Source: Mesorhizobium sp. ZC-5 (lineage in GTDB: Bacteria; Pseudomonadota; Alphaproteobacteria; Rhizobiales; Rhizobiaceae). From it: a stretch of 64,000 nt of DNA. A model generated the notes under the pieces. The model saw only the letters and a program-made list of their open reading frames with translations. It ran no database searches and was not told the DNA's origin. Both the position numbers and the translations under genes were made by a program. Where the stretch lies: assembly GCF_025753855.1 (NCBI RefSeq), contig NZ_JAOWPT010000003.1, positions 434,001 to 498,000 on the forward strand, given 5' to 3'. The first letter of the stretch is position 1; each line of letters opens with the position of its first letter. This document shows, piece by piece, positions 1-64,000 of the stretch.

Positions 1-1431
1 CAGGCGCGGCCGTGGGAACTGACCAAGACCGAATCGATCGACGTGATGGACGCGGTCGGCTCTGCGATCCGCGTCGATTCCAGAGGCCGTGAAGTGATGC
101 GCATCATGCCGCGCGTCAACGAAGAGGTGAACGAGGAGTGGATCTCGGACAAGACCCGCTTCATCTGGGACGGCTTGCGCACCCAGCGCCTCGACAGGCC
201 GTATGTGCGCTCGGGCGGCAAGCTGAAGCCGGCGACCTGGCCGGAAGCCTTTGCGGCGGTGAAGAAGGCCGTCGACAAGACCAGCGGCGAGAAAATCGGC
301 GCGATTGCCGGCGATCTCGCAACCGTCGAGGAGATGTATGCGCTGAAGCTTTTGATGCTGTCGCTCGGCTCGGCGAATACCGATTGCCGCCAGGACGGCA
401 CGGCGCTCGATCCGGCACTCGGCCGTGCCAGCTATCTGTTCAACCCCACCATCGAAGGCATCGAGAAGGCCGATGCCGTGCTGATCATCGGCGCCAATCC
501 GCGTTGGGAGGCTTCCGTCCTCAATGCGCGCATCCGCAAGCGCTGGCGCGCCGGCAACCTGCCGGTCGGCGTCATCGGCGATGTCGGCGACCTCAGATAC
601 GACTACGAGATGCTGGGCGCGGGTCCGGACACGCTGAAGGAACTGGCGGACGGCAACGGCAAATTCTTCCAGGTACTCAAGAAAGCATCGCGCCCGCTGA
701 TCATCGTCGGGCAGGGCGCGTTGGCGCGTGCCGACGGCAAGCCGGTGCTCGGTCTTGCGGCGAAACTCGCCGGAGCGGTCGGTGCGGTGACGCCGGAATG
801 GAACGGCTTTGCGGTGCTGCACACGGCTGCCGCGCGCGTCGGCGGCCTCGATGTCGGCTTCGTGCCGGGCAAGGGCGGCAAGGACGTCGCCGAAATGCTC
901 GGCTCGTCCGACGTGCTGTTCCTGCTCGGTGCCGACGAACTCGACCTGAAGAGCGCCGGTGAGGCTTTTGTCGTCTATATCGGCAGCCATGGCGATGCCG
1001 GCGCACACCGTGCGGATGTGGTGCTGCCGGGTGCTGCCTATACCGAGAAGTCGGGCACCTACGTCAACACCGAAGGCCGCGTGCAGCAGACCAATCGTGC
1101 CGGCTTCGCGCCGGGCGAAGCAAAGGAAGATTGGGCGATCCTGCGTGCGCTGTCCGACGTGCTCGGCAAAAAACTGCCGTTCGATTCGCTTCCGCAACTG
1201 CGCGCCAGGCTGCACGCCGAATTCCCGCATTTCGCCGCGATCGACCATGTGGGCCCGGCGGATGCTGGTGCGATCTCGGCCGCGGCCAAGCTCGGCGGAC
1301 GCCTCGGCAAGGCTGCATTTGCCTCGCCGGTCAAAGACTTCTATCTGACGAACCCGATCGCGCGGGCCTCCGCCGTCATGGCCGAATGTTCGGCCCTGGC
1401 GAAGGGCGGCTTCAAGCAGGCAGCCGAGTAA
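1..1431 (+). CDS. nuoG: NADH-quinone oxidoreductase subunit G, C-terminal part (5' end outside window)
   Basis: The reading frame is open from base 1 and ends with TAA. The visible 476 residues are the molybdopterin-oxidoreductase-like part of NuoG, the large iron-sulfur subunit of the complex I peripheral arm. The conserved stretch around ESIDVMDAVGSAIRVD sits at the left edge, so the missing N-terminal part should carry the iron-sulfur clusters. The frame is in line with nuoH 9 bp downstream, with nuoHIJKLMN following in standard order. This fold in NuoG has no molybdenum function in known complex I enzymes. Confidence 0.96.
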   Translation, partial: QARPWELTKTESIDVMDAVGSAIRVDSRGREVMRIMPRVNEEVNEEWISDKTRFIWDGLRTQRLDRPYVRSGGKLKPATWPEAFAAVKKAVDKTSGEKIGAIAGDLATVEEMYALKLLMLSLGSANTDCRQDGTALDPALGRASYLFNPTIEGIEKADAVLIIGANPRWEASVLNARIRKRWRAGNLPVGVIGDVGDLRYDYEMLGAGPDTLKELADGNGKFFQVLKKASRPLIIVGQGALARADGKPVLGLAAKLAGAVGAVTPEWNGFAVLHTAAARVGGLDVGFVPGKGGKDVAEMLGSSDVLFLLGADELDLKSAGEAFVVYIGSHGDAGAHRADVVLPGAAYTEKSGTYVNTEGRVQQTNRAGFAPGEAKEDWAILRALSDVLGKKLPFDSLPQLRARLHAEFPHFAAIDHVGPADAGAISAAAKLGGRLGKAAFASPVKDFYLTNPIARASAVMAECSALAKGGFKQAAE

Positions 1432-1440
1432 GGGCGGGGC

Positions 1441-2487
1441 ATGGAAGACACATTTTTCTCCTTCTACGTGCTGCCGGCGCTGATCGTGCTTCTGAAGTCG
1501 GTCGTGCTGATCGTCGTGCTTCTGATTTTCGTCGCCTACATCCTTTATGCCGACCGCAAGATCTGGGCTGCCGTGCAGCTTCGCCGCGGGCCAAACGTGG
1601 TCGGGCCGTGGGGGCTGCTGCAAGCTTTTGCCGATCTCTTGAAGTTCGTATTCAAGGAGCCGGTCATCCCCTCCGGCGCCAACAAGGGCGTTTTTCTTCT
1701 CGCGCCGCTGGTGTCGGCGGTGCTGGCGCTTGCCGCCTGGGCGGTCATTCCCGTCGCCGACGGCTGGGCGATCGCCAACGTCAATGTCGGCATCCTCTAC
1801 GTCTTCGCCATCTCGTCGCTGGAAGTCTACGGCGTCATCATGGGTGGCTGGGCGTCGAACTCGAAATATCCGTTCCTCGGCGCGCTGCGCTCGGCAGCGC
1901 AGATGGTGTCGTACGAAGTGTCGATCGGCTTCGTCATCATCACGGTGCTGCTCTGCGTCGGTTCCCTGAACCTCACCGACATCGTGATGTCGCAGGGCGA
2001 CGGCATCGGCACCCGCCTCGGCTTGCCCAACAGCTTCCTCGACTGGCACTGGCTGGCGCTGTTCCCGATGTTCATCGTGTTCTTCATCTCGGCGCTCGCC
2101 GAGACGAACCGGCCGCCCTTCGACCTGGTCGAGGCCGAATCGGAACTCGTCGCCGGCCACATGATCGAATACTCGTCGACGCCGTTCCTGCTGTTCTTCC
2201 TCGGCGAATACGTCGCGATCGTGCTGATGTGCGCGCTCACCACGATCCTGTTCCTCGGCGGCTGGCTGCCACCCTTCGACTTCGCGCCGTTCACCTGGGT
2301 GCCGGGCGTCATCTGGTTCGTGCTGAAGGTGTGCATGGTGTTCTTCATGTTCGCCATGGTGAAGGCGTTCGTGCCGCGCTACCGCTACGACCAGCTGATG
2401 CGGCTGGGCTGGAAGGTGTTCCTGCCGATCTCGCTGGCAATGGTGGTGATCACCGCGGCCGTCCTCAAACTGACGGGGATGGCGTGA
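1441..2487 (+). CDS. nuoH: NADH-quinone oxidoreductase subunit H
   Basis: 348 residues, normal length for NuoH, with about eight hydrophobic segments. NuoH is the membrane subunit that joins the quinone site to the proton-pumping arm. Visible family features are [14 protein letters not shown] near residue 45 and the acidic loop [19 protein letters not shown] around residue 220, which is the conserved quinone-facing loop. ATG start follows the nuoG stop by 9 bp, and the stop overlaps the ATG of the next small gene. Confidence 0.98.
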
Positions 2488-2678
2488 TGTCAGGCATGTG
2501 GAGCGGCGCACTGATCGGCCTGGCCCTGGGCATTGTCGGGTTCGTCGCAATGCGGGCGCTCGCGAGTCGCGTCGAACTGCCCGAGACCAAAACAGTCCTC
2601 AAGCTGGCGTCCATCGTCGACCTCGCACTGCTTCCAGTCCTCGGCGCTTTCGCCGGCGGGCTGATCACTGGAGATTAA
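2487..2678 (+). CDS. Small two-helix membrane protein between nuoH and nuoI, function unknown
   Basis: 63 residues. The ATG overlaps the nuoH stop (TGATG), which implies translational coupling, and nuoI begins 4 bp after the stop. Two hydrophobic segments (about residues 5-22 and 42-58) flank a short charged stretch with [11 protein letters not shown]. It does not match a core complex I subunit that I recognise. Its place inside the operon suggests an accessory, assembly or alphaproteobacterial supernumerary subunit; that is inference. Coding is supported by tight packing and absence of a gap on either side. Confidence 0.75.
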
Positions 2679-2682
2679 GTTC

Positions 2683-3174
2683 ATGTCAGCGCTAGCCCAA
2701 GCCGCCAAGTCGCTGCTTCTGAAGGATTTCGTCGGCGCCTTCTTCCTGTCGATGCGGCAGTTCTTCGCGCCCAAGGCGACGCTGAACTATCCGCACGAAA
2801 AGGGGCCGATCTCGCCGCGCTTCCGCGGTGAGCACGCGCTGCGCCGCTATCCCAATGGCGAGGAACGCTGCATCGCCTGCAAGCTCTGCGAGGCGATCTG
2901 CCCGGCGCAGGCGATCACCATCGAGGCCGGCCCGCGCCGCAACGATGGCACGCGGCGTACCGTGCGCTACGACATCGACATGGTGAAGTGCATCTATTGC
3001 GGCTTCTGCCAGGAGGCCTGCCCGGTCGACGCCATCGTGGAGGGGCCGAATTTCGAGTTCGCGACCGAGACGCGCGAGGAGCTTTATTACGACAAGGACA
3101 AGCTCCTGGCCAACGGCGACCGGTGGGAGCGCGAGATCGCGCGCAACATCGCTTTGGATGCGCCGTATCGGTGA
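2683..3174 (+). CDS. nuoI: NADH-quinone oxidoreductase subunit I
   Basis: 163 residues, typical of NuoI (TYKY homologue), the ferredoxin-like subunit that carries clusters N6a and N6b next to the quinone site. Two 4Fe-4S motifs are complete: Cys63, 66, 69, 73 ([12 protein letters not shown]) and Cys103, 106, 109, 113 ([12 protein letters not shown]). The N-terminal amphipathic segment [13 protein letters not shown] is typical of the family. It is followed by an unusual 125-bp gap before nuoJ, while most other junctions of the operon are close to zero. Confidence 0.98.
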
Positions 3175-3187
3175 GGTTTGAATGATG

Positions 3188-3208
3188 GACGACCGCGTGC
3201 CGGTCGTC
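3188..3208 (+). other. Hairpin in the nuoI-nuoJ gap
   Basis: GACGACCG at 3188-3195 pairs perfectly with CGGTCGTC at 3201-3208 around a 5-base loop. There is no T-run, so it is not a classic terminator. It lies in the only sizeable gap of the operon (3175-3299). A nine-codon ATG...TAA frame (3182-3211) covers it but is probably chance. An RNA processing or stability element is one possibility. Confidence 0.45.
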
Positions 3209-3299
3209 TAAGGAACACGCGGCTTGCGGACCGGAGGCGGGCGCTGGCCAGAGAGGGGCAGGGTGCTTCGGCATTCTTGCCAGGAAGATCGGGATACCC

Positions 3300-3920
3300 A
3301 TGCTTAACGGATTAGAGGCGGCATTTTTCTACCTCTTCGCCTTTATTGCGATCGGAGCGGCCTTCATGGTCATCTCCGCGCGCAATCCCGTGCACTCGGT
3401 GCTCTACCTGATCCTGACCTTCTTCAACGCGGCTGGGCTGTTCCTGCTAACCGGCGCCGAATTCCTGGCGATGATCCTGCTCGTCGTCTATGTCGGCGCC
3501 GTCGCCGTCCTGTTCCTGTTCGTCGTCATGATGCTCGACGTCGACTTTGCCGAACTGAAGAGCGGCGCCCTGCAATATGCGCCGGTCGGGGCGCTGGTCG
3601 GGCTGATCCTCGCGGCCGAACTGATCGCTGTGCTCGGCGGCTATGCCTTTACGCCGCAGCTTGCCGGCGGCATCGCCAAGCCGATCCCGGATATCGCCAC
3701 GACGCACAACACGGCGGCACTCGGCGACGTGCTCTACACAGACTACATCTTCTTCTTCCAGATCGCCGGCCTCGTTCTCCTGGTCGCCATGATCGGCGCC
3801 ATCGTGCTGACGCTGCGCCACAAGGAAGGGGTCAAGCGGCAGTCGATCCCGGCGCAGGTGGCGCGCACGCCGGCCACGGCGATCGAGATCAAAAAAGTCG
3901 AGACGGGCAAGGGGCTTTGA
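3300..3920 (+). CDS. nuoJ: NADH-quinone oxidoreductase subunit J
   Basis: 206 residues with five hydrophobic segments, as expected for NuoJ of the complex I membrane arm. The conserved segment ending in [20 protein letters not shown], in the third helix region, is the pi-bulge-containing helix of the family. ATG start at 3300 follows an AGGAAGA Shine-Dalgarno. It ends 2 bp before the nuoK ATG, consistent with coupled translation. The C-terminal tail after the last helix is basic and variable, as usual. Confidence 0.97.
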
Positions 3921-3922
3921 CG

Positions 3923-4231
3923 ATGGTAGTCGGCATCTCACACTATCTGACCCTCTCGGCGATCCTGTTCACGCTTGGCGTGTTCGGCATTTTCCTGAAC
4001 CGCAAGAACATCATCATCATCCTGATGTCGATCGAACTCATCCTGCTTGCCGTCAACATCAACTTCGTGGCGTTTTCGGCAGCGCTCGGCGATCTCGTCG
4101 GCCAGGTTTTCGCGCTGTTCGTGCTGACGGTGGCCGCCGCCGAAGCGGCGATCGGGCTTGCCATTCTCGTCGTCTTCTTCCGCAACCGCGGCTCGATCGC
4201 GGTCGAAGACGTCAACATGATGAAGGGCTGA
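3923..4231 (+). CDS. nuoK: NADH-quinone oxidoreductase subunit K
   Basis: 102 residues from the ATG at 3923; a TTG at 3917 overlapping the nuoJ stop is in frame but less likely, since the family starts close to [13 protein letters not shown]. Three hydrophobic helices are seen, with the conserved glutamates in [11 protein letters not shown] (helix 2) and [11 protein letters not shown] (helix 3) that serve proton transfer in complex I. The end EDVNMMKG is the typical alphaproteobacterial C terminus. Confidence 0.97.
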
Positions 4232-4241
4232 CGGGACCAAG

Positions 4242-6260
4242 ATGCTTTACAACGTCATCGTCTTCCTGCCGCTTCTCGGTTTTCTGATCGCCGGCCTGCT
4301 CGGCAATCAGATCGGCGCCAAGGCGTCCGAATACATCACCTCGGGTTTCCTGGTGGTGTCGGCGGTGTTGTCATGGGTCGCCTTCTTCTCGGTCGGCTTC
4401 TCCGAGACGGAGACGTTCACCGTGCCGGTGCTGCGCTTCATCCAGTCGGGCTCGCTCGAGGCCGACTGGGCGCTGAGGATCGACACGCTGACCGTCGTCA
4501 TGCTGGTGGTGGTCAACACCGTCTCGGCGTTGGTGCACATCTACTCCATCGGCTACATGCACCACGATCCGCACCGGCCGCGCTTCTTCGCCTATCTGTC
4601 GCTGTTCACCTTTGCCATGCTGATGCTGGTGACCTCCGGCAACCTGGTGCAGATGTTCTTCGGCTGGGAAGGCGTCGGTCTCGCCTCCTATCTGCTGATC
4701 GGCTTCTGGTACAAGAAGCCATCGGCCAACGCCGCGGCGATCAAGGCTTTCGTCGTCAATCGCGTTGGCGATTTCGGCTTCGCGCTCGGCATCTTCGGCG
4801 TGTTCGTGCTGTTCGGCTCGGTCAATCTCGACACCATCTTCGCCAATGCGGCGTCGTTCATTCCGGCTGCGGCACACGGCGCCGAGGCTGGTGCTGCGGC
4901 AACCGCCGAGCATGGCGAGACGGTACTCAATTTCCTCGGCTACGCGCTCGACAAGCAGGCAGCCCTCACCGTCGTCTGCCTGCTGCTGTTCATGGGCGCC
5001 ATGGGCAAGTCGGCGCAGGTGCCGCTCCACACCTGGCTGCCCGACGCCATGGAAGGCCCGACGCCGGTGTCGGCGCTGATCCATGCCGCCACCATGGTCA
5101 CCGCCGGCGTCTTCATGCTGGCCCGCCTGTCGCCGCTGTTCGAACTGTCGCACACGGCGCTGATCGTGGTCACCTTCGTCGGTGCCTTTACCGCCTTCTT
5201 CGCGGCGACCGTCGGCCTGGTGCAGAACGACATCAAGCGCGTCATCGCCTATTCGACCTGCTCGCAGCTCGGTTACATGTTCGTGGCGCTCGGCCTCGGC
5301 TTCTATTCGGCGGCGATCTTTCACCTGTTCACCCACGCCTTCTTCAAGGCGCTGCTGTTCCTCGGCTCCGGTTCCGTCATCCACGCGGTTTCAGACGAGC
5401 AGGACATGCGTAATATGGGCGGCCTGCGGAAGCTCATCCCGTACACCTACTGGATGATGATCATCGGCACGCTGGCGCTGACCGGCGTCGGCATCCCGTT
5501 CACCATCATCGGCACCGCCGGCTTCTTCTCCAAGGACGCCATCATCGAATCGTCCTTCATCGCCCACAATCCGATGGCCGGCTTCGCCTTCATCATGCTG
5601 ACGATCGCCGCCTGCTTCACCAGCTTCTATTCTTGGCGCCTGATTTTCATGACCTTCCATGGTGAGCCGCGGGCCAGCCACGACGTCATGCACCATGTGC
5701 ATGAATCGCCGCCGGTGATGCTGGTGCCGCTGGTCATCCTCGCCGCCGGCGCTCTGTTTGCCGGCGTCATCTTCCACGGGCCGTTCATCGGCGAAGGTTA
5801 CGAGGATTTCTGGCGGACCGCGCTGTTCACGCTGCCGGACAACCACATCCTGCACGATTTCCACGATGTGCCGTTCTGGGTGAAGCTGGCGCCGTTCGTC
5901 GCCATGCTCGCCGGCTTCTTCGTCGCCTACCAGTTCTACATCCGCTCGCCGGAAACGCCGAAGCAACTGGCCGCACAGCATCGCGGGCTCTACGCCTTCC
6001 TGCTCAACAAGTGGTATTTCGACGAACTCTACGATTTCCTGTTCGTCAATCCGGCCAAGCGCCTCGGCACTTTCCTGTGGAAGAAGGGTGACGGTGCGGT
6101 CATCGACGGCCTCGGTCCTGACGGCATTTCCGCGCGGGTCGTCGACGTCACCAACCGGGTGGTGAAGCTGCAGAGCGGCTATCTCTACCACTACGCCTTC
6201 GCAATGCTGATCGGGGTCGCGGCGCTGGTCACCTGGATGATGCTCGGGAGCTCGTTCTAG
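4242..6260 (+). CDS. nuoL: NADH-quinone oxidoreductase subunit L
   Basis: 672 residues, the distal antiporter-like proton-pumping subunit of complex I. The proton-channel signature [20 protein letters not shown] is present near residue 265, and the long C-terminal part matches the lateral amphipathic helix and final membrane anchor of NuoL. Start ATG at 4242, 10 bp after nuoK. An Ala/Glu-rich loop at about residues 205-225 ([15 protein letters not shown]) is a variable insertion. nuoM begins 3 bp after the stop. Confidence 0.98.
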
Positions 6261-6263
6261 ATC

Positions 6264-7766
6264 ATGACCGACTGGCCCATTCTTTCCGCGGTCACCTTCC
6301 TGCCGCTGGTCGGCGTGCTCCTGATCCTGTTCGTGCGCGACGACAACGAAAGCGCGCGCCGCAACGTGCGCATGATCGCGCTGTGGACGACCGTCATCAC
6401 GTTCGTGCTGTCGGTCTTCATCTGGACGGGCTTCGACAATTCCGATCCCGGTTTCCAGTTCGTCGAGAAGACGGGATGGCTGGATTCGGGCATTTCCTAT
6501 CACATGGGCGTCGACGGCATTTCGATGCTGTTCGTCATCCTGACGACGTTCCTGATGCCGTTCTGCATCCTGGCCAGCTGGGAATCGGTGGAGAAGCGCG
6601 TCAAGGAATACATGATCGCCTTCCTGATCCTGGAAACGCTGATGATCGGCGTGTTCTGCGCGCTGGATATCGTGCTGTTCTACGTGTTCTTCGAGGCCGG
6701 CCTCATCCCGATGTTCATCATCATCGGTGTCTGGGGCGGCAAGCGGCGCGTCTATGCCAGCTTCAAATTCTTCCTCTACACGCTGCTCGGTTCGGTGCTG
6801 ATGTTGCTCGCCATCATGGCGATGTTCTGGCAGGCCGGCACCACCGACATCCCGACGCTCTTGGCGCACGATTTCCCGGCCAACATGCAGACGTGGCTAT
6901 GGCTGGCCTTCTTCGCGTCCTTCGCGGTGAAGATGCCGATGTGGCCGGTGCACACCTGGCTGCCGGACGCGCACGTCGAGGCGCCGACGGCGGGCTCCGT
7001 CATCCTGGCCGCGATCCTGCTGAAGATGGGCGGCTACGGCTTCCTCCGCTTCTCGCTGCCGATGTTCCCGCTCGCCTCTGAATATTTCGCGCCCTTCGTG
7101 TTCACGCTCTCGGTCGTCGCCATCATCTACACCTCGCTGGTGGCGCTGATGCAGGAGGACATGAAGAAGCTGATCGCCTATTCCTCGGTCGCCCACATGG
7201 GCTACGTGACGATGGGCATCTTCGCGATGAACCAGGAGGGCATCCAGGGGTCGATCTTCCAGATGCTGTCGCACGGCCTCGTCTCGGGCGCGCTGTTCCT
7301 CTGCGTCGGCGTCGTTTACGACCGCATGCACACCCGCGAGATCGCCGCCTATGGCGGGCTGGTCAACAACATGCCGAAATACGCGGTGGTGTTCCTGATC
7401 TTCACCATGGCCAATGTCGGTCTGCCGGGCACCAGCGGCTTCATCGGCGAATTCCTGACGCTGCTCGGCGTCTTCAAGGTCAACACCTGGGTAGCGCTGT
7501 TCGCCACCACCGGCGTCATCCTGTCGGCGGCCTACGCGCTCTGGCTCTACCGCAAGGTGATCTTCGGCGCGCTGACGAAGGAAAGCCTCAAGGGCCTGCT
7601 CGACCTGTCGCCGCGCGAAAAGACGATCATCTATCCGCTGGCGATCCTGGTCATCTTCTTCGGCGTCTATCCGGCGCCGGTGTTCGACGCGACTGCGGAA
7701 TCGGTCAAGTCGCTGGTCAACAACGTAACCGTATCGCTCGGCGCGCAGACCGCGACGGCGCACTGA
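6264..7766 (+). CDS. nuoM: NADH-quinone oxidoreductase subunit M
   Basis: 500 residues with about fourteen hydrophobic helices. NuoM is the middle antiporter-like subunit. The signature [20 protein letters not shown] is present near residue 230, with the lysine of LLKMGGYG just after it, and the glutamate in [14 protein letters not shown] near residue 150 that pairs with the channel lysine. Start ATG at 6264 follows nuoL by 3 bp. Length and all key polar residues look intact. Confidence 0.98.
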
Positions 7767-7778
7767 CAAGGCGGAACC

Positions 7779-9209
7779 ATGGACCTCTCGACGAGCCTTT
7801 CGCTGGCGACACCGGAACTGATCATCGCAATCGGCGCGATGGTGCTGCTGATGGTGGGCGTCTATTCAAGCGAACGCCTCAACAGGACGATCAGCGTGCT
7901 CGCGGCGGTGCTGCTGCTGGTCGCCGCCGGCTGGATTCTTGTCTATCCGGCTGACGGAGAAGCCTTTGGCAAAGCTTTTGTCAGCGATCCGTTCTCGCGT
8001 TTCATGAAGCTGCTGGCGCTGATCGGCTCGGCGGTGACGCTGATCATGTCGCTCTCCTTCGCCAAGCAGGAAAAATTCGACAAGTTCGAGTTCCCGGTGC
8101 TCATCCTTCTGTCGACGCTCGGTATGATGCTGATGATTTCGGCGAACGACATGCTGACGCTCTATCTCGGCCTCGAATTGCAGTCGCTGGCGATCTACGT
8201 GCTTGCCGCCATCAATCGCGACAGCCTGCGCTCGACCGAGGCGGGCCTGAAGTATTTCGTCCTCGGTGCCCTGTCCTCGGGCATGCTGCTCTACGGCATC
8301 AGCCTCGTCTACGGCTACACCGGCAACACGGGCTTCGATGCGATCGCGACCGCGCTGACCGGCGCCGAGCGGCAGCTCGGCCTGGTCTTCGGCCTGGTGT
8401 TCGTGCTTGCCGGCCTGGCCTTCAAGATTTCCGCGGTGCCGTTCCACATGTGGACGCCCGACGTCTATGAGGGCGCACCGACGCCGGTAACCGCCTTCAT
8501 GGCGGCAGCACCCAAGATGGCGGCGATGGCCCTGACGGTGCGCGCCACAATGGGCGCCTTCGAGCCGATCGCCGCCGACTGGCAGCAGATCATCGTCTTC
8601 ATTTCGATCGCCTCGATGGCGCTCGGCTCCTTCGCCGCGATCGGCCAGACCAACATCAAGCGGCTGATGGCCTATTCGTCGATCGGACATATCGGCTTCG
8701 CGCTGGTTGGCCTCGCTTCGAACTCCGAGGCCGGTGTGCGCGGCGTCGCCATCTACATGCTGATCTACCTGGCGATGACGCTCGGTACCTTCGCCTTCAT
8801 CCTCGCCATGCGCCGCAACGACAGGAATGTCGAACAGATCGACGAACTGGCCGGCCTTTCGGCGACCAATCCGGTCATGGCAACGATCCTCACCATCCTG
8901 ATGTTCTCGCTTGCCGGCATCCCGCCGCTCGCCGGTTTCTGGGCGAAATGGTACGTGTTCCTCGCCGCCATCAACGCCAATCTCTACGCCCTGGCGGTGA
9001 TCGGCGTGCTGACCTCGGTGGTGGGCGCCTATTATTATCTGCGCATCATCAAGATCATGTGGTTCGACGAGCCGAAGGGCGCGTTCCAGCCGATGGCGGG
9101 CGAATTGCGGCTGGTGCTCGGTCTTTCCGGCGCCTTCGTTCTTTTCTACGTGCTGATCGGCGGTCCCATCGGCACCATGGCGGCAGCAGCTGCCAAGACG
9201 TTCTTCTGA
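7779..9209 (+). CDS. nuoN: NADH-quinone oxidoreductase subunit N
   Basis: 476 residues with about fourteen hydrophobic helices; third antiporter-like subunit of complex I. The signature [20 protein letters not shown] lies near residue 225 and is followed by the conserved lysine of APKMAAMAL. The early helix carries [13 protein letters not shown] with the conserved Glu. ATG at 7779, 12 bp after nuoM. The gene ends 4 bp before birA, so birA is probably read from the same transcript, as in other Rhizobiales. Confidence 0.98.
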
Positions 9210-9213
9210 GGCG

Positions 9214-10044
9214 ATGGCATTTTCGCTGGCGCCCTCGGCGACTACACTCGGCTTCCGCCTCGAAGCGTTCGACACCATCGGTTCCACCAACGCGGTCGCC
9301 CTGCAGCGCGCACAGGCGGGTGATGCCGGCAGGCTGTGGATCGTCTCGAAAAAGCAGGAAGCCGGCAGGGGCCGGCGCGGCCGTCCCTGGCAGACGCCGG
9401 AAGGCAATCTCGCCGCGACGCTTCTGCTGGTGGCGCGCTTTGACCCGAAAGTGGCGGCGACGCTCGGCTTTGTCGCCGGCCTGGCGCTTGCCGACGCACT
9501 CAACGCAGTGGTGCCCGATGTGAAACTGTCGGTCGGCGTCGATGGCGGCGGCGATCGTGCCGGCAGGAATCGTTTCGAGCTGAAATGGCCGAACGACGTT
9601 CTGGCGCATGGCGCCAAGCTCTCGGGCATCCTGCTGGAATCGGTGGTGCTGGCCGACGGCCGTTTTGCGGTGGCGGTTGGCATCGGGGTCAATGTCGTCG
9701 GCTATCCCGAGGATGTGCCGTACCCGGCGACCTCGCTTCGGGCGCTGGGATCGGATTGCGACGCCGAAACATTGTTCCTGGCTCTGTCGGATGCCTGGGT
9801 GGACAACAGCGCGCGCTGGGCGGATGGCCGCGGGCTCGACGAGATCAGGCGGCGCTGGCTGGCACAGGCGGCCGGGCTCGGCAGCGAAGTGGCGGTGAAA
9901 CTCGACGGCAAGGTTGTCCGCGGCATTTTCGAAACGATCGATGGCGACTGCCGTTTCGTGATCCGCGACGGGCAGGGCGCCGAATTCAGGATTGCCGCTG
10001 GCGACGTCCATTTCGGAGCAGTCGCCTCCGCGCGTGCGGATTGA
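9214..10044 (+). CDS. birA: Biotin-[acetyl-CoA-carboxylase] ligase
   Basis: 276 residues. BirA activates biotin with ATP and attaches it to the lysine of biotin-dependent carboxylases. The ligase core is clear: GSTNAVAL near residue 26, the biotinyl-AMP loop GRGRRGRPW near residue 52, KWPND near residue 127, and a C-terminal SH3-like domain with VKLDGKVVRGIF. There is no N-terminal winged helix, so this is a class I enzyme that should not act as a repressor. It sits 4 bp after nuoN and 13 bp before rnj. Confidence 0.94.
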   Translation: MAFSLAPSATTLGFRLEAFDTIGSTNAVALQRAQAGDAGRLWIVSKKQEAGRGRRGRPWQTPEGNLAATLLLVARFDPKVAATLGFVAGLALADALNAVVPDVKLSVGVDGGGDRAGRNRFELKWPNDVLAHGAKLSGILLESVVLADGRFAVAVGIGVNVVGYPEDVPYPATSLRALGSDCDAETLFLALSDAWVDNSARWADGRGLDEIRRRWLAQAAGLGSEVAVKLDGKVVRGIFETIDGDCRFVIRDGQGAEFRIAAGDVHFGAVASARAD

Positions 10045-10057
10045 AAGGCTGAAAGAT

Positions 10058-11728
10058 ATGGCGAACGGCAACAACAACGAACTGGTCTTTGTCCCGCTGG
10101 GCGGCGTCGGCGAGATCGGCATGAATTTCGCGCTTTACGGCTACGGGCCGGCATCGAAACGCGAATGGATCATCGTCGATGTCGGCGTGACCTTCCCTGG
10201 GCCGGAACTGCCGGGCGTCGACTTGGTGCTGCCCGATATCCGCTACATCGAAGAGCAACTCGGTAGTCTCAAGGGCATCGTCATCACCCATGCGCACGAG
10301 GACCATTACGGCGCGCTGCTCGATCTGTGGCCCAAGTTGAAGGCTCAGTGCTGGATGACGCCGTTCACGGCCGGGCTGCTCGAGGCCAAGCGGCAGTCTG
10401 AAAGCGGTGCGCCGAAAATACCGGTGAACATCTATCGGGCCGGTGAAACGTTCACCGTCGGCCCGTTCCAGATCGAAGCAGTCGCCGTCACCCATTCGAT
10501 CCCCGAGCCGGTGTCGCTGGCCATCACCACGCCGGCCGGCACCGTTATCCACACGGGCGACTGGAAGATCGATCCGGGTCCCGAGATCGGCCCGATGACA
10601 GACGAGGCGCGCTTCCGCGCGCTCGGCGACAAGGGCGTGCTGGCTCTGATCTGCGATTCCACCAACGCCATGCGCGAAGGCGATTCACCGGCGGAGCAGG
10701 AGGTCGGCAAAGGCCTGCGCAAGGTCATCGAGGAAGCCAAGGGCCGCGTCGCCGTCACCACCTTCTCGTCCAATGTCGGGCGCATCCGGTCGATCGCCGA
10801 AGCAGCGCGTGATTGTGGGCGGCAAGTTCTGATACTTGGCCGTTCGCTGAAGCGCGTGATCAGCGTGTCCGACGAGCTCGGCTACATGGATGGGCTGCCG
10901 GAATTCATCGCCGAGGAGGACTACGGTTTCATTCCTCGTGAAAACCTGGTCATCATCTGCACCGGCAGCCAGGGCGAGCCGCGCGCGGCACTTGCCAAGC
11001 TGGCGCGTGACGAGATGAAGACCGTGGCGCTGGCGCCCGGCGATACGGTTGTGTTTTCGTCGCGAACCATTCCGGGCAACGAGAAGGCGATCCTGGAGAT
11101 CAAGAACGGCCTGATCGACCAGGGCGTCAAGATCATCGAGGACAGCGACGCGCTGGTGCATGTGTCGGGCCATCCGCGCCGCAACGAACTGAAGCGCATG
11201 TATGAATGGACGCGGCCGAAGATCGGCGTGCCGGTGCATGGCGAAGCAGCCCATCTGGTGGCGCAGGGGTCGCTGATGTCGATGTCGGGCATTCCGGAGG
11301 TCGCGCAGGTGCGCAATGGCGACATGCTGCGGCTGGCGCCCGGACCGGCCGAGATCATCGACCAGGTGCCGTTCGGGCGCATCTACAAGGATGGCAAGCT
11401 GATCGGCAGTGACGAGGCGGTCGGCATTCGCGACCGCCGCAAGCTGTCATTTGCCGGACATGTCGCGGTCAATGTCGTGCTCGACGAGAAATACGAACTC
11501 GCCGGCGACCCGGATCTGGTTGCCATCGGTGTCGCGCAGGTCGATGCCCGTGGCGACGACATGGAGGATTTGATGCTCGATGCGGCAATCGGCGCGGTGG
11601 ACTCGATCCCGCGCCAGCGCCGAAAAGACCTGGACCTTGTTTCGGAAGCGGTGCGGCGCGCGGTGCGCGGTGCCGCCAACGAAGCCTGGGGCAAGAAGCC
11701 GGTGGTGACGGTGTTCGTGACGAGGTGA
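10058..11728 (+). CDS. rnj: Ribonuclease J
   Basis: 556 residues from ATG 10058; an upstream in-frame extension would overlap birA and has no support. It is a metallo-beta-lactamase/beta-CASP RNase with 5'-3' exo- and endonuclease activity. The zinc motif HAHEDH is at residues 78-83, followed by the beta-CASP domain and a C-terminal dimer domain. In alphaproteobacteria RNase J takes part in rRNA end maturation and mRNA decay. The position between birA and mce is typical of Rhizobiales. Confidence 0.95.
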   Translation: MANGNNNELVFVPLGGVGEIGMNFALYGYGPASKREWIIVDVGVTFPGPELPGVDLVLPDIRYIEEQLGSLKGIVITHAHEDHYGALLDLWPKLKAQCWMTPFTAGLLEAKRQSESGAPKIPVNIYRAGETFTVGPFQIEAVAVTHSIPEPVSLAITTPAGTVIHTGDWKIDPGPEIGPMTDEARFRALGDKGVLALICDSTNAMREGDSPAEQEVGKGLRKVIEEAKGRVAVTTFSSNVGRIRSIAEAARDCGRQVLILGRSLKRVISVSDELGYMDGLPEFIAEEDYGFIPRENLVIICTGSQGEPRAALAKLARDEMKTVALAPGDTVVFSSRTIPGNEKAILEIKNGLIDQGVKIIEDSDALVHVSGHPRRNELKRMYEWTRPKIGVPVHGEAAHLVAQGSLMSMSGIPEVAQVRNGDMLRLAPGPAEIIDQVPFGRIYKDGKLIGSDEAVGIRDRRKLSFAGHVAVNVVLDEKYELAGDPDLVAIGVAQVDARGDDMEDLMLDAAIGAVDSIPRQRRKDLDLVSEAVRRAVRGAANEAWGKKPVVTVFVTR

Positions 11729-11732
11729 TTTC

Positions 11733-11895
11733 GCGTCCTTCGAGGCTCGCAGGCGAACGCGGCGCCAAGCTTTCCGTCGCCAGTGGTGCTCGCACCTCAG
11801 GATGAGGACCGTACCGGCATGCTGCTTTCGGAGGCGACGGGGTTGTGCCAACCTCCTCATCCTGAGGTGCGAACGAAGCGAGCCTCGAAGGACGC
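11733..11895. repeat. Inverted repeat of the 'cctcatcctgaggtgcgagc' type
   Basis: Between rnj and mce lie two inverted parts of one element: the left parts GCGTCCTTCGAGGCTCGC (11733-11750) and GCTCGCACCTCAGGATGAGG (11788-11807), and the right copy 11855-11895, which reads CCTCATCCTGAGGTGCGA and ends GCCTCGAAGGACGC. From memory, this word family is a common intergenic palindromic repeat in Rhizobiales. The RNA would fold into a long hairpin between the two coding regions. There is no T-run, so it is not a simple terminator. Confidence 0.75.
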
Positions 11896-11926
11896 ACTGA
11901 ATCAAATGGCGAAGTCAGGACCAACA

Positions 11927-12331
11927 ATGCTCGGACGCCTCAATCATGTCGCCATCGCGGTGCCCGACCTTGCGGCCGCCAGCGCGGTTTATCGCGAGAC
12001 TCTGGGCGCCAGGGTGACGGCGCCGCAGGCATTGCCCGAGCACGGCGTGACCATCGTCTTCATCGATGTGGGCAACACCAAGATCGAACTGCTGGAACCG
12101 CTCGGCGAAGGATCGCCGATCGCCGCGTTCCTGGAGAAGAATCCGTCGGGCGGCATGCACCATGTCTGCTACGAGGTCGACGACATCCTCGCCGCCCGCG
12201 ACCATCTGAAGGCGTCGGGCGCACGCGTTCTCGGCGATGGTACCCCTAAGACCGGCGCGCATGGCAAACCGGTGCTCTTCCTGCACCCCAAGGACTTCAT
12301 GGGAACGCTCGTCGAGCTGGAGCAGGCATGA
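11927..12331 (+). CDS. mce: Methylmalonyl-CoA epimerase
   Basis: 134 residues from ATG 11927, which has AGGA 6 bases upstream; an in-frame ATG at 11906 would add seven residues. It is a vicinal-oxygen-chelate (glyoxalase-like) fold protein that interconverts the R and S forms of methylmalonyl-CoA in propionyl-CoA use. Metal ligands are seen in LNHVAIAV (His), IELLEPL (Glu), GGMHHVCYEV (His) and GTLVELEQ (Glu). The mutase and carboxylase genes are not in the window. Confidence 0.92.
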   Translation: MLGRLNHVAIAVPDLAAASAVYRETLGARVTAPQALPEHGVTIVFIDVGNTKIELLEPLGEGSPIAAFLEKNPSGGMHHVCYEVDDILAARDHLKASGARVLGDGTPKTGAHGKPVLFLHPKDFMGTLVELEQA

Positions 12332-12365
12332 CGATGAACGGCGCGCAACGGATAAGGGCCGGCTC

Positions 12366-12635
12366 ATGACCTGGATATCGCTTTTCGCGGTCTTCTTCAT
12401 CATCTGGTGGACGGTGCTGTTCGCGATGCTGCCGTTCGGCTTGCGCACGCAGGACGATGACAAGGACGTGACGCTCGGCACCGTTTCGAGTGCGCCGCGC
12501 GGCGCGCACATGCTCAAGACGGTGATCCGCACGACGGTCGTTTCGGTGCTGATCGTCGCGATCTTCTACGGGATCACCAAAGGGCTGGGCTACAGCTTCG
12601 ACGACATCCCGAGATTTGTGCCGAAATTCGATTAG
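12366..12635 (+). CDS. DUF1467 family small membrane protein
   Basis: 89 residues with two transmembrane helices (about 3-22 and 56-74) joined by a loop with LPFGLRTQDDDKDV, the hallmark of DUF1467. Function unknown. It starts 34 bp after mce and lies upstream of proS, a placement common in Rhizobiales. No catalytic residues are evident. The charged loop between the helices may be the functional part. A possible terminator follows at 12639-12664. Confidence 0.85.
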   Translation: MTWISLFAVFFIIWWTVLFAMLPFGLRTQDDDKDVTLGTVSSAPRGAHMLKTVIRTTVVSVLIVAIFYGITKGLGYSFDDIPRFVPKFD

Positions 12636-12638
12636 CCG

Positions 12639-12664
12639 GCTGCGTCAGTATTCCGCAGCTTTCT
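12639..12664 (+). terminator. Possible terminator after DUF1467
   Basis: GCTGCG (12639-12644) pairs with CGCAGC (12654-12659) and is followed by TTTCT. The stem is short and the loop is 9 bases, so the call is weak. It would end the nuo-to-DUF1467 transcript before the 460-bp gap. Confidence 0.35.
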
Positions 12665-12706
12665 AAGCCGGAACATGAATAAAACCCGGCAACTCGATGA
12701 ATTGCG

Positions 12707-12861
12707 CAAAAAAAAATGCAAGGCACAAGGCCTTGCAATTAAACGCGTCCGATCCGATTTCCAGTTTACCCGGCGGCTGCGAGTGACCGCGCCAGGATCG
12801 CATCCTCCCAAGACTTTGACCGCGCAGGAGAGCAGATTTATTCCTGCCCTCTCAGTTATCG
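12707..12861 (-). ncRNA. Candidate small RNA on the minus strand, with its own terminator
   Basis: The 12636-13098 gap holds no convincing gene. On the minus strand GCAAGGC, loop CTTGT, GCCTTGC (12736 down to 12719) is followed by A and nine Ts (down to 12707), a classic intrinsic terminator. No minus-strand gene lies upstream to use it. A candidate promoter is GTGACA (12895-12890) and GCTAAT (12873-12868) with 16-base spacing, giving an RNA of about 155 bases with further hairpins such as AGGAT-GCG-ATCCT. The family is unknown to me. Confidence 0.45.
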
Positions 12862-13053
12862 GGGCACATTAGCCTAACGTGAAACGAAATGTCACGCAGA
12901 ATTTTGCTTCGAAACGGGCAATCATGTGCTGCAATGCACAATGGATTGGCAGATATTGCTTGCGCTTTGGGCCGCGGGCGCAATTCGAGCGATCGGGTTT
13001 CAATTCCGCCACGAAATGGCTATGAAGCGCTTGCATTCATGTTCTGACATGAT

Positions 13054-13074
13054 ACCGCCGATTCCGGCGGTTTT
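13054..13074 (+). other. Hairpin in the proS leader
   Basis: ACCGCCG (13054-13060) pairs with CGGCGGT (13065-13071) around ATTC, followed by TTT, 24 bases before the proS ATG. It could be a weak terminator of incoming transcription or a leader structure. Confidence 0.4.
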
Positions 13075-13098
13075 ATCCCACTTTCGACGGAATTCCTC

Positions 13099-14427
13099 AT
13101 GCGGCTTTCGCGCTATTTCCTGCCTATTCTGAAAGAGAACCCGCGCGAGGCGGAGATCGTCTCGCATCGGCTGATGTTGCGCGCCGGCATGATCCGCCAG
13201 CAAGGGCAGGGCTCCTTCTCGATGCTGCCGCTCGGCAAGCGCGTCCTCGACAAGGTCTGCCAGATCATTCGCGAGGAACAGAACCGCGCCGGGGCGCTGG
13301 AAATCCTGATGCCGACGATCCAGTCGGCCGAACTGTGGATCGAAAGCGGCCGCTACAACGACTATGGCAAGGAGATGCTGCGCATCAAGGACCGCCAGGA
13401 TCGCGCATTGCTCTACGGCCCGACCAACGAGGAGATGGTGACGGAAATCTTCCGCTCCTACGTGAAGTCCTACAAGGATTTGCCGCTCAACCTCTACCAC
13501 ATCCAGTGGAAGTTCCGCGACGAGGTGCGCCCGCGCTTCGGCGTCATGCGCGGCCGTGAATTCCTGATGAAGGATGCGTATTCCTTCGATCTGAATTTCG
13601 AGGGCGCCAAGGCGGCCTACAACCGCATGTTCGTCTCCTATCTGCGCACCTTCACCCGCATGGGTCTCAAGGCGATACCGATGCGCGCCGACACCGGCCC
13701 GATCGGCGGCGATCTTTCCCACGAGTTCATCATCCTGGCGGATACCGGTGAAAGCCAGGTCTATTGCCACAAGGACTATCTGGAACTGCCGGTGCCGGGC
13801 GAGGCGACCGACTTCGAGGACGACGGCCAGATCGCCGGCATCGTCAAGCAATGGACGACGCCTTACGCGGCGACCGACGAGATGCACGACGAGGCGGCCT
13901 GGACGCAGATATCAGACGACGAGAAGCTCTCGGCGCGCGGCATCGAGGTCGGACATATTTTCCACTTCGGCGAGAAGTATTCCAAGCCGATGGGCGCCAA
14001 GGTGCAGGGACCGGACGGCAAGGAACATTTTGTTTCGATGGGCTCTTACGGCATTGGCCCGACCCGCCTCATCGCGGCGATCATTGAGGCGAGCCATGAC
14101 GACAACGGCATCATCTGGCCGGAATCGGTGGCGCCATTCGACGTCGTCATCATCAACATGAAGCCGGGCGATGCCGATTGCGACCGCGTCAGCGAGCATC
14201 TTTATGCCGCGCATCAGGCCGCGGGGCTGGACGTGCTCCTGGACGACACCGACGAGCGCGCCGGCGCAAAATTCGCCAGGGCCGACCTGATCGGCATTCC
14301 GTGGCAGGTGATCGTCGGACCGCGTGGTGTCGCGGCTGGCGAGATCGAGGTCAAGCGCCGCGCAACCGGGGAGCGCGACACCAAGAAAATCGAGACGCTG
14401 CTGGCGTCGCTCGGCCCGAAGCCATGA
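13099..14427 (+). CDS. proS: Prolyl-tRNA synthetase, short alphaproteobacterial form
   Basis: 442 residues against about 570 in E. coli ProRS. Class II motifs are seen: [16 protein letters not shown] (motif 1 region), [25 protein letters not shown] (motif 2, with RDE and the Arg), and [10 protein letters not shown] (motif 3). The INS editing domain that should lie between motifs 2 and 3 is missing. In alphaproteobacteria with this form, editing of Ala-tRNA-Pro is done by a separate ProXp-ala protein, which is not in this window. The stop overlaps lolC by ATGA. Confidence 0.97.
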
Positions 14428-15731
14428 GCGCGGCGTCCGCAGGAACCGCGGTGGCGCAGGCCAAAAGCGCCAAGGGAGCGGGACCGTTTTCGTATTTCGA
14501 GCGCATGGTCGCCTGGCGCTATTTGCGTTCCAAGCGCAAGGAGACGGTGATCTCCGTCATCGCCTCGATCTCCTTCATCGGCATCATGCTTGGCGTCGCC
14601 ACGCTGATCATCGTGATGGCCGTGATGAACGGGTTCCGGGCCGAACTTCTGACCCGCATCCTCGGCATCAACGGCCATCTGATCATGCAGCCGATCGACA
14701 CGCCGCTCGACGATTATGACGCAGTGGCGACGCGTATCGCCGGCGTTCCCGGCGTGAAACTCGCCATGCCGCTGATCGAGGGCCAGATTTTCGCCAGCGG
14801 GCAGATCGGCCCCGGCACTGGTGCGCTGGTCAAGGGCATCCGCGGCGACGATCTCGGCAAGATCGAACTGGTCGCCAAGAACGTGAAGCAGGGGTCGATC
14901 GTCGGCTTCGACACCAGCGAGGGCGTGGCGATCGGCACCCGCATGGCCGAAAATCTCGGCCTGTCGCTCGGCGATTCCATCTCGCTCATCTCGCCGGATG
15001 GCGACATCACGCCGCTCGGCACCACGCCGCGGGTGAAAGCCTATCCGGTGGTGGCGATCTTCGAGATCGGCATGTCGGAATATGACGCTTCGATCATCTT
15101 CATGCCGCTCGCCGAGGCGCAGCTTTTCTTCAACATGGAAGGCCGCGCGCAGACCATCGAGATCTACGCGCAAAACCCCGACAACATCGACGCGCTCAAG
15201 CCGGCGGTCGAGGCGGCGGCGCAGCGCCAGCTCTATCTGGCCGATTGGCGCCAGCGCAACCAGACCTTCTTCTCGGCGCTGCAGGTCGAGCGCAACGTCA
15301 TGTTCATGATCCTCACGCTGATCGTCCTGGTCGCGTCGCTCAATATCATTTCCGGCCTGATCATGCTGGTGAAGGACAAGGGCGGCGACATCGCGATCCT
15401 GCGCACGATGGGTGCGTCGAGCGGCGCGGTGATGCGGATATTCCTGATGACGGGCGCCGCCATCGGCGTCACCGGCACATTGGCGGGCGTGCTGCTCGGT
15501 GTGGTCATCTGCCTCAACGTCGAATCGATCCGGCAGTTCTTCTCGTGGCTGTCTGGCACGACGATCTTCAATCCGGAGCTCTATTTCCTCAGCCAGCTGC
15601 CGGCGATCATGGATTTCCGCGAGACGTTTTCAGTGATCCTGATGGCACTGGTGCTGTCGTTCCTCGCCACTCTTTTCCCTGCCTGGCGTGCCGCCAAGCT
15701 CGATCCGGTCGAAGCACTGAGGTACGAGTGA
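14424..15731 (+). CDS. lolC: Lipoprotein-releasing ABC transporter permease (LolC/LolE family)
   Basis: 435 residues; ATG overlaps the proS stop. Four membrane helices: one near residues 47-70, then a periplasmic MacB-like domain, then three at the C terminus. The N-terminal cytoplasmic motif [16 protein letters not shown] is typical. With LolD it takes mature outer-membrane lipoproteins from the inner membrane and hands them to LolA. Alphaproteobacteria often have one permease that would act as a homodimer (LolF-like), which fits a single gene here; that subtype is inference. Confidence 0.94.
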
Positions 15732-15732
15732 C

Positions 15733-16413
15733 GTGACCGACGTGATCATCGAACTGAAAAGCGTCGAACGCCATTACGTTCAGGGCGCGCGCAAGCTGAC
15801 GATCCTGAACGGCGCCGACTTCTCGCTGAAGCGCGGCGAGATGGTGGCGCTGGTGGCGCCGTCGGGTGTCGGCAAGTCGACGCTGCTGCACACCGCTGGC
15901 CTGCTGGAAAAGCCCGATGCGGGTGATGTCATCCTGGCGGGCAGGGCCTGCGGCCGGCTCTCCGACGACGAACGCACCGCGATCCGCCGCAACGACATCG
16001 GCTTCGTCTATCAGTTCCACCACCTGCTGCCCGAATTTACCGCGCTCGAAAACATCATGATGCCGCAGCTGGTGCGCGGCCTCAGCGTCGCCGAGGCGCA
16101 GGGACGGGCAGCCCAACTCCTCGACTACATGAAGATCGGCAAGCGGGCGCAGCATCGGCCGTCCGAATTGTCCGGAGGCGAACAGCAGCGGGTTGCCATC
16201 GCGCGCGCCGTCGCCAACGCGCCGCTGGTGCTTCTTGCCGACGAGCCGACCGGCAACCTTGACCCGGTGACCGCGTCCTACGTCTTCGAGGCGCTGGAGG
16301 CGCTGGTGCGCCAGTCCGGCCTTTCAGCGCTGATTGCCACCCACAATCATGACCTTGCCAGCCGCATGGACCGCCGCGTCACGCTGGGCGAAGGAAAAGT
16401 CATTACGCTGTAG
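15733..16413 (+). CDS. lolD: Lipoprotein-releasing ABC transporter ATP-binding protein
   Basis: 226 residues from a GTG one base after the lolC stop. Walker [10 protein letters not shown] (residues 42-50), signature LSGGE (146-150), Walker B VLLADEP (166-172) and the switch His in IATHNHD are all present, so the ATPase should be active. It energises lipoprotein release by the LolC permease. In many relatives dnaE follows; here the next gene is a 28-codon peptide. Confidence 0.96.
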
Positions 16414-16553
16414 CCGACGTTCGGGCTGACCCCGGCAGCAACGGACTGGGGCACGGTCGCCCGGCGCCGGGTCGACCGCGTTGATGCCCGCCCTATCGTG
16501 GTGGCTCCGCTAACCTCTTCTTAACCCTCGCGCCAGCCTCCGGGCCTACTGGA

Positions 16554-16602
16554 TCAAGCTGCGGCTTTGCAGCTTGACGCGTGAACAAAATTAGAACAAA
16601 AT
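16554..16602 (+). promoter_or_regulatory. Candidate promoter with a 9-bp inverted repeat over the -35
   Basis: TTGACG (16574-16579) and CAAAAT (16597-16602) are 17 bases apart, with an AT-rich tract downstream. A perfect inverted repeat TCAAGCTGC (16554-16562) / GCAGCTTGA (16569-16577), spacer 6, overlaps the -35 and could be an operator, or the end hairpin of the lolD transcript. It would serve the 28-codon gene at 16631. Confidence 0.45.
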
Positions 16603-16630
16603 ATAAACATTAAAGGTACAGGAGAGACAA

Positions 16631-16717
16631 ATGACCGATCTGGTTCAGGACGTTGTTTCGATGGTTTGCATGAGCGCATTCCTCATTTCCACCGCCTTGT
16701 GGATTGGCGCACTCTGA
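16631..16717 (+). CDS. 28-residue hydrophobic peptide
   Basis: ATG at 16631 is preceded by CAGGAGAG at ideal spacing, and the frame codes for a single membrane helix (VVSMVCMSAFLISTALWIGAL) after a short acidic head MTDLVQD. It is too short for usual gene finders but has its own candidate promoter. Function is unknown. A GC hairpin without T-run (CTCCGGC 16729-16735 / GCCGGAG 16743-16749) follows. It could act on a membrane partner such as the protease gene downstream; that is only inference from position. Confidence 0.6.
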   Translation: MTDLVQDVVSMVCMSAFLISTALWIGAL

Positions 16718-16808
16718 GGGACGAAACGCTCCGGCAATGATCGCCGGAGGCTGAGCGCCACCGATTTCAGGTTCTCCCGTTAAGGGCTTCTTTCGACAGT
16801 TTTGTTAC

Positions 16809-16831
16809 GGTTCCTCCGTCATGGAGGAACC
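16809..16831 (+). promoter_or_regulatory. Hairpin that covers the Shine-Dalgarno of the next gene
   Basis: GGTTCCTCC (16809-16817) and GGAGGAACC (16823-16831) form a perfect 9-bp stem around GTCAT. The right arm contains GGAGGA, the only good Shine-Dalgarno for the ATG at 16838. A folded RNA would hide the ribosome site, so translation may respond to temperature, a protein or an antisense RNA. Confidence 0.55.
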
Positions 16832-16837
16832 GAGCGG

Positions 16838-18139
16838 ATGTCTCAGATTGCGATCGCAGCGCTGATCGCCGTCAATCTCGGCCTGATCTTTCTGGCCCTC
16901 GCGGCGCCGCTTGGCATCCGCACGGTTCGCAGCGCGGTCGTTGCCAATGCACCGCGCGAACGCGCCTGGCAGGCGCTTTGGCCATTCGGGCGGGATGCAG
17001 GCTGGTCAGCCGAGGTGGTTGCGGCTGAGCCGGTGGACCGTGAGCCTTCCCAGGCCCGGCTGAAGATCGGTTGGGATGACCGGGAAGGCCTGCCGATCGA
17101 ACGACTGGTAGAGCTGGAAGACATCGTCGAGGGCGAGCGTTTTTCGATGCGCATCGTCGATGACAGTTCGCTCGACCCGGCATTCTGGCGGCACTATCGC
17201 GAAAGCGCGACGCTGGTGGACCGCGACGGCGGGACGGAAATCACGCTGACGCAGACCGACCATTATCGCGGCCTGGCGTTTCTGGTCTTCAGGTTCTTCG
17301 CGCTCCGTCGCAAGGCGGCGAAGCTCAAGATCTGGATGGAAACCGGAGAATACCGCAAGGGCGGCGCGTTCGAACGCCCGACAACCCAGATCGCGCTGGC
17401 GGCGCTGTCGACATTCCTGATCTGGCCGCTGTTCGGGCTCACCGCCGGTGGATTTGCGATAGCGGCATGCCTGACCGCGGTCGTTGCATTGCATGAACTG
17501 GGACATCTGGCGGCGTTCCGCCTGATGGGCCACCGCAACGTTCGCATGATCTTCATCCCGCTTCTCGGCGGTATCGCAATCGGCGGACGCCCTTATGACA
17601 GCCGTTTCGAAGTGGCTTTCGTGGCGCTGATGGGGGCAGGCTTTTCCGCTTTCCTGGTGCCACTCGCCATCATGCTGAGTGATTACGCGGCCGCCGCCGA
17701 TTATCGCCCGGCTGCCACACTTCTCGCGGTATTCGCCGGCTGCGCCGCGCTGTTCAACATCGCCAATCTCGTGCCGGTGTGGAAATTCGATGGCGGACAG
17801 GTGCTGCGGCAGCTTTTCTCCAGCCAGATCGGTCTCGCGGTCGCGTCCTTCGTTATGCTGGCGGCTTTCCTTGGCGTTGCCTTCGCCGCGGGCTTTTCCG
17901 GTGGCATGCTCGTCGCCGGCGCAGCCATTTTCGTGGTCCTGAGCCTGATAACCACCGGCAGCGGCGTCAAGCCGCGCCGCGCGCTGAAGCCGATCCGGAC
18001 GGCCGAGAAGGCGGGCATCGCCGCCGCACTGGTGGCGGTTTTTGTCGTCCACGGTTCCGGCCTTTTATGGGCCGCGGAGAAGTGGGCGGCACAGCCGCCG
18101 CCCCTTCCGTCATCCGAGCGGGTCTGTCGCGCCGCTTGA
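16838..18139 (+). CDS. SRPBCC domain fused to an M50 site-2-protease-like membrane domain
   Basis: 433 residues from ATG 16838. Residues 1-28 form a membrane anchor. Residues about 30-165 look like an SRPBCC/START-like ligand domain (VVANAPRERAWQALWPF... TEITLTQTDHYRG). Residues about 185-420 are a multi-helix M50 domain with the zinc motif HELGH (219-223) and NLVPVWKFDGGQ (310-321), which supplies the third ligand. Catalytic residues are intact, so intramembrane proteolysis is expected. Substrate and ligand are unknown. It is convergent with ggt, and its Shine-Dalgarno is in a hairpin. Confidence 0.85.
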   Translation: MSQIAIAALIAVNLGLIFLALAAPLGIRTVRSAVVANAPRERAWQALWPFGRDAGWSAEVVAAEPVDREPSQARLKIGWDDREGLPIERLVELEDIVEGERFSMRIVDDSSLDPAFWRHYRESATLVDRDGGTEITLTQTDHYRGLAFLVFRFFALRRKAAKLKIWMETGEYRKGGAFERPTTQIALAALSTFLIWPLFGLTAGGFAIAACLTAVVALHELGHLAAFRLMGHRNVRMIFIPLLGGIAIGGRPYDSRFEVAFVALMGAGFSAFLVPLAIMLSDYAAAADYRPAATLLAVFAGCAALFNIANLVPVWKFDGGQVLRQLFSSQIGLAVASFVMLAAFLGVAFAAGFSGGMLVAGAAIFVVLSLITTGSGVKPRRALKPIRTAEKAGIAAALVAVFVVHGSGLLWAAEKWAAQPPPLPSSERVCRAA

Positions 18140-18159
18140 CCACCACAGCGCAGCGGGGC

Positions 18160-19926
18160 TCAATCGCCGAGAGCTACTCCCTCCCGGCGCGGATCGGCGC
18201 CACCTTCCAGCCCCTCCGGGGTGATCGCCACGCCGTGCAGGCCGGAATTCAGGTCCTTCACCGCGACTTTGAAGCCCAGAGCCTCGAGGTCCTTGGCGAG
18301 TTTTTCGGCGCTCGTCCCCTTTTCGAGGTCGTAGGGACCGAACCTGTTGACGAAATGCGGCATCGAGATCGCGGCCTGCATGTCCATCTTCCAGTCGATC
18401 AGGCCGATCAGCGTGTTCGCGACGTAGGAGATGATGTTGCTGCCGCCCGGCGAGCCGAGCGCGAAGACCGCCTTGCCATCCTTGAGCACGATGGTCGGCG
18501 CCATCGATGAGCGCGGCCTTTTGCCGGGCTCCACCCGGTTGGCGACAGCCTCGCCATCCTCGACTGGCGAGAAGGAGAAGTCGGTGAGTTCGTTGTTGAG
18601 CAGGAAGCCGCCTGTCATCAACCGCGAGCCGAATCCATTCTCGATCGTCGTGGTCATCGAGGCGATGTTGCCTTTCTCATCGACGATCACGAAATGCGAT
18701 GTCGAAGGCATTTCGAACGCGGCGCTGTCGATGCGCAGTTCGGCTTTTTGCCAGGGTGGGTCGCCTGCGCTCGCATCATCCTCACCGAGCGCCGTCGGGC
18801 GGCGAAGCAGGGCGGAGCGCGCCTTCAGGTACTCGGCGTCGAGCAGCCCCTCCGGCAGGGAGACGAAATCGCTGTCGGCGACGTAGCGCCCCCGGTCGGC
18901 GAAGGCGAGGCGGGTGGCATCACCGATCAGCCGCCAGGCCTCCGGATCGTCCGGACCGAGAGGTGCGATGTCGAAAGGTTCGAGCAGGCCGAGAATCTGC
19001 CCGATGGCCACGGCTCCGGAAGACGGCGGCCCCATGCCGCAGACCTCGTAGCCGCGATAGGGCGCGCAGACGGCCGGGCGCTCCTTGACCTTGTAGACAG
19101 CCATGTCGTCGAGAGTCAGCAAGCCGGGATTGGTCGGGTGAGAACGCACCGTCTCGACGATTTTTGCCGCGATAGGGCCTTCATAAAATGCATCGGCTCC
19201 TTCCGACGCGACGGTCCTCAGCGTCGCGGCGTAGTCCGGATTGCGTAGATTATGCCCGGCGGGCAAGGGCGAGCCGTCCGGCGCGAAGAAATAGGCGCGG
19301 GCGCCGGGATCCTCGTTGAGCCTTTCGCCTTCATCGGCAAGCAGCGCCGCCAGGCGAGGGGAGACGGCAAAACCCGCGTCGGCGAGGCTGATCGCCGGCT
19401 CGAAAAGCGACTGCCATGGCCGTGTGCCGTAGCGCCGGTGAACGGTTTCGAGGAGCCGCGGCACGCCGGGCACGCCGACGGAGCGACCACCGACAACTGC
19501 GTCGAAGAATTCGAGCGGTTTGCCGTCCTTGCCGAGGAAGAGCGCGGGGGTCGCCGTGGCCGGAGCGGCTTCGCGTCCGTCGAAGGTGGTGATCTTCTGG
19601 CTGTCGGCGTCATACCAGACGAGGAAGGCGCCGCCGCCCATGCCCGAGGATTGCGGCTCGACAAGCCCGAGCATCGTCTGCACCGCGATAAGGGCGTCCG
19701 CCGCATTTCCACCTGCCCGCAAAACATCGAGCCCGGCCTGCGTCGCGATCGGGTTGGCGCTGACCACCATCTGGCGCTTGGCGTGCACCAACTGTTTGGC
19801 GGCGACGCCGCTGGCGGCTTCCGGCGCAACGGTGTCGGTCGCCTGCTGGGCAAACGAGGCATTTGTCCATAGCGCCGCCGCCGCGGCGATCGACAAAGCC
19901 GCGGCCCATCTTGTCGGTGATATCAT
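18160..19926 (-). CDS. ggt: Gamma-glutamyltransferase (glutathione hydrolase), periplasmic
   Basis: 588 residues from the ATG at 19926, which has GGAGGAG 8 bases upstream; a GTG at 19935 is too close to that site. A signal peptide is seen at residues 1-27 (ending SFAQQ). The autoprocessing threonine is in PSTSHFVIVD (Thr409), and GSRLMTGGFLLNNELTDF and RPRSSMAPTI are conserved elements. The precursor cleaves itself into two subunits and hydrolyses or transfers the gamma-glutamyl group of glutathione. It follows lipB by one base and is likely co-transcribed with it. Confidence 0.93.
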   Translation of the reverse strand: MISPTRWAAALSIAAAAALWTNASFAQQATDTVAPEAASGVAAKQLVHAKRQMVVSANPIATQAGLDVLRAGGNAADALIAVQTMLGLVEPQSSGMGGGAFLVWYDADSQKITTFDGREAAPATATPALFLGKDGKPLEFFDAVVGGRSVGVPGVPRLLETVHRRYGTRPWQSLFEPAISLADAGFAVSPRLAALLADEGERLNEDPGARAYFFAPDGSPLPAGHNLRNPDYAATLRTVASEGADAFYEGPIAAKIVETVRSHPTNPGLLTLDDMAVYKVKERPAVCAPYRGYEVCGMGPPSSGAVAIGQILGLLEPFDIAPLGPDDPEAWRLIGDATRLAFADRGRYVADSDFVSLPEGLLDAEYLKARSALLRRPTALGEDDASAGDPPWQKAELRIDSAAFEMPSTSHFVIVDEKGNIASMTTTIENGFGSRLMTGGFLLNNELTDFSFSPVEDGEAVANRVEPGKRPRSSMAPTIVLKDGKAVFALGSPGGSNIISYVANTLIGLIDWKMDMQAAISMPHFVNRFGPYDLEKGTSAEKLAKDLEALGFKVAVKDLNSGLHGVAITPEGLEGGADPRREGVALGD

Positions 19927-19927
19927 T

Positions 19928-20686
19928 TCAGGCACTCCTCCGCTCGGGTAAGGTTGTGCCCCCCAGTTCCAGAATTTGTTCCGCCGGCCCGAAGATCTCC
20001 TCGAACGACGACTTCAAGGCCATATCGACATCGGCCAGCGTTACGGGCAGACCGAGATCGACCAGGCTCGTCACCCCATGGTCGGCGACGCCGCACGGCA
20101 CGATGCCGCCGAAATGCGACAGGTCCGGTTCGACATTGATGGCGATGCCGTGGAAAGACACCCAACGCCGCAGACGAATGCCTATGGCGGCGATCTTGTC
20201 CTCGGCCGGCGACCCATCCGGCAGCGGCGGCCGGTCGGGCCTGACCACCCAGACGCCGACCCGGTCCTCGCGCCGCTCGCCCTTCACGTTGAAGCTTTCG
20301 AGCGTGCGGATGATCCAGCCTTCCAGCGCGGCGACGAAGGCGCGCACGTCTTCGCGCCTCCGCTTGAGGTCGAGCATCACGTAGGCCACGCGCTGGCCGG
20401 GGCCATGATAGGTGTATTCGCCGCCGCGTCCGGCGTCGAAGACGGGAAACCGGTCCGGATCGATCAGGTCGGCGGGGCGGGCGCTGGTTCCGGCGGTATA
20501 AAGCGGCGGATGCTCGATCAGCCAGACCATTTCCGGCGCTGTTCCGTCGCGGATGGCCGCGGCGCGCGCCTCCATCACGGCAAGTGCGCGCGGATAGGGA
20601 ACGAGCCCGTCTTCGATCCGCCATTCGACGGGCGCCGAGCCGGGCAGGGGCAGGAATGATGCGGTGATCTGGTCGCGTCCGGGCAT
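19928..20686 (-). CDS. lipB: Octanoyl-[acyl-carrier-protein]:protein N-octanoyltransferase
   Basis: 252 residues from the ATG at 20686. LipB moves octanoate from acyl carrier protein to lipoyl domains, the first step of lipoate synthesis. The signature [12 protein letters not shown] is at 87-98, and the catalytic pair is Lys164 (DKIAAIGIR) and Cys198 (GGIVPCGV). A longer frame to 20728 adds fourteen residues without a good ribosome site. LipA is not in the window. Confidence 0.95.
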
Positions 20687-20812
20687 GCTGATTTCCGCTT
20701 TTCCCACATATGGCGGCAAAGCGCGCAAACGTCCAGTTTGAGGTTTCGGGCCACCGCCTCATGCCCCGGCCTTTTCCCGGCAAACCCGCGGGAATTAATG
20801 CGTGCGGCGCAC

Positions 20813-20840
20813 TTGTTTCGCTGGAAACGATTTGCTACAT
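20813..20840 (+). promoter_or_regulatory. Promoter of tRNA-Leu
   Basis: TTGTTT (20813-20818) and CTACAT (20835-20840), 16 bases apart, fit the alphaproteobacterial housekeeping pattern and lie 37 bp upstream of the tRNA. Confidence 0.5.
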
Positions 20841-20876
20841 GCCGCGGGCCGGTGCGAGCCGGTTCTTTCGTGACGT

Positions 20877-20961
20877 GCGGTCGTGGCGGAATTGGTAGAC
20901 GCGCAGCGTTGAGGTCGCTGTGGGGCAACCCGTGGAAGTTCGAGTCTTCTCGACCGCACCA
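20877..20961 (+). tRNA. tRNA-Leu (anticodon GAG)
   Basis: The acceptor GCGGTCG (20877-20883) pairs with CGACCGC (20951-20957), followed by ACCA, so CCA is encoded. The anticodon stem CAGCG/CGCTG holds loop TTGAGGT, giving anticodon GAG, which reads CUC and CUU. A long variable arm, GTTCGAGTC in the T arm and a length of 85 confirm a class II leucine tRNA. Confidence 0.97.
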
Positions 20962-21169
20962 TCACCTTCCTCAACAGCCAGGATTTTGCGACGGTCGCCT
21001 TCACCGTGCGGCGGACGCATTTGCTTTTGTATTCCGCGACGCCGCGCGATAGGAGTGGTGTGGATTCGTCGGGCAACGCCGCGCGTCCGAGCCGACTTGC
21101 AGAAGCTGCTCTAACACTTTGAATCTGCGTGATCCTGGGGCACGCACTGGAACCGGACGGGAGAAGCCG

Positions 21170-22588
21170 TTGAAAGGCCAGGAAGAGCAGGCGCTAGGCG
21201 CCGAAGCACCCGACGCTATCCCCGCCGACATCTACGGCGAAGACGGGGCGATCCGCGCTTCGTTCCTCGCCCATATCGGCGCCGCGATCGCCGACCGCGA
21301 CACGCTCACCCTGAAACGGGACGTCATCGACCTGCACCAGTCCGAGCTTGGCGACCTGCTCGAAGCCTTGCTGCCGGAGCAGCGGCGCGCGCTGGTCGAA
21401 CTGATGGGCTCGGATTTCGACTTTTCCTCGCTGACGGAAGTCGACGACGCGATCCGTCTCGACATCGTCGACAGCCTGCCCAACGACCAGATCGCCCAGG
21501 CTGTCCAGGACCTCGATTCCGACGATGCTGTCTACATCCTCGAGGACCTCGACGAGGAGGACCAGGAAGAAATCCTCGCCCAACTCCCGTTCACCGAGCG
21601 GGTCAGGCTGCGTCGTGCGCTCGACTATCCGGAGGAGACGGCCGGTCGACGGATGCAGACCGAGTTCGTCGCGGTGCCGCCGTTCTGGACCGTCGGCCAG
21701 ACCATCGACTATATGCGCGAGGATCAGAATCTGCCTGATCATTTCAGCCAGATCTTCGTCATCGATCCGACCTTCAAGCTCCTCGGCGCCGTCGACCTCG
21801 ACCAGATTCTGCGCACCAAGCGGACGATCAAGATCGAGGAGGTCATGCATGAGACCCGCCACGCCATACCGGCCACCATGGACCAGGAGGAGGCAGCGCG
21901 CGAGTTCGAACAGTACGACCTCCTGTCCGCCGCCGTCGTCGACGAGAACGAGCGGCTGGTCGGCGTTTTGACCATCGACGACGTCGTCGACGTCATCCAG
22001 CAGGAAGCTGAAGAGGATCTGCTGCGCATGGGCGGCGTCGGCGATGAAGAGCTTTCCGACACGGTGCTCGACACGTCGCGTTCGCGAGTGCCGTGGCTGC
22101 TCGTCAACCTCGCAACGGCGTTTCTGTCGGCAACCGTGATCAGCCTGTTCGGCGCAACCATCGAGCAGATGGTGGCGCTGGCCGCGCTGATGCCCATCGT
22201 CGCCTCGCTCGGCGGCAATGCCGGCACCCAGACGATGACGGTCACCGTGCGTGCGCTGGCGACCAAGGACCTCGACATCTACAATGCCGGCCGCGTCATC
22301 AGACGCGAGGTGATGGTCGGGCTGCTCAACGGGGTCGTCATTGCCGTGATTCTCGGCCTGATCGCCGGGGCATGGTTCCACAACACCGATCTCGGCATCG
22401 TCATCGCCTCGGCGATGGTCATCAACATGCTGGCCGCAGCACTTGCTGGCATCCTGATCCCGCTGGTGCTCGACCGCTACGGCGCCGACCCGGCGATTTC
22501 GTCGTCGATCTTCACCACCATGGTGACGGACGTCACCGGGTTTGTCGTCTTTCTCGGCCTCGCCACCTGGTGGCTGCGGCTTGGCTGA
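21170..22588 (+). CDS. mgtE: Magnesium transporter MgtE
   Basis: 472 residues from TTG 21170, which has GGGAGA upstream; an in-frame TTG at 21119 adds 17 residues but has no ribosome site, and no early ATG exists. Domains in order: N-terminal superhelical Mg sensor (acidic, LDSDDAVYILEDLDEEDQEE), two CBS repeats, then five membrane helices with PIVASLGGNAGTQT, the pore and ion-binding segment of the family. Cytosolic Mg binding to the acidic part closes the channel. It follows tRNA-Leu and is monocistronic. Confidence 0.93.
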   Translation: MKGQEEQALGAEAPDAIPADIYGEDGAIRASFLAHIGAAIADRDTLTLKRDVIDLHQSELGDLLEALLPEQRRALVELMGSDFDFSSLTEVDDAIRLDIVDSLPNDQIAQAVQDLDSDDAVYILEDLDEEDQEEILAQLPFTERVRLRRALDYPEETAGRRMQTEFVAVPPFWTVGQTIDYMREDQNLPDHFSQIFVIDPTFKLLGAVDLDQILRTKRTIKIEEVMHETRHAIPATMDQEEAAREFEQYDLLSAAVVDENERLVGVLTIDDVVDVIQQEAEEDLLRMGGVGDEELSDTVLDTSRSRVPWLLVNLATAFLSATVISLFGATIEQMVALAALMPIVASLGGNAGTQTMTVTVRALATKDLDIYNAGRVIRREVMVGLLNGVVIAVILGLIAGAWFHNTDLGIVIASAMVINMLAAALAGILIPLVLDRYGADPAISSSIFTTMVTDVTGFVVFLGLATWWLRLG

Positions 22589-22690
22589 AGCGGAAATCCC
22601 GCTGTTGTGACAAAACACACAGACCGCGGTTTCGCCCTCTCGTAGTTTGTCTGCACCAATTCGCATGCAAAGGATGAAAGGGTCATCTCG

Positions 22691-22891
22691 ATGTCAGCGA
22701 AGTTTTTTCCGGCAGTGCCAGACTACATTCGCGGTTGGTATCGTCTTCGTGCCAGGCGCAAGGCGATGCTGATAGCAACCGAAGAGATGAGCAAATCGCC
22801 AGATGCGATGCTCGACGACGTGGGTATCCTGCGCGACGATGTGACTTATGCGTTCCGGAATCACCGAAACCGGAATTTGCGGATTCGCTGA
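22691..22891 (+). CDS. Small basic protein, DUF1127-like
   Basis: 66 residues, rich in Arg. The plan resembles DUF1127: an aromatic/Arg start (YIRGWYRLRARRKAML) and a later LDDVGILRDDVTYAFRN that echoes the usual LxDIGLTRxD box, but it is divergent. ATG 22691 follows an AAAGG-type site. In other alphaproteobacteria DUF1127 proteins can be RNA-binding and act in phosphate and carbon metabolism; this is not shown here. Stands alone between mgtE and the MerR gene. Confidence 0.6.
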   Translation: MSAKFFPAVPDYIRGWYRLRARRKAMLIATEEMSKSPDAMLDDVGILRDDVTYAFRNHRNRNLRIR

Positions 22892-22963
22892 GGAAGACGC
22901 TCGACCGAGGCCGCTTCGGATTGAACCCCAGTCTCAGCCAAAGCTAGGCCGTCCGCCCAACAA

Positions 22964-22979
22964 TTGACTTTTACGTAAA
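22964..22979 (+). promoter_or_regulatory. Putative MerR operator / promoter element
   Basis: TTGACTTTTACGTAAA contains the 10-bp palindrome TTTACGTAAA (22970-22979), 42 bp upstream of the MerR start. It resembles the perfect palindrome at 56235-56250. Autoregulation is inference. Confidence 0.45.
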
Positions 22980-23021
22980 TGCCGTGCGAAGCTTTTCGCG
23001 ACTCGAACGGCAAGGCAGGCG

Positions 23022-23408
23022 ATGCGGGAATACTATTCGATCACCGAGCTGACCCGCGAATTCGACATTTCGACGCGCACGCTCCGCTTCTATGAAGACG
23101 AGGGGCTGGTGCAACCGGTGCGGCGCGGCCGCACCCGCCTGTTCCGGCCTTCAGACCGCCATCTGGTCAAGCAGATCATGCGCGGCAAGCGGCTCGGCTT
23201 CTCGATCAACGAGATCCGCGAAATCATCCAGATGTATCGTGAGCCTCCCGGCGAGGTCGGCCAGCTCAAGCTGATGATCAAGCGCATCGAGGAGAAGCGC
23301 GAGGATCTTCGGCAGAAGCGCCGCGATCTCGAGGAGACGCTGGCCGAACTCGATCAGGCCGAGGAATCCTGCGTCGAACGGCTGGTGGAATTGGGCGTCA
23401 ACACCTGA
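23022..23408 (+). CDS. MerR-family transcriptional regulator (LiuR-like)
   Basis: 128 residues. The N-terminal winged helix starts YSITELTREFDISTRTLRFYEDEGL, with the wing VRRGRTRLF, then a long coiled coil (residues about 75-120: IKRIEEKREDLRQKRRDLEETLAELD). There are no metal-binding cysteine pairs; the single Cys near the end is unlikely to bind a metal alone. This form resembles LiuR/PhaR-like regulators of acyl-CoA or branched-chain catabolism. No liu genes are nearby. Candidate sites are its own promoter and 56235-56250. Confidence 0.85.
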   Translation: MREYYSITELTREFDISTRTLRFYEDEGLVQPVRRGRTRLFRPSDRHLVKQIMRGKRLGFSINEIREIIQMYREPPGEVGQLKLMIKRIEEKREDLRQKRRDLEETLAELDQAEESCVERLVELGVNT

Positions 23409-23411
23409 CCG

Positions 23412-23888
23412 CTAGATCCAGCGGCGCACGCGCTTGGCGTAGTCGCGGTACCTTTTCCCGAATCGTATTTCGAGATGCCGTTCCTCGCGTTCGATCGCCA
23501 GCTTTTGCGTCAGGAACGCGGCGATGAGGCCCAGCGGAAAGAACCAGACGATCTGCGACATCAGCCCTGCGCCGAACATCAGCATCGTGTTGGCGAGATA
23601 GATGGGGTTGCGGCTGAAGGAGAACGCTCCGTTCGTCACCAGATGTTCCGAGCCGCGGTGCGGCATCACCGTGGTTTTCGCCCGCTGCAAGGTGCGGATC
23701 GCCGAAACATCGATGGCGACCACGCCGATGATCAGCAGCCCGCCGCCGGCAAACAGGATGTCGGAGAGCGGCGGCCCGATGAACGGCAGCGGATAGGCCA
23801 AGTGGAGCACGATGCTCGCCGCGATTGCCGCGAGGTAGATCAATGGCGGCCAGGGCAAGCGGTTGGGCCGCGCCTGAATCTCGGTCAT
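23412..23888 (-). CDS. Isoprenylcysteine carboxyl methyltransferase (ICMT/PEMT)-like membrane protein
   Basis: 158 residues from ATG 23888, which overlaps the stop of the upstream gene (ATGA); a longer frame to 23933 is less likely. Four helices are predicted, and the C-terminal half has HLVTNGAFSFSRNPIYLANTMLMFG followed by EERHLEIRFGKRYRDYAKRVRRWI, the SAM-binding pattern of the ICMT/PEMT superfamily. Bacteria lack CAAX prenylation, so the real substrate is unknown; a lipid or small molecule is likely. Coupled to the acyltransferase upstream. Confidence 0.85.
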   Translation of the reverse strand: MTEIQARPNRLPWPPLIYLAAIAASIVLHLAYPLPFIGPPLSDILFAGGGLLIIGVVAIDVSAIRTLQRAKTTVMPHRGSEHLVTNGAFSFSRNPIYLANTMLMFGAGLMSQIVWFFPLGLIAAFLTQKLAIEREERHLEIRFGKRYRDYAKRVRRWI

Positions 23889-24874
23889 TGGATCGCCCCC
23901 CGTGACATCTTCTCGTCCGTTTCGGCCGTGCACGCCGCGGCCAAGCCCTGGACCTGGCTCGTCAGCGCATCACTTTGCTCGCCGGCGAACAGGCTGTCGA
24001 GCGCCTTTTCGCGTTCCAGCCCGTCGAGCATGCAGACGCAATAGAAGGCACAGAACTCTTCGTCGCGATCCGCGCTGCAGGTTCTTTCGCAAGCATTGCG
24101 GAACTCCACCTGCGGCGTGACGCTCTGCGGCGGCGAAATTTGCGAGAACAGCCAGACGCAGCCGATCAGCACCGGCTGGTGGACAAGGTAGAAGGCAAGG
24201 CTGTGGCGGCCGGCAAAGGCGAGGGGCCAGGACCATCGGCCGGGAACAATGCCGGCCAGCCGGGCAAACAGCCCGGTGGTTTCGGCAATCCTGGCCGCGG
24301 CGATGCCCAGAAGCACGGCGCCGAACCATGGAAACAACGGCACGTAGTCGTTCGAGCGCGGGTTGCTGCTCGACAGCCCGACCCACCACCAGGCCGGATG
24401 ATCGAAAAAGGGCGAGCGCAGGTAATTGGGCGCGATGATGACCGCAACGGCCACCGCAAACGTGGCGATTGCCGGCAGACGCAGGAACAGCAGCCCGAGC
24501 AGGCTTGCCAGGGCGATCTGGTGGAGAATGCCGAAAAAGATGAAGCCGCCCGGCACTGCCAGCCAGGTGACCAGCGAGATGGCGAGCGCGGCCCCGCCGA
24601 CCATGGCGAGGCGGCGCAGGAAACCTGGCCAGCGGATGCCCCTGGCGTGCCCGAGGAACAGGCTGACGCCGACCAGGAACAGGAAGCTGGAGGCGATGCA
24701 GCGGGCGAACAGTCGCCAGCCGCCGACTGCGGTGTAGCCTGGATCGGCGTAGCCGAAAAACTCGAGGTCCCAGGTGAAATGATAGATCGCCATCGCCACC
24801 AGCGCGGCGCCGCGGGCGAGGTCGATTATCGGAATACGCCCCCTGGGCGGCATTGACGCTGGTTTGGAATCCAT
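23885..24874 (-). CDS. DUF1624 / heparan-alpha-glucosaminide N-acetyltransferase-like membrane acyltransferase with Cys-rich tail
   Basis: 329 residues from ATG 24874 with AGGAAGG upstream. The first 245 residues form a multi-helix membrane domain: RIPIIDLARGAALVAMAIYHFTWDLEFFG is the DUF1624 N-terminal signature, with the likely catalytic His, and later AFAGRHSLAFYLVHQPVLIG. Residues 250-329 are a soluble tail with twin CX3C (Cys262/266 and Cys275/279), plus Cys281 and Cys315. The tail may face the periplasm and form disulfides; this is inference. Overlaps the ICMT-like gene by ATGA. Confidence 0.85.
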   Translation of the reverse strand: MDSKPASMPPRGRIPIIDLARGAALVAMAIYHFTWDLEFFGYADPGYTAVGGWRLFARCIASSFLFLVGVSLFLGHARGIRWPGFLRRLAMVGGAALAISLVTWLAVPGGFIFFGILHQIALASLLGLLFLRLPAIATFAVAVAVIIAPNYLRSPFFDHPAWWWVGLSSSNPRSNDYVPLFPWFGAVLLGIAAARIAETTGLFARLAGIVPGRWSWPLAFAGRHSLAFYLVHQPVLIGCVWLFSQISPPQSVTPQVEFRNACERTCSADRDEEFCAFYCVCMLDGLEREKALDSLFAGEQSDALTSQVQGLAAACTAETDEKMSRGAIQ

Positions 24875-24960
24875 GCCTTCCTGTTGCAGCGGTTTGCCGC
24901 CAAGCGCAAGCGCCGCACGAAATCCCGCGGTGAACGGAATATCCGAGACTGGAGACTGGC

Positions 24961-25791
24961 ATGCATGAAGTAGCGGCGAACGGCGCCAGGATTCCGGCGA
25001 TCGGGCTTGGCACCTGGACATTGAAAGACGACCAGTGCAGCGACCTCGTAAGCCACGCGCTGGCAGTCGGATACCGGCATGTCGATACCGCGAAGATGTA
25101 TGACAACGAGGCTGCCGTCGGCGCCGGCATCAAGGCTTCCTCGGTGCCGCGCGACGATATCTTCCTGACCACCAAGGTGTGGTGGACCGATCTAGCGCCG
25201 GCCGATCTGGAGCGATCCACCGAAGGCAGCCTGAAACGGCTAGGGCTCGACCATGTCGATCTGTTGCTGATCCACTGGCCGAATGCGCGCATACCGCTCG
25301 AAGGCACCATCAAGGCGCTGAACAGGATGCGGGAGAGGGGCCTCACCCGGCACATCGGTGTCGCGAACTTCCCGACCAGGCTGCTCGGCGAGGCGATCGC
25401 GCTCTCGGATGCGCCGCTGGTCGCCAACCAGGTCGAATACCACCCCTATCTCGACCAGACCAAGGTCCATGCCGCATGCCGCGCAGCCGGAATGGCCATG
25501 GTTTCTTATTGCCCGCTCTATCGCGGCGGCGGGTTGCTGGAGGAAGAGGCGATCCGTTCGGCGGCATCCCGCCTCGGCAAGACGCCGGGACAGGTCGTGT
25601 TGCGCTGGCATGTGCAGCAGGAAGGCGTCGTTGCCATACCGCGCACCACCAGGAAGGAGCGCCTCGTCGAAAACGCCGCGATCTTCGATTTCCAGCTATC
25701 CGATGCCGAGATGACGGAAATCAACGCGCTGACGAAAGCCAACAGCCGCATCTGCGAGCACGATTTCTCGCCGGGCGAGGGATGGGATTAG
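24961..25791 (+). CDS. Aldo/keto reductase (2,5-diketo-gluconate reductase-like)
   Basis: 276 residues, a single TIM barrel. The catalytic set is visible: Asp and Tyr in RHVDTAKMYDNE (about residues 39-50), Lys in LTTKVWW (about 72), His in LLIHWPN (about 105). NADPH contacts are expected in IPRTTRKERLVENA near residue 225. It should reduce aldehydes or ketones; the physiological substrate cannot be read from sequence. Divergent from the DUF1624 operon, with 86 bp between the starts. Confidence 0.92.
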   Translation: MHEVAANGARIPAIGLGTWTLKDDQCSDLVSHALAVGYRHVDTAKMYDNEAAVGAGIKASSVPRDDIFLTTKVWWTDLAPADLERSTEGSLKRLGLDHVDLLLIHWPNARIPLEGTIKALNRMRERGLTRHIGVANFPTRLLGEAIALSDAPLVANQVEYHPYLDQTKVHAACRAAGMAMVSYCPLYRGGGLLEEEAIRSAASRLGKTPGQVVLRWHVQQEGVVAIPRTTRKERLVENAAIFDFQLSDAEMTEINALTKANSRICEHDFSPGEGWD

Positions 25792-25902
25792 GCCACGCAT
25801 CGGCGATAGGTTGACGCTTCGCATTTCGGCCTGACAGCGTCGGTTTCCTGTTAACGCACTGCTACTTGCCGGGCCAGGCTGGCGTCCGACTCGAACTTCG
25901 GG

Positions 25903-27108
25903 GTGGCAGTGGCAACGCAGGTCCGGCATCCAATATGGCTACCGGCCGTGCGGCCGGCGGGAGCGCGCACCTTCGCCAGCCTCTATGCCCTGGAATCGTT
26001 CGCGCGGGCTTCGGTGGCCAGCGTCATTCCGATCCAGGCCTACGAAATCCTGCAAAGCGAGCAGGCCGTATCGCTGCTTTATACGATCGTGGCGCTGATC
26101 GGGCTTTCGGCAACGCTGTTCATGCCGCTGTTGATCGAGCGGTTCTCGCGGCGCTGGATCTACACGATGGGCGTCTGCGGGCTGGTCATCGGCTCGGCCT
26201 GCTTCCTGACGCAATCGCTGCCGGGACAGATGGCTGGCATGCTCGCCCGCGTCATGGGCGCCAGCGCGCTGTCGATCACCCTCAACCTCTACATCATGGA
26301 TCACATCAGGAAGGCGGATTTCATCCAGTCGGAATCGCTGCGCATGGCCTGGTCGACACTCGCCTGGACCGGCGGCCCGACGCTTGGCGTGTTTCTCTAT
26401 ACGGAATTCGGCATCGCCGCCGCGCATGGCGTGGTCGCGCTTTTCTCGCTGCTGCTGCTGGCGCTGTTCTGGTATTTCCGGCTGAGCGACAACCAGCTGA
26501 TCCGCCCGGGCAAAACCCGCGCAACCAACCCGATCGCCAGCGTCGGGCGCTTCGTCAAGCAGCCAAGGCTGCGGCTCGCCTGGGTGATCGCCTTCGGACG
26601 ATCGTGCTTCTGGACCACCTTCTTTGTCTACGGGCCGATCCTCATGGTGGCGACCGGGCAGGGCAAGCTGGCCGGCGGCCTGCTTGTTTCGGCGGGAAAC
26701 GCCCTTCTGTTTTCCGCGCTCATCTGGGGCTGGGCCGGCAAGCGCTTCGGCGCGCGCAACACCATGGCGATCTGCTTCTTTGCGATGACGGCGGCGCTTT
26801 TCGTGGCAGGCTTCGCGGGCGAGGCGATGCCGCTGGTCACCGCGGGATTCCTGCTGGTCTGCGCGTTTTTCTGCATCGGGCTCGACGCGCTGGGCTCCAC
26901 CGCCTTCATGCGCGCCGTCAGGGCCTTCGAGCGGCCACAGATGACCGCCGTCTATCGCACCTATCTCGATCTTTCCGAACTGTTGCCGCCGCTGGTCTAT
27001 TCGGTCGTGCTGGCATTCTTCGGATTGGGTTCGGTGTTCGCCACGCTTGGCGTCTTCTGTTGCATCTGCGGCTTCTTCACCTGGCGCTATCTCCCGAAAT
27101 CCATGTGA
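25903..27108 (+). CDS. Major facilitator superfamily transporter
   Basis: 401 residues with about twelve hydrophobic helices. A GTG at 25903 (or 25909) is the likely start, since no early ATG exists. Features are the ERFSRRWIYTMGV loop after helix 2 and the AGKRFGARNTM loop between helices 8 and 9, in the places where MFS proteins carry motif A. No substrate can be assigned. It is convergent with the Rieske oxygenase, 11 bp apart, and preceded by a 110-bp gap. Confidence 0.88.
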   Translation: MAVATQVRHPIWLPAVRPAGARTFASLYALESFARASVASVIPIQAYEILQSEQAVSLLYTIVALIGLSATLFMPLLIERFSRRWIYTMGVCGLVIGSACFLTQSLPGQMAGMLARVMGASALSITLNLYIMDHIRKADFIQSESLRMAWSTLAWTGGPTLGVFLYTEFGIAAAHGVVALFSLLLLALFWYFRLSDNQLIRPGKTRATNPIASVGRFVKQPRLRLAWVIAFGRSCFWTTFFVYGPILMVATGQGKLAGGLLVSAGNALLFSALIWGWAGKRFGARNTMAICFFAMTAALFVAGFAGEAMPLVTAGFLLVCAFFCIGLDALGSTAFMRAVRAFERPQMTAVYRTYLDLSELLPPLVYSVVLAFFGLGSVFATLGVFCCICGFFTWRYLPKSM

Positions 27109-27119
27109 GCGATCGAAGC

Positions 27120-28298
27120 TCACCGTGGCGCAGGCGAATTCCCGTGCTGCGCGCGCACCCAGTTGTGGAACCGGTGAAGGTCGTACTCTTCCGGCATCAG
27201 CACGCCGGCCTCGTGGCGGATTGATTTCAGCCCGCGCTGGTTGATCTCGCACACTGCGGCGTCCTCCTCCATGACGCGAACGCCGAAGGCGACGATGTTG
27301 CCGATATCGGTATTGTCCTCCTGCAGCGCTTGCGGCGGGAACAGCCATTCGGCGGTCAGCTCGGTCTCTTCCGGCCCGAGCGGGACGAGCCGCACGACAC
27401 GGACATAGTCGACATGGCCGACGACGAACATCGACGGCAGGCTGACGGCGTAGGTCTGGCCGGCGGCGCGTTCCCGCTCGGTCAGGCCTTCGAACACCGG
27501 CCCATGGGCGCGGCCGTCTTCCGACCAGGTCTCGGCGCCGTCGCGCAGCTTTCCCGAAAACTCCGGTGCGTCATTGTCGGCGTGGCGCGCCCAGTCCGGA
27601 TCGTCATGCCGCGCCATCAGGCCGCGCCCGTAGATAGGCACCAGCTTCGACAGATGCGGATGTACGTTCGGGCAATGCAGGCATTCGTTGAAGTTCTCCC
27701 AGAAGATCTTCCAGTTGCAGGCCATGGTTTTCCTGAACACATGACCGCTGACCAGGCTCTCGAGCGGCCAGTTGGAGAGGTCGCTGGAAGCTGGGTCGAA
27801 AGCCTCCTCGATCGGCGCGGGCGCGTCGGCAAGGTTGACGAAGATGAAGCCGCGCCATTCGGCGATTGCCACGCGGTAGAGCGGATAGTCTGCCTTCGAG
27901 AAACCTTCCGGCAGGCTTTTCGACGGCACGCGGACAAGATCGCCGCGCAGCGAATAGGACCATGAGTGATAGGGGCAGGTGATCAGCCGGGCCTTCAGCC
28001 GTCCTGCCTCTCCCTGGCAGAGCTGCGAGCCGCGGTGACGGCAGGTGTTGTGGAACGCTTGCAGCGCGCCGGTCTCGTCCCGCAGCACGACGATGTCCTG
28101 TGTGCCGATGCGAACGGTGCGCCAGGCAAGCGGTTGTGCGACGTCGGCGGCGCGGCAGGCCAGCACCCAGTTTCGGTACCAGATTGCAGCGAGATCCCGC
28201 TGATAATCGTCTGCTGACCAATAGACATGCGAAGGCAGCGTGGGCTCGACCTGAAGCAAACCGTTGTAAGGATCGCTGGCTGCGGCTTCTGTACTCAT
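27120..28298 (-). CDS. Rieske non-heme iron oxygenase, alpha subunit
   Basis: 392 residues from ATG 28298, with CCGGAG six bases upstream; an ATG at 28304 abuts that site. The N-terminal Rieske domain has CRHRG (about 85-89) and CPYHSWS (about 107-113). The C-terminal catalytic domain has NFNECLHCPNVHPHL (about 202-216) with two His ligands; an Asp should complete the triad. It resembles glycine-betaine/carnitine-type monooxygenases (GbcA, YeaW) more than aromatic dioxygenases. No reductase gene is adjacent. A 13-bp inverted repeat TGTCC-AGC-GGACA lies 15 bp upstream. Confidence 0.9.
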   Translation of the reverse strand: MSTEAAASDPYNGLLQVEPTLPSHVYWSADDYQRDLAAIWYRNWVLACRAADVAQPLAWRTVRIGTQDIVVLRDETGALQAFHNTCRHRGSQLCQGEAGRLKARLITCPYHSWSYSLRGDLVRVPSKSLPEGFSKADYPLYRVAIAEWRGFIFVNLADAPAPIEEAFDPASSDLSNWPLESLVSGHVFRKTMACNWKIFWENFNECLHCPNVHPHLSKLVPIYGRGLMARHDDPDWARHADNDAPEFSGKLRDGAETWSEDGRAHGPVFEGLTERERAAGQTYAVSLPSMFVVGHVDYVRVVRLVPLGPEETELTAEWLFPPQALQEDNTDIGNIVAFGVRVMEEDAAVCEINQRGLKSIRHEAGVLMPEEYDLHRFHNWVRAQHGNSPAPR

Positions 28299-28532
28299 TG
28301 CCATCTCCGGATTTGTCCAGCGGACACCCGCGGCGGCACGCTGTCAATCCGTGGCGAAGACCGTGTCCCGTCCGGATTGATCCAAAGTCGAACGGGCATT
28401 TGCACCAAAGTACGGAGCAAAAAAGCCGGAGAATCGTTTATCGCTGGTGGAGCTCCGCGGGAGAATTTTACCTTTCGTTAACCACGCGGGAGCAGATTTG
28501 AACGTCAGGGAGGAAACCTTGGAGAACACACC

Positions 28533-28871
28533 ATGTTCTGCGCAGGAATCTTTTCCCCCGGCCGAGCAGCGGCCCTGGCATCAGCAGCCTTACTTGTCGT
28601 TTTAGGTACAATGCCTTCCCGCGCGCACGACGCGCCGAAGGGATGGTCTTACCCCTATGCCTGCTGTTCCGGCTATGACTGTCGCGCAGTGAAGGCGACA
28701 TCGATCAGCGAGAGGCCGGAAGGCTTTGTCATCGCGGGCACCGGCGAGGTCGTCGGCTATCAGGACAGGCGGCTGCGCGATTCCCCTGATGGCGAGTATC
28801 ACTGGTGTTCGGTGGAAGGGAAAAACGACGGCAAGACCATCTGCCTGTTTGTGCCGCCGCGCTCGTACTGA
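28533..28871 (+). CDS. Small exported Cys-containing protein, unknown function
   Basis: 112 residues with a signal peptide (residues 1-31, ending PSRAHDA). The mature part is about 80 residues: YPYACCSGYDCRAV near the start, GEYHWCSVEGKNDGKTICLFVPP at the end. Five cysteines suggest one or two disulfides in the periplasm. TTGGAG precedes ATG by 8 bases. I do not recognise a named family, although the CCSGYDC layout recalls small rhizobial exported proteins. Confidence 0.75.
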   Translation: MFCAGIFSPGRAAALASAALLVVLGTMPSRAHDAPKGWSYPYACCSGYDCRAVKATSISERPEGFVIAGTGEVVGYQDRRLRDSPDGEYHWCSVEGKNDGKTICLFVPPRSY

Positions 28872-29019
28872 AGCCGTCGTTTCAATGCCGGCATAGCGAG
28901 CCCGCCCGGGCAATCGTAGCCGTGGGCAGCGGAGCGGCGAGCGGAGTTTGGCGAGTGTGTGTTCCGCGCAACGATGCCGCCGATTGTGCTGAAACGATGC
29001 CAGTTCGGCCGGCATAAAA

Positions 29020-29048
29020 TTGACTCTGGCGGCAAACCTCTTTCTATT
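29020..29048 (+). promoter_or_regulatory. Candidate promoter of the 29135 gene
   Basis: TTGACT (29020-29025) and TCTATT (29043-29048) are 17 bases apart, about 85 bp before the start codon. The rest of the 28872-29134 gap shows nothing else clear. Confidence 0.5.
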
Positions 29049-29134
29049 CGCGCTGAGAACGGGCATTGCATGTCGCCGTCGTGGCGGAGGCGCGCGCAGT
29101 GTCGGCGGGGCGGCTCTGCCGTGAGAAGGAAGAC

Positions 29135-29383
29135 ATGGAAGACAATTACGAAAAATACGCCGTCGCGGTAATCATTGTCTTCGGCGCGATGATTATCGGC
29201 GGCTTGATGGCGGCGGGGTTGTCGATGGACGACCGTCCAGCCTTTTTGTGGGCGCTTGGCGGCGCATTCTTCGCCTGGATTGGCGGCCATGCGGTGCTGT
29301 TCGACCGCCCCCGCGTCTATGGCGGCCTGATCATGGTCGCCGCGGTCTTTGCCATCGCCTCGATCGTTGCCCTGGTAACCTGA
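29135..29383 (+). CDS. Small three-helix membrane protein, unknown function
   Basis: 82 residues from ATG 29135, with AAGGAAG just upstream; a longer frame back to 29066 lacks a ribosome site. After the charged start MEDNYEKY come three hydrophobic helices (about 8-28, 36-54, 60-80). No conserved catalytic residues are seen and no family is recognised. It is separated from the following reductase by 61 bp and could be co-transcribed with it. Confidence 0.65.
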   Translation: MEDNYEKYAVAVIIVFGAMIIGGLMAAGLSMDDRPAFLWALGGAFFAWIGGHAVLFDRPRVYGGLIMVAAVFAIASIVALVT

Positions 29384-29444
29384 GCATCCGGCGGCTCCCG
29401 GCCGCCCAGATTCCCAACCTTTTCCCGTTCCGGAGAGTTCCGCC

Positions 29445-30497
29445 ATGCAGCAGCGCCGCCTTGGCCGCACCGACCTGTCTGTCTCGGCAATCTGCCTGGG
29501 CACGATGACATGGGGCCAGCAGAATACCGAGGAAGATGCGCATCAGCAGCTCGACAGCGCCTTTGCACGCGGCGTGAATTTCCTCGATACGGCGGAACTG
29601 TATCCCATCCCGCCGAAGCCCGATACGCAAGGGCGAACGGAAGCCTACATCGGCAACTGGATGCAGGCGCGGAAAAACCGCGACAAGGTCATCGTCGCCT
29701 CGAAAGTGGTCGGCCGCACGGCCAATGACTGGTTTCGCGACGGGCGTCCCTCCAGGCTGGCACGCACGGACATCTTCGACGCGATGGAAAAGTCGCTGAA
29801 GCGGCTGCGGACCGACTATATCGACCTCTACCAGATCCATTTCCCGGAACGGCAGGTGCCGTGGGGTTCGAATCCGAACCGCGTCGGCAACTGGCCGGCG
29901 CCCCGCGATGCCGACGAGACGCCGATCGCCGAGACGATCGCCGTGTTCGACGAACTGGTGAAGGCGGGAAAGATCCGCCATTTCGGTCTGTCGAACGAAA
30001 GCTCGTGGGGCGTCATGCGCTTCCTGTTCGAGAGCGAGAAGGGGACGGGACCGAGGGCCGTGTCGGTGCAGAACGCCTACAATCTGGTCAACCGCGCCTT
30101 CGAGGTGAACCTTGCCGAGGTCTGCGACCGTGAAGGGGTGAGCCTGCTGCCCTATTCGCCGTTGGCGCAAGGCTACCTCACCGGCAAGTACGACCACGGC
30201 GCGCGGCCGCAGGGTTCGCGCTCGCAGCTCTTCGGCCGCGGCCAGCGCTACGAGACGCCGAACGCTGCGGAGGTGCAGCTCGAATACAATGAGCTTGCGC
30301 GCGGCTTCGGCATGGAGCCGGCGCTGTTTGCCAATGCCTTCGTCGTCAGCCGCCCGTTCGTGGCTTCCAACATCATCGGCGCGACCACACTGGCGCAGCT
30401 TGCCATGGCGCTCGATTCGGCCGACGTGACATGGACCGACGAGATGCAGCAGGCGGTCGACGCGATCCACCAGCGCACCGGCAATCCTTGCCCCTGA
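29445..30497 (+). CDS. tas: Tas-like aldo/keto reductase
   Basis: 350 residues, same length as E. coli Tas, with the same opening RRLGRTDLSVSAICLGTMTWGQQN and the block NFLDTAELYPIPPKPDTQGRTEAYIGNW. Catalytic Asp and Tyr lie in LDTAELYP, the Lys in ASKVVG, the His in YQIHFPERQ. In E. coli Tas overexpression relieves a tyrosine auxotroph under starvation; the physiological substrate is not known. GGAGAGTTCCGCC precedes the ATG. Confidence 0.9.
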   Translation: MQQRRLGRTDLSVSAICLGTMTWGQQNTEEDAHQQLDSAFARGVNFLDTAELYPIPPKPDTQGRTEAYIGNWMQARKNRDKVIVASKVVGRTANDWFRDGRPSRLARTDIFDAMEKSLKRLRTDYIDLYQIHFPERQVPWGSNPNRVGNWPAPRDADETPIAETIAVFDELVKAGKIRHFGLSNESSWGVMRFLFESEKGTGPRAVSVQNAYNLVNRAFEVNLAEVCDREGVSLLPYSPLAQGYLTGKYDHGARPQGSRSQLFGRGQRYETPNAAEVQLEYNELARGFGMEPALFANAFVVSRPFVASNIIGATTLAQLAMALDSADVTWTDEMQQAVDAIHQRTGNPCP

Positions 30498-30570
30498 GCA
30501 AACCCTGCTGACGCAGGCTGTCAGCAGGACCGTGCTTCTCTCCGGCATCGACAAATGCCAGGAGAAAAAG

Positions 30571-30936
30571 ATGATCATCAAGGGAAGCTGCCACTGCAAG
30601 GCGACACAGTTCGAGGCGGCATACGTGCCGGAGACGGTGACCAGGTGCACCTGTTCGATCTGTTCGAAGCGCGGCGGGCTCTGGGCCTATTACAAGCCGG
30701 CCGATGTGCGCTTCATCTCGGACGACGCCAAGGAGACATACCAGTGGAGCTCGAAGATCTGCAAGCTCAACTTCTGCCGGGTCTGCGGCTGCTCCACCTA
30801 CAATGAGACGCCGGACTTCTCCACCGGCGAGCCGAATTTCGACAATCCGCAGATCGTCCTCAACGCGCGCCTTTTCGATGATTTCGATGTCGGCGGCATT
30901 CCGGTTTTCGAGATCGACGGCAAGAACTTGTGGTGA
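30571..30936 (+). CDS. GFA-family zinc protein (glutathione-dependent formaldehyde-activating-like)
   Basis: 121 residues from ATG 30571 with AGGAGA upstream. The zinc-binding pattern of the GFA/CENP-V fold is complete: GSCHCKA, TRCTCSICSKRG, and NFCRVCGC. Despite the family name, most members have no shown formaldehyde activity, and the neighbours give no C1 context. It starts 73 bp after the tas stop and may be in the same transcript. A small soluble cytoplasmic protein. Confidence 0.9.
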   Translation: MIIKGSCHCKATQFEAAYVPETVTRCTCSICSKRGGLWAYYKPADVRFISDDAKETYQWSSKICKLNFCRVCGCSTYNETPDFSTGEPNFDNPQIVLNARLFDDFDVGGIPVFEIDGKNLW

Positions 30937-31114
30937 GCCCGGACCCGGATTGCCATCTTTTGAAATCGCCGCATTTTCCGCTTGGCTGTTTCCGCGCGAC
31001 GTGGAGACTGCCGGCGGCTGATTCCAGATCCGAAAAAAATTTGTGAGAAAAATGTCGGATGGCGCAGCGCCCGTTCGTTCTAGGGTCGGAACTGCCAAAT
31101 CGAGGATAAAAGAG

Positions 31115-31603
31115 ATGGACACCACAATGACCAAGACCGACACCGCCGCCAGCCGCGATCTCGTCCTGACCCGCATCATCGATGCGCCGCGCGAGAAGGT
31201 CTACCGCTGCTGGACGGACGCCGCCTTGCTGCCGCACTGGTTTGCCCCGAAGCCGTGGAGCACGCCGCGCGCCGAACTCGACGTGCGTGCGGGCGGCTCC
31301 AGCATGGTCGTCATGGCCGACGAGGACGGCAATGAGTACCCGAACCCCGGCATCTACCTGGAAGTCGTGCCCAACGAGAAGCTCGTCTTCACCGATGCCT
31401 ACACCAGCGCCTGGGAGCCTTCCGGAAAACCGTTCATGACGGTCGTGCTGACCTTCGAGGACGCCGGCGACGGCAAGACCAAATACACCGCCGTGGCGAA
31501 ACATTGGAGCGTCGAGGATCGCGAAGCGCACGAGAAGATGGGCTTTCACGAAGGCTGGGGCATCTGCGCGAACCAGCTCGAGCAACTCGCCAAGACGCTC
31601 TGA
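31115..31603 (+). CDS. AHSA1/SRPBCC-domain protein
   Basis: 162 residues from ATG 31115 (GAGG nine bases upstream); ATG 31127 is a shorter option. The fold is read from VLTRIIDAPREKVYRCWTDAALLPHWFAPKPWSTP at the N terminus, the glycine/Met sheet DVRAGGSSMVVMADEDG, and the C-terminal helix HEKMGFHEGWGICANQLEQLA. It belongs to the activator-of-Hsp90-like branch. In bacteria such genes often sit next to ArsR regulators; none is present here. Ligand unknown. Confidence 0.9.
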   Translation: MDTTMTKTDTAASRDLVLTRIIDAPREKVYRCWTDAALLPHWFAPKPWSTPRAELDVRAGGSSMVVMADEDGNEYPNPGIYLEVVPNEKLVFTDAYTSAWEPSGKPFMTVVLTFEDAGDGKTKYTAVAKHWSVEDREAHEKMGFHEGWGICANQLEQLAKTL

Positions 31604-31610
31604 CACCTTG

Positions 31611-31644
31611 CATGACGGGTTCCGGTCCCGCCGGAACCGTCATG
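31611..31644 (+). other. Strong inverted repeat after the AHSA1 gene
   Basis: CATGACGGGTTCCGG (31611-31625) pairs with CCGGAACCGTCATG (31631-31644), one bulged base, loop of about 5. There is no T-run. It could end transcription through Rho or protect the 3' end of the mRNA. Confidence 0.5.
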
Positions 31645-31762
31645 CCAGAGACGGGTGGGACGAAATTATGTCATCCGCGCCACGACTTAGCCGCTGAACC
31701 ATCATTGGCAGGTCATGATTGATCACTATGTATGGGGTTGGGCGGGGTTTCGAGGAGGTCGC

Positions 31763-31960
31763 ATGATGAACGAACGCATCAACACACTGGACGAGCTTCT
31801 GAACGATCCCATGGTTCAGCTGGTGATGGCGCGCGACCGCGTGAAACCCGACGAGGTGCGGCTGCATTTCAAGCGTGCGCGCGACCGTTCCAGGCAGCCG
31901 CTGCTGCCGCCGGCGCATGTCGTCGACAAGAGCTGCTGGACGCAGAAGCTGTGCCTCTAG
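31763..31960 (+). CDS. Small conserved-looking protein, unknown function
   Basis: 65 residues. ATG 31763 follows GGAGG at a good distance. The sequence NERINTLDELLNDPMVQLVMARDRVKPDEVRLHF has a regular helical look (an acidic helix, then a Val/Arg-rich one), and the tail is PLLPPAHVVDKSCW. I recall similar short proteins in rhizobia, without function. It may bind DNA or a protein partner; nothing in the sequence proves it. Confidence 0.65.
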   Translation: MMNERINTLDELLNDPMVQLVMARDRVKPDEVRLHFKRARDRSRQPLLPPAHVVDKSCWTQKLCL

Positions 31961-32034
31961 GCATCGCTAAAAAGCGCGCCGCGCCGGGCCTTTGCCCAGC
32001 GCGGATCGCGCATGCCGGAAGATAAACCCGAAAG

Positions 32035-32424
32035 TCAGTTGCTTTTCTGCTGCCGGCGCGCCTTGCGGCCCTCGGCCACACCCATCTCCCAGGCAGTCTT
32101 TTTCAGCCAGCGGTCCGCGCTGGCTTTGCCGTGCGCCCGCACCCGCCGGTAATATTCCGGCTCGATCTGCCGCATGAGCTGCTGGCGCCGCGCCGCCGAG
32201 ATGCCGGGCGCGGACTGCCGGGGGGCGGCGTAGCGCGGCTGCGCCGTCCGGTGCTGCGCCCGCTGGCGCTGCTGATGCCGCCTGATGTTGTTGTGGCGCT
32301 GCGATTCGAGATTTGGCGTCAGCCAGTCCATGGCGACGGCAGGCCTGACGCCGAGATCGGATATCTGCAGGCTCCCCACCGCCAGAAGAGCCGTCGCTGC
32401 CATCGAAAGCGTTCTGAGCTTCAT
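32035..32424 (-). CDS. Exported Arg/Gln-rich basic protein, unknown function
   Basis: 129 residues from ATG 32424, with GAGG seven bases upstream. A signal peptide is seen (KLRTLSMAATALLAVGS... RPAVAM, about 31 residues). The mature chain is strongly basic: NIRRHQQRQRAQHRTAQPR, then a helical part RRQQLMRQIEPEYYRRVRAHGKASADRWL. No cysteines or catalytic motifs. It may bind an acidic envelope polymer. Convergent with the small gene at 31763. Confidence 0.65.
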   Translation of the reverse strand: MKLRTLSMAATALLAVGSLQISDLGVRPAVAMDWLTPNLESQRHNNIRRHQQRQRAQHRTAQPRYAAPRQSAPGISAARRQQLMRQIEPEYYRRVRAHGKASADRWLKKTAWEMGVAEGRKARRQQKSN

Positions 32425-32512
32425 CCTGAACCTCGCTTCGAACGCCACCCGCCATCGCTTTTTTCGAACAGACGGCCAGCAATTGCAACCGTGAATTGAC
32501 GCTTCCCGTCGC

Positions 32513-33310
32513 TCAACGACTGTCGTCGAAGTAGTGTCCGGGCGTCACGCCGAACGCCCTGCGAAAGCCGGCGACGAAGGCGCTGGGCTGCTCGTAGCCG
32601 AGCCGATCAGAAATCTGGCCGATCGGCACACCGAGCGATAGCCATTCCACTGCTTTCATCAGCCGCGCCTGCCGCCGCCAGGCGCGGAAGCTGAGGCCGG
32701 TCTCGGTGCGGAAATGCCGCTCGAAGGAGCGCTCCGAAAATGCCGCCCGCCGCGCCACCGCGGCGAGACTGTCGGGCCGTCCGGGATCTGCCGCAAGCTC
32801 GCTCACCGCGCCCCGCAGGCGCTCCGAGCCAGGCATCGGCAGATGCAGCGGCGCGATAGGGACGGTTGCCAACTGATCGAGTATGACGTGAGCGATCCGC
32901 CCTGCCGGGCCATCGATCTGCTCGTCGCGCGCATAGCCCATGAAGGTAAGCGCCAGTTCGCGCAGCAGCGGTGACAGCCGGATAACCGCTGGTCCGCGCG
33001 GCAGGTGCCGCACCGCCTCCGGCCGGAAGAAGAGGAAGCGCTGCGCGGTGTCCTGCAGGTAGGTAACCGCATGGGTGACGCCTGGTGGGATCCAGACGGC
33101 TCGTTCTGGCGGCACCACGAAGGTGCCGCGCCCAGTCTCCACCGTCACCGCGCCCGAGACGATGTGGAACAACTGCGCCCGCCGATGACTGTGCACGCCG
33201 TAATGTTGGTCTTTCTCCACGTCGCCTGCATAGGCGACAATGGCGGCCGGATAGTCCTCCGCTTCGCCGAGGCTGAGATCGGGATGGATCAGATTGTCCG
33301 GATGAACCAT
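32513..33310 (-). CDS. AraC-family transcriptional regulator with cupin sensor
   Basis: 265 residues from ATG 33310; an in-frame ATG at 33328 adds six. The N-terminal cupin (HSHRRAQLFHIVSGAVTVETG... VWIPPGVTHAV) would bind a small ligand, and the C-terminal part has two helix-turn-helices (DSLAAVARRAAFSERSFERHFRTETGLSF and GQISDRLGYEQPSAFVAGFRRAFGVTPGHYF). It belongs to the group of short AraC proteins related to NimR. The target is not obvious; the divergent DUF1127 gene 180 bp away is a candidate. Confidence 0.88.
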   Translation of the reverse strand: MVHPDNLIHPDLSLGEAEDYPAAIVAYAGDVEKDQHYGVHSHRRAQLFHIVSGAVTVETGRGTFVVPPERAVWIPPGVTHAVTYLQDTAQRFLFFRPEAVRHLPRGPAVIRLSPLLRELALTFMGYARDEQIDGPAGRIAHVILDQLATVPIAPLHLPMPGSERLRGAVSELAADPGRPDSLAAVARRAAFSERSFERHFRTETGLSFRAWRRQARLMKAVEWLSLGVPIGQISDRLGYEQPSAFVAGFRRAFGVTPGHYFDDSR

Positions 33311-33490
33311 TTGGCGTCTCGCAAACATAATTAGGCGATATGGCGATAACACGATACCGCCATCACGGGGTACTCTCAACCCGATATCGACCTTTGCCTC
33401 GATCAATGCGCAACCATTTGGCCGCTCGTACAGGCAGCATCTGAAGCTTGCCGGTCGACCGACCACCTTGCGATGGAAAGGAGACCAAGC

Positions 33491-33718
33491 ATGATTACCG
33501 CGGTTTTCCCCCGGCAATTTTTCGCGCCGGCCAAGGTGCCGGCGAAGGGCGGCAGCAATGCCGACAGTTTTCTCGCCTGGCTTCGCCGCATGCGGCTAAC
33601 CCGGCATAATGTCCGCTGCCTTTCTGCACTCGACGACCGATTGCTCGCCGATATCGGCATTACTCGCAATGAATTGAGGCATGTGGCGCGGCTGGGCCGG
33701 CTGCCGGGATGGGAGTAG
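33491..33718 (+). CDS. DUF1127 domain protein
   Basis: 75 residues from ATG 33491, with AAGGAG eight bases upstream; the frame opens further 5' at 33473 but lacks a ribosome site. The C-terminal half has the standard DUF1127 box: FLAWLRRMRLTRHNVRCLSALDDRLLADIGITRNELRHVARLG. Basic and Arg-rich. Some DUF1127 proteins in Agrobacterium and Rhodobacter affect phosphate uptake and RNA turnover; that role is not shown here. Confidence 0.88.
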   Translation: MITAVFPRQFFAPAKVPAKGGSNADSFLAWLRRMRLTRHNVRCLSALDDRLLADIGITRNELRHVARLGRLPGWE

Positions 33719-33926
33719 GCCGGGGGCAGCGGGACCGGGGACGGCTGTGTTTCCGCTAGTGAAGGGCTCCAACCTGAAGCGTGGCAACACGTCTTATCCA
33801 GCCCCCTTCGAAGCTCGCCACGGCAATCATTCGCGAGGGAATCTGCCTTGCGATTGCCATGCCGCGCATGCAGACAGTGCCGGCCCGTCCGGTGGGGCGG
33901 CCTGTTTCGCGCGAGGAGTTTTGTTG

Positions 33927-34340
33927 GTGTTCCCATTTTTCCACGCCCGCCATGTGCTGGCGCTTGCGCTTTCACTGTTGTTTGCAGCCGCAGGCGCGGC
34001 GGGCGCGCAAGAATGCTGCGATCCCGCCGGGCCGTTCCGGCCGGGGGAAGGCTATGCCGAGACGCCGGCGACCTGCGCGACGATCGGGAACTGGGTGGAA
34101 CGCGCGCCGGCAGTCGACGCCCGCATCACGCTGACCGTCCGCGGCAAACTCGTGCATGTGCAGAGCGACGGCGCGCTGGCCTATCTCATCATGTGCGAGG
34201 AAGGCGGCATGCAGGTGATGTGCGTGACCTACCAGACCAACGGCATGAAAGCCGGCGACGAGGTGCTGTTCGCCGGCGGCTACGCGCGCGTCGGCGAGAA
34301 ACAGGTGATGCTCGATCCGTGCCTGGCGGAGGAGGGGTAG
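33927..34340 (+). CDS. Exported protein, OB-like domain, unknown function
   Basis: 137 residues. The start is GTG 33927 (GAGGAG nine bases upstream) or TTG 33924; there is no in-frame ATG early on. A signal peptide (FHARHVLALALSLLFAAAGAAGAQ) precedes ECCDPAGPFRPGEGYAETP. The later part ITLTVRGKLVHVQSDGALAYLIMCEEGGMQVMCVTYQTNGMKAGDEVLFAGGYARVG has the strand pattern of a small OB fold with DALAYL-like core. Five cysteines suggest periplasmic disulfides. No named family recognised. Confidence 0.7.
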   Translation: MFPFFHARHVLALALSLLFAAAGAAGAQECCDPAGPFRPGEGYAETPATCATIGNWVERAPAVDARITLTVRGKLVHVQSDGALAYLIMCEEGGMQVMCVTYQTNGMKAGDEVLFAGGYARVGEKQVMLDPCLAEEG

Positions 34341-34353
34341 GCGCGCCTCCACC

Positions 34354-34513
34354 TTCGTCATCCTCGGCCTTGAGCCGAGGATCCATGCCGCGAGGTTGAG
34401 GACGACGCTGACGGTGCAGAAAGACGCACCCTTCGCCTGCCGTTTACGCGTTGCCGGAATGGACCCTAGGTTTTCGCGACGGCCTTCGGCCTGCTCCGCC
34501 CGAGGATGACGAA
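34354..34513. repeat. Inverted repeat of the 'tcgtcatcctcgg' type in a 326-bp gap
   Basis: TTCGTCATCCTCGG (34354-34367) and CCGAGGATGACGAA (34500-34513) are perfect 14-bp arms about 130 bp apart, with a nested copy GCCTTGAGCCGAGGATCC beside the left arm. I recall this as a common rhizobial intergenic repeat. The rest of the 34341-34666 gap holds a second stretch of repeat-like sequence and the promoter at 34609. Confidence 0.7.
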
Positions 34514-34608
34514 AGGGAAGGGGCGCTCCGTCCAGCGCGCTCCTCATTCGACCTCGCTCTCGACAACGAGGAGAGGGTGGCGGCGCTACGAGGAATCGGC
34601 TTTTTGCG

Positions 34609-34633
34609 GGAACCTTTGCCGCCTCCGGCTGTT
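34609..34633 (+). promoter_or_regulatory. EcfG-type (general stress response) promoter
   Basis: GGAAC (34609-34613), 16 bases, TGTT (34630-34633). The alphaproteobacterial EcfG consensus is GGAAC-N16/17-CGTT, so only one -10 base differs. It lies 33 bp before the ATG at 34667. A -10 mismatch leaves some doubt. Confidence 0.6.
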
Positions 34634-34666
34634 GGCCTTCTACATCGCCAACAATCGGAGGATAAA

Positions 34667-34999
34667 ATGAAGCATATCCGCTCGACACTCTTCGCATTCG
34701 CCGCAGTCGTTGGTTTCGCCGCCGCGCCGGCCTTTGCCGCTTGCCCCGACACCGACACGACGGCCTCGATCAATGACAAGGCCAGCACCGGCATGGCCAA
34801 GGACGGCACGCATGCGCCGATGGAATCGGATGCCGCGAAAAGCGATCCTGCCATGAAGGACGGCAAGAGCATGCCGCTGGCAACCCAGGAAGGCGGCGGC
34901 AACAAGGATCTCGCCACTTCGCAGCAGGATATCGAGGCGCAGCAGAAGGGCGACAAGACCGCCGCGGCGACCGCCGAGGACGACGCCTGCGCCGAATAA
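34667..34999 (+). CDS. Small exported hydrophilic protein, likely stress-induced
   Basis: 110 residues; ATG 34667 follows CGGAGGAT. A signal peptide of about 24 residues (AVVGFAAAPAFA) precedes a low-complexity acidic/Lys mature chain (KASTGMAKDGTHAPMESDAAKSDPAMKDGKSMPLATQ), ending DDACAE. The two mature cysteines are near the ends. The composition is like disordered, hydrophilic stress proteins. The EcfG-type promoter upstream suggests general stress control. Function unknown. Confidence 0.8.
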   Translation: MKHIRSTLFAFAAVVGFAAAPAFAACPDTDTTASINDKASTGMAKDGTHAPMESDAAKSDPAMKDGKSMPLATQEGGGNKDLATSQQDIEAQQKGDKTAAATAEDDACAE

Positions 35000-35055
35000 T
35001 TGCAGGCACGCCGCGAGATGAACCACAACCGCTTGCGGCAAATGTGGTATAAGAC

Positions 35056-35239
35056 GCCTGAACGAAACGCGATGGATGGGCCGGCACGGTGTGGCGGTGC
35101 ATTCATCGCGTTGTGGCGTCCTGGCGAGGGAAATTGCGGAGCTGACAGCCCTGACACTGTGCCGGCGGCGCGAGGCCGCAAGATCACCTTGGCTGTTATT
35201 CCGCGTTGAAGAGCACCGGGGTCGGGCAGGCTCTTTTTT
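35056..35239 (+). ncRNA. Weak small-RNA candidate ending in an intrinsic terminator
   Basis: AAGAGC (35209-35214) pairs with GCTCTT (35230-35235) and runs into six Ts (35234-35239), a terminator for plus-strand RNA. No gene lies in 35000-35293, apart from the end of the exported-protein gene before it. A TATAAG box (35048-35053) could start an RNA of about 180 bases, but no good -35 is seen. It may simply be the 3' UTR terminator of the 34667 gene. Confidence 0.35.
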
Positions 35240-35293
35240 GAGCGTTCTACATGTTGTTTTTACTTTTAAAACACATAATTAACATCGATAATC

Positions 35294-35824
35294 ATGAGAC
35301 GGCAAACGAATCAGGACAACGAAAGCCACTCTCAGGCCATGGTCAGTCACACCGCACGCAACCGCATTACCGAGCGGGTCCGGCGTCTCTTCGGAGGCAA
35401 GCCGTGCCGGCTGCAGGTTGCTGCCTTGCCGTGGCGCAAGACCGGGAAGGGCGTGGAAGTGATGCTGATCACCAGCCGTGACTCCGGCCGCTGGGTACTG
35501 CCCAAGGGCTGGCCGGAAGGCCGCGAGCAGCTGTTCGACACCGCCGCGCGCGAAGCCGCGGAAGAGGCCGGCCTCGGCGGCGCCATCGCGCATCTCGAGA
35601 TCGGCAGCTATTTCTACGGCAAGGTGCTTCCTTCGGGCATGGAGCGGCGCTGCGAAGTTCTGGTCTTTCCGCTGGAGGTCGACCAGATTGCAACCGCCTG
35701 GCCCGAGAAGAAGGAACGCAACCGCAAATGGTTCTCGCCCGCCGAAGCGGCCAAGCTTGTCAAGGAATCGGACCTTGGTGAACTGATCGCGCGCTTTGCG
35801 GAGAAACCACGGCTTTACGCCTGA
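35294..35824 (+). CDS. Nudix hydrolase (diphosphoinositol/diadenosine polyphosphate type)
   Basis: 176 residues from ATG 35294; ATG 35339 (161 residues) is an alternative, and neither has a strong ribosome site. The Nudix box is complete: GWPEGREQLFDTAAREAAEEAGL, with REAAEE as the metal site. The flanking GRWVLPKG and the later FPLEVDQIATAWPEKKERNRKWFSPAEA match DIPP-like Nudix enzymes that cut polyphosphate chains on nucleotides. It is 97 bp upstream of the phosphate transporter gene, which fits a phosphate theme. Confidence 0.9.
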   Translation: MRRQTNQDNESHSQAMVSHTARNRITERVRRLFGGKPCRLQVAALPWRKTGKGVEVMLITSRDSGRWVLPKGWPEGREQLFDTAAREAAEEAGLGGAIAHLEIGSYFYGKVLPSGMERRCEVLVFPLEVDQIATAWPEKKERNRKWFSPAEAAKLVKESDLGELIARFAEKPRLYA

Positions 35825-35921
35825 GCACAGCGAAACCTCGCCGTGCCGGCCCGCTTCCCCCCAACGACATGAAACTGCAGCACCGCGTCCGTAATCTGCG
35901 CAGGGGGCTGCGGATTCGGAC

Positions 35922-37469
35922 ATGAGCGACGCCAAGATCCCCAAACGCATACTCGACAAGGATCTCGACAAGTTCGCCAATGTCGAGGAAGCGGCGGGAT
36001 TCCTGTCGCGCAGCCTGATCGCGCCGGGGCTGGCGCTGCTGTTTCTGGCTTCCGCTGGCATTTTTGCCTCGCTTTACGTCTTCGGCGAGCCGCGCGCGAC
36101 GATCGTCATCGCCGCCGCTGCGATCGCCGGCTACATGGCCCTCAACATCGGCGCCAACGACGTCGCCAACAATGTCGGGCCGGCCGTCGGCGCACGGGCG
36201 ATCACAATGGGCGGCGCGCTGGTCATGGCGGCGGTCGCCGAAACAGCCGGCGCCCTGCTTGCCGGCGGAGAGGTCGTCGAAACGATCGCCAACGGCATCA
36301 TTTTTCCCGATGCCGTCGCCGACCCGAATGTCTTCATCCGGCTGATGGTGGCGGCGCTGATTGCTTCGGCCTTGTGGATCCATCTGTCGACCTGGTTGCG
36401 CGCGCCTGTCTCGACCACTCACGCGATCGTCGGCGCCGTGGTCGGCGCCGGGGCGGCGGCGGCCGGGCTGTCGGCCGTCAACTGGCTGTCGATGGGCGCG
36501 ATCACCGCGAGCTGGATGCTGTCGCCATTGCTCGGCGGCGCCATAGCCGCTGCTCTCCTTGCCTTCGTCGAGAGCATGGTCATCTACCAGGACGACAAGA
36601 TCGCCGCGGCGCGGCGCTGGGTGCCGTTGCTGATCGCAACGATGGCGGGCGCGTTCGCCGCCTATCTTGCCACCCTTGGCATCGGCAAGGTGGTGACGCT
36701 GGCAAACTCCACGGTCGCGGCCATCGGCATAGGCTGCTTCCTTGCGGCCTGGGTGGCGTTCCACCGCATCGTCGGGCGGCAGTCGCGAGGCCTGGAAAAC
36801 CGCAACCAGTCGCTGCGCCACCTGTTCGTCATCCCGCTCATCATTTCCGCTGGGCTGCTCTCCTTCGCGCACGGCGCCAACGATGTCGCCAATGCCGTCG
36901 GGCCGCTGGCGGCGATCGTTTATGCGGCCGGCACGGGCGAAGTCGCCGCGGAGGCCGCGGTGCCGTTCTGGGTCATGCTGATCGGAGCGCTCGGCATCTC
37001 GGTCGGCCTGCTGCTGTTCGGGCCGCGGCTCATCCGCATCGTCGGCGCCGAGATCACCAAGCTCAACCCGGTGCGCGCCTTCTGCATCGCGCTGTCGACC
37101 GCGCTTACCGTCATCGTCGCTTCCTGGCTCGGAATGCCGGTCAGCACCACCCACATCGCCGTCGGTTCCGTGTTCGGCGTCGGCTTCTATCGCGAATGGG
37201 CGGCCATACGCTCCATCCGGCGGCGCGCCTATCTACAGCGGAAGCAGGAAATCCTGTCACCGGCAACGATCGAGGCCGAGCCGGTGGCGCCTCCACCGAC
37301 CACGAACCTGCTCGCCGGCGGCAAGAAAGGCTCGCAGCAGGAAATCATCCGCCGGCGGCTGGTGCGCCGCGCTCATGTCAGGACGATCGTCGCCGCCTGG
37401 GTGACCACCGTGCCTGCTTCCGCCGTGCTCGCGGCGCTGTTTTTCTACCTGCTGCGCAGCGCCTCGTGA
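35922..37469 (+). CDS. pit: Low-affinity inorganic phosphate transporter (PiT family)
   Basis: 515 residues. The two inverted halves carry the duplicated PiT signature: GANDVANNVGPAVGAR (about residue 75) and GANDVANAVGPLAAI (about 318), each followed by PVSTTHAIVG or PVSTTHIAVG. About ten helices. The N-terminal 40 residues are a cytoplasmic head (DKDLDKFANVEEAAGFLSR). A basic linker (residues about 430-480) precedes the last helix. It moves phosphate as a metal complex with protons. No PhoU-like accessory gene is adjacent; the Nudix gene takes that place. Confidence 0.95.
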   Translation: MSDAKIPKRILDKDLDKFANVEEAAGFLSRSLIAPGLALLFLASAGIFASLYVFGEPRATIVIAAAAIAGYMALNIGANDVANNVGPAVGARAITMGGALVMAAVAETAGALLAGGEVVETIANGIIFPDAVADPNVFIRLMVAALIASALWIHLSTWLRAPVSTTHAIVGAVVGAGAAAAGLSAVNWLSMGAITASWMLSPLLGGAIAAALLAFVESMVIYQDDKIAAARRWVPLLIATMAGAFAAYLATLGIGKVVTLANSTVAAIGIGCFLAAWVAFHRIVGRQSRGLENRNQSLRHLFVIPLIISAGLLSFAHGANDVANAVGPLAAIVYAAGTGEVAAEAAVPFWVMLIGALGISVGLLLFGPRLIRIVGAEITKLNPVRAFCIALSTALTVIVASWLGMPVSTTHIAVGSVFGVGFYREWAAIRSIRRRAYLQRKQEILSPATIEAEPVAPPPTTNLLAGGKKGSQQEIIRRRLVRRAHVRTIVAAWVTTVPASAVLAALFFYLLRSAS

Positions 37470-37548
37470 TGCCGGCGCGGCTTGCCTCCGTTCGCGCGGG
37501 CATGCTCTGATCGCGCCGCCAGGCCCCGAAATCCAAGGCAGCAGGTTC

Positions 37549-38271
37549 ATGGACAAGACACAGCGGCTTTTCGCCATCATGGATTCGCTGCGCCGCCATC
37601 GCCATCCGGTCACCGCCGAGCGGCTGGCGGACGAGTTTTCCGTATCGGTGCGCACGCTCTACCGCGACGTGCAGACGCTGATCGGCCTCGGTGCGCCGAT
37701 CGACGGCGAGGCCGGCGTCGGCTACCTCCTGCGGCCGGGCTTCTTCCTGCCGCCGCTGATGTTTTCCCCGGAGGAACTGGAAGCGCTGGTGCTGGGCGCC
37801 CGCTGGGTCGAGGGACGCCCGGACGAGAGCCTGGCCACGGCCGCGGCGCGAGCGATCGGCAAGATCGCCACCGCCACGCCCGAAGACCTGCGCGACAAGA
37901 TCGGCGCCACCGGCCTGTGGCCGGCGCGTGCCGCCGCGCGCCCGACAAACGAGCCGCTGCTCGGCGTCGTGCGCGAGGCGATGCGGCTGGAAAAGACGCT
38001 GCACATTTCTTACGCCGACGAGAACGGCAGCGTCACCGAGCGGCCGATCTGGCCGATCGCGATCGCCTATTACGAGGAAAAGCACATCATCGCGGCGTGG
38101 TGCGTCATGCGCCAGGCGCTTCGCAATTTCCGCATCGACCGCGTCCGCTCGGCGCGGCCGGGCGACGAACGCTTCGGCAAGCGCCGCGTCGCGCTGATGA
38201 AGTTGTGGGAGGACCAGTGGCAGGCCGACCGCCAGACACGCCGGAGCCCGACGCGCCCTGGCGGCACCTGA
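37549..38271 (+). CDS. WYL-domain transcriptional regulator (YafY/DeoR-like HTH)
   Basis: 240 residues. N-terminal HTH: DKTQRLFAIMDSLRRHRHPVTAERLADEFSVSVRTLYRDVQTLIGLG, then a linker and the WYL domain (about 130-210: KTLHISYADENGSVTERPIWPIAIAYYEEKHIIAAWCVMRQALRNFRIDRV). WYL domains sense nucleic-acid or nucleotide ligands in several systems, but this short two-domain form is common as a general regulator. No defence genes are nearby. Likely alone in its transcript. Confidence 0.9.
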   Translation: MDKTQRLFAIMDSLRRHRHPVTAERLADEFSVSVRTLYRDVQTLIGLGAPIDGEAGVGYLLRPGFFLPPLMFSPEELEALVLGARWVEGRPDESLATAAARAIGKIATATPEDLRDKIGATGLWPARAAARPTNEPLLGVVREAMRLEKTLHISYADENGSVTERPIWPIAIAYYEEKHIIAAWCVMRQALRNFRIDRVRSARPGDERFGKRRVALMKLWEDQWQADRQTRRSPTRPGGT

Positions 38272-38286
38272 TCCGGATTGCCTGCG

Positions 38287-40173
38287 TCAGGCCTTTTCCG
38301 TTGGGGCTGCGTCCTCCTGGTCCAGGACATCGCGCACCTTCGCCGCAAGCTGATCGAGCGTGAACGGCTTGGCGAGGAAGTTCACGCCCGGATCGAGCTT
38401 GCCGTTGTGCACCACCGCGTTGCGGGTGAACCCGGTCGTGTAGAGAACCTTGAGCTGCGGACGGCGCGCCGCCGCTTCCTCGGCCAGCTTGCGGCCGCTC
38501 ATGCCCGGCATGACGATGTCGGTGAAAAGCAAGGATACGTCTCCATGCTTTTCGAGCAAGGCGAGTGCCGCCTCGCCGCCATCCGCGTGGATCACCCGGT
38601 AGCCCAGCTCGCGCAGCGATTCGACGCTGCCGACGCGCACCCGCTCGTCGTCCTCGACCACCAGCACCAGTTCGGTCGGCGCAACCGACGCCGGCCGCGT
38701 CGCGGTCACGGCATCGGCCTGCTCGTCGCCGAAATAGCGCGGCAGGTAGATCTTGACCGTCGTACCCTCATCCGGCTCGGAATAGATCTTCACGTGACCG
38801 TTGGACTGCTTGACGAAACCGAAGACCTGGCTCAGGCCGAGCCCCGTGCCCTTGCTTACCGGCTTGGTGGTGAAGAACGGCTCGAACGCCTTGGCGATCA
38901 CCTCGCGCGGCATGCCGGTGCCGGTATCGGTAACGGCGATCAGCACATACTGGCCCGCCGGGACTTCGGCGTGGGAAGCGGCATAGCTGTCGTCGAGATG
39001 ACAATTCGCCGTTTCGATGGTGAGCTTGCCGCCTTCGGGCATCGCGTCGCGGGCGTTGACGGCCAGATTGATGATGGAATTTTCGAGCTGGCTGGAATCG
39101 GCGTGGCAGCGCCAAAGGCCGCCGGCAAGCACCGTTTCGATCTGGATGGTTTCGCCGAGCGTCCGCCGCAGCATGTCGGACATGCCCGAGACCATGCGGT
39201 TGGCGTCGACCAGTTGCGGCGCCAGCGGCTGCTGGCGGGCAAATGCCAGGAGACGCTGCGTGAGGCTGGCGGCCCGGCTGGCCGCATCGGCCGCTCCATC
39301 GACCAGCTTGCCGATGTCGGTCTCGCCGCGCGCCAGCTTGCGCTGGATAAGGTTCATCGCACTCATGATGACGGCAAGCATGTTGTTGAAGTCGTGGGCG
39401 ATGCCGCCGGTCAACTGGCCGATCGCCTCGAGCTTCTGCATCTGGCGGACCTGATCCTCGGCCTTTTGCCGGGTCTCGATCTCGTCCTCGAGCATCTTGT
39501 TCGTCTCGACAAGGTTGCTGTGCGCTTCCTCGATGGCCTGCATGCGCCGACGGGCATCGAAGATGCCGTAGATGCCGAGCAGCAGCACGCCAAGAAGCGT
39601 GACGATGGATGCCAACCGCAACTTCCCGTCGATTGCGGCGGCATCGGCGAGACTCTGCTGCAGCTTGACATTTTCGGTCTGACGCACGTCGGCGATGATT
39701 TCCCGAATGCGATCCATGGCGATCTTGCCGCGGTTCGTCTGGATCGCCGCGCGTACCTCGTCCAGTTTGCCGTTTCGGTAGAGTTCGATGACTTCCCCGA
39801 GTTCGGAGAACTTGTCGCTTATCGCGACTTGAAGCTGTTCGATCTGCGCGAGGCTTTCGGACTCGGCACCGAAAGCGTCACGCAAGAGATTGACCTCGGT
39901 CGGGAGCGATTTGAGCGCCGAACTGTATGGTTGCAGATACGCGTCTTCGCCGGTCAGCAGAAACCCGCGCTGACCCGTTTCCGCGTCCTGCACCGTCGAC
40001 AGCATGACAAGCAGCCGACTTTCGATATCGAAGCTCTGCCGCGCCTCGCGATTGTCTTCCCGCTGGCTTTCGATCATCCACGACCGCGTGCCGACGATGG
40101 CCGCCAGCACCAAAAAGCCGAGCAGCAGCGGCATAAGCTGCATGCGCATTGCCTTGCGCAGCCTTGCAATCAT
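38287..40173 (-). CDS. CHASE3 hybrid sensor histidine kinase with receiver domain
   Basis: 628 residues from ATG 40173; a GTG frame reaches 40215. Order: membrane helix (about 10-30), CHASE3 extracellular sensor (about 35-190, with AETGQRGFLLTGEDAYLQPY), second helix (about 190-205), coiled coil, HisKA with His260 in GGIAHDFNNML, HATPase (NLAVNARDAMPEGG, TDTGTGMP, GTGLGLSQVFG), and a C-terminal receiver (VLVVEDDERVRV, Asp in LLFTDIVMPGMSG, Lys in LAKPFT). Ligand and partner regulator unknown. It stands alone, convergent with the WYL gene. Confidence 0.93.
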   Translation of the reverse strand: MIARLRKAMRMQLMPLLLGFLVLAAIVGTRSWMIESQREDNREARQSFDIESRLLVMLSTVQDAETGQRGFLLTGEDAYLQPYSSALKSLPTEVNLLRDAFGAESESLAQIEQLQVAISDKFSELGEVIELYRNGKLDEVRAAIQTNRGKIAMDRIREIIADVRQTENVKLQQSLADAAAIDGKLRLASIVTLLGVLLLGIYGIFDARRRMQAIEEAHSNLVETNKMLEDEIETRQKAEDQVRQMQKLEAIGQLTGGIAHDFNNMLAVIMSAMNLIQRKLARGETDIGKLVDGAADAASRAASLTQRLLAFARQQPLAPQLVDANRMVSGMSDMLRRTLGETIQIETVLAGGLWRCHADSSQLENSIINLAVNARDAMPEGGKLTIETANCHLDDSYAASHAEVPAGQYVLIAVTDTGTGMPREVIAKAFEPFFTTKPVSKGTGLGLSQVFGFVKQSNGHVKIYSEPDEGTTVKIYLPRYFGDEQADAVTATRPASVAPTELVLVVEDDERVRVGSVESLRELGYRVIHADGGEAALALLEKHGDVSLLFTDIVMPGMSGRKLAEEAAARRPQLKVLYTTGFTRNAVVHNGKLDPGVNFLAKPFTLDQLAAKVRDVLDQEDAAPTEKA

Positions 40174-40305
40174 TTTTTGCGTTATCCCGCCATCGTTCGT
40201 CAGTCCCAGCCGCACCGTTGGTAAGGGAGACGGATCGCTGATGGCAAGCGGTATTTGGGTTGGGTGGCGACGAAGACGGTTTGAAGAGCGTCGCCGCGGC
40301 TGGAG

Positions 40306-41052
40306 TTACGCCACTCGGTTGCGTTTCAATTCGGTGACCACGACATTGCGGCCGCCATCCTTTGCCGCATACATGGAGCGATCCGCTTCCTGCATGGTGG
40401 CGAGCGCGCCGGCACCCGGTTTGTGTGCCGCAAGCCCGATGGAAACCGAGAGCGCCATGCCGGGCACGCCAAGCCTGATTCCGGAAAGTTCGATATCGCG
40501 CCTCAGCCGGTCGGCCACGATGGTGGCGCGGGTCACATTGGCGCCGCGCAGGAACAGCGCGAACTCCTCGCCGCCGAGACGGGCGCAGAGATCGCCGTCT
40601 CGCGTGGCTTCCCTTATGTGACGGGCCAGAAGCACGATCACCCGGTCGCCGGTGGCGTGTCCGAAACGGTCGTTCAGCGCCTTGAAATGGTCGGCGTCGA
40701 TGTAGGCGAAGACGCCGGCGCTTGCGGTCTTCGACGTGGCGGAAAGCAGGGCGTCGAGCCGTGCCAGGAAACTCTGCCGGTTGAGCAGGCCCGTCATCTG
40801 GTCGATGGTCGCCAGATACTGGAGCTGTTTGGTCAACCGCTCCAGCTTTTCATACTGCAAGACGACATGCGCGGTCGCCGGAATGCCGACCGCGGTCGCA
40901 ATCGCCCCCGATATCAGCAGTTCGAACGTCAGCCGCTCGACGCCGAACTGCCAATAGTAGGCCACGACAATACCTTCGACACCCGCCAGGACGATGGCGA
41001 AGATCAGCATCACCTTCATGAACGTGCCGAAACGTGCGCTTCCCAGCGGCAT
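40306..41052 (-). CDS. Membrane-bound diguanylate cyclase
   Basis: 248 residues from ATG 41052. Two membrane helices (about 12-33 and 42-66) precede a short coiled segment and a GGDEF domain with the active site GGEEF at 160-164 and the product-inhibition I-site RDGD at 151-154. Both being intact predicts an active, feedback-inhibited c-di-GMP synthase. No sensor domain beyond the helices. It is divergent from nrdJ, sharing the 750-bp region that also holds the DnaA and NrdR sites. Confidence 0.93.
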   Translation of the reverse strand: MPLGSARFGTFMKVMLIFAIVLAGVEGIVVAYYWQFGVERLTFELLISGAIATAVGIPATAHVVLQYEKLERLTKQLQYLATIDQMTGLLNRQSFLARLDALLSATSKTASAGVFAYIDADHFKALNDRFGHATGDRVIVLLARHIREATRDGDLCARLGGEEFALFLRGANVTRATIVADRLRRDIELSGIRLGVPGMALSVSIGLAAHKPGAGALATMQEADRSMYAAKDGGRNVVVTELKRNRVA

Positions 41053-41257
41053 CAACCCAGTCCCATCAGCCTTCTTTAATATAAGAGGTGCTGCGTTAAG
41101 GTTTCGTAGCCGCCGCGAGCAATGCGGGAGCGATGGCGATTCGCTGGCCGGCGGCCTGATTCCCGGCACCGGTGAAGCCGCATGGGAAAGACAATTTCTC
41201 CCGCGCTCCCACCGCACTCGTCTCGAAGGCGGGATTTTCCGGGCTTTCTTCTCCCCG

Positions 41258-41266
41258 TTATCCACA
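41258..41266 (+). promoter_or_regulatory. Perfect DnaA box
   Basis: TTATCCACA equals the strongest DnaA consensus. It lies in the divergent gap between the diguanylate cyclase gene and nrdJ, about 260 bp upstream of the NrdR sites. DnaA controls nrdAB in E. coli, so a role in nrdJ timing is conceivable. One box alone can be chance. Confidence 0.5.
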
Positions 41267-41522
41267 TTAGTGACACACAAGATATTGGGGTCACAATTCT
41301 TACAAAAACGAATCCTTGACGCGCGGAAACGAGTCGCCTTTTATTGGTCATGCGCTCCTGTTGAGAGCGTGGCCGGAGAGGTTCTCGGGCCGGTCTTTTT
41401 CCAGATTTTGTGTGAAGTTCCAGCTTTCCGCCCGGGTTGCGAGGCAGGCGGAAACGGTGGGTTTTCGCGTGCCGATTGGGGGTCGAAAAGCGGGGTTTCG
41501 GTCTGGAATAAATATGTTGTTA

Positions 41523-41570
41523 ACACTATATTTAGTGTTTGCAGGCAACATGTGACACCAGATAATGTGA
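41523..41570 (+). promoter_or_regulatory. Paired NrdR boxes and nrdJ promoter
   Basis: Box 1, ACACTATATTTAGTGT (41523-41538), fits the NrdR consensus acaCwAtATaTwGtgt. Box 2, ACACCAGATAATGTGA (41555-41570), matches in about 12 of 16 places. The starts are 32 bp apart, three helical turns, as in known NrdR pairs. A promoter TTTGCA (41538) - N17 - GATAAT (41561) is straddled by both boxes, which fits repression. NrdR itself is not in the window. Confidence 0.85.
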
Positions 41571-41804
41571 ACCTCCCTCGACGAGGGGAATCACAATCAG
41601 GCGTCAGACAAGGGACCGCAGGGTCCCGCGAAATGCCAGCAAACGGCCCCGAAATGCGGGGCGTCCGGCGTTTCCGCGGGAAACTGCAAGAGGAGAGCCG
41701 GCCGTCTTCGAGGGCGGACCGGATGCGGTGGACATTTGTGCCTTCCGGGGAGACTGCGGTTTCTTGTGGAAAGGTGCTATATATAGGGACTGAGGACCAA
41801 GAAA

Positions 41805-44800
41805 ATGCGCATCGAACGGCGTTTCACCAAGGACGGTCAATCGGCCTATGCGGAGATCGAATTCCGCAAGGCGCTTTCCGAGATCAAGAACCCGGATGGG
41901 TCCGTGGTGTTCCGCCTCGACGGCATCGACGTGCCGGCGCAGTTCTCCCAGGTCGCCACCGACGTGCTTGCCCAGAAATATTTCCGCAAGGCCGGCGTGC
42001 CGGTGCGGCTGAAGAAAATCGAGGAAACCTCGGTTCCGTCCTTCCTGTGGCGCTCCGTCGCCGACGAGGCCGAACTCGCCAAGCTGCCCGAGAGCGAGCG
42101 CTACGGCTCCGAGACCGACGCCCGCCAGGTGTTCACGCGCCTTGCCGGCACCTGGACCTACTGGGGCTGGAAGGGCGGCTACTTCAAGTCGGAGGACGAC
42201 GCCCGCGCCTTCATGGACGAGCTTTGCTACATGCTGGCCACACAGCGCGTCGCGCCGAACTCGCCGCAATGGTTCAACACCGGCCTGCACTGGGCCTACG
42301 GCATCGACGGTCCCGGCCAGGGCCATTTCTACGTCGACCCCTTCACCGGCAAGCTGACCAAGTCGAAGTCGGCCTATGAGCATCCGCAGCCGCATGCCTG
42401 CTTCATCCAGGGCGTGCAGGACGACCTCGTCAACGAGGGCGGCATCATGGACCTGTGGGTGCGCGAGGCGCGCCTGTTCAAATACGGCTCCGGCACCGGC
42501 TCCAACTTCTCCATGCTGCGCGGCGAAGGCGAAAAACTGTCCGGCGGCGGCCGCTCGTCCGGCCTGATGAGCTTCCTGAAGATCGGCGACCGCGCGGCGG
42601 GCGCCATCAAGTCGGGCGGCACGACGCGCCGCGCCGCCAAGATGGTGGTGGTCGACGCCGACCATCCCGACATCGAGGCCTATATCGACTGGAAGGTGAA
42701 GGAAGAGCAGAAGGTGGCCTCGCTGGTCACCGGCTCGAAGATCGTGCGCCAGCACCTGACCGCCATCCTGAAGGCCTGCGTCAATTGCGACGGGCCGGAA
42801 GGCGATTGCTACGACCCGCTGAAGAACCCGGCGCTGAAGCGCGAGATCAAGGCGGCGAAGAAGAATTCGGTGCCGGAGAACTACATCTACCGCATCATCC
42901 AGTTCGCCCGGCAGGGCTACAAGGACATCGAGTTCAAGACTTACGACACCGACTGGGATTCCGAGGCCTACCTCACCGTTTCCGGCCAGAACTCCAACAA
43001 CTCGGTCTCGCTGAAGGACGACTTCCTGCGCGCCGTCGAGCAGGACGCCGACTGGCACCTGACCGCCCGCAAGGACGGCAGGACGCTGAAGACGCTGAAG
43101 GCCCGCGACCTGTGGGAGAAGATCGGGTACGCGGCCTGGGCCTCGGCCGATCCCGGCCTGCACTTCAACACCACGATGAACGACTGGCACACCTCGCCGG
43201 CCGCAGGCCCGATCCGCGCGTCGAACCCGTGCTCGGAATACATGTTCCTCGACGACACGGCCTGCAACCTCGCCTCGATCAACCTTCTGACCTACCGCAA
43301 CGCCGACGGCGCCATCGACATCGAGCGCTACGAGCACACGGTTCGCCTGTGGACGATCGTGCTCGAGATTTCGGTGATGATGGCGCAGTTCCCGTCGAAG
43401 GAGATCGCCAAGCTTTCCTACGAATACCGCACGCTGGGCCTCGGCTACGCCAACATCGGCGGCCTCCTGATGACCTCCGGCATTCCCTACGATAGCGCCG
43501 AAGGCCGCGCCATCTGCGCCGCACTCACCTCGATCATGACCGGCATCGCCTACGCCACGTCAGCCGAGATGGCCGGCGAGCTCGGCGCCTTCCCGGATTA
43601 CGACCGCAATGCCGTGAACATGCTGCGCGTCATGCGCAACCACCGCCGCGCCGCCTATGGCGACCGCGACGGCTACGAGAAGCTTGCCGTCAACCCGGTG
43701 CCGCTGGTCGCCTCCGACCTCAGGCAGGCCGCACTGGGCGACCATGCCAGGGCCGCCTGGGACCGCGCCATCGAACTTGGCGAGGAGCACGGCTACCGCA
43801 ATGCACAGGCAACCGTGATCGCGCCGACCGGTACCATCGGCCTAGTCATGGACTGCGACACCACCGGCATCGAGCCAGACTTCGCGCTGGTGAAGTTCAA
43901 GAAGCTCGCCGGCGGCGGCTACTTCAAGATCATCAACGCGGCGGTTCCCGAGGCGCTGCGCTCGCTCGGCTACTCGGAATCGCAGATCGCCGAGATCGAC
44001 GCCTACGCGGTCGGCCACGGCAACCTCAACCAGGCGCCCGGCATCAACCCCGGCTCGCTGAAGGCCAAGGGTTTTACCGACGAGAAGATCGCCGCCGTCA
44101 ACGCGGCGCTCAAGAGCGCCTTCGACATCAAGTTCGTGTTCAACCAGTGGACGCTCGGCGCCGACTGGGTGAAGGAGACGTTCGGCTTCACCGACGAGCA
44201 GCTTTCCGACTTCTCGTTCGAGATCCTGCCGGCGCTCGGCTTTTCCAGGAAGGACATCGAGGCCGCCAACATCCATGTCTGCGGTGCGATGACGCTGGAA
44301 GGCGCGCCCTTCCTGAAGGACGAGCACCTGCCCGTGTTCGACTGCGCCACGCCGTGCGGCAAGATCGGCAAGCGCTATCTCTCGGCGGAAAGCCACATCC
44401 GCATGATGGCCGCCGCGCAGCCCTTCATCTCGGGCGCCATCTCCAAGACAATCAACATGCCCAACGAGGCGACGGTCGAGGATTGCAAGGAAGCCTACAT
44501 GCTGTCGTGGAAGCTGGCGCTGAAGGCCAACGCGCTCTACCGCGACGGCTCCAAGCTCTCGCAGCCGCTCAATGCCTCGCTGCTCGCCGATGACGACGAC
44601 GAGGACGACATCATCGACGAGATCGCGGCCGCCCCTACCGCCGCCAAGGCGGCGATCGTCACCGAGAAGATCGTCGAGCGCGTGATCGAGCGGCTCTACC
44701 GCGACCGCGAAAAGCTGCCGAACCGCCGTAAGGGCTACACCCAGAAGGCGATCGTCGGCGGGCACAAGGTCTATCTGCGCACCGGCGAGTTCGACGACGG

Positions 44801-45626
44801 CCGCCTCGGCGAGATATTCATCGACATGCACAAGGAAGGTGCGGCCTTCGGCGCCATGATGAACAACTTCGCCATCGCGATCTCGATCGGCCTGCAATAC
44901 GGCGTGCCGCTGGAGGAATATGTCGACGCCTTCACCTTCGTAAAATTCGAGCCGGCCGGCATGGTCGTCGGCAATGACGCGATCAAGAGCGCCACGTCGA
45001 TCCTCGACTATGTGTTCCGCGAACTGGCCATTTCCTACGCCGGCCGCAACGATCTTGCCCATGTCGACACATCGGACTTCGACAAGACCGCGCTCGGCAA
45101 GGGCATCAACGAAGGCAAGGCCACGCCCTTCTCCAAGGGCCTGACACGCGGCGCCTCGCCGGTGAAACTGGTGTCCAACGCCTCGGGCGGAGAGCCGAAA
45201 GGCCAGGCCGGCGGTTCCGCCTCCCGCGCCGCGCCTACCGCCGCCGGCGGCTCCAATGTGCGCGCCATTTCGACGGGTGCCACGGTGACGGCGCTGAAGC
45301 CGCTGACCGCGGAGCACCGCGAGGACGCCACCGCCTACAAGCGCGACTACGAAGAGCGGGCGAAGGAACTGGCGGAGGAAATCGCCGAGGACAACCATCC
45401 GGACCTCTTCGAGGAGGAGGAAGAATCGCCCACCACCGCGCTGTTCTCCGACAAGGCCCAGGCCGACGCCTCCGCCGCCAAGGCGCTGGCCGCCGAACGC
45501 CGCGCCAAGGCGGTGATGCAGGGCTACACCGGCAACATGTGCTCGGAGTGCCAGAATTTTACGATGGTGCGGAACGGCACGTGCGAGAAGTGCGATACGT
45601 GCGGGGCGACGTCAGGGTGTAGCTGA
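41805..45626 (+). CDS. nrdJ: Adenosylcobalamin-dependent (class II) ribonucleoside-diphosphate reductase
   Basis: 1273 residues, the long alphaproteobacterial NrdJ. ATG 41805 follows GAGGA. Core features: the N-terminal ATP-cone-like start ([22 protein letters not shown]), [13 protein letters not shown], the glycyl/thiyl barrel with [21 protein letters not shown] (active Cys, Asn, Glu), and a C-terminal redox tail [29 protein letters not shown]. It reduces ribonucleotides with B12 under all oxygen levels. No cobalamin riboswitch was found upstream; NrdR boxes are. A helical linker rich in Ala/Glu precedes the tail. Confidence 0.97.
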
Positions 45627-45632
45627 GCGGCG

Positions 45633-46640
45633 GTGCCTCGCGAAAATCAACATTATGTACCACAGTTCCTTCTGCGCAATTTTTGCGCAGAAGGAAAATT
45701 GCATATTTTCGACAAGAAGACCGGTCGCGAGTTCTACAGTAACCCAAGAAATGTCATGGGTGAATCGGACTACAATGTAGTCGCTTTAAAAGACAGCTAC
45801 TACATCGATTTTGAATTGCGTTTCACACATATTGAGAATTTAGCAAAGCCGGTATTTGAAGATATCATAAAAGCTCAAAACCTTTCCATTTTGACTCCGG
45901 AAACTACCGCCACGATCTGCTGTTTCTTCGCCATCCAACATGCGCGTTCCAAGGCCTCGCGGGAGCGAATGTCGGACTTAGGAAATGAATTACGCAGGCG
46001 CTTCCCAGATGTGAAAACGAATGATTTGCCGGAATTTTTCAGCGATCAAGAGTACGACAAGTTCATATTTCTGAAGTTTGCGACCGAGAAACTAGCCGAT
46101 CTCGCAGCTCCACTTGTTTCGAAGGTCATGGTTCTCTTAAAGCTCAATTGCGCCGGACAAATCTATATATCCGACAACCCGCTGCTGCTGCACAACCAAC
46201 AGGAATTCGGCCCGTACGGCAATATCGGCCTCGGCGTACCAGGGATCGAAATTTATCATCCGATTTCCCCAGATTTGGTGCTGGGTCTCCTTTGCCCAAC
46301 AATCGGTCTTCGCTTGAAGAAAGCACAGGCAGAGGCATCAAAGAGTCTCAATGATCTCCACCTTGCAGCGTTTCGAAACCCGCAAGGCTCAATTCAGGCC
46401 CAACTTGATCATCTCAAAGAGGTTGAGGAAGACCTCCAACGGGCGCGCCACTATTATTCGATGCTTTTTGAGAAAAGACTCGTTCCTATTTCAAAGGAAA
46501 ACCTACTGTTCTTAAATTCACTGCAACTCCAATCTGCCTATCGTTTCGTCGGCGCTCGTAGAAAAGACTTTGCCTTCGCAAAGCAAGCAATCCGCGAAAA
46601 GCCGCATTGGAAGGATTTTCCTCGCTTTCAGTTTGGATGA
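45633..46640 (+). CDS. DUF4238 family protein, AT-rich
   Basis: 335 residues from GTG 45633, six bases after nrdJ. It begins PRENQHYVPQFLLRNFC, the DUF4238 signature. Later conserved words are ENLAKPVFEDI, FFAIQHARSKASRERM, and YISDNPLLLHNQQ. Function unknown; members are scattered and often mobile. The gene is visibly richer in A and T than its neighbours, with different codon choice, which points to transfer. A perfect 14-bp hairpin lies in its codons 12-22. Repeats follow it directly. Confidence 0.85.
   Translation: MPRENQHYVPQFLLRNFCAEGKLHIFDKKTGREFYSNPRNVMGESDYNVVALKDSYYIDFELRFTHIENLAKPVFEDIIKAQNLSILTPETTATICCFFAIQHARSKASRERMSDLGNELRRRFPDVKTNDLPEFFSDQEYDKFIFLKFATEKLADLAAPLVSKVMVLLKLNCAGQIYISDNPLLLHNQQEFGPYGNIGLGVPGIEIYHPISPDLVLGLLCPTIGLRLKKAQAEASKSLNDLHLAAFRNPQGSIQAQLDHLKEVEEDLQRARHYYSMLFEKRLVPISKENLLFLNSLQLQSAYRFVGARRKDFAFAKQAIREKPHWKDFPRFQFG
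45666..45696 (+). other. 14-bp perfect inverted repeat inside the DUF4238 start region
   Basis: TTCCTTCTGCGCAA (45666-45679) and TTGCGCAGAAGGAA (45683-45696) with a TTT spacer. It sits 40 bp after the nrdJ stop. It may act as an end hairpin of nrdJ mRNA, or a site where the DUF4238 gene joined. Translation runs through it. Confidence 0.65.
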
Positions 46641-46683
46641 AGAGATAGCATCCGCCTCGCCGCCAATACGCAACTGCCAAGCT

Positions 46684-47072
46684 CACCTTCTCCCCTTGTG
46701 GGAGAAGGTGGCCGAGCCGGCAGGTGAGGTCGGATGAGGGGTGGCGAGCGAAGCGGCTCGATGCCGCGAGCGAGCACGCGCCGACGTCTCAGAAATACCC
46801 CTCATCCGTCGCCTTCGGCGACACCTTCTCCCACAAGGGGAGAAGGGGGCGACCATCACGGCATCGCCAAATGCCCAACGTCGGAGATTGGAGAGGCGCA
46901 GGCGCGAAATCTCCCCTTCTCCCCTTGTGGGAGAAGGTGTCGCCCGCCAGCGAACGCAGTGAGCGGGCGAAAAGGCGACGGATGAGGGGTGTTGGACGGA
47001 GCGCCAGGCTGGAACACCCCTCATCCGACCTCGCTACGCTCGGCCACCTTCTCCCACAAGGGGAGAAGGGAA
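46684..47072. repeat. Cluster of four palindromic 'ccttctcccc-ttgtgggagaagg' repeats
   Basis: The 46641-47076 gap has no gene. It holds four copies of a 25-30 bp palindromic word, alternating in orientation: 46684-46711, 46821-46849, 46912-46945 and 47042-47072. They have flanks such as CCCCTCATCCG and CGCTNCGC in mirror order. Rhizobial genomes carry many such mosaic intergenic repeats. Spacing is irregular, so it is not a CRISPR array. A fifth copy is at 47518-47544. Confidence 0.85.
46979..47027. repeat. 15-bp inverted repeat inside the repeat cluster
   Basis: CGGATGAGGGGTGTT (46979-46993) and AACACCCCTCATCCG (47013-47027) are perfect arms around a 19-bp centre. A shorter CGGATGAGGGG / CCCCTCATCCG pair spans 46731-46808. 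Together they make nested mirror units. Confidence 0.8.
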
Positions 47073-47076
47073 GACG

Positions 47077-47448
47077 TCACCGCCACGGCTCGAGCCTCGC
47101 ATCCCGCACATAAGCAATGATCGTGTCGCAGACGCCGTCGATGTCTTTCAGCACATCGTCGTTCCAGAAACGCAGCACGCGGAAGCCACGTACCTTCAGT
47201 TCCGCATCGCGAACAGCATCTCGCACCGACTCCGCGTGCTGGCTGCCGTCGATCTCGACGATCAGCTTCGCTTCGAGACAGGCGAAATCGGCCACGTAGC
47301 GCCCGATCGGTACCTGCCGGCGGAATTTTATCTTGTCGAGCCGGCGGCTGCGCAGTTCGCGCCACAGCCTGTCCTCGGCCTCCGTCATGTCACGGCGAAG
47401 CTGGCGGGCAAACTGGCGCTTGGCTGGGAGCACGGGCTGGTGCGGCAT
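47077..47448 (-). CDS. DUF559 / endonuclease-like protein
   Basis: 123 residues from ATG 47448. It has the DUF559 pattern: ARQLRRDMTEAEDRLWRELRSRRL, KFRRQVPIGRYVADFAC, KLIVEIDGSQH, and VRGFRVLRFWNDDVLKDI. This is a Vsr-like PD-(D/E)xK fold with Asp and Glu candidates in ADFACLEAKLIVEIDG. The family is widespread, and cellular role is not known. The gene sits among palindromic repeats and may travel with them. No methylase or defence gene is adjacent. Confidence 0.85.
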   Translation of the reverse strand: MPHQPVLPAKRQFARQLRRDMTEAEDRLWRELRSRRLDKIKFRRQVPIGRYVADFACLEAKLIVEIDGSQHAESVRDAVRDAELKVRGFRVLRFWNDDVLKDIDGVCDTIIAYVRDARLEPWR

Positions 47449-47517
47449 GGCGCCAGATTACGCGTCCATCGCGCGTCGTCCAGCACCCCCTCATCCGTCT
47501 TGGCGCTTCGCGCCAAT

Positions 47518-47544
47518 CCACCTTCTCCCACAAGGGCGAAGGGG
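47518..47544. repeat. Fifth copy of the palindromic repeat
   Basis: CACCTTCTCCCACAAGGGCG... GAAGGGG, with the flank CCCCTCATCCG at 47486 as in the cluster upstream. It lies between the DUF559 start and the gpt remnant and has a one-base change in the right arm. Confidence 0.7.
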
Positions 47545-47571
47545 TTTCGCATTTTCGCGCTTGAGCCGCGT

Positions 47572-47814
47572 TCAGCCGCCGTGATGTTCGGCGATCGGCT
47601 TCTGGTAGGTGAAGCCCATGTCCCAGGGGAAATAGATCCAGGTGTCCTGGCTGACCTCGGTGACGAAGGTGTCGACCAGCGGACGGCCCTTTGGCTTGGC
47701 GTAGGCGGTGGCGAAATGCGCCTGCGGCATCATTGCCCGCACGATCGCCGCCGTCTTGCCGGTATCGGTGAGGTGGTCGTCGATCAGCACTCCGGGCGAA
47801 TGTCCGAGAACCGT
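47572..47814 (-). pseudogene. gpt: 3' remnant of xanthine-guanine phosphoribosyltransferase
   Basis: The minus strand encodes [44 protein letters not shown] and then [14 protein letters not shown] to the stop at 47572. This is the C-terminal half of Gpt, including the PRPP-binding [10 protein letters not shown] loop. The first half (about 80 residues) is missing: homology stops near 47805, where the tRNA-Val promoter begins. Frames upstream run into the tRNA. The enzyme recycles xanthine and guanine with PRPP; this copy cannot be active unless another gene supplies the rest. Confidence 0.8.
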
Positions 47815-47816
47815 CC

Positions 47817-47845
47817 TTGACTTCGGTACAATGCGTCCCCTATAT
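47817..47845 (+). promoter_or_regulatory. Promoter of tRNA-Val
   Basis: TTGACT (47817-47822) - 17 bases - CTATAT (47840-47845) matches the alphaproteobacterial housekeeping consensus almost exactly. It is 31 bp upstream of the tRNA and directly abuts the gpt homology. Confidence 0.85.
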
Positions 47846-47876
47846 CGCCGCCTGTTCTGGCCTATTGGTGCCGGAC

Positions 47877-47951
47877 GGGCGATTAGCTCAGCGGGAGAGC
47901 ACACCCTTCACACGGGTGGGGTCGCAGGTTCAATCCCTGCATCGCCCACCA
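47877..47951 (+). tRNA. tRNA-Val (anticodon CAC)
   Basis: GGGCGAT (47877-47883) pairs with ATCGCCC (47941-47947), then ACCA with encoded CCA. The anticodon stem CACCC/GGGTG holds TTCACAC, giving anticodon CAC for GUG codons. T loop GGTTCAATCC is standard. 75 bases. Confidence 0.97.
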
Positions 47952-47971
47952 TTCTCCCTGACATCGAATGG

Positions 47972-48796
47972 CTACCAGTCACGCCCACCATTGCAGACCA
48001 GCATCGCACCCGTGGTAAAGGACGATGCATCGGACGCCAGGTAGACGGCGGCTCCCGCCATCTCACCCGGCTTGCCGACCCGGCCCATTGGAATTTGCGA
48101 CATCATCTTGCGCGCCGTTTCGGTGTGCGGCTGACCGGTCGCGCTGACGTTGCCGGGACAGAGTGCGTTGACGCGGATAAGCGGTGCGAGGTTCACGGCG
48201 AGGTAGCGCGTCATCATCCACAACGCCGCCTTGCTGGCGCCGTAGGCGGTGTTGTGGATCACCGGCACCGGCAGGAGGCCGGAGCCTGAGACGACGTTGA
48301 CGATCGAGGCCGGCCGCTCCGCGTCGACATGGCCGTGGAACAGTGCCTTGATCAGCCGGTAGGTGCCGAGCACGTTGGTCTGATAGGTTTCATTGAACAT
48401 CTCGTCCGGAATTTCGAGGATCTTCAGGTCCGCCGGAATGCCGGCCTTGCCGCTGGCGAAAGCACAATTGACCAGAGCATCGGCCATGCCGAACTCGGCC
48501 TCAACCGCACCGGCCACTGCCGTGACGCCCTCGACAGTGCTGACGTCGGCCGGACAGGCGACAATCCTCCGCTTCGGTTCGGCTCCACGCACCGCCTCGG
48601 CCGCTTTGGCAAGACGCTCGGCGCCGCGCGCAACCATGATGACGTCGGCGCCCGCCTGCGCCATGCCGAGCGCGATCGACAGGCCGATATTGCTGCTGGC
48701 ACCGGTGACGACAGCTGTTTTGCCGTCGAGCCTCAGGCCGCCAGGCGGCAGACCGTACATGCCACTTGAAAAGTCGATTTCGTCTTCTGCGATCAT
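47972..48796 (-). CDS. Short-chain dehydrogenase/reductase
   Basis: 274 residues from ATG 48796; GAGGGGCGGG precedes it. Rossmann motif TGASSNIGLSIALG (about 32-45), NNAG-equivalent VNCAFASG, catalytic Ser in VVSGSGLLP, and YGASK (Tyr and Lys). C-terminal ASSFTTGAMLVCNGGRDW is usual for the family. Substrate unknown. A clear operator-like inverted repeat is 18 bp upstream. Its last codons hold an 11-bp copy of the tRNA-Val 3' end. Confidence 0.92.
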   Translation of the reverse strand: MIAEDEIDFSSGMYGLPPGGLRLDGKTAVVTGASSNIGLSIALGMAQAGADVIMVARGAERLAKAAEAVRGAEPKRRIVACPADVSTVEGVTAVAGAVEAEFGMADALVNCAFASGKAGIPADLKILEIPDEMFNETYQTNVLGTYRLIKALFHGHVDAERPASIVNVVSGSGLLPVPVIHNTAYGASKAALWMMTRYLAVNLAPLIRVNALCPGNVSATGQPHTETARKMMSQIPMGRVGKPGEMAGAAVYLASDASSFTTGAMLVCNGGRDW

Positions 48797-48813
48797 CCCG
48801 CCCCTCAACCAGT

Positions 48814-48837
48814 ACTGACAGGATGATCCCTGTCAGT
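48814..48837. promoter_or_regulatory. Perfect 9-bp inverted repeat, likely repressor operator
   Basis: ACTGACAGG (48814-48822) and CCTGTCAGT (48829-48837), spacer ATGATC. It lies 18 bp upstream of the SDR start and 92 bp upstream of the AraC start. The shape fits a TetR- or GntR-type dimer. No such regulator is adjacent. Confidence 0.65.
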
Positions 48838-48928
48838 TGCACACATGCAACGTGCGCGATGCGCCCGTCAACGAGGGGTATCCGGCCGCACCTCGGGCCG
48901 AATTCCCTTGAGGGGCCAGCTGGGCTAC

Positions 48929-49771
48929 ATGGTGGTTAGCCACAGTTCACAAAGCCCGGCCAAGCTCAGGATGCAAAAACGCCAGTTCAGGATTTTACGG
49001 TGCGCAATTGCCGGCATCGACGCGGTGGAGGCCGAGACGCGCCACGTCTTCCAGCGCCACACGCACGAAAATTTCGGCATCGGTGTCATCCACCGCGGCG
49101 CGCAGAAATCGCTGAGCGGGCGTGGCATGGTGGAGGCCGGGGCCGGCGACGTCATCACCGTCAATCCCGGCGAGGTGCATGACGGTGCGCCGATCGGCAA
49201 CGCGGGCCGCGCGTGGCGCATGCTCTATCTCGACCCCGCGCTGATCGCCGCGGCGAGCCTGGACATCAGCGACGGCAAAACGGCGGAATTCGAGTTCTCC
49301 CTGCCGGTCATCCGCGATGCCGGCGTGGCCGCCGGTTTCGCAAGGCTTTTCGGTGCTCTCACGGCCGATCGCGCCACCGAGGCCGGCCAAGAGGAAGCGC
49401 TATTGCTGCTGCTTGCCAGGGTTGTCGGCGGACAGGGCGGCGGCGGCCGTGCCGTGCCGCAGGCGGTTTCGCGCGCCAGGATGCTCATCGACGACGACCC
49501 GGCTGCACCCCTCACGCTGGCCGACCTGGCGCGCGAAAGCGGCCTCAGCCGCTTCCAGATGGTGCGGGCGTTCGCAAAGGCCACCGGCCTCACGCCGCAC
49601 GCCTATCTCGTGCAGCGCCGCATCGACACGGCGCGCCGGCTGATCGCCGGCGGCGCGACGCTGGCGGAAGCCGCGCTTGCCAGCGGCTTCGCTGACCAGA
49701 GCCACATGACGCGCACCTTCGTGCGCAAATACGGCGTCTCTCCCGGCGTCTACGCCGGCGCGATGGCTTGA
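48929..49771 (+). CDS. AraC-family transcriptional regulator
   Basis: 280 residues from ATG 48929 (ATG 48971, 266 residues, is an alternative; ribosome sites are weak for both). The N-terminal AraC-binding cupin has HTHENFGIGVIHRG and NPGEVHDGAPIG; the C-terminal HTH pair is TLADLARESGLSRFQMVRAFAKATGLTPHAYLVQRRIDTARRLI plus AEAALASGFADQSHMTRTFVRKYGVSPGVY. It precedes an EamA transporter, a frequent pairing in which the regulator controls an amino-acid or metabolite exporter. Confidence 0.9.
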   Translation: MVVSHSSQSPAKLRMQKRQFRILRCAIAGIDAVEAETRHVFQRHTHENFGIGVIHRGAQKSLSGRGMVEAGAGDVITVNPGEVHDGAPIGNAGRAWRMLYLDPALIAAASLDISDGKTAEFEFSLPVIRDAGVAAGFARLFGALTADRATEAGQEEALLLLLARVVGGQGGGGRAVPQAVSRARMLIDDDPAAPLTLADLARESGLSRFQMVRAFAKATGLTPHAYLVQRRIDTARRLIAGGATLAEAALASGFADQSHMTRTFVRKYGVSPGVYAGAMA

Positions 49772-49861
49772 CGGTTTTTCGCGGCGCCTGCAATTTCGTT
49801 CAAGATCATTTTCAGCCGCTCGGCTCTTCTTCCGCCCTGCAACGGGACGGAAGAGCAAGGA

Positions 49862-50773
49862 ATGTCGAGACAGGTTCAGGGATATCTTTATCTGGCGGCC
49901 GCCATGGTGATGGTCGGCAGCACGGTGATTGCCAGCAAGCTGATCGCGTCCGGCCTGCCGCCGTTCACGGCCACTGCACTGCGGTTTGCGATCGCGCTGC
50001 CGTTCTTTCTCGCCCTGATGCGGCTGGCGGGAACTCCATGGCCGAAGCCCGGTCGCCGGGATTGGGTTTTGCTCATCCTGCAGGCGGGTGCGGGCAGCGT
50101 CGGCTACACGACACTGCTGATTTCCGGGCTGCGGCTGACATCGGCGGCCAGTGCCGGCCTCATCATCGGCACCCTGCCGGTGGTTTCCGCCGCGATCGCC
50201 ATCCTTGTTCTTGGCGAGCGGCCGCACCGGTTCCTGCTGATGGCGATTGCGCTCGCCACCGTCGGCGTGCTGTCCATCACCTTCCAGTCCGGCGGCGGCC
50301 ACTCGTTGCTCGGCAATGCCCTGATCTTCGCGGCGGTCGTCTGCGAAGGCCTGTTCATCCTGCTCAACAAGCGCCTGCATGTCGATGTCGCGCCGCTCGC
50401 CCTGTCGGCGCTGATGACCGGCCTGGGCTTGACGGTCTCCATAATGCCTGCGCTTCTCTTCGAAGCACCGTGGACAATCGAGGCCGGCGGTGCGGCGCTG
50501 GCAGCCGTCGGCTACTACGCGCTGGTGCCGACGGTCGGCGGTTTCGTGCTCTGGTATGCAGGGTCGGCGCGGGTCAGCGGCGCGGAGGCGTCGCTGTTTA
50601 CAGCACTTGCCCCGGTTTCGGCGGTATTTTTCGCGGTTGTCCTGCTGGGTGAACCGGTAAGTGCCGCCCAGATATTCGGGATAGGCTGCGTTCTCGTCGC
50701 GGTGGTCGGCCTCGGTTTGACGCGCAAATCCGATTCCGCGATCGCTTCTGCAAATCTCGTCCCGGAAAGGTAG
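49862..50773 (+). CDS. EamA (DMT) family transporter
   Basis: 303 residues with ten hydrophobic helices in two repeats; AAGGA precedes ATG 49862. Repeat signatures are GSTVIASKLIASGLPPFTATALRFAI and ASLFTALAPVSAVFFAVVLLGEPVSAAQIFGIGCVL. EamA proteins mostly export amino acids or small metabolites. Four bases separate it from the B3/4 gene, so the two are likely coupled. The AraC regulator upstream is on the same strand and could activate it. Confidence 0.92.
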   Translation: MSRQVQGYLYLAAAMVMVGSTVIASKLIASGLPPFTATALRFAIALPFFLALMRLAGTPWPKPGRRDWVLLILQAGAGSVGYTTLLISGLRLTSAASAGLIIGTLPVVSAAIAILVLGERPHRFLLMAIALATVGVLSITFQSGGGHSLLGNALIFAAVVCEGLFILLNKRLHVDVAPLALSALMTGLGLTVSIMPALLFEAPWTIEAGGAALAAVGYYALVPTVGGFVLWYAGSARVSGAEASLFTALAPVSAVFFAVVLLGEPVSAAQIFGIGCVLVAVVGLGLTRKSDSAIASANLVPER

Positions 50774-50777
50774 CCCC

Positions 50778-51476
50778 ATGCAGTTCAGCCATTCGACGGA
50801 AATCTGGCAGGATTTTCCCGAGCTCGTTGCCGGCGTGCTGTTTGCCGAGGGGATCGGTGGCAACGCGTCCATCGACGCGGCGGTCGTAAAATTCAACGCG
50901 ATCGCCGCAACCAGGCTTGCGGCAGGCCCGGAAGGCGAACTGCCGGAGATCCAGGCATGGCGTCGAACCTTTTCGCACATGGGTCTCAAGCCGACGCAAT
51001 ACCGCTGCGCGTCGGAAGCGCTGCTGCGCCGTTTCCGGCAGGAAGGATCACTGCCTCGTTTGCATCCGCTGGTCGATCTCTGCAACGCGGTGTCGCTCGC
51101 CTTCGCCATCCCGGTCGCGATATTCGACGTTGCGAAAATCGCCGGCGACCTGCAGGTGCGCTACGCAACCGGCGCCGAAACCTACCAGACCTTTTCGGGC
51201 GAGATCGAAAACCCCGGCGCCCGCGAGGTGATTTTCGCCGATGCCGAGAGCCGGGCTCACGCGCGGCGGTGGACGAACCGGCAGAGCGGCCATTCGGCCG
51301 TCAATGCCAGTACCAGTAGCGTGCTGATCGTCGCCGAGGCCATGCATGCATCGGCGGCGGCCGATGTCCGCAAGCTCGTGGCGGCGCTCGCCGGCGAACT
51401 CGGCGCGATCTGGTCGGTGACGGCGAAGACGGGAATATTGGAGCGGTCGTCGCCGCGTTTCGAGGTTCGAGGCTAG
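50778..51476 (+). CDS. B3/4-domain protein (PheRS beta editing-domain-like)
   Basis: 232 residues. The middle and end match the tRNA-synthetase B3/B4 domain: LPEIQAWRRTFSHMGLKPTQYRCASEALLRRFRQEGSLPRLHPLVDLCNAVSLAFAIPVAIFDVAKI, then GEIENPGAREVIFADAESRAHARRWTNRQSGHSAVNASTSSVLIVAEA. In PheRS this domain hydrolyses mischarged Tyr-tRNA-Phe. Free-standing copies are uncharacterised; a trans-editing or amino-acid-sensing role is inference. Its stop overlaps the gph stop (CTAG) on the other strand. Confidence 0.88.
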   Translation: MQFSHSTEIWQDFPELVAGVLFAEGIGGNASIDAAVVKFNAIAATRLAAGPEGELPEIQAWRRTFSHMGLKPTQYRCASEALLRRFRQEGSLPRLHPLVDLCNAVSLAFAIPVAIFDVAKIAGDLQVRYATGAETYQTFSGEIENPGAREVIFADAESRAHARRWTNRQSGHSAVNASTSSVLIVAEAMHASAAADVRKLVAALAGELGAIWSVTAKTGILERSSPRFEVRG

Positions 51477-52156
51477 GCCCGCGCGGCCGCGATCAAGTCT
51501 TTGGCCAGCGGCACGGTCAGTTCATCGAAATGCGAGATGACGCGCGACGGCTCGAATTCGCGCACATGGCGGTCGGTGTAGCCGAAATCCACGGCAACGA
51601 CCGGGATTCCGGCTGCCTTTGCCGTATCGATGTCGGTCCGCGAATCGCCCACCATCAAGGCCTGCTCCGGATCGCCGCTGGCCATTGCGATGGTTTCGGT
51701 CAGATGACGCGGATCGGGCTTGCGGAAGGCGAACGTGTCCTGGCCGCAGATCGCAGCGAAATGGCCGCTCATGCCGAGCGCCTCGACCAGCTTCCTGGCA
51801 AAACCCTCGGTCTTGTTGGTGCAGATCGCCATCAGGAAACCGGCTTTCTCGAAGCGCCGGATGGCGTCGATCACGCCGGGGTAGGGCAGCGATTTGCCGG
51901 GCATGTTGGCGCCATAGTGGTCCAGGAACAGCGTGTAGAGCCGGTCGTGTTCCTCGACCGCGAGGGCTTTCTGCTGTGCCGCGAACGCCCGCTCGATCAT
52001 GACCCGCGCGCCATGCCCGGCGTAGGTGCGGAACCAGGCTGCTTCGGTCGGCGTCATGCTGGCGGTGCCGAGGCTGTGGTTGAGGCTGTCGAGCAGGTCG
52101 GGCGCGGTATCGACCAGCGTCCCGTCGAGATCGAACACCACGATTGGCTTGTTCAT
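51473..52156 (-). CDS. gph: Phosphoglycolate phosphatase
   Basis: 227 residues, HAD superfamily. Motif I DLDGTLVDT (about 9-17), motif II in ICTNKT, Lys in FAFRKPDPRHL, motif IV in VGDSRTDIDTAKAAG are all present. It removes 2-phosphoglycolate formed by DNA repair or RuBisCO. It is divergent from rpiA and convergent with the B3/4 gene. The order gph - rpiA - DUF2059 - gor is a known Rhizobiales block, which supports the call over other HAD enzymes. Confidence 0.92.
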   Translation of the reverse strand: MNKPIVVFDLDGTLVDTAPDLLDSLNHSLGTASMTPTEAAWFRTYAGHGARVMIERAFAAQQKALAVEEHDRLYTLFLDHYGANMPGKSLPYPGVIDAIRRFEKAGFLMAICTNKTEGFARKLVEALGMSGHFAAICGQDTFAFRKPDPRHLTETIAMASGDPEQALMVGDSRTDIDTAKAAGIPVVAVDFGYTDRHVREFEPSRVISHFDELTVPLAKDLIAAARA

Positions 52157-52318
52157 TGTTTATCGCTCCGCCCGACTGTGCTGGCCGGGTTCGCCGGATA
52201 GCCCGCGCAATCTCGATAGGCAAGCGTTTGCATGGCACGAAATGCCGTGAAAACCTTTGCCACGCCTCGCAAAGATGCTAGGAGCGGCCACGTTTGGAAG
52301 GGGGCGGATAGTTCTCTC

Positions 52319-53017
52319 ATGGATGCAAAAGCGCTGAAGATCGAAGCCGCGCGGGCAGCACTCACCCACGTCGAAAGCGGCATGCGGCTCGGCATCGGCA
52401 CCGGCTCGACGGCGGAGGAATTCGTCCGCCTGCTTGCTGAAAAGGTCTCGGCCGGCATGGCGGTCACCGGCGTCCCCACGTCCGAGCGCACCGCCGCGCT
52501 TTGCCGGGAACTCGGTGTCCCGCTCGCCACGCTGGACGAGATGCCCGAACTCGACCTGACCGTCGACGGCGCCGACGAGGTCGATCCCCGGCTTGCGCTG
52601 ATCAAGGGCGGCGGCGGCGCGCTGCTGCGCGAAAAGATCGTCGCGGCCGCGTCCACCCGCATGATCGTCATTGCCGACCAATCCAAGCTGGTCGAAACGC
52701 TCGGCCGGTTTCCGCTGCCGATCGAGGTCAACCGTTTCGGCCTCCGGGCAACCGAACTGGCGATCGCGCGCGCGGCTGGAAAACTCGGCCTGGACGGCCC
52801 CCTGACATTGAGGATGACGAACGGCGAAGCTTTTGTTACAGACGGCGGACATTTGATCCTCGATGCATCTTTTGGCCGCATTCCGGATACAAGAGCGCTG
52901 TCCGAGGCTCTGCACGCCATTCCCGGCGTCGTCGAGCATGGTCTGTTTCTGGGGCTGGCGACCGCGGTCATTCTTGCGGACCCCGCCGGCATCCAGACCT
53001 TGCAAGCGACCCGCTAA
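52319..53017 (+). CDS. rpiA: Ribose-5-phosphate isomerase A
   Basis: 232 residues from ATG 52319; the frame is open to 52232 but the family start is near [15 protein letters not shown]. RpiA interconverts ribose 5-phosphate and ribulose 5-phosphate in the pentose phosphate pathway. Motifs: [42 protein letters not shown] with catalytic Asp, Asp, Lys and Glu. DUF2059 starts 18 bp after it, so they probably share a transcript. Confidence 0.95.
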
Positions 53018-53035
53018 ACAGGAGTTCGATCTGCC

Positions 53036-53653
53036 ATGACTTTTGCCAAACGCGCCCGCCGCATCACCCTCGGCCTTGCGGCAGTCGCGAGTCTTTCCGG
53101 CGCGGCATTCGCCCAGGACATTTCCGAAAGCCATCTCAAGGCGTGCCGTGCGGCCGTTGATGCGATCAACGCGACCGATTCTTACGACGGCATCCTGCCG
53201 ACCGCCGCGCAGGCGCTGAAGACCCAGCTCATCCAGAAGAATCCCGACCTGCAGGAAGTGGTCATCAAGACGGTGGACGAGGAGACCATCAAGATGGTTT
53301 CGCGGCGCGGCGACCTCGAGCGCGAAGCCGGGACGGCCTATGCGCGCGTCTTCAACGAGAAGCAGTGCAGCGAGATCGCCGCATTCTACCAGTCGGAAAC
53401 CGGTCTCAAGCTGCTTGCCGACGGCCCGATCGTCACCCGCGAACTGATGAAAGCGGCAAATATCTGGCAGAACGGCGTCGCCCGCGATCTCGCACAGGCG
53501 GTTGGCCAGGCGCTTGCCACGACGCTGAAGGATATGCCGCCGCTCGAACTTCCGGCCCAGGATGGCAGCCAGGCAGTGCCGCCTGTCGATGGCGCTGCTC
53601 CGGGCACGCAGGTGCCGGTCCCTGAGGCCCCTGCCGCGCCGGCGGCGAATTGA
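53036..53653 (+). CDS. DUF2059 exported protein
   Basis: 205 residues; ATG 53036 follows AGGAG. The signal peptide ends AAFAQD (about 26). The helical DUF2059 core includes ALKTQLIQKNPDLQEVVIKTVDEE and FNEKQCSEIAAFYQSETGLKLLADGPIVTRELM. The tail is Pro/Ala-rich (APGTQVPVPEAPAAPAAN). Periplasmic; function unknown. It is conserved between rpiA and gor. A strong terminator follows. Confidence 0.9.
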   Translation: MTFAKRARRITLGLAAVASLSGAAFAQDISESHLKACRAAVDAINATDSYDGILPTAAQALKTQLIQKNPDLQEVVIKTVDEETIKMVSRRGDLEREAGTAYARVFNEKQCSEIAAFYQSETGLKLLADGPIVTRELMKAANIWQNGVARDLAQAVGQALATTLKDMPPLELPAQDGSQAVPPVDGAAPGTQVPVPEAPAAPAAN

Positions 53654-53690
53654 TCGATCAATTCGGCTGATTTCGACTTCGATGAAACGC

Positions 53691-53722
53691 AAAGCCCGGC
53701 CGCCGCGCCGGGCTTTTCTTTT
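53691..53722 (+). terminator. Intrinsic terminator after DUF2059
   Basis: AAAGCCCGGC (53691-53700) pairs with GCCGGGCTTT (53707-53716) around CGCCGC and is followed by TCTTTTT. This ends rpiA-DUF2059 transcription, so gor should have its own promoter or rely on read-through. Confidence 0.9.
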
Positions 53723-53774
53723 TCGCGGCGGACCTCTACCTGTGGCGCTGCAGCATGAATTGGAAGGGCAGGGC

Positions 53775-55166
53775 ATGGCCAGCTATGACTACGATCTTTT
53801 CGTCATCGGCGGCGGCTCGGGCGGCGTTCGCGCCGCGCGCGTGACGGCTGGGCTCGGCAAGCGGGTCGCCATCGCCGAGGAGTTCCGCTACGGCGGCACC
53901 TGCGTCATTCGCGGTTGCGTGCCGAAGAAGCTCTATGTCTACGCCTCGCAGTTTCCCGAGCATTTCGCCGATGCCGCGGGTTACGGCTGGAGCGTGCCGA
54001 AGGCGAAGTTCGACTGGCGCACCCTTGTCGCCAACAAGGAGCGCGAAATCTCGCGCCTCGAGGGCCTGTACCAAAATGGCGTCGAAAAGGCCGGTGGCGA
54101 GGCCTTTCATTCGCGCGCCGTGCTGGTCGATGCCCACACGGTGCGCATCGAAAGCGAGGACCGCACGGTCACCGCCGACCAGATCCTGATCGCCACCGGA
54201 GGCCGGCCCAACCCGCACGCAGCGCTTCCCGGCCACGAACACTGCATCTTCTCCAACGAGGCGTTCGACCTGCCCGAACTGCCGAAGGCGATCGTCATTG
54301 CTGGCGGCGGCTACATCGCCGTCGAGTTCGCCAACATCTTCCACGGTCTCGGCGTCGAGACGACCCTGGTCTATCGCGGCATGGAGATCCTGCAGCGATT
54401 CGACATGGATTTGCGGCGCATGCTGCACGAGACCATGGAGAAGAAGGGCATCCGCATCCTCTGCCAGGAAATCTTCACGGCGATCGACAAGCGCCCGGAC
54501 GGCCGCCTCGACGCACATCTCTCCGGCGGCGAGGTGATCACCGCCGACCAGGTCATGCTGGCGCTTGGCCGCATTCCCAATACGGAAAATCTCGGGCTCG
54601 AGGCTGCGGGCGTCGAACTCGGCAAGGTCGGCGAGATCAATGTCGACAAATTCTCGCGCACCAGTGTGAAGAACATCTGGGCGATCGGCGATGTCACCAA
54701 CCGGGTCCAACTCACTCCGGTCGCGATTCACGAGGCGATGTGCTTCGTCGATACGGCGTTCCGCGACAACCCGACCAAGCCCGATCACAAGACGGTGCCG
54801 ACGGCGGTGTTCTCGCAGCCGGAGATCGGCACTGTCGGCCTCTCCGAAGACGAGGCATCGAGCCGTTTCGACGACATCGAAGTATACCGGGCCGTGTTCC
54901 GGCCGATGCGGCACACGCTGTCGGGGCGTGAGGAAAAGATGCTGGTGAAGCTGATCGTCGACACCGACACCCGTCTCGTGCTTGGCGCCCACATTCTCGG
55001 CCCCGACGCCGGCGAGATGGCGCAGTTGCTCGGCATCTCGCTCAAGGCCGGCCTCACCAAGGACGATTTCGACCACACCATGGCGGTGCATCCGACCGCG
55101 GCGGAAGAACTGGTCACCATGTATACGCCGAGCTACCGTGTCAGGAACGGTGCGCGCGATATCTAG
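53775..55166 (+). CDS. gor: Glutathione-disulfide reductase
   Basis: 463 residues from ATG 53775. An FAD/NADPH disulfide reductase: FAD motif GGGSGG (residues 12-17), redox disulfide GGTCVIRGCVPKK (about 41-53), NADPH motif IAGGGYIAVEFA near 175, and C-terminal HPTAAEELVTMY with the catalytic His-Glu. Arg in VYRGMEI fits NADPH use. It restores GSH in the cytosol. With ggt and a GGCT protein it is the third glutathione gene in the window. Confidence 0.95.
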   Translation: MASYDYDLFVIGGGSGGVRAARVTAGLGKRVAIAEEFRYGGTCVIRGCVPKKLYVYASQFPEHFADAAGYGWSVPKAKFDWRTLVANKEREISRLEGLYQNGVEKAGGEAFHSRAVLVDAHTVRIESEDRTVTADQILIATGGRPNPHAALPGHEHCIFSNEAFDLPELPKAIVIAGGGYIAVEFANIFHGLGVETTLVYRGMEILQRFDMDLRRMLHETMEKKGIRILCQEIFTAIDKRPDGRLDAHLSGGEVITADQVMLALGRIPNTENLGLEAAGVELGKVGEINVDKFSRTSVKNIWAIGDVTNRVQLTPVAIHEAMCFVDTAFRDNPTKPDHKTVPTAVFSQPEIGTVGLSEDEASSRFDDIEVYRAVFRPMRHTLSGREEKMLVKLIVDTDTRLVLGAHILGPDAGEMAQLLGISLKAGLTKDDFDHTMAVHPTAAEELVTMYTPSYRVRNGARDI

Positions 55167-55178
55167 ATTGACCTGGAT

Positions 55179-55218
55179 CCTCCCCCGTTTACGGGGGAGG
55201 GGGACCGCCGAAGGCGGT
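55179..55218. repeat. Small palindromic intergenic repeat after gor
   Basis: CCTCCCCCG (55179-55187) pairs with CGGGGGAGG (55192-55200) around TTTA, followed by a second hairpin ACCGCC-GAA-GGCGGT (55204-55218). This tandem stem element is a frequent rhizobial repeat type. It lies between gor and the hydrolase (convergent). Confidence 0.7.
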
Positions 55219-55249
55219 GGAGGGGGCTAGGCACTTCAGCGCTCAATAC

Positions 55250-56203
55250 CTAGCCGACCCGTCGCTCGCCGAGCGTAACCGCCGTTCCGTCAAACAGCCA
55301 GCCGATCAATTCCGGCCACAACACATCGGCGAAGCGCGAGCGGAAGAAACCGAGGTGGCCGATCTTCCGGCCGCCCGCGTCGTCGGGCGAAATCCAGCGT
55401 TCCTCGACCGGCGCATTCTCGTAGCGTTTCATCAGCGCCGCCACGGCTTTCGGCGTGCCCCAGATGTCGTCGGTCAGGCCGAGCGCCAGGATCGGCGTTT
55501 TCACGTCCCTGTAGCGGGCCGTCTCGGCAAGCGACGCATCGCCGAAGAAATAGTCCGGGTGCCGGCACCAGCGTGCCCAGTCGCGGAAGACGCTCGCCGG
55601 GATCGGCTCGCCCAGCCCCATCCAGCGCGGCATGTCGGTGAAGAGAAAGGATACAGGCACGCCGACCAGCGTCATGCGCGGTCCAGCCCACGGATCGTTC
55701 AAATCCTTCAGATAGCCGGACATCGTCGCCACCATGCCGTAGCGCTTGAAGCGGCCGGCAATGCCGCACAGGCCAAGCGCCTGGCCGCCGAAGGACTGGC
55801 CGACGCCCACCATTTCATGGCCGGGTGCCACTGCGTCGAGGGTGGCGACCGCCGCAGGCAGGTCGAACAGCGCCCAGTCCTTCATGCTGATGCGCTTCTT
55901 CCAGCCGTTCGGCCGTGCCGAGCCTCCGGTTCCGCGATAATCGTAGATAAGTGCTGCGCGTGCGCCTTTCTCTACCGAAGCCCTGGCGAAGGCGGCGTAG
56001 AGGCCGCGCGGCACCGCGGTGGCCGACGAAATCAGCACCAGGGGCTTGTCGCCGGTACCCTCAAACAGCGTGCCGGCCAACGGAAAGCCGTCCGGGGTCG
56101 GGATGGAGATATCGCGCTGGACGACGGCGAAAGCTGGCGAGACCAGGCTTTCTTGGTCGCTGGATTGCGCGTCCTCAACGGCGGCGTTGTCTCGGCTAGG
56201 CAT
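55250..56203 (-). CDS. Alpha/beta hydrolase
   Basis: 317 residues; ATG 56203 follows GGAGGAG. Nucleophile elbow GVGQSFGGQAL (Ser about 146), probable acid Asp in LGLTDDIWGTP, and His in KIGHLGFFRSRF. N-terminal GFPLAGTLFEGTGDKPLVLISSATAVPRGLY is common in this group. Likely an esterase or acyl hydrolase; substrate unknown. A perfect palindrome (56235-56250) lies 32 bp upstream and may be a MerR-type site. Confidence 0.9.
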   Translation of the reverse strand: MPSRDNAAVEDAQSSDQESLVSPAFAVVQRDISIPTPDGFPLAGTLFEGTGDKPLVLISSATAVPRGLYAAFARASVEKGARAALIYDYRGTGGSARPNGWKKRISMKDWALFDLPAAVATLDAVAPGHEMVGVGQSFGGQALGLCGIAGRFKRYGMVATMSGYLKDLNDPWAGPRMTLVGVPVSFLFTDMPRWMGLGEPIPASVFRDWARWCRHPDYFFGDASLAETARYRDVKTPILALGLTDDIWGTPKAVAALMKRYENAPVEERWISPDDAGGRKIGHLGFFRSRFADVLWPELIGWLFDGTAVTLGERRVG

Positions 56204-56234
56204 CTTCTCCTCCGGTCTGGAGCAGAGGTTACCA

Positions 56235-56250
56235 TTGACGTTAACGTCAA
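56235..56250. promoter_or_regulatory. 16-bp perfect palindrome upstream of the hydrolase
   Basis: TTGACGTTAACGTCAA reads the same on both strands and resembles reported binding words for LiuR-type MerR regulators. Next to it AGTCAAGG repeats the half site. It lies where a minus-strand promoter is expected. The MerR gene at 23022 is a candidate binder. Confidence 0.75.
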
Positions 56251-56345
56251 AGTCAAGGGTTATCGTTTAGACTTGAACGATTTCAAGCGGCCCATCGTTT
56301 ATTTTATGCAGCTATTGTGAGGGTTGGTAGTTTGCGGAGTAGTTG

Positions 56346-56672
56346 ATGGGGCAGGGCAAGTTTTACTTTTTCATGCGTTGGATCATGCCACCCATCATGG
56401 TGTTTGGCGGGGTGCTCCTTCATCAGACGCACCCTCATATTGTAGCCTCGTTCCTCCTTGCTCTTGCGGTCGGTGTTGTGGTTTTGGGTTGTTGGCTCAT
56501 CTATGCGGGCTGGCCGACATCAGCAGACCGGGTGAAGCAAGGCATGGATGCTCACGCCTTCACTATTCTCGGTTCCTTTATCTTGGGTTGTGGGCTGTAT
56601 GGGACCTATCTCGGCTGGAAGCTCGTAATGCTCGAGTGGCCAGAAACTAGCGTCGGTTCGTTGGCCGGTTGA
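56346..56672 (+). CDS. Four-helix membrane protein, unknown function
   Basis: 108 residues from ATG 56346 (GGAG eight bases upstream). Helices at about 8-24, 30-52, 70-88 and a short last one, with CWLIYAGWPTSADRVKQGMDAHAF as a loop. Base composition is less GC-rich than neighbours, which could mean recent gain. No family recognised. It lies alone between the hydrolase and the CofD-like gene. Confidence 0.65.
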   Translation: MGQGKFYFFMRWIMPPIMVFGGVLLHQTHPHIVASFLLALAVGVVVLGCWLIYAGWPTSADRVKQGMDAHAFTILGSFILGCGLYGTYLGWKLVMLEWPETSVGSLAG

Positions 56673-56741
56673 CAGCGGCGTCTCCCGCGGGACATGCAAG
56701 GCGAAACGGCCGCCCAATGCGCGGTGTCTCCAGGGTGAAAC

Positions 56742-57917
56742 ATGCTTCAATCGGCTGACGTGGAAAAAGGCCCGCTCCGCATCGTGCTCTTTTCCGGCGG
56801 CACTGCCTGCCGCAACATAAACATCGCGCTCTGCAAGTCCCCGGTCGAGATCACCCGCATCGTTCCCGCCTGGGACAGCGGCGGCAGTTCGAAGGTCATC
56901 CGCGAAGCCTTCGGCATGCTGCCGGTCGGCGATATCCGCCAGGCCCTGATGACCATGGCGCATGGCGAGGGCAGGGCCGGCGATGTCGTGAAGATCTGCA
57001 ACGCCCGGCTATCGAGTACGCTCCGCAATGCCGATGCCCGGTCGGAATTCGACTACTATGTGCGCGGCGAGCACCCGCTGCTGCAGCGGATGGAAGCCGG
57101 CCTGCGCGGCGCGATCCTCGATTATCTGGAGCTGTTCAGGCGCCATATCCCGGAGGATTTCGACTTCCGCAACGGCTCCATCGGCAATTTCATCCTCGCC
57201 GGCGCCTTCATCGCCCACCAATCCGACATCAACAACGCGGTGTTCGTGTTCCGCGAGCTCTGCTCGATCGACGGTTTCGTCTGGCCGGTGTCGGTCGGCA
57301 ACGATATCCAGCTCGGCGCCGCCTTGCGAAACGGCCGCGAGATCGCCGGCCAGCATCTGGTGACGTCGCTGTCCGACGAGGATGCGGCCGCCGGCATCGG
57401 CCGGATCGAACTCTCCGCCACCGGCGGCGGCGCGGTTCTTGCCAACGACGCGATCATTCCGGCCATCGCCGGCGCCGATGCCATCGTCTTCGGCCCCGGC
57501 AGCTTCTACACCAGCATCCTGCCGCACCTGCTGGTCGAAGGGGTTGGCGAGGCGATCGCGCAAAACCGCGATGCGCCCAAAACCTTCGTCGGCAACATCC
57601 TCGAATGCACCGAGACAATCGGTGCCGACCTGGCCGGCCTGGTGGACGTCTTCCTGGCCGTCTGGAAACAGAAAGTCGGCGATGCTGCGCCGCTCACCCA
57701 CGTTGTCGACAACCGCGAGCTTTTTCCATTCGAAAAGACTGTCGGGAAATTCCGCTATCTGCGCAGCGGCGCCCTGGACCGGCTGTGCGAGGCAAATGCC
57801 ATCACGCGTATCTCCAGCGATTTCGAGGATGCCTGGAACCGCGGCCAGCATGACGGCCGCTCGGTTGCGGCAACGCTGCTCGACGTGGCCAAGACGGCCC
57901 GCGCGCATATGCGATGA
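56742..57917 (+). CDS. YvcK/CofD-like family protein
   Basis: 391 residues. The fold is read from FSGGTACRNINIAL (about 17-30), RIVPAWDSGGSSKVIREAFGMLPVGDIRQAL (YvcK has TVADDGGSSG...GDIRNCL), and AIVFGPGSFYTSILPHLLVEGV. YvcK proteins bind UDP-sugars and affect cell-wall metabolism under gluconeogenic growth; CofD makes F420 precursors, but no other F420 gene is here. The N-terminal glycine loop differs from YvcK, so the activity is open. No second gene in the unit. Confidence 0.85.
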   Translation: MLQSADVEKGPLRIVLFSGGTACRNINIALCKSPVEITRIVPAWDSGGSSKVIREAFGMLPVGDIRQALMTMAHGEGRAGDVVKICNARLSSTLRNADARSEFDYYVRGEHPLLQRMEAGLRGAILDYLELFRRHIPEDFDFRNGSIGNFILAGAFIAHQSDINNAVFVFRELCSIDGFVWPVSVGNDIQLGAALRNGREIAGQHLVTSLSDEDAAAGIGRIELSATGGGAVLANDAIIPAIAGADAIVFGPGSFYTSILPHLLVEGVGEAIAQNRDAPKTFVGNILECTETIGADLAGLVDVFLAVWKQKVGDAAPLTHVVDNRELFPFEKTVGKFRYLRSGALDRLCEANAITRISSDFEDAWNRGQHDGRSVAATLLDVAKTARAHMR

Positions 57918-57982
57918 ACCAGCCTGTCTATGGATGTGCTTGAGGACCTGTCAGACTGGTATCGTTGAAGCTCGACGCCTCC

Positions 57983-58085
57983 TGCATCGGCCCGAAAACC
58001 GGAATCGGTTTTCGGAAAGCACGATGCAGCAGATTCAATGTTTTAGAGCGTCCTTTGTGCGTCCGATTGGACGCACGGCGCTCTA
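57983..58085. repeat. Composite palindromic repeat
   Basis: GAAAACC (57994-58000) pairs with GGTTTTC (58007-58013) inside GCATCG...CGATGC. Then AGAGCG (58045-58050) pairs with CGCTCT (58079-58084) enclosing GTGCGTCC-GATT-GGACGCAC (58057-58076). From memory this is a common Mesorhizobium-type element. Its last CTA is the stop codon of the small gene on the minus strand. Confidence 0.8.
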
Positions 58086-58265
58086 GCCTTCCGCCTTGAA
58101 GTTTCGCGCTTCCTTTTCGATCTTCGCGCTGTCCTTGCCGTGCTTGTCAATCAGGTCCTTTGCCTGCTTGGGCGACAAATCGGTAGTCTCCGCCAGCCGC
58201 AGCGCCTTGCGGTCCTTGTCGCCGGTCGAAGACTTTCGGTTCTCGGACTTTTTCGCGGTTTTCAT
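58083..58265 (-). CDS. Small Lys-rich protein, DUF3606-like
   Basis: 60 residues; ATG 58265 has AAAGGAG eight to nine bases upstream. The chain is highly charged (KTAKKSENRKSSTGDKDRKAL) and then helical (LSPKQAKDLIDKHGKDSAKIEKEARNF). The plan recalls DUF3606 stress proteins, but similarity is weak. An EcfG-type promoter (58316-58291) suggests induction in the general stress response. The stop codon comes from a repeat element, so the natural C terminus may have been cut or extended. Confidence 0.75.
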   Translation of the reverse strand: MKTAKKSENRKSSTGDKDRKALRLAETTDLSPKQAKDLIDKHGKDSAKIEKEARNFKAEG

Positions 58266-58290
58266 CAGCGTTACTCCTTTGATCCATCAC

Positions 58291-58316
58291 AACGGAGGGT
58301 GACGCATGAGTGTTCC
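58291..58316 (-). promoter_or_regulatory. EcfG-type promoter of the small Lys-rich gene
   Basis: On the minus strand GGAAC (58316-58312), 17 bases, CGTT (58294-58291). This equals the alphaproteobacterial EcfG consensus GGAAC-N16/17-CGTT. It lies 26 bp before the ATG at 58265. Confidence 0.75.
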
Positions 58317-58368
58317 CGCTGCGGTGGTCGTCTGTGGATTTCGCGGTGCCGACTGTGCCGCCGCGAAC

Positions 58369-59442
58369 CTACAGCCCGAAACTGGGATCGCCGATCGGGC
58401 TGACCTGCTCTTCCTCGGCGATATGAGGCACCACGATTGCTTCCAGCGGCGCCGAGAGCGCCCACCTGACATGTCCCGGCGACCGTTCCAGGACTGCCGA
58501 TCCGCCGAGCGCCAGCGGTGTCACACGCTTGAGCACCACACTGCCGAAGCCGCGGCGGGAATCATCGTCTTGCTCCGCAACGTAAGGCACCGACGTTTCA
58601 TCCCAAATAAGTTCGATCTCGCGCTTGCCCGCCACCGTGGTCGTCACCTGCCAGGTGACCACCACCTTGCCGACATCGCTCGCCAGCGCGCCATACTTGG
58701 ACGAGTTTGTCCCAAGCTCGTGAAACGCCATGCCCAGATGCTGAACCGCGTTGGCCTGCAGCGTGATGAGCGGGCCAGAGAGCGTGATCTGCTGCTCGTG
58801 CCCGAAGGGCATGAGATGCTCCTGGATCAGTTCGAAAAGGCTTGCCCCCGACCAGTCGGAGGTGACCAGCAGATCGTGGGAACGGGAAAGCGCCATGATC
58901 CGGTCGCGGACCCGTTCCTCGAATTCCTGCGGATCCGTCGAACGTTTGCTTGTTTCGCGGATAATCGACAGGATCACGGCGAACTGGTTCTTGACGCGGT
59001 GGTTGACCTCCCGCATCAGCAACTTGATCTTGCGCTCGCTTTCTTTCGCGGCGGTGATGTCGCGGGCAATCTTGGATGCGCCGACGATTTCACCGTTGGG
59101 GTTGCGGATCGGCGATATCGTCAGCGACACGGAAACGAGCATACCATCCTTGCGGCGGCGTATCGTTTCGTAGCTGGCCAGCCGCTCGCCGCTGCCCACT
59201 CTCTCGATGATTTCGGTCTCTTCATTATGCAGATGGTCCGGTATCAGCCGCACGATCGACTGCCCCACCATTTCGTCGGCAGTGTAACCGAACAATCCCT
59301 CCGCCGCCTTGTTCCAACTGGTGACAATGCTGTTGAGGTCCTTGCTGATGATTGCGTCGAATGAAGAATCGACAATGGCGGCGAGCCGTGTGTCGGCGTC
59401 CGCTGCCAAAAGTTCCGGTTTGATGCTTACGACCTTCGCCAT
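58369..59442 (-). CDS. PAS-HWE/HisKA_2 sensor histidine kinase
   Basis: 357 residues from ATG 59442, soluble. A PAS domain (about 15-135: IVDSSFDAIISKDLNSIVTSWNKAAEGLFGYTADEMVG... IARDITAAKESE) is followed by LLMREVNHRVKNQFAVIL (phospho-His148), N-box HELGTNSSKYGAL and WDE. This is the HWE/HisKA_2 class that often feeds the PhyR-EcfG stress pathway in alphaproteobacteria; light or redox PAS inputs are common, but no LOV cysteine motif (NCRFLQ) is seen. Upstream has GGAAC-N18-CGTT, one base too wide. Confidence 0.9.
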   Translation of the reverse strand: MAKVVSIKPELLAADADTRLAAIVDSSFDAIISKDLNSIVTSWNKAAEGLFGYTADEMVGQSIVRLIPDHLHNEETEIIERVGSGERLASYETIRRRKDGMLVSVSLTISPIRNPNGEIVGASKIARDITAAKESERKIKLLMREVNHRVKNQFAVILSIIRETSKRSTDPQEFEERVRDRIMALSRSHDLLVTSDWSGASLFELIQEHLMPFGHEQQITLSGPLITLQANAVQHLGMAFHELGTNSSKYGALASDVGKVVVTWQVTTTVAGKREIELIWDETSVPYVAEQDDDSRRGFGSVVLKRVTPLALGGSAVLERSPGHVRWALSAPLEAIVVPHIAEEEQVSPIGDPSFGL

Positions 59443-59604
59443 GCTTTGGTGCCCTTGCGGATCGGCGCGCCGATAGCGGCCATCCCGTTGGAGTGAACGC
59501 AAAAGCGTGTCCAGGGCGTTCCCGCGGCAATCAACGCTACACCAGCAGGTTTTCCTTCGACCCCTCTTGAGCTAGGTATCGCCATTAACATAAGGGACCA
59601 TGTC

Positions 59605-60267
59605 TTGACGGCAATACCGGAAAACGTCCGATCCACTGCTGGTTCCGGCCTGGTCGCCTATTTCGGCTATGGCTCGCTTGTGAACAAGGCCACGCATCGC
59701 ACGGAAATCGTTGATGCTTTTCCGGCAAGGCTTCTCGGTTGGCGGCGTTGCTGGCGGCCGCGTCCGGACATGCCAGGCTTCCCGGCCGCGCTTCTGACCG
59801 TTCGGCGCGAGGAAGGTGCCGTCTGCGACGGCCTCGTGGTCGTCGACAGGCTGGAAAACCTTGCGGCCGTCGATCTGCGTGAGGCGCGCTACCGGCGGTT
59901 GCCGGTCGCCACGCACGAACTCGAAATTTCGTCGGCGCTGCCAGCCGGCTGTCCGGTCTATGTGTATGAGGCCGAGACCACGGTGCCGCCGCATCCGGAG
60001 CCGCCGAAAATCCTGCAGTCCTATCTCGATGCCGTCCTGCAGGGATTTCTCGCCATTCACGGCGAAGCTGGCGTCCGCCGCTTCCTCGCCGAGACGCATG
60101 GTTTCGAGACGCCGGTCCACGCCGATCGGTCGGCACCTGCCTATCCGCGTTCCGTCGTGCTCAGCGATGCCGAGCAAGCGCTGTTCGATGCCTTGCTGGC
60201 GGAGCGCCGGCAAAGCGCGGGGCGTGGAAAGAATTTCCCAATTTCGGGCCTTTTTGGCTCCGAATAG
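59605..60267 (+). CDS. Gamma-glutamylcyclotransferase-like (GGCT/AIG2) protein
   Basis: 220 residues from TTG 59605 with AAGGGA seven bases upstream. The GGCT fold signature YFGYGSLVNKATH comes near residue 19, then FPARLLGWRRCWRPRP, and EEGAVCDGLVVVD. The catalytic Glu is expected in the later part (VYVYEAE or similar). It would cleave gamma-glutamyl peptides or glutathione, but substrate needs testing. An ATG at 59600 meets a stop after two codons and overlaps the TTG. Divergent from the kinase gene. Confidence 0.85.
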   Translation: MTAIPENVRSTAGSGLVAYFGYGSLVNKATHRTEIVDAFPARLLGWRRCWRPRPDMPGFPAALLTVRREEGAVCDGLVVVDRLENLAAVDLREARYRRLPVATHELEISSALPAGCPVYVYEAETTVPPHPEPPKILQSYLDAVLQGFLAIHGEAGVRRFLAETHGFETPVHADRSAPAYPRSVVLSDAEQALFDALLAERRQSAGRGKNFPISGLFGSE

Positions 60268-60356
60268 AAGATTCTTTCGTGCAATTTCAATGGCTTATAC
60301 GATTTGTGCAAAATTCGTCCATCCACATCCCCTCGCGCCTCCCGCATAATGAGCGT

Positions 60357-60675
60357 GTTGTTCTTTGTGGGGGCTTGGGTGGCCACCGGGTTGACCAGGG
60401 AGAACAGCGGCGTCGGGACTGGCCTCGCTCCGGGTGCGAGGTCGGGGACGGTCAGGCGGCACGAAGGTGTTGCCGGATCGGGCTCCACGGTTCCGGCTCA
60501 CGTGGTACGGTGAGCCTACGGCCTTCGGGCACAGGGCGAGCCGGACGGAGCAGCAACGCCGGCGGTGCGCGCCTTTCGGGCATCGTTAGACTAAAACAGC
60601 GCTGTCGGTCCGTCCGGCAGGCGCGCACCGCCTCCCCCACATCTTTCATTGGGAGGCACACAGCCTCCCAATGGC
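60357..60675 (+). ncRNA. Strongly structured intergenic region, possible noncoding RNA with a pseudoknot
   Basis: The 60268-60715 gap has no credible gene. Perfect stems: CCTCGC/GCGAGG (60423-60441), GGCTCAC/GTGAGCC (60495-60516), GCC-TTCG-GGC (60521-60530). Two long pairs interleave: GCCGGACGGA (60540) with TCCGTCCGGC (60609), and GGCGGTGCGCGCC (60561) with GGCGCGCACCGCC (60620), a pseudoknot layout. An 11-bp hairpin, CATTGGGAGGC/GCCTCCCAATG (60647-60673), closes it. A promoter TCCACA - N17 - CATAAT (60322-60350) is possible. The UUCG loop argues for plus-strand RNA. Not RNase P, SRP or tmRNA by conserved words. Confidence 0.5.
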
Positions 60676-60715
60676 CAGACTGCTTTTGCAGGGCGTGGCG
60701 ACGGAGGCTTGTGCC

Positions 60716-62032
60716 TCAATCGTCCAGCGGCTCCGGCGGATGCACGCTGCGGCCCTTGCCGAACGTGTATCCCGTCTCGACGGCGTGGCGGCCGAATTTA
60801 TCGCGCAGCGTGTCAATCGCACCCTCTGCCATGGCGCGTTTGCGCGCCTGCACGTCGACGAGGTCGGGCGGATCGGCCCTTGCGTCGTCGGAGAGGTCGC
60901 TCACCCCGATGCCGAGCAGGCGGAACTTGGTGCCGTCGGTTTCCTTGCTCAGGAGTTGCAGGCCGGTCTGGAAGATGCGGTCGGCGAGCCTTGTCGGATC
61001 GCCGAGCTGCCGGTTGCGGGTGCGGATCTTGAAGTCCTGCGTCTTCAGCTTCAACACCACCGTGCGGCCGGCGATGCCGGCTTTCTTCAGCCGCGCCGAG
61101 ACCTTTTCCGACAGCGCTCGCAGGATCGGCACGAGGTCGGCGGCGGAAGCGAGGTCGGTATCGAAGGTCGTTTCGGCCGAGACGCTTTTCGCATCCTGGT
61201 CGGGAAGGACGACGCGCTGGTCCATGCCGCGCGACAGATGAAAAAGCCGGTCGCCCATGGTGCCATAGCGCCGCATAAGTTCATTGCGCTCCAGCGTCTG
61301 CAACTGGCCGATCATGCGGATGCCGTCGCGCTCCAGCACCGCGGCGAAGGCTTTGCCGACCCCCCAGATCAACGTCACCGGCTGCTCGGCGAGGAAACCG
61401 ACAGCTTCCGCCTCGCCGATCACCGAGAAGCCGCGCGGCTTGCGGAAATCGGACGCCACCTTGGCGAGGAATTTGCAATAGGAAAGCCCGGCCGACACGG
61501 TAATGCCGATCTCCTTCTCGACAGCCAGCGCGAAGCGCGCCAGCACCAGTGCTGGCGGCAGGCCATGCAGCCGCTCGGTGCCGGAGAGGTCCAGAAATGC
61601 CTCGTCGATGGAGAGCGGCTCGACTAGCGGCGTCAGCGCCTGCATCATGGCGCGCACCTCGCGCCCGACCTTAACGTATTTTTCCATGTTCGGCGAAATG
61701 ACGACCGCGTCCGGACAGGCTTCCAGCGCCTTGAACATCGGCATCGCCGAGCGCACGCCGTTGATGCGGGCGATGTAGCAGGCGGTCGAGACGACGCCGC
61801 GCTTGCCACCGCCGATGATCAGCGGCTTGTCCTTCAGTTCCGGATTGTCGCGCTTCTCGACCGCCGCATAGAAGGCATCGCAGTCGATGTGGGCAAGGTG
61901 CAGGCGGTAGAGTTCCGGGTGGCGCGCCAGCCGCGGGCTGCCGCACTGGATGCAACGCTTCGCCAGGTCACGCTGCTGGGTCAGGCAGTCGCGGCAGAAA
62001 CCATGGTTCGGATCGTTGACAGGAGCGGGCAT
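60716..62032 (-). CDS. dinB: DNA polymerase IV (Y-family) with N-terminal zinc-finger-like extension
   Basis: 438 residues from ATG 62032; ATG 62044 lies inside the LexA site, so the shorter form is likelier. Residues 13-30 form CRDC...CIQC, a zinc-ribbon-like extension typical of rhizobial DinB. The core has [13 protein letters not shown] (from 48), acidic [11 protein letters not shown] (from 141), the thumb [16 protein letters not shown] and a little-finger domain. It performs error-prone bypass of damage. A LexA box gives SOS control. Confidence 0.94.
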
Positions 62033-62038
62033 CGCTGC

Positions 62039-62053
62039 GAACATAATGAGAAC
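62039..62053. promoter_or_regulatory. LexA (SOS) box of dinB
   Basis: GAAC (62039-62042) - 7 bases - GAAC (62050-62053), that is GTTC-N7-GTTC on the dinB strand. This direct repeat is the established LexA site of alphaproteobacteria. It ends 7 bp from the dinB ATG and is 55 bp from the divergent GNAT gene. Confidence 0.85.
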
Positions 62054-62108
62054 ATCAGAATGATATTCTACGCGGCCGAGTCGAACAAGGCGACCCGGGG
62101 AGAGGGCC

Positions 62109-62684
62109 ATGGCCATCACGATCGCACGCTTGACGCCGGACCTGTGGCCGGCCTTCGAGGATCTGTTCGGCAAGCAGGGCGCTTGCTACGGCTGCTGGTG
62201 CATGCATTTCCGCAACCCGCCGGCGGTGCGGCGCGAAAACGACCGCCAGCGCAACAAGGACCAGATCAAGGCGCATATCGATGCTGGACCGCCTCCCGGC
62301 CTGCTCGCCTTCGAGCACGAACGGGCGATCGGCTGGATGCAGATCGGACCGCGCGGCGACGTGCCCGAGTGGAACAACAGGCGCAGGGTGTCGGCGCCGG
62401 TCGAGCCGCAGGATGCCAGGGATCCGGCGGTCTGGGCGATTTCCTGTTTCTTTGTGCGGAAAGCGGCGCGGGGCAGGGGCGTGACGCATCGCCTGGTCGC
62501 CGGCGGCATCGATTTCGCCCGCGAAAGCGGCGCCAGGCAAATCGAGGCATGCCCGATCGACCAATCGAACGATTCATGGTCGCTCGGGCTGTTCGTCGGC
62601 TCGACCCGGGTGTTCGAGAGGGCCGGCTTCTCCGCCGTCGCGACCCGCAAGCCCGGCCGGCCGCTGATGCGCTACGTGTTGTGA
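62109..62684 (+). CDS. GNAT family N-acetyltransferase
   Basis: 191 residues; GGGAGAGGG precedes ATG 62109. N-terminal Cys-rich block [15 protein letters not shown] is typical of a GNAT subgroup. The CoA-binding motif A is in [28 protein letters not shown], with RGRGV as the pyrophosphate loop. Substrate unknown. It is divergent from dinB, with the LexA box between, so DNA-damage control of both is possible. Overlaps the HAD gene by 13 bp, convergently. Confidence 0.88.
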
Positions 62685-63349
62685 GCCGCCTCGGCCGCGA
62701 CGCCAAGTGCCGCTGCGATCTTCGGCGCGGCCTCCCGCCAATCCTCGACCACGACGATGCCGTCTTCGATCGGCGGCAGGAATTCACGCAGCGAATTGTC
62801 GGCCATCAAGTGGAAGAGATGCGTGTCGGCGACCGCTTCCCGCGCCGACATGAGGTTGCGCGGCTGGTCGTCGACAAAGGCGACCGGGCGCCGTTTCTTG
62901 CCGCGAAGCCTGGCCAATGCGGGGCCTTTGTGCATTTCCGTCGTCAGCAACGGGTAGCGCAGCCCAAGCGCGTCGAGATGTGCGCGGCGGGTGGCGCGGT
63001 GCCGGTGCGGCATCGCCGTCAACATGACGATCTCGACGCGGTCGCCCAGCATCGCCAGGGCTTCCGACGCGCCGTCGGTGATGGTCTGCCAGTCCGCCTG
63101 GCCGTGGAAGAATTCGTCAAGCAGCGCCGTCACCTCCGGCTGCTCGACCAGCCGGCCGCTGGCTCGCTCGGCGATGTTTCCGGTGAGGCGGAACGAATTG
63201 AATGTCAGGTTGAAGCCGCGTTTCTCCAGGAAGCGCGGGAACGGCCGGATGAATTCGAGCACGACATCGTCGACATCGAGCACCAGGAGCGGGCGGTCGT
63301 CGGCCGCCAGTTCGGCGATCTGACGCGCTGTTTCGGGATCGTCACTCAT
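62672..63349 (-). CDS. HAD-superfamily hydrolase-like protein
   Basis: 225 residues from ATG 63349. HAD motif I is DVDDVVLEF (DxDxV, residues about 25-33), motif II in VMLTAMPHRH, motif III lysine in the HKGPALARL region, and motif IV VAFVDDQPRNLMSA. Phosphatase activity is likely; substrate unknown. The family is common near divK in Rhizobiales. It shares 13 bp with the GNAT gene tail to tail, and DUF3572 lies 36 bp upstream on the same strand. Confidence 0.82.
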   Translation of the reverse strand: MSDDPETARQIAELAADDRPLLVLDVDDVVLEFIRPFPRFLEKRGFNLTFNSFRLTGNIAERASGRLVEQPEVTALLDEFFHGQADWQTITDGASEALAMLGDRVEIVMLTAMPHRHRATRRAHLDALGLRYPLLTTEMHKGPALARLRGKKRRPVAFVDDQPRNLMSAREAVADTHLFHLMADNSLREFLPPIEDGIVVVEDWREAAPKIAAALGVAAEAAHNT

Positions 63350-63385
63350 GCAAGGGATGCTTTCTGCAAGGATGTTTCAGCCGAC

Positions 63386-63685
63386 TCACGTCGACCCTTC
63401 GTAGTTGTCGTCGCCTTGCGGCAGCGCGCGTTGCGCCGACAACACCGCGCCCGGCGGTGTGCCGGTTGCCTCGGCAAATCGCAGCAGCGTCGGCTCATGC
63501 GCCACGATGAATTGCAGTACCCCGGCCAGAAAGCCGGGCTCGCTCGCGGCGCGGCGGATCGCGGAGGCCTCGATGCCGGTGATCGCCAGGAAGCGCTGCA
63601 GCAGTTCCGGTTCCGAAGCGACGAAGCCGAGCGCGGAAATCGCGATCGCCTCGGCGTCGCTGCGCCCTGTCGTTTCCTTTACCAT
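63386..63685 (-). CDS. DUF3572 protein
   Basis: 99 residues. All-helical: AEAIAISALGFVASEPELLQRFLAITGIEASAIRRAASEPGFLAGVLQFIVAHEPTLLRFAEATGTPPGAVLSAQRAL, which fits DUF3572. Function unknown. It is divergent from divK across a 227-bp gap (63686-63912), in which I see no other gene. In Rhizobiales it is almost always next to divK and pleD, which hints at a cell-cycle link; that is inference. Confidence 0.9.
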   Translation of the reverse strand: MVKETTGRSDAEAIAISALGFVASEPELLQRFLAITGIEASAIRRAASEPGFLAGVLQFIVAHEPTLLRFAEATGTPPGAVLSAQRALPQGDDNYEGST

Positions 63686-63912
63686 CCGCGCCCTTCCTTG
63701 ACCTTCCGGTCCGGGTTATCCGCTATGCTGCTGCTCCACAAGTCCGGGTTATTTCGCATTCCGATTTGAAAACAAGGGTATATTCCCAAAATGACGGGCT
63801 CGATTTCCATTTCATCAATCATCTATCCTTATCCTTTGCGTCGGGATTCGCGCTTGGGGCAGGCGCGCATGGCGCTTTCATCTGACGCCATGCTCGGCCG
63901 GGACGGGAACTG

Positions 63913-64000
63913 ATGCCTAAGAAAGTGATGATCGTCGAAGACAACGAGCTCAACATGAAGCTCTTTCGCGACCTTATCGAGGCGAGCGGCTATGAGACCG
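63913..64000 (+). CDS. divK: DivK single-domain response regulator, N-terminal part (3' end outside window)
   Basis: The first 29 residues, [20 protein letters not shown] and the following EASGYET, are characteristic of DivK. The acidic pair (Glu-Asp in VEDNE) that binds Mg is present; the phospho-Asp lies beyond the window. DivK is phosphorylated by PleC/DivJ and controls CtrA in the alphaproteobacterial cell cycle. The start ATG 63913 has GGGAAC upstream rather than a strong ribosome site. pleD usually follows. Confidence 0.96.

Follow-up and report, generated by a model that had tools for sequence, protein, structure and literature searches.

An SRPBCC-M50 fusion protease of Mesorhizobium and its Shine-Dalgarno hairpin: a putative start-site-dependent lock

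Site-2 proteases are commonly linked to CBS or PDZ regulatory domains. The CBS-containing group of these enzymes is defined by one or more C-terminal CBS domains, and its members SpoIVFB and MjS2P are described as carrying a re-entrant loop between the helix with the zinc motif and the next helix (PMC11486902). The Shine-Dalgarno (SD) sequence of T4 I-TevI lies in a hairpin that transcripts from the local promoter are too short to form, and the same account lists similar layouts for I-TevII, I-TevIII, segB, and mobE of Aeh1 (PMC2988022). A third point of reference is Caulobacter SidA, described as a 29-residue, SOS-induced, inner-membrane division inhibitor (PMC4211646). Among open-licence papers we found no site-2 protease joined to an SRPBCC or START domain, no rhizobial intramembrane site-2 protease, no SidA-type LexA-controlled SOS small protein in Rhizobium, and no long undecoded bacterial transcript with a Shine-Dalgarno sequence. 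Here we describe a locus of Mesorhizobium sp. ZC-5 in a 64,000-nucleotide stretch of DNA (the window); its features are collected in Table 1.

Table 1. Features of the protease locus, in window coordinates.
Feature	Position	Strand	Basis
Sigma-70-like promoter of sORF28, TTGACG-N17-CAAAAT	16574..16602	+	Promoter scan
LexA-type direct repeat GAAC-N7-GAAC, inside the sORF28 promoter	16583..16597	+	Motif search
sORF28, hydrophobic micropeptide of 28 residues, single helix by eye (stop included)	16631..16717	+	ORF call, profile
Promoter-like element TTAAGNNNTTCTT...TACGGT, pattern TTAAG..TTCTT..TANNNT	16780..16811	+	Conservation; start predicted at ~16818
-10-like box TACGGT, overlapping the left arm of the hairpin	16806..16811	+	TANNNT conservation
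Perfect 10-bp stem-loop, 16808-16817 with 16823-16832, loop 16818-16822	16808..16832	+	Inverted-repeat search, folding
Shine-Dalgarno GGAGGA, wholly in the right arm	16823..16828	+	Sequence; anti-SD duplex -9.3 kcal/mol
CDS of the 433-residue SRPBCC-M50 fusion (ATG to stop inclusive)	16838..18139	+	ORF list and translation
SRPBCC/START-fold domain, residues 24-172, predicted cytosolic	16907..17353	+	Pfam, AlphaFold2 model, fold matches
Multi-pass M50 (site-2 protease) part, residues 181-418	17378..18091	+	Pfam, structure matches, model
HELGH zinc motif, residues 219-223	17492..17506	+	Translation, alignment
NLVPVWKFDGG (NxxPxxxxDGG motif), residues 310-320	17765..17797	+	Translation, alignment

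The initial annotation had read the protein as a membrane anchor, a START-like domain, and an M50 protease in one chain, and had proposed structure prediction as a check for an SRPBCC fold in the N-terminal half. The domain reading was supported. An alignment-based AlphaFold2 model (pLDDT 86.6; a single-sequence model with pLDDT 43.9 was discarded) shows a helix-grip fold at residues 24-172 that matches known SRPBCC/START structures, and the protease part scores 40.5 bits against PF02163 (M50), above the curated threshold of 27.2. The HExxH motif, on a membrane helix, and the NxxPxxxxDG motif are both present, and the catalytic motifs are kept in the family, as is a start codon with an SD at or near the equivalent position in relatives. 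At the level of profiles the SRPBCC part is faint: PF10604 (Polyketide_cyc2) matches residues 29-144 with 23.2 bits, below its gathering cut-off of 27.4, and of nine relatives scanned with Pfam four have sub-threshold matches and five have none at E<=0.1. A search of the fusion against NCBIfam gave a single weak and irrelevant match. That the SRPBCC-M50 architecture is real and conserved is, in our judgement, nearly certain.

We propose that the fusion is an inner-membrane site-2 protease in which the cytosolic SRPBCC domain would be held between the N-terminal anchor helix and the protease core. Charge-based topology places this domain and the active site on the same side of the membrane, and the last SRPBCC helix, which heads towards the next membrane helix, carries a near-invariant cluster of residues (R152, R157, R158, L163, and W166). 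The most likely task of the domain is to act as a gate or to choose the substrates of intramembrane cleavage, and it would thereby fill the regulatory role of the C-terminal CBS domain in SpoIVFB-type enzymes. We consider it probable, with some reserve, that the domain acts as a regulator in one form or another; sensing of a ligand or lipid, as first suggested, is one form that this regulation could take. A START-like domain on the catalytic side would then be a new mode of controlling intramembrane proteolysis, and residues 24-172 offer a defined handle for ligand hunting in rhizobia.

Among 201 genomes (our own and 200 relatives, spanning 176 genera), 50 match the fusion at E<=0.001, 22 of them nearly full length (one, G059, in two pieces), and of 105 confirmed loci in named genomes 80 were kept, 69 from Mesorhizobium-titled records. 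After removal of six of 110 loci in which the match did not span the protein, the family set comprised 104 loci. One locus, L022 (genome G059), has a gene that looks split, with residues 6-270 and 266-426 matched in different frames; its second piece contains one TGA, perhaps a natural stop. A class-wide search gave matches at E<=1e-5 in 49 of 385 genomes, and among the matches listed, which cover at most four scored candidates per genome, that of the query genome alone spans the whole protein; in the other 48 genomes the alignment covers either the M50 or the SRPBCC portion (29 loci from these 48 were inspected, of which L151, read in a wrong frame, is uninformative). Five of 72,556 plasmid records match, including a 4.6-Mb Shinella record that covers 95% of the protein at a place with no annotated feature. 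In three loci from other families of the order (L023, L024, and L025), an HExxH motif lies near residue 230 behind a long N-terminal domain; since Pfam finds a weak SRPBCC match in L024 and none in L023 or L025, all three are probable rather than proven members of the family. In the distant L025 protein (L025:1411-2691) the catalytic aspartate of NxxPxxxxDGG is a glycine, possibly marking a non-proteolytic relative. Stand-alone proteins of ~175 residues that match the N-terminal half of the fusion occur in L156, L159, and L164 (family f75, genomes of ~1 Mb); they carry an N-terminal hydrophobic stretch, and the one in L156 scores 97 bits for PF10604.

With neighbours assigned by Pfam, the gene order proS-lolC-lolD-sORF28-protease-(ggt)-lipB is widely kept in Mesorhizobium-like loci, and in loci L007 and L009-L022 no sORF28 adjoins the protease. 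The other two genomes of this genus have no protease gene and show the orders lolD-sORF28-lipB (L115) and sORF28-ggt (L118), and the gene has therefore been gained or lost within the genus. sORF28 itself lies 66-660 nt upstream of the protease in 85 of 104 loci and was called at 28 residues in all 85. It is preceded by the pattern TTGAC-N-(T/C)ANNNT in 76 of these loci and by GAAC-N7-GAAC, which we take to be the LexA-type repeat of alphaproteobacteria, in 84. The repeat also precedes sORF28 in 28 of a second set of 30 loci, drawn in part from the same genomes; the exceptions are L131, in which the ORF was not relocated, and L138, which has too little upstream sequence. A second GAAC-N7-GAAC repeat occurs at window position 62039. 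At E<=1e-6 sORF28 is found in 45 of the 201 genomes, and a profile search of 384 other genomes sampled from the class gave no match at E<=0.001. In size and regulatory box sORF28 is similar to Caulobacter SidA and appears to be its counterpart in Rhizobiaceae.

The SD of the fusion gene lies 9 nt before its ATG and is enclosed in a hairpin. The initial annotation had reported a perfect 9-bp stem at 16809-16831; the stem is indeed perfect and holds the SD, and it is one base pair longer, extending from 16808 to 16832. In a long transcript, RNA folding predicts an SD unpaired probability of about zero for the window. A search that allows up to three mismatches finds the palindrome a single time in the window and not at all in 100 shuffles, and the 6.3-Mb genome contains the exact site and one further site with three mismatches, which speaks against a repeated operator. 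The surrounding 101 nt (16780-16880) fold with a z score of -3.59, equalled in stability by one of 200 shuffles. Perfect short stems are not rare in themselves: in a list of 39 inverted repeats, the 25 longest include three that pair perfectly over 11-14 bp around loops of 3-5 nt. One inverted repeat, at 45666-45696, exceeds the SD hairpin in length, with 14 perfect base pairs around a 3-nt loop. The SD hairpin is more than a chance stem because of its position on the SD and because the complementarity recurs across the family.

This recurrence does not lie in the stem sequence, which is not conserved among relatives, several of which have little or no stem. The earlier expectation that the hairpin would be kept in close relatives thus fails for the exact stem, which relatives do not share, and holds for complementarity to the SD, which on the whole persists with changed sequence. 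Because the stem sequence varies, we compared the pairing of each lineage's own left part with its own SD against pairing with the SDs of other lineages. With 42 unclustered leaders the difference was weak (p 0.031, the window pairing being the strongest of the 42), and in many Mesorhizobium leaders cross pairings equalled natural ones, as close relatives have both halves in common. Left segments exceeded their own shuffles, none of 500 being as good. For 14 lineages chosen by eye, p ranged from 0.0008 to 0.0043 (0.009-0.022 without the window), and for lineages clustered at 70, 80, and 90% identity from 0.0002 to 0.0019 (0.0021-0.0195 without the window); the clustered test left out 21 of 104 leaders lacking the TTAA/TANNNT architecture described below. 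At 80% protein identity, natural pairs reached -9.41 kcal/mol and chimeric pairs -6.77 kcal/mol (p 2e-4; 0.0024 without the window), and the difference persisted when the box was removed from the left part (p 0.001; 0.0066 without the window). The leader z score of -3.93 (-3.12 without the window) lies beyond all 100 shifted control positions at the same loci (mean z -0.16, sd 0.98, minimum -2.85; 6% at p<0.05).

When the box was not required, 31 lineages gave p values of 0.0005, 0.0007, and 0.019 at three arm lengths. Split by neighbourhood, the 15 lineages with sORF28 gave 0.0017, 0.0037, and 0.0595, and the 16 without sORF28 upstream gave 0.0077, 0.022, and 0.049, with a z score at the middle length (-2.09), for which alone controls were computed, that falls within the range of 56 shifted controls (minimum -2.33). 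All of these tests drew on overlapping sets of leaders and lineages. Stem strength ranges from -18.1 kcal/mol in the window to -1.5 in L008, predicted SD pairing is incomplete in many family members, and lineages without the promoter-like element pair their SD more weakly. SD complementarity is therefore a property of the whole family, clear in its close half and weak in its distant half.

The left arm of the hairpin overlaps a second conserved feature. A TANNNT box preceded by TTAA(G)NNNTTCTT is present in 83 of 104 leaders by a TTAA/TANNNT rule and in 84 of 104 by a second, strict rule; 82 of the 83 space TTAA and TANNNT by 26 or 27 nt, and at 37 shifted positions at most 1 of 104 leaders fits the rule. 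The element tracks the protease, occurring at seven of nine sORF28 loci from protease-bearing genomes and at none of 21 from genomes without it; the two exceptions, G067 and G078, carry the protease gene on a different contig. All 69 strict matches in 696 kb from relatives precede the protease gene, and in our own genome the element matches once, as does a reversed control pattern. The 16 lineages without sORF28 all lack the element under the strict rule; a looser rule finds it in L009 and L019 only. Judged by these sequence comparisons, the element TTAAG..TTCTT..TANNNT is conserved and specific to the protease gene in the loci examined. A promoter scan of the region reported only the sORF28 promoter and not this element, whose -35 side is unlike that of sigma-70. 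Transcription typically starts ~7 nt downstream of a -10 box, so that TANNNT read as a -10 box would put the start near 16818, inside the hairpin loop. We infer that the element functions as a promoter with its start there.

These features suggest a lock that depends on where transcription begins. In the window and in most close relatives, the segment that tends to pair with the SD would coincide with the -10 box and discriminator of a gene-specific promoter. Since the putative box ends on the left arm, its transcript should start in the loop, with the SD open; if the stem is also active in RNA, only read-through transcripts would be locked. Transcripts reading through from upstream, here from the sORF28 promoter ~240-260 bp before the protease ATG, would carry both arms and be translationally muted, and those from the gene's own promoter would lack the left arm and be translatable. 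A scan found no terminator-like site between the sORF28 promoter and the protease ATG, which makes this promoter a possible source of read-through. When RNA was cut at the predicted start, mean SD accessibility in 14 lineages rose from 0.23 to 0.44 (Wilcoxon p 0.011), a gain of 0.21 compared with 0.025 at 37 shifted controls (maximum 0.177), and in the window it rose from 0.00 to about 0.4. The gain exceeds 0.1 in nine of 14 lineages, is hardly seen in L004, L006, L009, and L105, and is reversed in L008. The first description of the SD as locked accordingly stands for the long transcript, where folding closes it, and is doubtful for the ordinary mRNA, since part of the left arm belongs to the conserved -10-like box and transcription is predicted to begin in the loop. 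We regard a start-site-dependent lock on the protease gene as a tentative proposal, somewhat less likely than not.

Other accounts of the leader have to be set against the start-site-dependent lock. The left arm might have no role in RNA at all: as a -10 box and discriminator it would never enter the mRNA, and SD pairing would be a by-product, because C/T-rich discriminators face G/A-rich SDs. The better conservation of box and spacing than of the stem agrees with this, as do the modest result for 42 leaders (p only 0.031), with cross pairings often as good as natural ones in Mesorhizobium, and the incomplete pairing predicted in many members; yet in diverged lineages natural pairing outdoes that of chimeras, a difference that holds when the window is removed and exceeds all 100 shifted controls, and left segments surpass all 500 of their shuffles, so that we find this account rather unlikely. 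A constitutive throttle, in which transcription starts upstream of the hairpin and every transcript carries the stem, would keep the level of a membrane protease low. It accommodates SD pairing in 31 lineages, and for the 16 distant ones it fits as well as or better than the lock, which does not explain them, since they lack the element by the strict rule. However, the TANNNT box, which 82 of 83 leaders have at a distance of 26 or 27 nt from TTAA, resembles a -10 box and implies a start in the loop, and overall we regard a throttle as distinctly unlikely. An RNA thermometer or ligand-opened switch would suit an SD in a hairpin close to the start codon, and conditional translation had been suggested initially. 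In the folding model, however, the SD stays closed at ten temperatures from 15 to 70 C (unpaired <=0.003), which disfavours a thermometer; the stem has no mismatch, the leaders show no conserved aptamer-like sequence, and Rfam has no family at E<=1 in 16400-16950. Such a switch is thus highly improbable.

For the protein, the SRPBCC domain could be a substrate adaptor or structural lid that senses nothing and brings cytosolic substrates to the active site. Its location on the side of the active site and the near-invariant residues leading towards the membrane helix both agree with this, several fold-matched structures that bind small molecules (PYL receptors, ARO/CYC) point the other way, and we see an adaptor or lid as a reasonable possibility that falls short of probable. 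A fold shared with small-molecule binders proves no function for this domain. The protease might also clear sORF28 and so end an SOS-type division checkpoint. Their proximity in 85 of 104 loci, with the LexA-type box in 84 of 85, is suggestive, and there is a described precedent in B. subtilis, where loss of the proteases YlbL and CtpA, which aid recovery, lets the small membrane inhibitor YneA build up (PMC6051672). Against clearance, 45 of 201 genomes have sORF28 and 22 a near full-length protease with both in only 10, and genomes of the same genus retain sORF28 without the protease. This distribution speaks against sORF28 as an obligate partner and leaves the clearance role very improbable. 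sORF28 is better treated as a promising separate finding, a neighbour rather than an established partner of the protease.

Taken together, the locus may be best explained by an SRPBCC-gated site-2 protease combined with a start-site-dependent SD lock, a combination that we favour tentatively. A further version, a T4-style switch between transcript isoforms in bacterial chromosomes, in which a covarying lock on the gene of a new type of SRPBCC-gated protease ensures that read-through from the SOS-inducible micropeptide gene never makes protease, strikes us as doubtful. In the favoured combination, one DNA segment of the leader would serve both as -10 box and discriminator and as the silencing arm of read-through mRNA, which is directly testable. 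Were this borne out, such locks could be searched for behind many internal promoters.

Among solved structures, the closest sequence matches of the fusion are SpoIVFB and MjS2P, of the CBS-containing M50 group, with which it shares HExxH, NxxPxxxxDG, and a cytosolic placement of the active site. Where those enzymes have a re-entrant loop, between the zinc-motif helix and the one that follows, the model of the fusion has a beta-hairpin. Unlike them, it has no CBS domain (Pfam finds none in the fusion at E<=1, nor in nine relatives at E<=0.1), ends in membrane helices in the model, and adds an N-terminal anchor and an SRPBCC domain. The fold of residues 24-172 is common to the SRPBCC/START superfamily (Polyketide_cyc2, AHSA1, PYL receptors, and ARO/CYC); in contrast with those proteins, the domain is built into a membrane protease and scores below the cut-off for PF10604. 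sORF28 resembles Caulobacter SidA, whose block of division acts through FtsW, as a small peptide of inner-membrane type (28 compared with 29 residues) with a LexA-type operator. Finally, although the protease differs from the T4-type genes in being a chromosomal rhizobial gene with a predicted start site and predicted repression, it resembles T4 I-TevI in having its SD in a hairpin with a putative local promoter whose transcripts would drop the left arm.
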